Assembly (NCBI GenBank): GCA_016206755.1
Contig: JACQQZ010000076.1
Span: forward strand, 1-10,910
Direction of reading: 5' to 3'
DNA from: Candidatus Omnitrophota bacterium
Lineage (GTDB): Bacteria; Omnitrophota; Gorgyraeia; 1-14-0-20-64-10; JACQQZ01
Length of the DNA stretch: 10,910 nt
A model generated the notes under the pieces. It saw only the letters and a list, made by a program, of their open reading frames with translations, searched no databases and was not told the origin of the DNA. Positions 1 to 10,910 of this stretch are shown here, piece after piece. Positions within the stretch are counted from its first letter, which is position 1. Each line of letters opens with the position of its first letter. A program made the translations under genes and the position numbers.

Positions 1-1896
1 CAGGTGCAGCGCCCCACCCTGGTCATCGCCCACAACAAGACACTGGCGGCGCAACTGGCCACGGAGTTCAGGGAGTTCTTTCCCCACAACGCCGTGGAGT
101 ACTTTGTCAGCTACTACGACTACTACCAGCCGGAAGCGTACATTCCTCAGACCGATACGTACATTGAGAAAGATTCTTCCATCAACGACCGGCTTGACCG
201 CCTGCGTCTTTCCGCCACGACGTCGCTGATGTCCCGCGACGACGTGGTCATCGTTGCCAGCGTTTCCTCCATCTACAACTTGGGTTCGCCGGAAGATTAT
301 AAGGAGCTGCTCATCTTTTTAGAGGTGGGGCAGGAGGTTGGACGCATGGAGCTGCTGCGCCGCTTTGTCGGCCTGCTCTACGAACGCAACGACATTGAAT
401 TCCAGCGCGGCCGGTTCCGGGTGCGCGGAGATACCCTTGAAGTGTTTCCGGCCTACCAGGAAACCGCCGTGCGCATTGAACAGTGGGGCGACCGCATTGA
501 AAAGATCAGCGTTGTCCACCCAGTGACGGGTCAAATACTGCAGACGATGGACAAATTTGCCCTTTATCCGGCCAAGCATTTCGTCACGACTTCCGACCGC
601 GTGCAAAAAGCATTGGTGGTGATTGACCATGAGCTCCAGGAGCGCCTAAAAGAACTGCGATCCAAGAATCAACTGTTGGAGGCGCAGCGCTTGGAGCAGC
701 GCACGCGCTTTGACATGGAGATGCTCAAAGAGGTCGGTTTTTGCCATGGGATTGAAAATTATTCCCGCGTGTTGTCGGGACGCCCGCCGGGGGCGCGCCC
801 CTACTGCTTGCTCGATTATTTCCCCAAGCCGTTTTTGACGGTGATCGACGAGTCGCACGTCACATTGCCGCAGATTCGCGGCATGTACGAGGGGGACCGC
901 GCGCGCAAAGAAACTTTGGTGAAATACGGCTTCCGCCTGCCTTCCTGCTTGGACAACCGGCCGCTGAAGTGGAATGAATTTGAGTCGCAAATCGGCCAAA
1001 CTTTGTTTGTTTCGGCGACCCCGGGACCGGAGGAAGTCCGCCGGTCGCGTGGCCAAGTCGTTGAGCAGATCATTCGTCCGACCGGCTTGGTGGATCCTGA
1101 AATCGTTGTGCGTCCCACCGAAAACCAAATCGATGATCTGATCGGGGAAGTCCGAAAGCGCGCCGAAAAAGGGGAGCGTGTCTTGGTGACCACGCTGACC
1201 AAGCGCATGGCGGAGGATCTGGCCGCGTATCTGAAAGAAGCAGCCATCAAAGTCACCTACATCCACTCCGACCTGGACGCTTTTGAGCGGGTGGATGTTT
1301 TGAAGAATTTGCGCATGGGAAAATTCGACTGCGTCGTCGGCATTAATTTGCTGCGCGAGGGATTGGATTTGCCTGAGGTTTCTCTGGTCTGCGTGTTGGA
1401 CGCCGACAAGGAAGGATTCTTGCGCAGTCCGACGTCTCTGATCCAAGTGGCCGGGCGCGCCGCCCGGCATGTCAGCGGCCAAGTTATCATGTACGCAGAC
1501 CGCGAAACGGAGGCGATGCGCCGCACCATCTCAGAAACGCTCCGCCGCCGCCAAATACAGCTTGAATACAACACCCGGCACGACATCACGCCTCGCTCGA
1601 TCGAAAAAGCGATTCTGGAAGGAATTGAAGGAGCAGCGAAAGAGGATGCTGGGCGCGTGGTGGAAGATGCCTTGGGTGCCACGGGGGATGCCTTTATCAT
1701 TGAAGAAGCGCTTGCCCAGATGGAAGAGGAGATGCAATTGGCGGCGCGCAACCTGCAATTCGAGCAGGCGGCCGCGTTGAGAGATCAGATCGCCCAGCTT
1801 CGGGAAAAAGGCCTGCGCGGCATGGCCCGTTTGTTTGATGCGCCTGCCCCGGAGCGCCGCGCGCGAAAAGGGAAGTCATGGAAGACCGGCTCTTAG
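1..1896 (+). CDS. uvrB: UvrABC excinuclease subunit B, 5'-truncated by window
   Basis: UvrB is the helicase-like damage-verification subunit of bacterial nucleotide excision repair; it is loaded by UvrA and then recruits UvrC for incision. The frame is open from base 1 and already inside conserved UvrB sequence (QRPTLVIAHNKTLAAQLA), so the true start and the Walker A loop, about 50 residues, lie upstream; the GTG at base 4 is an internal codon. Visible features, counting that GTG as residue 1: the beta-hairpin with its tyrosine-rich stretch (YFVSYYDYYQPEAYIPQ, about 33-49), motif II DESH at 282-285, SATPG at 337-341, the helicase motifs V and VI region (GINLLREGLDLP, then QVAGRAAR), and a C-terminal UVR coiled-coil region, about 567-603, that contacts UvrC. 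The 630 visible residues plus the missing end fit the usual length of about 660-700. The last 19 bases overlap birA, so translation may be coupled. Family assignment is very secure. Confidence 0.98.
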   Translation, partial: QVQRPTLVIAHNKTLAAQLATEFREFFPHNAVEYFVSYYDYYQPEAYIPQTDTYIEKDSSINDRLDRLRLSATTSLMSRDDVVIVASVSSIYNLGSPEDYKELLIFLEVGQEVGRMELLRRFVGLLYERNDIEFQRGRFRVRGDTLEVFPAYQETAVRIEQWGDRIEKISVVHPVTGQILQTMDKFALYPAKHFVTTSDRVQKALVVIDHELQERLKELRSKNQLLEAQRLEQRTRFDMEMLKEVGFCHGIENYSRVLSGRPPGARPYCLLDYFPKPFLTVIDESHVTLPQIRGMYEGDRARKETLVKYGFRLPSCLDNRPLKWNEFESQIGQTLFVSATPGPEEVRRSRGQVVEQIIRPTGLVDPEIVVRPTENQIDDLIGEVRKRAEKGERVLVTTLTKRMAEDLAAYLKEAAIKVTYIHSDLDAFERVDVLKNLRMGKFDCVVGINLLREGLDLPEVSLVCVLDADKEGFLRSPTSLIQVAGRAARHVSGQVIMYADRETEAMRRTISETLRRRQIQLEYNTRHDITPRSIEKAILEGIEGAAKEDAGRVVEDALGATGDAFIIEEALAQMEEEMQLAARNLQFEQAAALRDQIAQLREKGLRGMARLFDAPAPERRARKGKSWKTGS

Positions 1897-2837
1897 GCGT
1901 CTTGCGTTCAAACCGGGGAGAATACGTTTCCGGCGAGGAGCTTTGTAAATCGAGCGGCGTTTCACGGGCGGCCATTTGGAAGCAGATCGAAAAATTGCGT
2001 GAAGAAGGGTATCGGATTTTGGCGCAGCCCCATTTGGGATACCGGCTTGTTTCAATTCCGGACCGGCTGATTCCGGAAGAATTGCAATGGCAGTTGCCGG
2101 CAAAGATCGTCGGCCGTAAAATCTACAGTTACGCCGCAACGGACTCGACGATGGACGTTGCCCATCAATTGGTGGACGCCGGCGAGGCGGAAGGCAGCGT
2201 TGTTTTCGCGGAGGCGCAGCGGCGCGGGCGCGGGCGCCTGGGCCGAACCTGGGTGTCGGCAGCCGGCCGGGGAATTTCAATGTCCGTGATCTTTCGGCCT
2301 GCGATGGAATTGTCCCAAGCCCCTTTGTTTACGCTGATGGCGGCGGCGGCCATTGTTCAAGCCATTCGAGATTCTGTCGGCATCGAGCCGCAGATCAAAT
2401 GGCCCAACGACATTCTGATTCGCGATAAAAAAGTGGCCGGAATCCTGACGGAGATGAAAGCGGAGCTCAATCAAGTCCACGCCGTGGTTATCGGCATCGG
2501 GCTCAATGTCAACACCCCGCGCCATCTGCTGCCGCGCCTGGCCACCTCGCTGAGTTTGGAGCAAGGCCGGCCCTGCGACCGGCTTCAGGTGGCTCGGGCA
2601 TTGATGATTGCATTGGATGAATTTTATGCGCGGGTCAAGCGGGGAGATGCCCGTTCCATATTCAAAGCCTGGCGCTCGCATTCCATGACGCTGGGACGCC
2701 GGGTTCGCGTGGCTTGCCAGGACCGTCATGTGGATGGAGAAGCCGTGGACTTGAGCCCTCAAGGGGCATTGGTGATTCGCACCGATGAGGGACGGATGGA
2801 GCAGGTGACTGCAGGAGAGGTTTTGATCGTCCGATGA
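1878..2837 (+). CDS. birA: Bifunctional biotin-[acetyl-CoA-carboxylase] ligase / biotin operon repressor
   Basis: This enzyme makes biotinyl-5'-AMP and transfers biotin to a lysine of biotin carboxyl carrier proteins. The protein has 319 residues, the length of group II BirA enzymes. Residues 1-60 form a winged helix-turn-helix (VSGEELCKSSGVSRAAIWKQ at 17-36), so it may also repress transcription. The catalytic domain shows the biotin/ATP loop GRGRLGR at 117-123, KWPNDIL at 174-180, KVAGIL at 185-190 and GIGLNVN at 206-212. Residues from about 270 to the end make the small C-terminal domain. The ATG at 1878 is chosen because the winged helix starts directly there and a purine-rich AGGGAAG lies just upstream, inside the end of uvrB. 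The stop shares bases with the next gene in an ATGA overlap. No biotin synthesis genes lie in the window, so the repressor role is inferred from domain content only. Confidence 0.96.
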   Translation: MEDRLLGVLRSNRGEYVSGEELCKSSGVSRAAIWKQIEKLREEGYRILAQPHLGYRLVSIPDRLIPEELQWQLPAKIVGRKIYSYAATDSTMDVAHQLVDAGEAEGSVVFAEAQRRGRGRLGRTWVSAAGRGISMSVIFRPAMELSQAPLFTLMAAAAIVQAIRDSVGIEPQIKWPNDILIRDKKVAGILTEMKAELNQVHAVVIGIGLNVNTPRHLLPRLATSLSLEQGRPCDRLQVARALMIALDEFYARVKRGDARSIFKAWRSHSMTLGRRVRVACQDRHVDGEAVDLSPQGALVIRTDEGRMEQVTAGEVLIVR

Positions 2838-3550
2838 GCGCTCCGATGATTTTGGTCATTCAGCACGCAGAGCCGGAAACGATGGGCCTCCTGGAACCGT
2901 TGTGCCGCGACGGCGGGATTGCCTGGCATTTGTGCAAGCCGTATGCCGGTGAGCCGGTGCCGCCCGCGACGCAACCTTATGACGGTTTGGTTGTTTTGGG
3001 AGGTCCGATGAATGCGGATGAAACGGACCGGTACCCGTTCTTGAAGGATGAAGTCAAATTGTTCCAGCAATCGTTGCGGCGAGAATTGCCGGCGCTGGGC
3101 ATCTGTTTGGGCGCGCAGCTGATGGCCAAAGCGGCCGGTTCGCGCGTCTATCGCGGATCTCAGCCGGAGATCGGATGGTTTCCGATTCAATTGTCGGAGG
3201 CGGCGCGTCAAGATCCGCTGTTGGAGGTATTTCCCCAGGAGATGGCGGTGTTTCATTGGCACGGCGACACGTACGATCTGCCGGCGAAGGCCGTTCACTT
3301 GGCCTCCAGCCAACGGTACCCTCAGCAAGCTTTCCGTATTGGAACGCAGGCCTACGGCTTGCAATTTCATATCGAGGTCACCCCGGAAATCGTCGAGCGG
3401 TGGGCGCAGGAAACTTCTTCGACGGATCCGGCGCCGTTGCGCAGCGGTCTTGCGGAATATGGCGCGCAGTGTTCAGAGTATGGACGGTTGTACTTAAGCC
3501 GGTTTCTTGAAAAGGTCAAAGTGTTTTACGATGAGAAGAATTCTGACTAA
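2834..3550 (+). CDS. Class I glutamine amidotransferase, stand-alone (GMP synthase-like glutaminase domain)
   Basis: A 238-residue class I (triad) glutamine amidotransferase that hydrolyses glutamine and delivers ammonia to an acceptor. The full signature is present: an oxyanion-side GGPMN at 56-60, the nucleophile elbow GICLGAQ with Cys91, and QFHIEVT with His179 and Glu181. FHWHGDTYDLP at 140-150 is typical of the stand-alone proteins annotated as 'type 1 glutamine amidotransferase' or 'GMP synthase-like'. There is no ATP-pyrophosphatase or synthetase domain as in GuaA, and no neighbouring gene supplies an obvious acceptor enzyme, so the physiological acceptor is unknown. The start overlaps the birA stop by four bases (ATGA), with GGAGAGG about a dozen bases upstream; an alternative start is Met5. 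The region after residue 195 is a short helical tail without a recognised motif. Family confident, substrate unknown. Confidence 0.9.
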   Translation: MSAPMILVIQHAEPETMGLLEPLCRDGGIAWHLCKPYAGEPVPPATQPYDGLVVLGGPMNADETDRYPFLKDEVKLFQQSLRRELPALGICLGAQLMAKAAGSRVYRGSQPEIGWFPIQLSEAARQDPLLEVFPQEMAVFHWHGDTYDLPAKAVHLASSQRYPQQAFRIGTQAYGLQFHIEVTPEIVERWAQETSSTDPAPLRSGLAEYGAQCSEYGRLYLSRFLEKVKVFYDEKNSD

Positions 3551-3559
3551 CCCTAACCC

Positions 3560-3612
3560 GGCGTCGGACGCCGCAGGTGTCTTTATAAAAGTATGGGGTG
3601 GTGTCTGACACC
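3560..3612. repeat. Pair of related 13-base palindromes (REP-like)
   Basis: Two near-identical palindromes lie 40 bases apart: GGCGTCGGACGCC at 3560-3572 and GGTGTCTGACACC at 3600-3612. Each has perfect 6-base arms around one central base, and the two differ by a C-to-T change in the arm that is compensated on the other side. A half-element GGTGTC sits between them at 3576-3581, followed by an A/T-rich TTTATAAAA. Similar GGTGTC/GACACC palindromes are known to me as dispersed REP-type elements in several bacterial phyla, often tied to IS200-like REP transposases; that link is recall and inference, as no transposase is in the window. Folded as RNA, the first could form a 5-bp GC stem, but no T-tract follows it directly, so it is not a convincing terminator. 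The second palindrome overlaps the annotated start of the methyltransferase gene. Confidence 0.55.
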
Positions 3613-4447
3613 GTTTGTGGATGAGCGCCTGAATCAGCATCTGGGCAAGCGCGTCATTGATTCCGCCGCGCTTCAGACGGCGGTCGCCGATCTCGAAGGT
3701 TACACCCGGCAAAAAATGCAAACCGTTTCGCAGAATTATTGGGATTCCCCCAAGTCTCCTGAAACGCAAGACCCCGCAGCGCTGCTGGAATTTTATCGGA
3801 CTTCCAACCGGTATGTTTATGAATCGGCCTACACGGAAGGATACGCCGACCATGTCCGCATGAAGCGAATGGTTGTTGCGGCGGTTCGCCGGTGGCATTT
3901 AAGTCCCGTCCTTGATTTTGGCGGCGGGGGCGGCGGGATTACGTTGGCGCTTGCCGCATCCGGCATCTCTTGTGAATACGCGGATGTTCCCGGAAAGCTC
4001 ACTGAATTTGTCCGGTGGCGCCTTGCGCAGCGCCGCTTCTCTATCCCGATTCATGACGCCACCCGTCCGCTGCCTTCCAAGCGCTATCGCGCTGTTCTGG
4101 GAATTGATGTCTTGGAGCACGTGCCGGATTTGGCGGCCACGTTACGGCAGCTCAAGTCAGCGCTGGTTCCTAGACTGCCCGATGGGCAGGGGGGCGGATG
4201 GCTCATCGCCACGCATTCTTTTACGGATCAAGACCCGCTGCATTTGGCCTCTTCGCATGTCTACGGAGACCTGAAAAAATTCGACCGGCTGATGCAATCG
4301 GAAGATTTCCGTTATCAGGGACGCCTCAAACCGGATCTTTTCTCCGAGCAATGGTACCGGATTTTTCGCCGGCCTTTGGTGTTGGGCGCGCGCCTGAGCC
4401 CCAAGCTCAAGGGCGGCGGAAACCTTCTGGTCTACCGTCTCAGTTAG
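3593..4447 (+). CDS. Class I SAM-dependent methyltransferase, substrate unknown
   Basis: Up to 284 residues. Residues 106-121 hold the SAM-binding motif I, an unusually glycine-rich form (VLDFGGGGGGITLALA). The acidic residue at the end of strand beta-2 is Asp131, and the post-motif GIDVLEHVPD at 170-179 is the classic motif of small-molecule methyltransferases in the Methyltransf_11/23 group. A helical cap of about 100 residues precedes the core. The start is uncertain: the ATG at 3593 encodes a first segment (MGWCLTPF) lying across a repeat palindrome, and no good ribosome-binding site precedes it. In-frame alternatives are GTG at 3617 and ATG at 3716 (residue 42), both upstream of the SAM core. 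The gene is separated from the amidotransferase by 42 bases and from cydA by only 6 bases. A role in quinone or lipid modification linked to cydAB is possible from position alone, but nothing in the sequence proves it. Confidence 0.82.
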   Translation: MGWCLTPFVDERLNQHLGKRVIDSAALQTAVADLEGYTRQKMQTVSQNYWDSPKSPETQDPAALLEFYRTSNRYVYESAYTEGYADHVRMKRMVVAAVRRWHLSPVLDFGGGGGGITLALAASGISCEYADVPGKLTEFVRWRLAQRRFSIPIHDATRPLPSKRYRAVLGIDVLEHVPDLAATLRQLKSALVPRLPDGQGGGWLIATHSFTDQDPLHLASSHVYGDLKKFDRLMQSEDFRYQGRLKPDLFSEQWYRIFRRPLVLGARLSPKLKGGGNLLVYRLS

Positions 4448-4450
4448 GAA
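4446..4450 (+). promoter_or_regulatory. Ribosome-binding site of cydA
   Basis: AGGAA lies 3 bases before the cydA ATG and overlaps the TAG stop codon of the methyltransferase gene. The overlap suggests that ribosomes finishing the upstream gene can reinitiate on cydA, so the two are probably co-transcribed. The 3-base spacing is shorter than ideal. Confidence 0.55.
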
Positions 4451-4453
4451 ACC

Positions 4454-5821
4454 ATGGATGTTTTGACGCTGTCCCGCCTGCAATTCGCTTTTACGATCGC
4501 CTTCCATTACATTTATCCGCCGCTTTCGATTGGTCTGGGAGTTATCCTGGTTATCATGGAGGGCTTGTATTTGAAAACGCGCCTCCCGCTCTATCGCCAG
4601 ATGGCAAAATTCTGGGTGAAAATTTTTGCGCTGACTTTTGCCATGGGTGTGGCCACAGGCATCGTCATGGAATTCGAATTTGGAACCAATTGGGCGACGT
4701 ACTCGCGCTACGTCGGGGACGTTTTTGGCAGCGCCTTGGCGGCTGAGGGTATTTTCGCCTTTTTTCTGGAATCCGGATTTTTGGCCGTGCTTTTATTCGG
4801 CTGGGACAAAGTCGGTCCGGCGATGCACTTCGTTTCGACTCTCCTGGTGGCGCTGGGCGCGATGTTCAGCGCCATCTGGATTGTGGTGGCCAATTCCTGG
4901 ATGCAGACCCCGGCCGGTTTTCACGTGGTCGGGGAAGGGATGAAAGCCCGCGCGGAAATTACCGATTTTTGGGCGATGGTTTTTAACCCCTCCTCCATGA
5001 ATCGCTTGAGTCACGTCGTGTTGGGGGCTTGGCAAGCAGGGGCGTTTTTGGTGCTCAGCGTTTCGGCCTACTACCTGCTTAAAAAACGGCACATCGAGTT
5101 TGCCAAGTCCTCCATGAAAATCGGATTGGTCGTTGCTGCGGCTGCTTCAATTCTTCAATTGGTCACTGGACATCAGTCGGCGCGCATCGCCGGTCAATAC
5201 CAGCCGGCAAAGCTGGCCGCTTTTGAAGGGCACTACGCGGAAAACGCGCCGGCCGATGCGCATCTCTTCGGATGGGTTGATGAGAAGAATGAGCGCGTGA
5301 TCGGCTTGAAGATCCCTGGTTTTGCAAGCTGGCTCCTTTCAAACGACGCCCAGCGGCCGGTCAAAGGCCTTCGCCGATTCGCACCGGCCGATCGTCCACC
5401 GGTGAATGCCACGTTTCAATTTTTCCACATCATGGTGGCGATCGGAATATTCCAGATTCTCCTGAGTTGGCTGGGGCTTTGGTGCTGGCGGCGTGGAACG
5501 CTGTTTCAGGCAAGGGGGTTGCTTTGGATTTTTGTCTTTTCCGTGCTGGGCCCGCAGATTGCCAATCAAGCGGGGTGGTTTGCCGCTGAGGCGGGCAGGC
5601 AGCCGTGGATTGTTTACGGGCTTCTGCGCACCTCGGAAGGGCTTTCAAAAACGGTAACCGCCAACATGGTGTTGTCTTCGCTAATCATGTTCACGTTCAT
5701 CTATCTGCTGCTGTTTGCGCTTTTTATCTTCCTTTTGGATCGAAAAATTCGCGGCGGACCGGAGGAAGAAGAGATTCCGACAGAGGAATATCGGCGTCAT
5801 CCATATGCCATTCGACCTTAA
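4454..5821 (+). CDS. cydA: Cytochrome bd quinol oxidase subunit I, short Q-loop type
   Basis: CydA carries the haems b558, b595 and d and, with CydB, reduces oxygen to water using quinol in the inner membrane. The 455-residue protein has about nine hydrophobic segments. Key residues align with the E. coli enzyme: His18 (E. coli His19), Glu98 and Glu106 (Glu99, Glu107) in [12 protein letters not shown], His187 (His186) in [13 protein letters not shown], and Met327 in FHIMV, matching the Met393 haem b558 ligand. The quinol-binding Q-loop shows Lys253 and Glu258 in AKLAAFE. The total length, well below the 522 of E. coli, indicates the short Q-loop class. GRQPW, at 381-385, is the usual conserved motif. 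The C-terminus is acidic (PEEEE) and its last 17 bases overlap cydB. Start chosen from the conserved N-terminus and the AGGAA upstream. No CydX-like small protein or cydCD is seen in the window. Confidence 0.97.
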
Positions 5822-6827
5822 CAGCGTTTGGTTTGCGTTGGTGGGCGTATTGCTCATCGGTTACGCCATCCTCGACGGTTTTGACTTGGGGGTCGGCTCG
5901 CTTCACCTGTTTTCCAAGACCGACGAGGAACGGCGCCTGCTTCTCAATGCCATCGGCCCGGTCTGGGACGGCAACGAGGTTTGGCTGGTCACGGCCGGCG
6001 GCGCTTTGTTCGCGGCTTTCCCGGATGTCTATGCGACTGTTTTTTCCGGTTTCTACTTGGCGTTCATGATGCTTTTGGCGGCGCTGATTTTCAGGGCGGT
6101 GGCCATCGAATTTCGCAGCAAGATGCCGCAAAAGATTTGGCGCGCCTGTTGGGATGTGAGCTTTAGCGCAAGCAGCATCTTGTGCAGTTTGCTGATCGGC
6201 GTGGCGTTGGGCAACATCGCGCGCGGGATTCCGTTGACCGCAGAAAAAGAGTATGCCGGCTCTTTCCTTGATCTGCTCAATCCTTATGCCTTGTTGGTCG
6301 GCTTGACCACCGCGGCGCTCTTGATGATGCACGGCTCGATCTATCTGGTTCTCAAAACGGAAAATCCGCTGCACGATAAAATTCGCGTCTGGGTGCAGCG
6401 GACGATGATCGCTTTCATTGTCCTTTATGCTTTGACCACCATGGCCACTTTGGTCTACGTGCCGCACATGGCGGAACCGTTCAAGCGCCGCCCCATATTT
6501 TTTGCGCTTCCTATATTGGGCCTGCTGGCCATTGCCAATGTGCCGCGGGAAATTCATCACGGGCATGATTTTCGGGCTTTTGTTTCCTCCTGCGCCGCCA
6601 TCGCCGCCTTGCTGGCTCTCTTCGGAGTGGGGCTCTATCCCAATCTGGTGCTTTCTCGTCCGGACCCGCAGTACAGCTTGACCATCTATAACGCCGCTTC
6701 CTCTGCAAAGACGCTTTCAATCATGCTGGCGATTGCGCTCATCGGCATGCCGTTGGTGATCGGATATACGATCACCATTTATTGGATTTTCCGCGGCAAG
6801 GTCAAGCTCGACAGGACCAGCTATTAG
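5805..6827 (+). CDS. cydB: Cytochrome bd quinol oxidase subunit II
   Basis: CydB is the haem-poor membrane partner that stabilises CydA in the bd oxidase. The 340-residue protein has eight or nine hydrophobic segments and the family hallmarks DGFDLG at 24-29 and GPVWDGNEVWL at 51-61; GNIARGIPL and LTIYNAASS near the C-terminal third are also typical. The start is set at 5805 because [10 protein letters not shown] begins the family's first membrane helix directly. The open frame extends 30 codons further upstream, but that part would be a highly basic stretch read out of frame across the cydA tail. The chosen start overlaps cydA by 17 bases, with GAGGAAT some 15 bases upstream, so translational coupling is likely. 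Length is close to the usual 335-380. The gene ends 77 bases before the next start, and no cydX fits in that gap. Confidence 0.96.
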   Translation: MPFDLNSVWFALVGVLLIGYAILDGFDLGVGSLHLFSKTDEERRLLLNAIGPVWDGNEVWLVTAGGALFAAFPDVYATVFSGFYLAFMMLLAALIFRAVAIEFRSKMPQKIWRACWDVSFSASSILCSLLIGVALGNIARGIPLTAEKEYAGSFLDLLNPYALLVGLTTAALLMMHGSIYLVLKTENPLHDKIRVWVQRTMIAFIVLYALTTMATLVYVPHMAEPFKRRPIFFALPILGLLAIANVPREIHHGHDFRAFVSSCAAIAALLALFGVGLYPNLVLSRPDPQYSLTIYNAASSAKTLSIMLAIALIGMPLVIGYTITIYWIFRGKVKLDRTSY

Positions 6828-6865
6828 CTTTATTTGTAAACCGATTAAAATGTTTGTGTTATCCC

Positions 6866-6895
6866 TTGACGATCCCTGGCGGCTTGGAGTATCCT
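6866..6895 (+). promoter_or_regulatory. Predicted sigma70-type promoter of the fusion gene
   Basis: TTGACG at 6866-6871 and TATCCT at 6890-6895 are separated by 18 bases; the first matches the -35 consensus at five of six positions, the second the -10 consensus at four of six. It is the only promoter-like pair I see in the 77-base gap after cydB, which has no clear terminator hairpin. Transcription would begin about 6902-6904, placing the ATG at 6905 almost at the 5' end of the RNA. No Shine-Dalgarno sequence at normal distance is present, in keeping with a leaderless start. Confidence 0.5.
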
Positions 6896-6904
6896 CTGAA
6901 TACC

Positions 6905-9900
6905 ATGCGCCGAAACTTCCCGATTCAAATTCGCCTTCTTGCTCTAGCAACCTGCTTTTCTTTGGGCATCCCGTCCTATTCTGTCAAAACTCCGGCCACG
7001 CTTCGCCAACAGCACGCCGGCATGGAAGAAATCGCCCGCACGCTCCATCATGCAAACCCGGCTGATTCCGGCCTGGAAGAGCTGGCTGGTGTGGAAATCG
7101 CCGAAACAACACCCGGTCAGATTGATGCACTTCTCAAATTTCGAGAGGACGCATTCAAAGAAAAAGTTTCGTGGGATGGAGATTTCGATGAGCCATTGTT
7201 CCGCAAACGACTGGATGCGCTGATTCGCCATGAGATTCCTGGGGCGTTGGTGGTTGCCCGAGCTGGCGGAGAGATTGTCGGCTATGCGGCCTCCTATCCA
7301 AAACCGCCTGCCAATTCTACAGGAGAAATCTCCGAGCTGGCCGTCGATCTCCGCTACGAGCGCAAAGGCCTTGGATCAAAGTTGTTTGCTCAGGCGCTGG
7401 AGGGATTGGTTCGTTTTGCGGGCATCGCGACGGTTCAAGTGCAAGACTTCTCAACGGCCGGGGCTGTTGGTCAGATGGCCGAGAAATCTGGTTTTGCGCG
7501 GGAGGATGGCTCAGGGTATTCCTATCGCCTGCAATTACCTCCCATTGCATTGGCGCCGGCTTCAGGATTGCCGATTTATCTGGAGCGCGGCCGTACGCAT
7601 CGGATTTTTGGGCCGGATAATGAACCATGGGGCGATCCGCCTGATCTGCGCACGGCGGGTGATATGAGGGAAGTCCTCGTTGATCCCGATGTGGTGGGTT
7701 ACAACATGAATGAAATAGTTGAGTATCGGATGTATCGCGATCGAGCGCTTGCGGAGCATCGTTCATCTGCTTCTGAGCACAAGCTCCGCTATGATGTCAC
7801 TGTGATCGCGCCTTCCGATGACGCGCACCGCTTCGGCGCCGAGTTGGTAAAAACGTACGGCCATTACCATCCCCCGCGAGCTCCGGAGGTTCTGCCGGAA
7901 GTTTACGAAGTGCTTTACGGCGAGGCCTGGTTCCTTCTTCAAAAACCAAGCGCAGCGGATTCTAACGTGATTGGAGACATTGTTTTGATCAAAGCGCGGG
8001 CGGGGGAGAAGGCAATCATGCTGCCTGGCTATGGCCATGTGACGATCAACCCCTCGGCGACTGAACCGATTGTCATGGCCAATTGGGTGAGTTCTGCATT
8101 TCAATCGGATTATACGCAATACCGGCAGCATCACGGCGCGGCCGTTTATGTATCCTTGGTCCCTGACTCGCCGGGGCAGGTGCAGATTCTCCGGAATCCG
8201 GCTTATTCGACATTGCCCGATGCCGTCAGGATTGCCCGTCCGATTCCCGCGCTAATGGAATTCGGTCTTGAGGATAACCGGCCGATGTATCAATTGATTT
8301 TTACCGCCCCCACCAAACTTGGATTTTTAAACGCCCCAGAAAATTTTTCGCCGGAATTTGGTCGGGCGTTGATTTGGATTGGACCAGTCCGAATTGGCGA
8401 TACGATGCCCGCCGGTTTGGAAGAATGGGCGCAGCGCAGCGGGGATTATTATCAAGGGGCAAACGTTGCCGTCATTGGAGGGACCGGTTTTGTCGGCGGT
8501 CATTATCTGCGTCAATTGCATGATCGATACGGATCCAATATTGCATCGGTTCGTGCATTGACTCGCATCCCCGCTCGGTTGAATGCTGCACAGTTTTCAG
8601 ATTCTCCCGGAGCAGGTAAGCTTGCGCTTGAGCAAGGAGATCATCTGCTAGCCCAAGACATTCAGCGCACAATTGGAGGGGCAAAACTTGTTGTCGATAC
8701 GGCAGGGCTGGCTTGGCAGCATTTGCCGGGTGGCGTTCCGGCCACTCTGACCGATGAGCTTTTGCAGAACGCGATGAGCGCCGGTTTGATCGGCCTTTTG
8801 CTGGCCGATGATCAGCGATTGGTTTGGACATCCAGCAATGCCGGCGATTATATGTTTGCACGCTTGACCGCGCCTGAGCGGAACCAACTCATGCAAGAAA
8901 TCAATGAACGCGCCGCCCGATACGTCGATTGGCTGGGACAACAGCCCGGTCTTGCCATCGCCGACGAAACGTTTCGGCAATTCATCGAATCGGATTTGGC
9001 CGAACCCGACCACATCCCAGCTCAATTTGTGCCGCAAGAAGGCAAGCCGGCGGTTTCTTTTGCGCACGAGTACAGCTACCCCTATTCCAAACTGCTCGGT
9101 CAGCAGATCTTGGAATTGATTGCCCGACGGGACAATAGGGACATTCGAGTCCTCAAAATCTCTGATGTTTATGGACCAGGTCAGGGCTTGGGTCAGGAAT
9201 ACTGGGATCCTTCCTACAAAGGCGGTCGATTGGCTGCACGGCGTTTGCAGCGCTTTATTGCTGTCGCTGAAGCGATCCGTACAGGGCAATATCAACCGTG
9301 GAATCGTCCAAACCCGCAGGATGGATACATCCTTCAAAATGGGATGCTTCATCAGACGGTATTCAATGATTATGCGGCGCCGACCCACGTCAGAGATGTC
9401 GTGGAGATGATTCATCGGGTCGCGGCGTTGGATGTGGAGCCGGGTCCGGAACGAAAAGTGGTTTTTGAAGTGGCCGCACCTTGGATTCCGAACAATGCCA
9501 TGGCCGATGCTGTGATCAATGCCGTGAATGACGTTGATGATCCAGACAGGACAATTCATGTTGCGGTTCTTCCGGCGAAGCAGCCGATTCTTCGTCGAGA
9601 ACCGGCCAATGCCAGCGGTGATTTGGCTTTGTTGGGCATGGCCGGGACGCTGACACCGCTGGATCAAGGAATCCGAGAATGGCTGGCCGGGTGGCGGTTG
9701 GACGCCGCGATTCAGCAGGCACGGAATCGAAAAGCGGTTTACCTGTTTGGGCCATCCCTACCGTCCGATGTGCAAGCGATGGCAGCAGCGCTCCAGCGGC
9801 GCGGTATGTCTCAAGTCGTGGTTCTTGCGGATGATCCGGATACAATGCAGTCGCAATTAGATGGCAAAGTGCTTGAGTGGACCGATTCCCGGATATTTTC

Positions 9901-10141
9901 GGTTTTGCCGGAACTTTATGTCTACGCTTCAGAAGACGATCAGGTTGCAGATCAGGCAATGGAGGATCTGAGTCAAACAGAGTTTACGGTTCATCACGGC
10001 GGTGTTATTGATGACGCCGAACGATTTTTCCGGTTGGTATTCCAAGCCACCGGCGTTCCAGAAAGTTATCTTTCGGAGGAACATTGGCGGCAAATGTTCC
10101 AGGCATTGCAATCGGCCGCCGGCCTCGAACAAGCAGCATAA
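6905..10141 (+). CDS. Multidomain fusion: signal-like N-terminus, GNAT, cupin glucose-6-phosphate isomerase, NAD(P)-dependent epimerase
   Basis: A 1078-residue protein joining three enzyme families. Residues 1-26 (Arg-Arg, then a hydrophobic stretch with LLALATCFSLGI) look like a signal peptide. About 63-211 is a GNAT N-acetyltransferase with the RKGLG acetyl-CoA loop near 153-157. About 222-459 is a cupin resembling archaeal-type glucose-6-phosphate isomerase: His320 and His322 in GHYH, Glu332 in EVYEVLYG and His378 in GYGH match the metal ligands. About 517-890 is an extended short-chain dehydrogenase/epimerase with GGTGFVGG at 525-532, Ser643/644 and the YxxxK pair Tyr725/Lys729. Residues about 944-1078 are unrecognised. 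The frame extends upstream into cydB, but ATG 6905 fits the hydrophobic start and the promoter. By inference it acts on a sugar or sugar nucleotide; order and substrate are unknown. A signal peptide on acetyl-CoA and NAD(P) enzymes is odd: either the N-terminus is only an anchor or the domains are non-catalytic. Domain calls are by motif, not by search. Confidence 0.85.
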   Translation: MRRNFPIQIRLLALATCFSLGIPSYSVKTPATLRQQHAGMEEIARTLHHANPADSGLEELAGVEIAETTPGQIDALLKFREDAFKEKVSWDGDFDEPLFRKRLDALIRHEIPGALVVARAGGEIVGYAASYPKPPANSTGEISELAVDLRYERKGLGSKLFAQALEGLVRFAGIATVQVQDFSTAGAVGQMAEKSGFAREDGSGYSYRLQLPPIALAPASGLPIYLERGRTHRIFGPDNEPWGDPPDLRTAGDMREVLVDPDVVGYNMNEIVEYRMYRDRALAEHRSSASEHKLRYDVTVIAPSDDAHRFGAELVKTYGHYHPPRAPEVLPEVYEVLYGEAWFLLQKPSAADSNVIGDIVLIKARAGEKAIMLPGYGHVTINPSATEPIVMANWVSSAFQSDYTQYRQHHGAAVYVSLVPDSPGQVQILRNPAYSTLPDAVRIARPIPALMEFGLEDNRPMYQLIFTAPTKLGFLNAPENFSPEFGRALIWIGPVRIGDTMPAGLEEWAQRSGDYYQGANVAVIGGTGFVGGHYLRQLHDRYGSNIASVRALTRIPARLNAAQFSDSPGAGKLALEQGDHLLAQDIQRTIGGAKLVVDTAGLAWQHLPGGVPATLTDELLQNAMSAGLIGLLLADDQRLVWTSSNAGDYMFARLTAPERNQLMQEINERAARYVDWLGQQPGLAIADETFRQFIESDLAEPDHIPAQFVPQEGKPAVSFAHEYSYPYSKLLGQQILELIARRDNRDIRVLKISDVYGPGQGLGQEYWDPSYKGGRLAARRLQRFIAVAEAIRTGQYQPWNRPNPQDGYILQNGMLHQTVFNDYAAPTHVRDVVEMIHRVAALDVEPGPERKVVFEVAAPWIPNNAMADAVINAVNDVDDPDRTIHVAVLPAKQPILRREPANASGDLALLGMAGTLTPLDQGIREWLAGWRLDAAIQQARNRKAVYLFGPSLPSDVQAMAAALQRRGMSQVVVLADDPDTMQSQLDGKVLEWTDSRIFSVLPELYVYASEDDQVADQAMEDLSQTEFTVHHGGVIDDAERFFRLVFQATGVPESYLSEEHWRQMFQALQSAAGLEQAA

Positions 10142-10153
10142 TTGCGCTACAAT
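10125..10153 (+). promoter_or_regulatory. Predicted promoter of coaX inside the end of the fusion gene
   Basis: TACAAT at 10148-10153 matches five of six -10 consensus bases; a weak -35-like TCGAAC lies at 10125-10130 with 17 bases between them. The -35 falls in the last codons of the upstream gene. The -10 box ends 7 bases before the ATG at 10161, so the transcript would start at or next to the start codon. No Shine-Dalgarno sequence is visible. The weak -35 makes the call tentative. Confidence 0.4.
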
Positions 10154-10160
10154 GCTCTCA

Positions 10161-10910
10161 ATGCTTCTAGCCATTGATATCGGAAACACCAACATTGTGG
10201 TGGGCGTCTACGACCGCGACCGGCTGGTCGAGTCCGGGCGCATGTCAACCACCCCTGAGCGCACCATTGACGAATACGCCATCCTCCTTGCCGGACTTTT
10301 GGAGCGCTTGCAGGTTCCCCCGGCCTCCGTTACGCAAATTTTGATTGTCAGCGTTGTTCCGAAAGCCACCGCCTTCGTCAAAGCAGCCCTCAAAGAGATC
10401 TGCCGGCCAAAGCCGCTGGTGGTCGGCGAGGACAGACCGATCCCGATGAAAAATCTCTACAAAGATCCTAGGCAAGTGGGCAATGACCGGCTGGTCAATG
10501 CCGTTGCAGCCCGCGAAAAATATGGCGCCCCTGTATTCGTCGTTGATTTTGGAACGGCCATCACGGTGGATGTGGTCTCGGGGAAAGGGGCCTATCTGGG
10601 AGGCGTGATTGCGCCGGGGCTGGAAATTTCTCTGGATGCTCTTGCCAACCGCGCTGCTTTGCTCCCGCGCGTCGAGCTGGAAGACCCAAAGGCGGTTTTA
10701 GGCCGCGACACGGTGACTTCCATGCAGAGTGGAATCGCCTACGGCTACGGGGCATTATGCGATGGCCTGGTTCGTAAGCTTCAAAAGGCGGCCCGTATCA
10801 AAAAGGCGCTCGTCATTGCCACCGGCGGGCACGCCCCATTTATTGCACGGTACTGTCAAACCGTAGATAAAGTTGATCCAACGCTGACTTTGGACGGCCT
10901 CTTCCTGCTC
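10161..10910 (+). CDS. coaX: Type III pantothenate kinase, 3'-truncated by window
   Basis: CoaX phosphorylates pantothenate, the first step of coenzyme A synthesis; it belongs to the ASKHA kinase superfamily and, unlike type I enzymes, is not strongly feedback-inhibited by CoA. The frame is open from 10161 to the window end, giving 250 residues of an expected 255-260, so only a few C-terminal residues are probably missing. Motifs visible: the phosphate loop IDIGNTN at residues 5-11, the pantothenate-site GNDRLVNA, the second phosphate loop DFGTAITVD, GGVIAPG, and a C-terminal ATGG loop. The start is set at 10161 (MLLAIDIGNT), as family members typically begin there; an in-frame ATG at 10152 would overlap the putative -10 box. 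CoaX is often next to birA in other bacteria; here the two are separated by about 7.3 kb of unrelated genes. Confidence 0.96.
   Translation, partial: MLLAIDIGNTNIVVGVYDRDRLVESGRMSTTPERTIDEYAILLAGLLERLQVPPASVTQILIVSVVPKATAFVKAALKEICRPKPLVVGEDRPIPMKNLYKDPRQVGNDRLVNAVAAREKYGAPVFVVDFGTAITVDVVSGKGAYLGGVIAPGLEISLDALANRAALLPRVELEDPKAVLGRDTVTSMQSGIAYGYGALCDGLVRKLQKAARIKKALVIATGGHAPFIARYCQTVDKVDPTLTLDGLFLL

Follow-up and report, generated by a model that had tools for sequence, protein, structure and literature searches.

Dozens of proteins in one order of uncultured bacteria are mosaics that begin with a leader and whose parts are separated by a five-residue tag. This tag, [AST]G[LM]EE, lies behind the leader and between domains. 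It looks like a common cutting or docking site, and bacteria may thus make polyproteins in the style of viruses. If so, packing metabolic enzymes into a single exported and tagged chain would represent a new bacterial route of building and delivering proteins. The mosaic described here is encoded in the window, the whole 10,910-nucleotide stretch of Omnitrophota DNA that was analysed. Its open frame and translation (6905..10141) give 1078 residues plus a stop, in a single uninterrupted 1078-codon frame running from an ATG at 6905 to a stop ending at 10141; the frame and all features described below lie on the forward strand. Ordinary genes flank the mosaic: uvrB, a birA-like gene, a class-I amidotransferase, a methyltransferase, cydA, cydB and a type III pantothenate kinase.

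The original prediction placed a GNAT acetyltransferase, a cupin-type glucose-6-phosphate isomerase (GPI), an extended epimerase and an unknown domain in this one frame, and the intact frame, Pfam matches and signature residues bear it out. The GNAT domain (approximately residues 60-210; 7082..7534) matches PF00583 over residues 94-175 (1.7e-10; 41.6 bits against a cut-off of 20.7). The consensus for the acetyl-CoA loop of GNAT enzymes is RxxGxG, and the domain carries it as RKGLGSK at residue 153. The GPI part (approximately residues 220-485; 7562..8359) was delimited by Pfam, alignment, a structural model and Foldseek. It belongs to PF06560 by both its profile match (residues 249-417, E 2.9e-30, above the cut-off) and its cupin fold. 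Residues H320, H322, E332 and H378, which we take to be the metal ligands (HxH, E, H) as in the Pyrococcus furiosus enzyme, are kept and fall in nearly invariant alignment columns. The whole-protein model is poor overall (mean pLDDT 58.4; 537 of 1078 residues below 50), and its GPI part (approximately 210-500) mostly exceeds 90. Foldseek ranks P. furiosus phosphoglucose isomerase (1x82) first among the PDB matches of this model, with E 1.7e-13 and a TM of 0.78 on the target. The GPI part thus resembles the archaeal-type cupin isomerases in fold and metal-site residues, whereas those are separate proteins (190 aa for 1x82; frames of 261-282 aa in genomes of the same class).

The third unit is an extended SDR/NAD-dependent epimerase module (residues 508-934; 8426..9706). 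It matches PF01370 (4.7e-7; 29.9 bits against a cut-off of 20.9) and carries GGTGFVG at 525, WTSSN at 641 and YPYSK at 725; the key glycines, Ser, Tyr and Lys of GxxGxxG, Ser and YxxxK are invariant across six relatives. The unknown C-terminal domain (residues 934-1078) is likewise real, because its profile finds relatives in 8 of the 11 genomes of the order. This domain, CTD-A (9704..10138), is order-specific, ends in SAAGLEQAA and was defined by a comparison of C-termini and by its profile; its own fold model (pLDDT 45.8) was too poor for a fold search. No peptidase domain, including a cysteine peptidase, was matched in the chain by Pfam.

The leader and tags of the protein had been overlooked in the original prediction. 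Residues 1-26 (MRRNFPIQIR-LLALATCFSLGIP-SYS; 6905..6982) form a signal-peptide-like leader in the sequence, with the cleavage point placed by eye. The presumed mature chain would start with an LR element (VKTPATLRQQH; 6983..7015) according to the class pattern A|[LMFVI][RK]. A pattern search then gives three tags: AGMEE (residues 38-42; 7016..7030), SGLEE (55-59; 7067..7081) immediately N-terminal to the GNAT domain, and AGLEE (503-507; 8411..8425) between GPI and epimerase. The sequence also holds a variant, AGLEQ (1072-1076; 10118..10132), two residues before the C-terminus. The junction of GNAT and GPI has no tag, which counts against a chain cut between all its units.

The three enzymes do not form a fixed set. 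No second protein with this domain order was found among the 8000 best word-sharing candidates scored in a protein search or in 59 genomes, which agrees with the earlier statement that no standard family is known to have the order GNAT-GPI-epimerase and goes against the idea that other genomes might conserve it. The protein search yielded five matches including the protein itself; the four relatives all share the epimerase part and none has the order of the window's protein. Five other mosaics, one of them in G003, contain an epimerase module 49-53% identical to this one. A tag begins the module in five of the six proteins (AGQEE in one); P0003 has none before its epimerase, a further point against cutting. 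Searching the 59 genomes with the whole protein returned G003 (epimerase part), four genomes of the same class (GPI, as frames 261-282 aa long) and G038, which has the relative of the GNAT part inside another leader-bearing mosaic. Only one separate epimerase relative was seen, at 27% identity, among the 8000 candidates scored with lengths limited. A protein search with GPI found 205 relatives within a reach of proteins of approximately 153-486 aa, which leaves fused GPI outside it.

Since partners vary between relatives, the protein does not look like a fixed multienzyme of a sugar pathway. The proposal that one dedicated protein acetylates, isomerises and epimerises a single sugar is not supported: no conserved order was found, and the epimerase has different partners each time. 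Substrate channelling by a three-enzyme sugar complex was rejected, as the searches gave no conserved order. A chain that simply stays whole, with the tag as a favoured flexible linker, would suit the linker-like composition around the tags (A, P, K and Q up; C, Y and M down) and the conservation of the epimerase at 49-53%. We consider it very improbable: flexibility needs no five fixed residues with near-empty flanks, no conserved order was found, and the leader and C-terminal Ala are left unexplained. Of the suggested undescribed system, what stands is the mosaic format and the tag, not this set of three enzymes. In the window's genome, 20 tag-bearing frames were read, and their contents are unrelated.

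A chance fusion or assembly error confined to the window's contig would agree with an order found in no other protein. Such a join is hardly credible, because five other mosaics contain the epimerase part (49-53% identity) and reading the order genomes showed the mosaic format in 10 of 11 (G008 was counted only).

The tag is sharply defined. In 45 mosaic frames it occurs 158 times, against an average of 0.9 in shuffled sequence (at most 4 in any of 100 shuffles) and a single reversed motif; as contigs were mostly selected by tag matches, enrichment within these frames is partly selection. Among 180 G[LMIVQTF]EE sites, position 1 is Ala in 97, Ser in 42 and Thr in 25, and position 3 is Leu in 157 and Met in 11; other substitutions (V at position 1, Q at position 3) are rare. 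The flanking columns hold less than 0.4 bits, so that the information is concentrated in five residues. Less biased tests are provided by neighbouring frames, whole-genome counts against the reversed pattern, and CTD-A. In 178 neighbouring frames of similar total length (64,742 aa) there is one strict tag, and the tag is thus nearly confined to leader-bearing mosaics. Across L040-L079, 151 of 156 nucleotide tag matches are in frame with the frames listed.

Among the genomes searched, the tag is restricted to one order. The nucleotide pattern, which also admits I and F, occurs 55 times in the window's genome against 8 for its reverse, and the 20 mosaic frames there hold 46 of these sites. Ten of the 11 order genomes have 25-213 matches each, with a reversed control of 8-26; the 11th, G005, has 32 against 19. 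In the phylum set of 384 genomes, six of them from the order, each of the 378 others has at most 36. By raw count, G005 (32) and G009 (25) do not exceed this outgroup range, so for G009 it is the ratio (25 against 8 reversed) that counts. Several outgroups also have raised ratios, among them G240 (31 against 13), G377 (26 against 5), G301 (22 against 3) and G309 (16 against 2); in the first three, the matches are scattered singly.

Tags are placed outside domains. Only 1 of 73 lies within a Pfam match, compared with 13.7 expected, with domain envelopes transcribed from the best stretches for the 19 of 33 scanned proteins that had matches. A consistent motif at unit boundaries, which is a mark of polyproteins, is therefore present. 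In 16 of 30 proteins the first tag behind the leader is followed by a second within 60 aa, and later tags have a median spacing of 300 aa.

Fixed residues at boundaries, a tag directly behind the leader and a variant near the end of the chain are best explained by cutting. We hold it to be slightly short of an even bet that these chains are Sec-exported polyproteins whose tag is recognised in trans and most likely cut there by a peptidase. The leader, whose junction resembles a signal-peptidase site (across the class often A|LR), would direct export of the chain from the cytoplasm. Copies of [AST]G[LM]EE, placed after the leader and at the joins of folded units, would then be recognised in trans, and a peptidase would most likely cut at or near the Gly-Leu bond. 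Such cutting would release GNAT-GPI and epimerase-CTD-A as separate proteins, and the C-terminal domain together with the terminal Ala may mark the chain for sorting or processing. Export, cutting, the bond that is cut and the site where the enzymes act are all inferred. As alternatives to cutting we weigh docking and a recombination scar, and we favour them in that order behind it.

Tag variants differ between genomes and are consistent within each. In G004, position 3 is Leu in 80 of 82 tags, and in G002 it is L in 15, Q in 14, A in 6 and M in 2. By our own reading of G005, EE is kept behind 10 of 12 readable leaders, and the commonest residues at position 5 overall are E (15), A (13), S (10), G (7), V (5) and Q (3); these frames were chosen for at least two [AST]GLE, and the choice of contigs by EE matches works against seeing a relaxed fifth residue. 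Genome-specific, internally consistent spectra point to a trans-acting protein that reads all tags of a genome. The same evidence, together with tag information and placement, would serve equally if the tag were a short linear motif that a partner binds without cutting, so as to anchor or assemble the exported chain. Paired tags no more than 60 aa apart would suit avidity in such docking, and in some mosaics a hydrophobic or Tat-like stretch was noted by eye behind the first tag. We nevertheless regard docking as rather unlikely; the position of tags close to the ends of modules and chains would better suit boundaries for cutting.

Codon usage in the tags retains a bias at the DNA level. TCC makes up 0.71 of tag Ser codons against 0.30 (p 7e-7), which also fits spread by recombination. 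TCC, CTG and GCC are overused relative to context-matched codons, and tag Gln is CAG in 15 of 16 cases against 516 of 847 overall, CAG being one step from CTG. This codon memory, and the differing contexts of the epimerase module, are what would be expected if the 15 bp of the tag were an in-frame microhomology that shuffles modules, without any reader at the protein level. We judge a mere scar of this kind distinctly unlikely. The 158 tags comprise 92 distinct 15-mers, and they accept nearly only A/S/T and L/M (with Q in G002) rather than all one-base neighbours. The near absence of strict tags from the 178 neighbouring frames also speaks against it, as do the different spectra of sister genomes, though copying could give those too. 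DNA copying could likewise yield the concerted variants, and codon memory is present, so a reader and recombination may both act. Even as nothing more than a recombination scar, the tag would reveal a DNA-level habit of joining modules in bacteria.

The ends of the chains are shared as well. Nearly all mosaics begin with a signal-peptide-like leader, often …A|LR. All 43 mosaics whose N-terminus could be used have a hydrophobic stretch ahead of the first tag; one within the first 100 aa is also common in tag-free neighbours (91 of 249). A hydrophobic core followed by AxA|[LMFVI][RK] is more discriminating under simple rules (28 of 43 mosaics against 3 of 249 neighbours), although the single-tag frame rule demands a hydrophobic run and so slightly biases the leader statistics. 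These simple rules predict that mosaics are exported. Of 57 mosaics, 38 end in Ala (36 of 53 without four doubtful frames), against 24 of 249 tag-free neighbours, and an AA end occurs in 16 against 4.

A C-terminal domain is shared across mosaics. When 45 C-termini, each with five decoys, were compared all against all, 48 real and 3 decoy pairs were found at E 0.01. Single linkage at E 0.02 grouped 14 of the 45 as CTD-A; a further set of 4 proteins is CTD-B. A search seeded from the window alone gives one weak relative. The CTD-A profile has matches in 8 of 11 order genomes and in none of the 48 other genomes of the class. Of its 24 matches, 14 lie outside the model rows, and all 14 are at most 22 residues from the stop. 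Their frames all carry the tag in its loose form ([ASTVG]G[LMQ]E[EDQ]), 11 in its strict form and 12 outside the matched domain, some model rows themselves containing a tag in their first columns. Among those with a readable start, 10 of 11 have a leader by eye. The profile thus predicted further members of the class. No PDB relative of CTD-A was found by sequence (best E 0.12).

Many mosaics have contents of a kind that would be sought in the cytoplasm. They include PfkB kinases, an aminotransferase, GlpX, transaldolase, phosphomannomutase, ARMT1-like, DUF4922 and NAGPA parts, as well as mannitol dehydrogenase, GNAT, APH-like, HATPase, sigma-70 region 2, HTH and methyltransferase parts. A sigma-70 region, HATPase, mannitol dehydrogenase and an APH-like kinase occur in the window's genome. 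Weaker matches (M23, HEAT, abhydrolase) fall below the curated Pfam cut-offs, and 14 of the 33 mosaics scanned have no Pfam match. The longest frame in the stretches read has 3947 aa, and the genome search gave one of 6168 aa. By eye, and judged against what we presume to be the active-site motifs, not all contents are intact enzymes: residues are altered in phosphomannomutase and one NAGPA (G004) and in mannitol dehydrogenase (L051), and kept in the PfkB, aminotransferase, GlpX and APH-like parts.

Such contents speak against export, as cytoplasm-type enzymes would be without their cofactors once exported. Among the 11 order genomes, PF06560 is matched by the mosaic GPI alone, and a profile search found PF00342 (PGI) in none of them. 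The mosaic GPI is therefore, within the two families tested, the only recognisable glucose-6-phosphate isomerase in the window's genome, which is 80% complete, and this could mean that it works inside the cell. We treat as doubtful the broader proposal of an order-wide system in which a dedicated peptidase cuts exported chains at the tag and the enzymes act outside or in a host or prey. Were it true, the richest genomes would each hold dozens of chains, many with several cytoplasm-type enzymes, and tag and peptidase would have drifted together between genera (GLEE, GQEE, GLEx).

Among the S8, C39 and S41 families, none fits specifically as the cognate protease in the 11 order genomes. Subtilase S8 was rejected since it is missing from five of them (G000, G003, G005, G008 and G009; E 1e-10), and C39 since it is missing from seven. 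S41 (CtpA) occurs in every one of the 11, yet 26 of 28 other genomes of the class have it too, so it is not specific. In G004 (L062), an S8 with a leader lies approximately 20 bases past a giant.

Several known systems offer partial parallels. Viral polyproteins hold several enzymes per chain with a short cutting motif between them. The mosaics likewise have multiple enzymes in one chain separated by a short, possible cutting motif, whereas the window's chain has no peptidase domain, bears a secretion leader and belongs to a bacterial genome in which approximately 20 such chains were read. MARTX-type multi-effector toxins are exported chains with several enzyme domains in variable order; this resembles the mosaics, for which export is predicted, but no cysteine peptidase domain was matched in the window's chain. 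In C-terminal sorting systems (T9SS CTD, PEP-CTERM/exosortase, LPXTG/sortase), unrelated cargoes share a common leader and a conserved tail or short motif. Mosaics also combine unrelated cargoes with a leader and a tail or motif, yet their tag is repeated within the chain and the tail is a soluble-looking domain or a terminal Ala.

We found no description of the tag or of such bacterial polyproteins among the top matches in the literature covered (preprints and most subscription papers were outside its scope). Giant ORFs of Omnitrophota and other PVC clades have been described in part as adhesion, sugar-degradation or membrane-spanning giants (PMC10066038, PMC12057145). Like the mosaics, they are very large, multidomain and probably exported proteins of small genomes; unlike the mosaics, the available sections of these papers mention no inter-domain tag or C-terminal Ala for them (PMC10066038, PMC12057145). 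The functions of giant proteins in small-genome uncultured bacteria are there called difficult to assess (PMC10066038), and the tag provides a handle on such proteins. In G002, one open frame spans 45,037 codons.

Profile searches of the 11 genomes of the window's order found the phosphoglucose isomerase family PF00342 in none of them (0/11), and the only cupin-type glucose-6-phosphate isomerase recovered was that of the window's mosaic. A second C-terminal domain family, CTD-B, occurs in the mosaic-bearing stretches L040, L048, L055 and L070, where its members terminate in FV or FA.

In G004, a genome of the order, a giant mosaic is followed ∼20 bases further downstream by a subtilase (L062:1-1140, minus strand) that carries a leader and a propeptide resembling that of fervidolysin. 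The profile search table alone lists two C39-like matches on contig C9 of G002, also of the order, both within a single open frame of 45,037 codons. To our knowledge, the predicted product of this frame would rank among the largest known proteins.

Inspection by eye revealed a Tat-like RRxFLK segment after the leader or first tag in several mosaics (L041, L046, L127 and the protein-search relatives P0002 and P0003). The arrangement resembles what would result from fusing complete exported proteins downstream of the leader. The mosaic habit may also be more widely distributed than the tag, as suggested by L092 of G038, a genome of the same class and another order. This mosaic has a different leader (AYPPEHN..TLATPS) and ends in AA; an adjoining second long frame also ends in AA and, by eye, includes a glycogen-synthase-like part.
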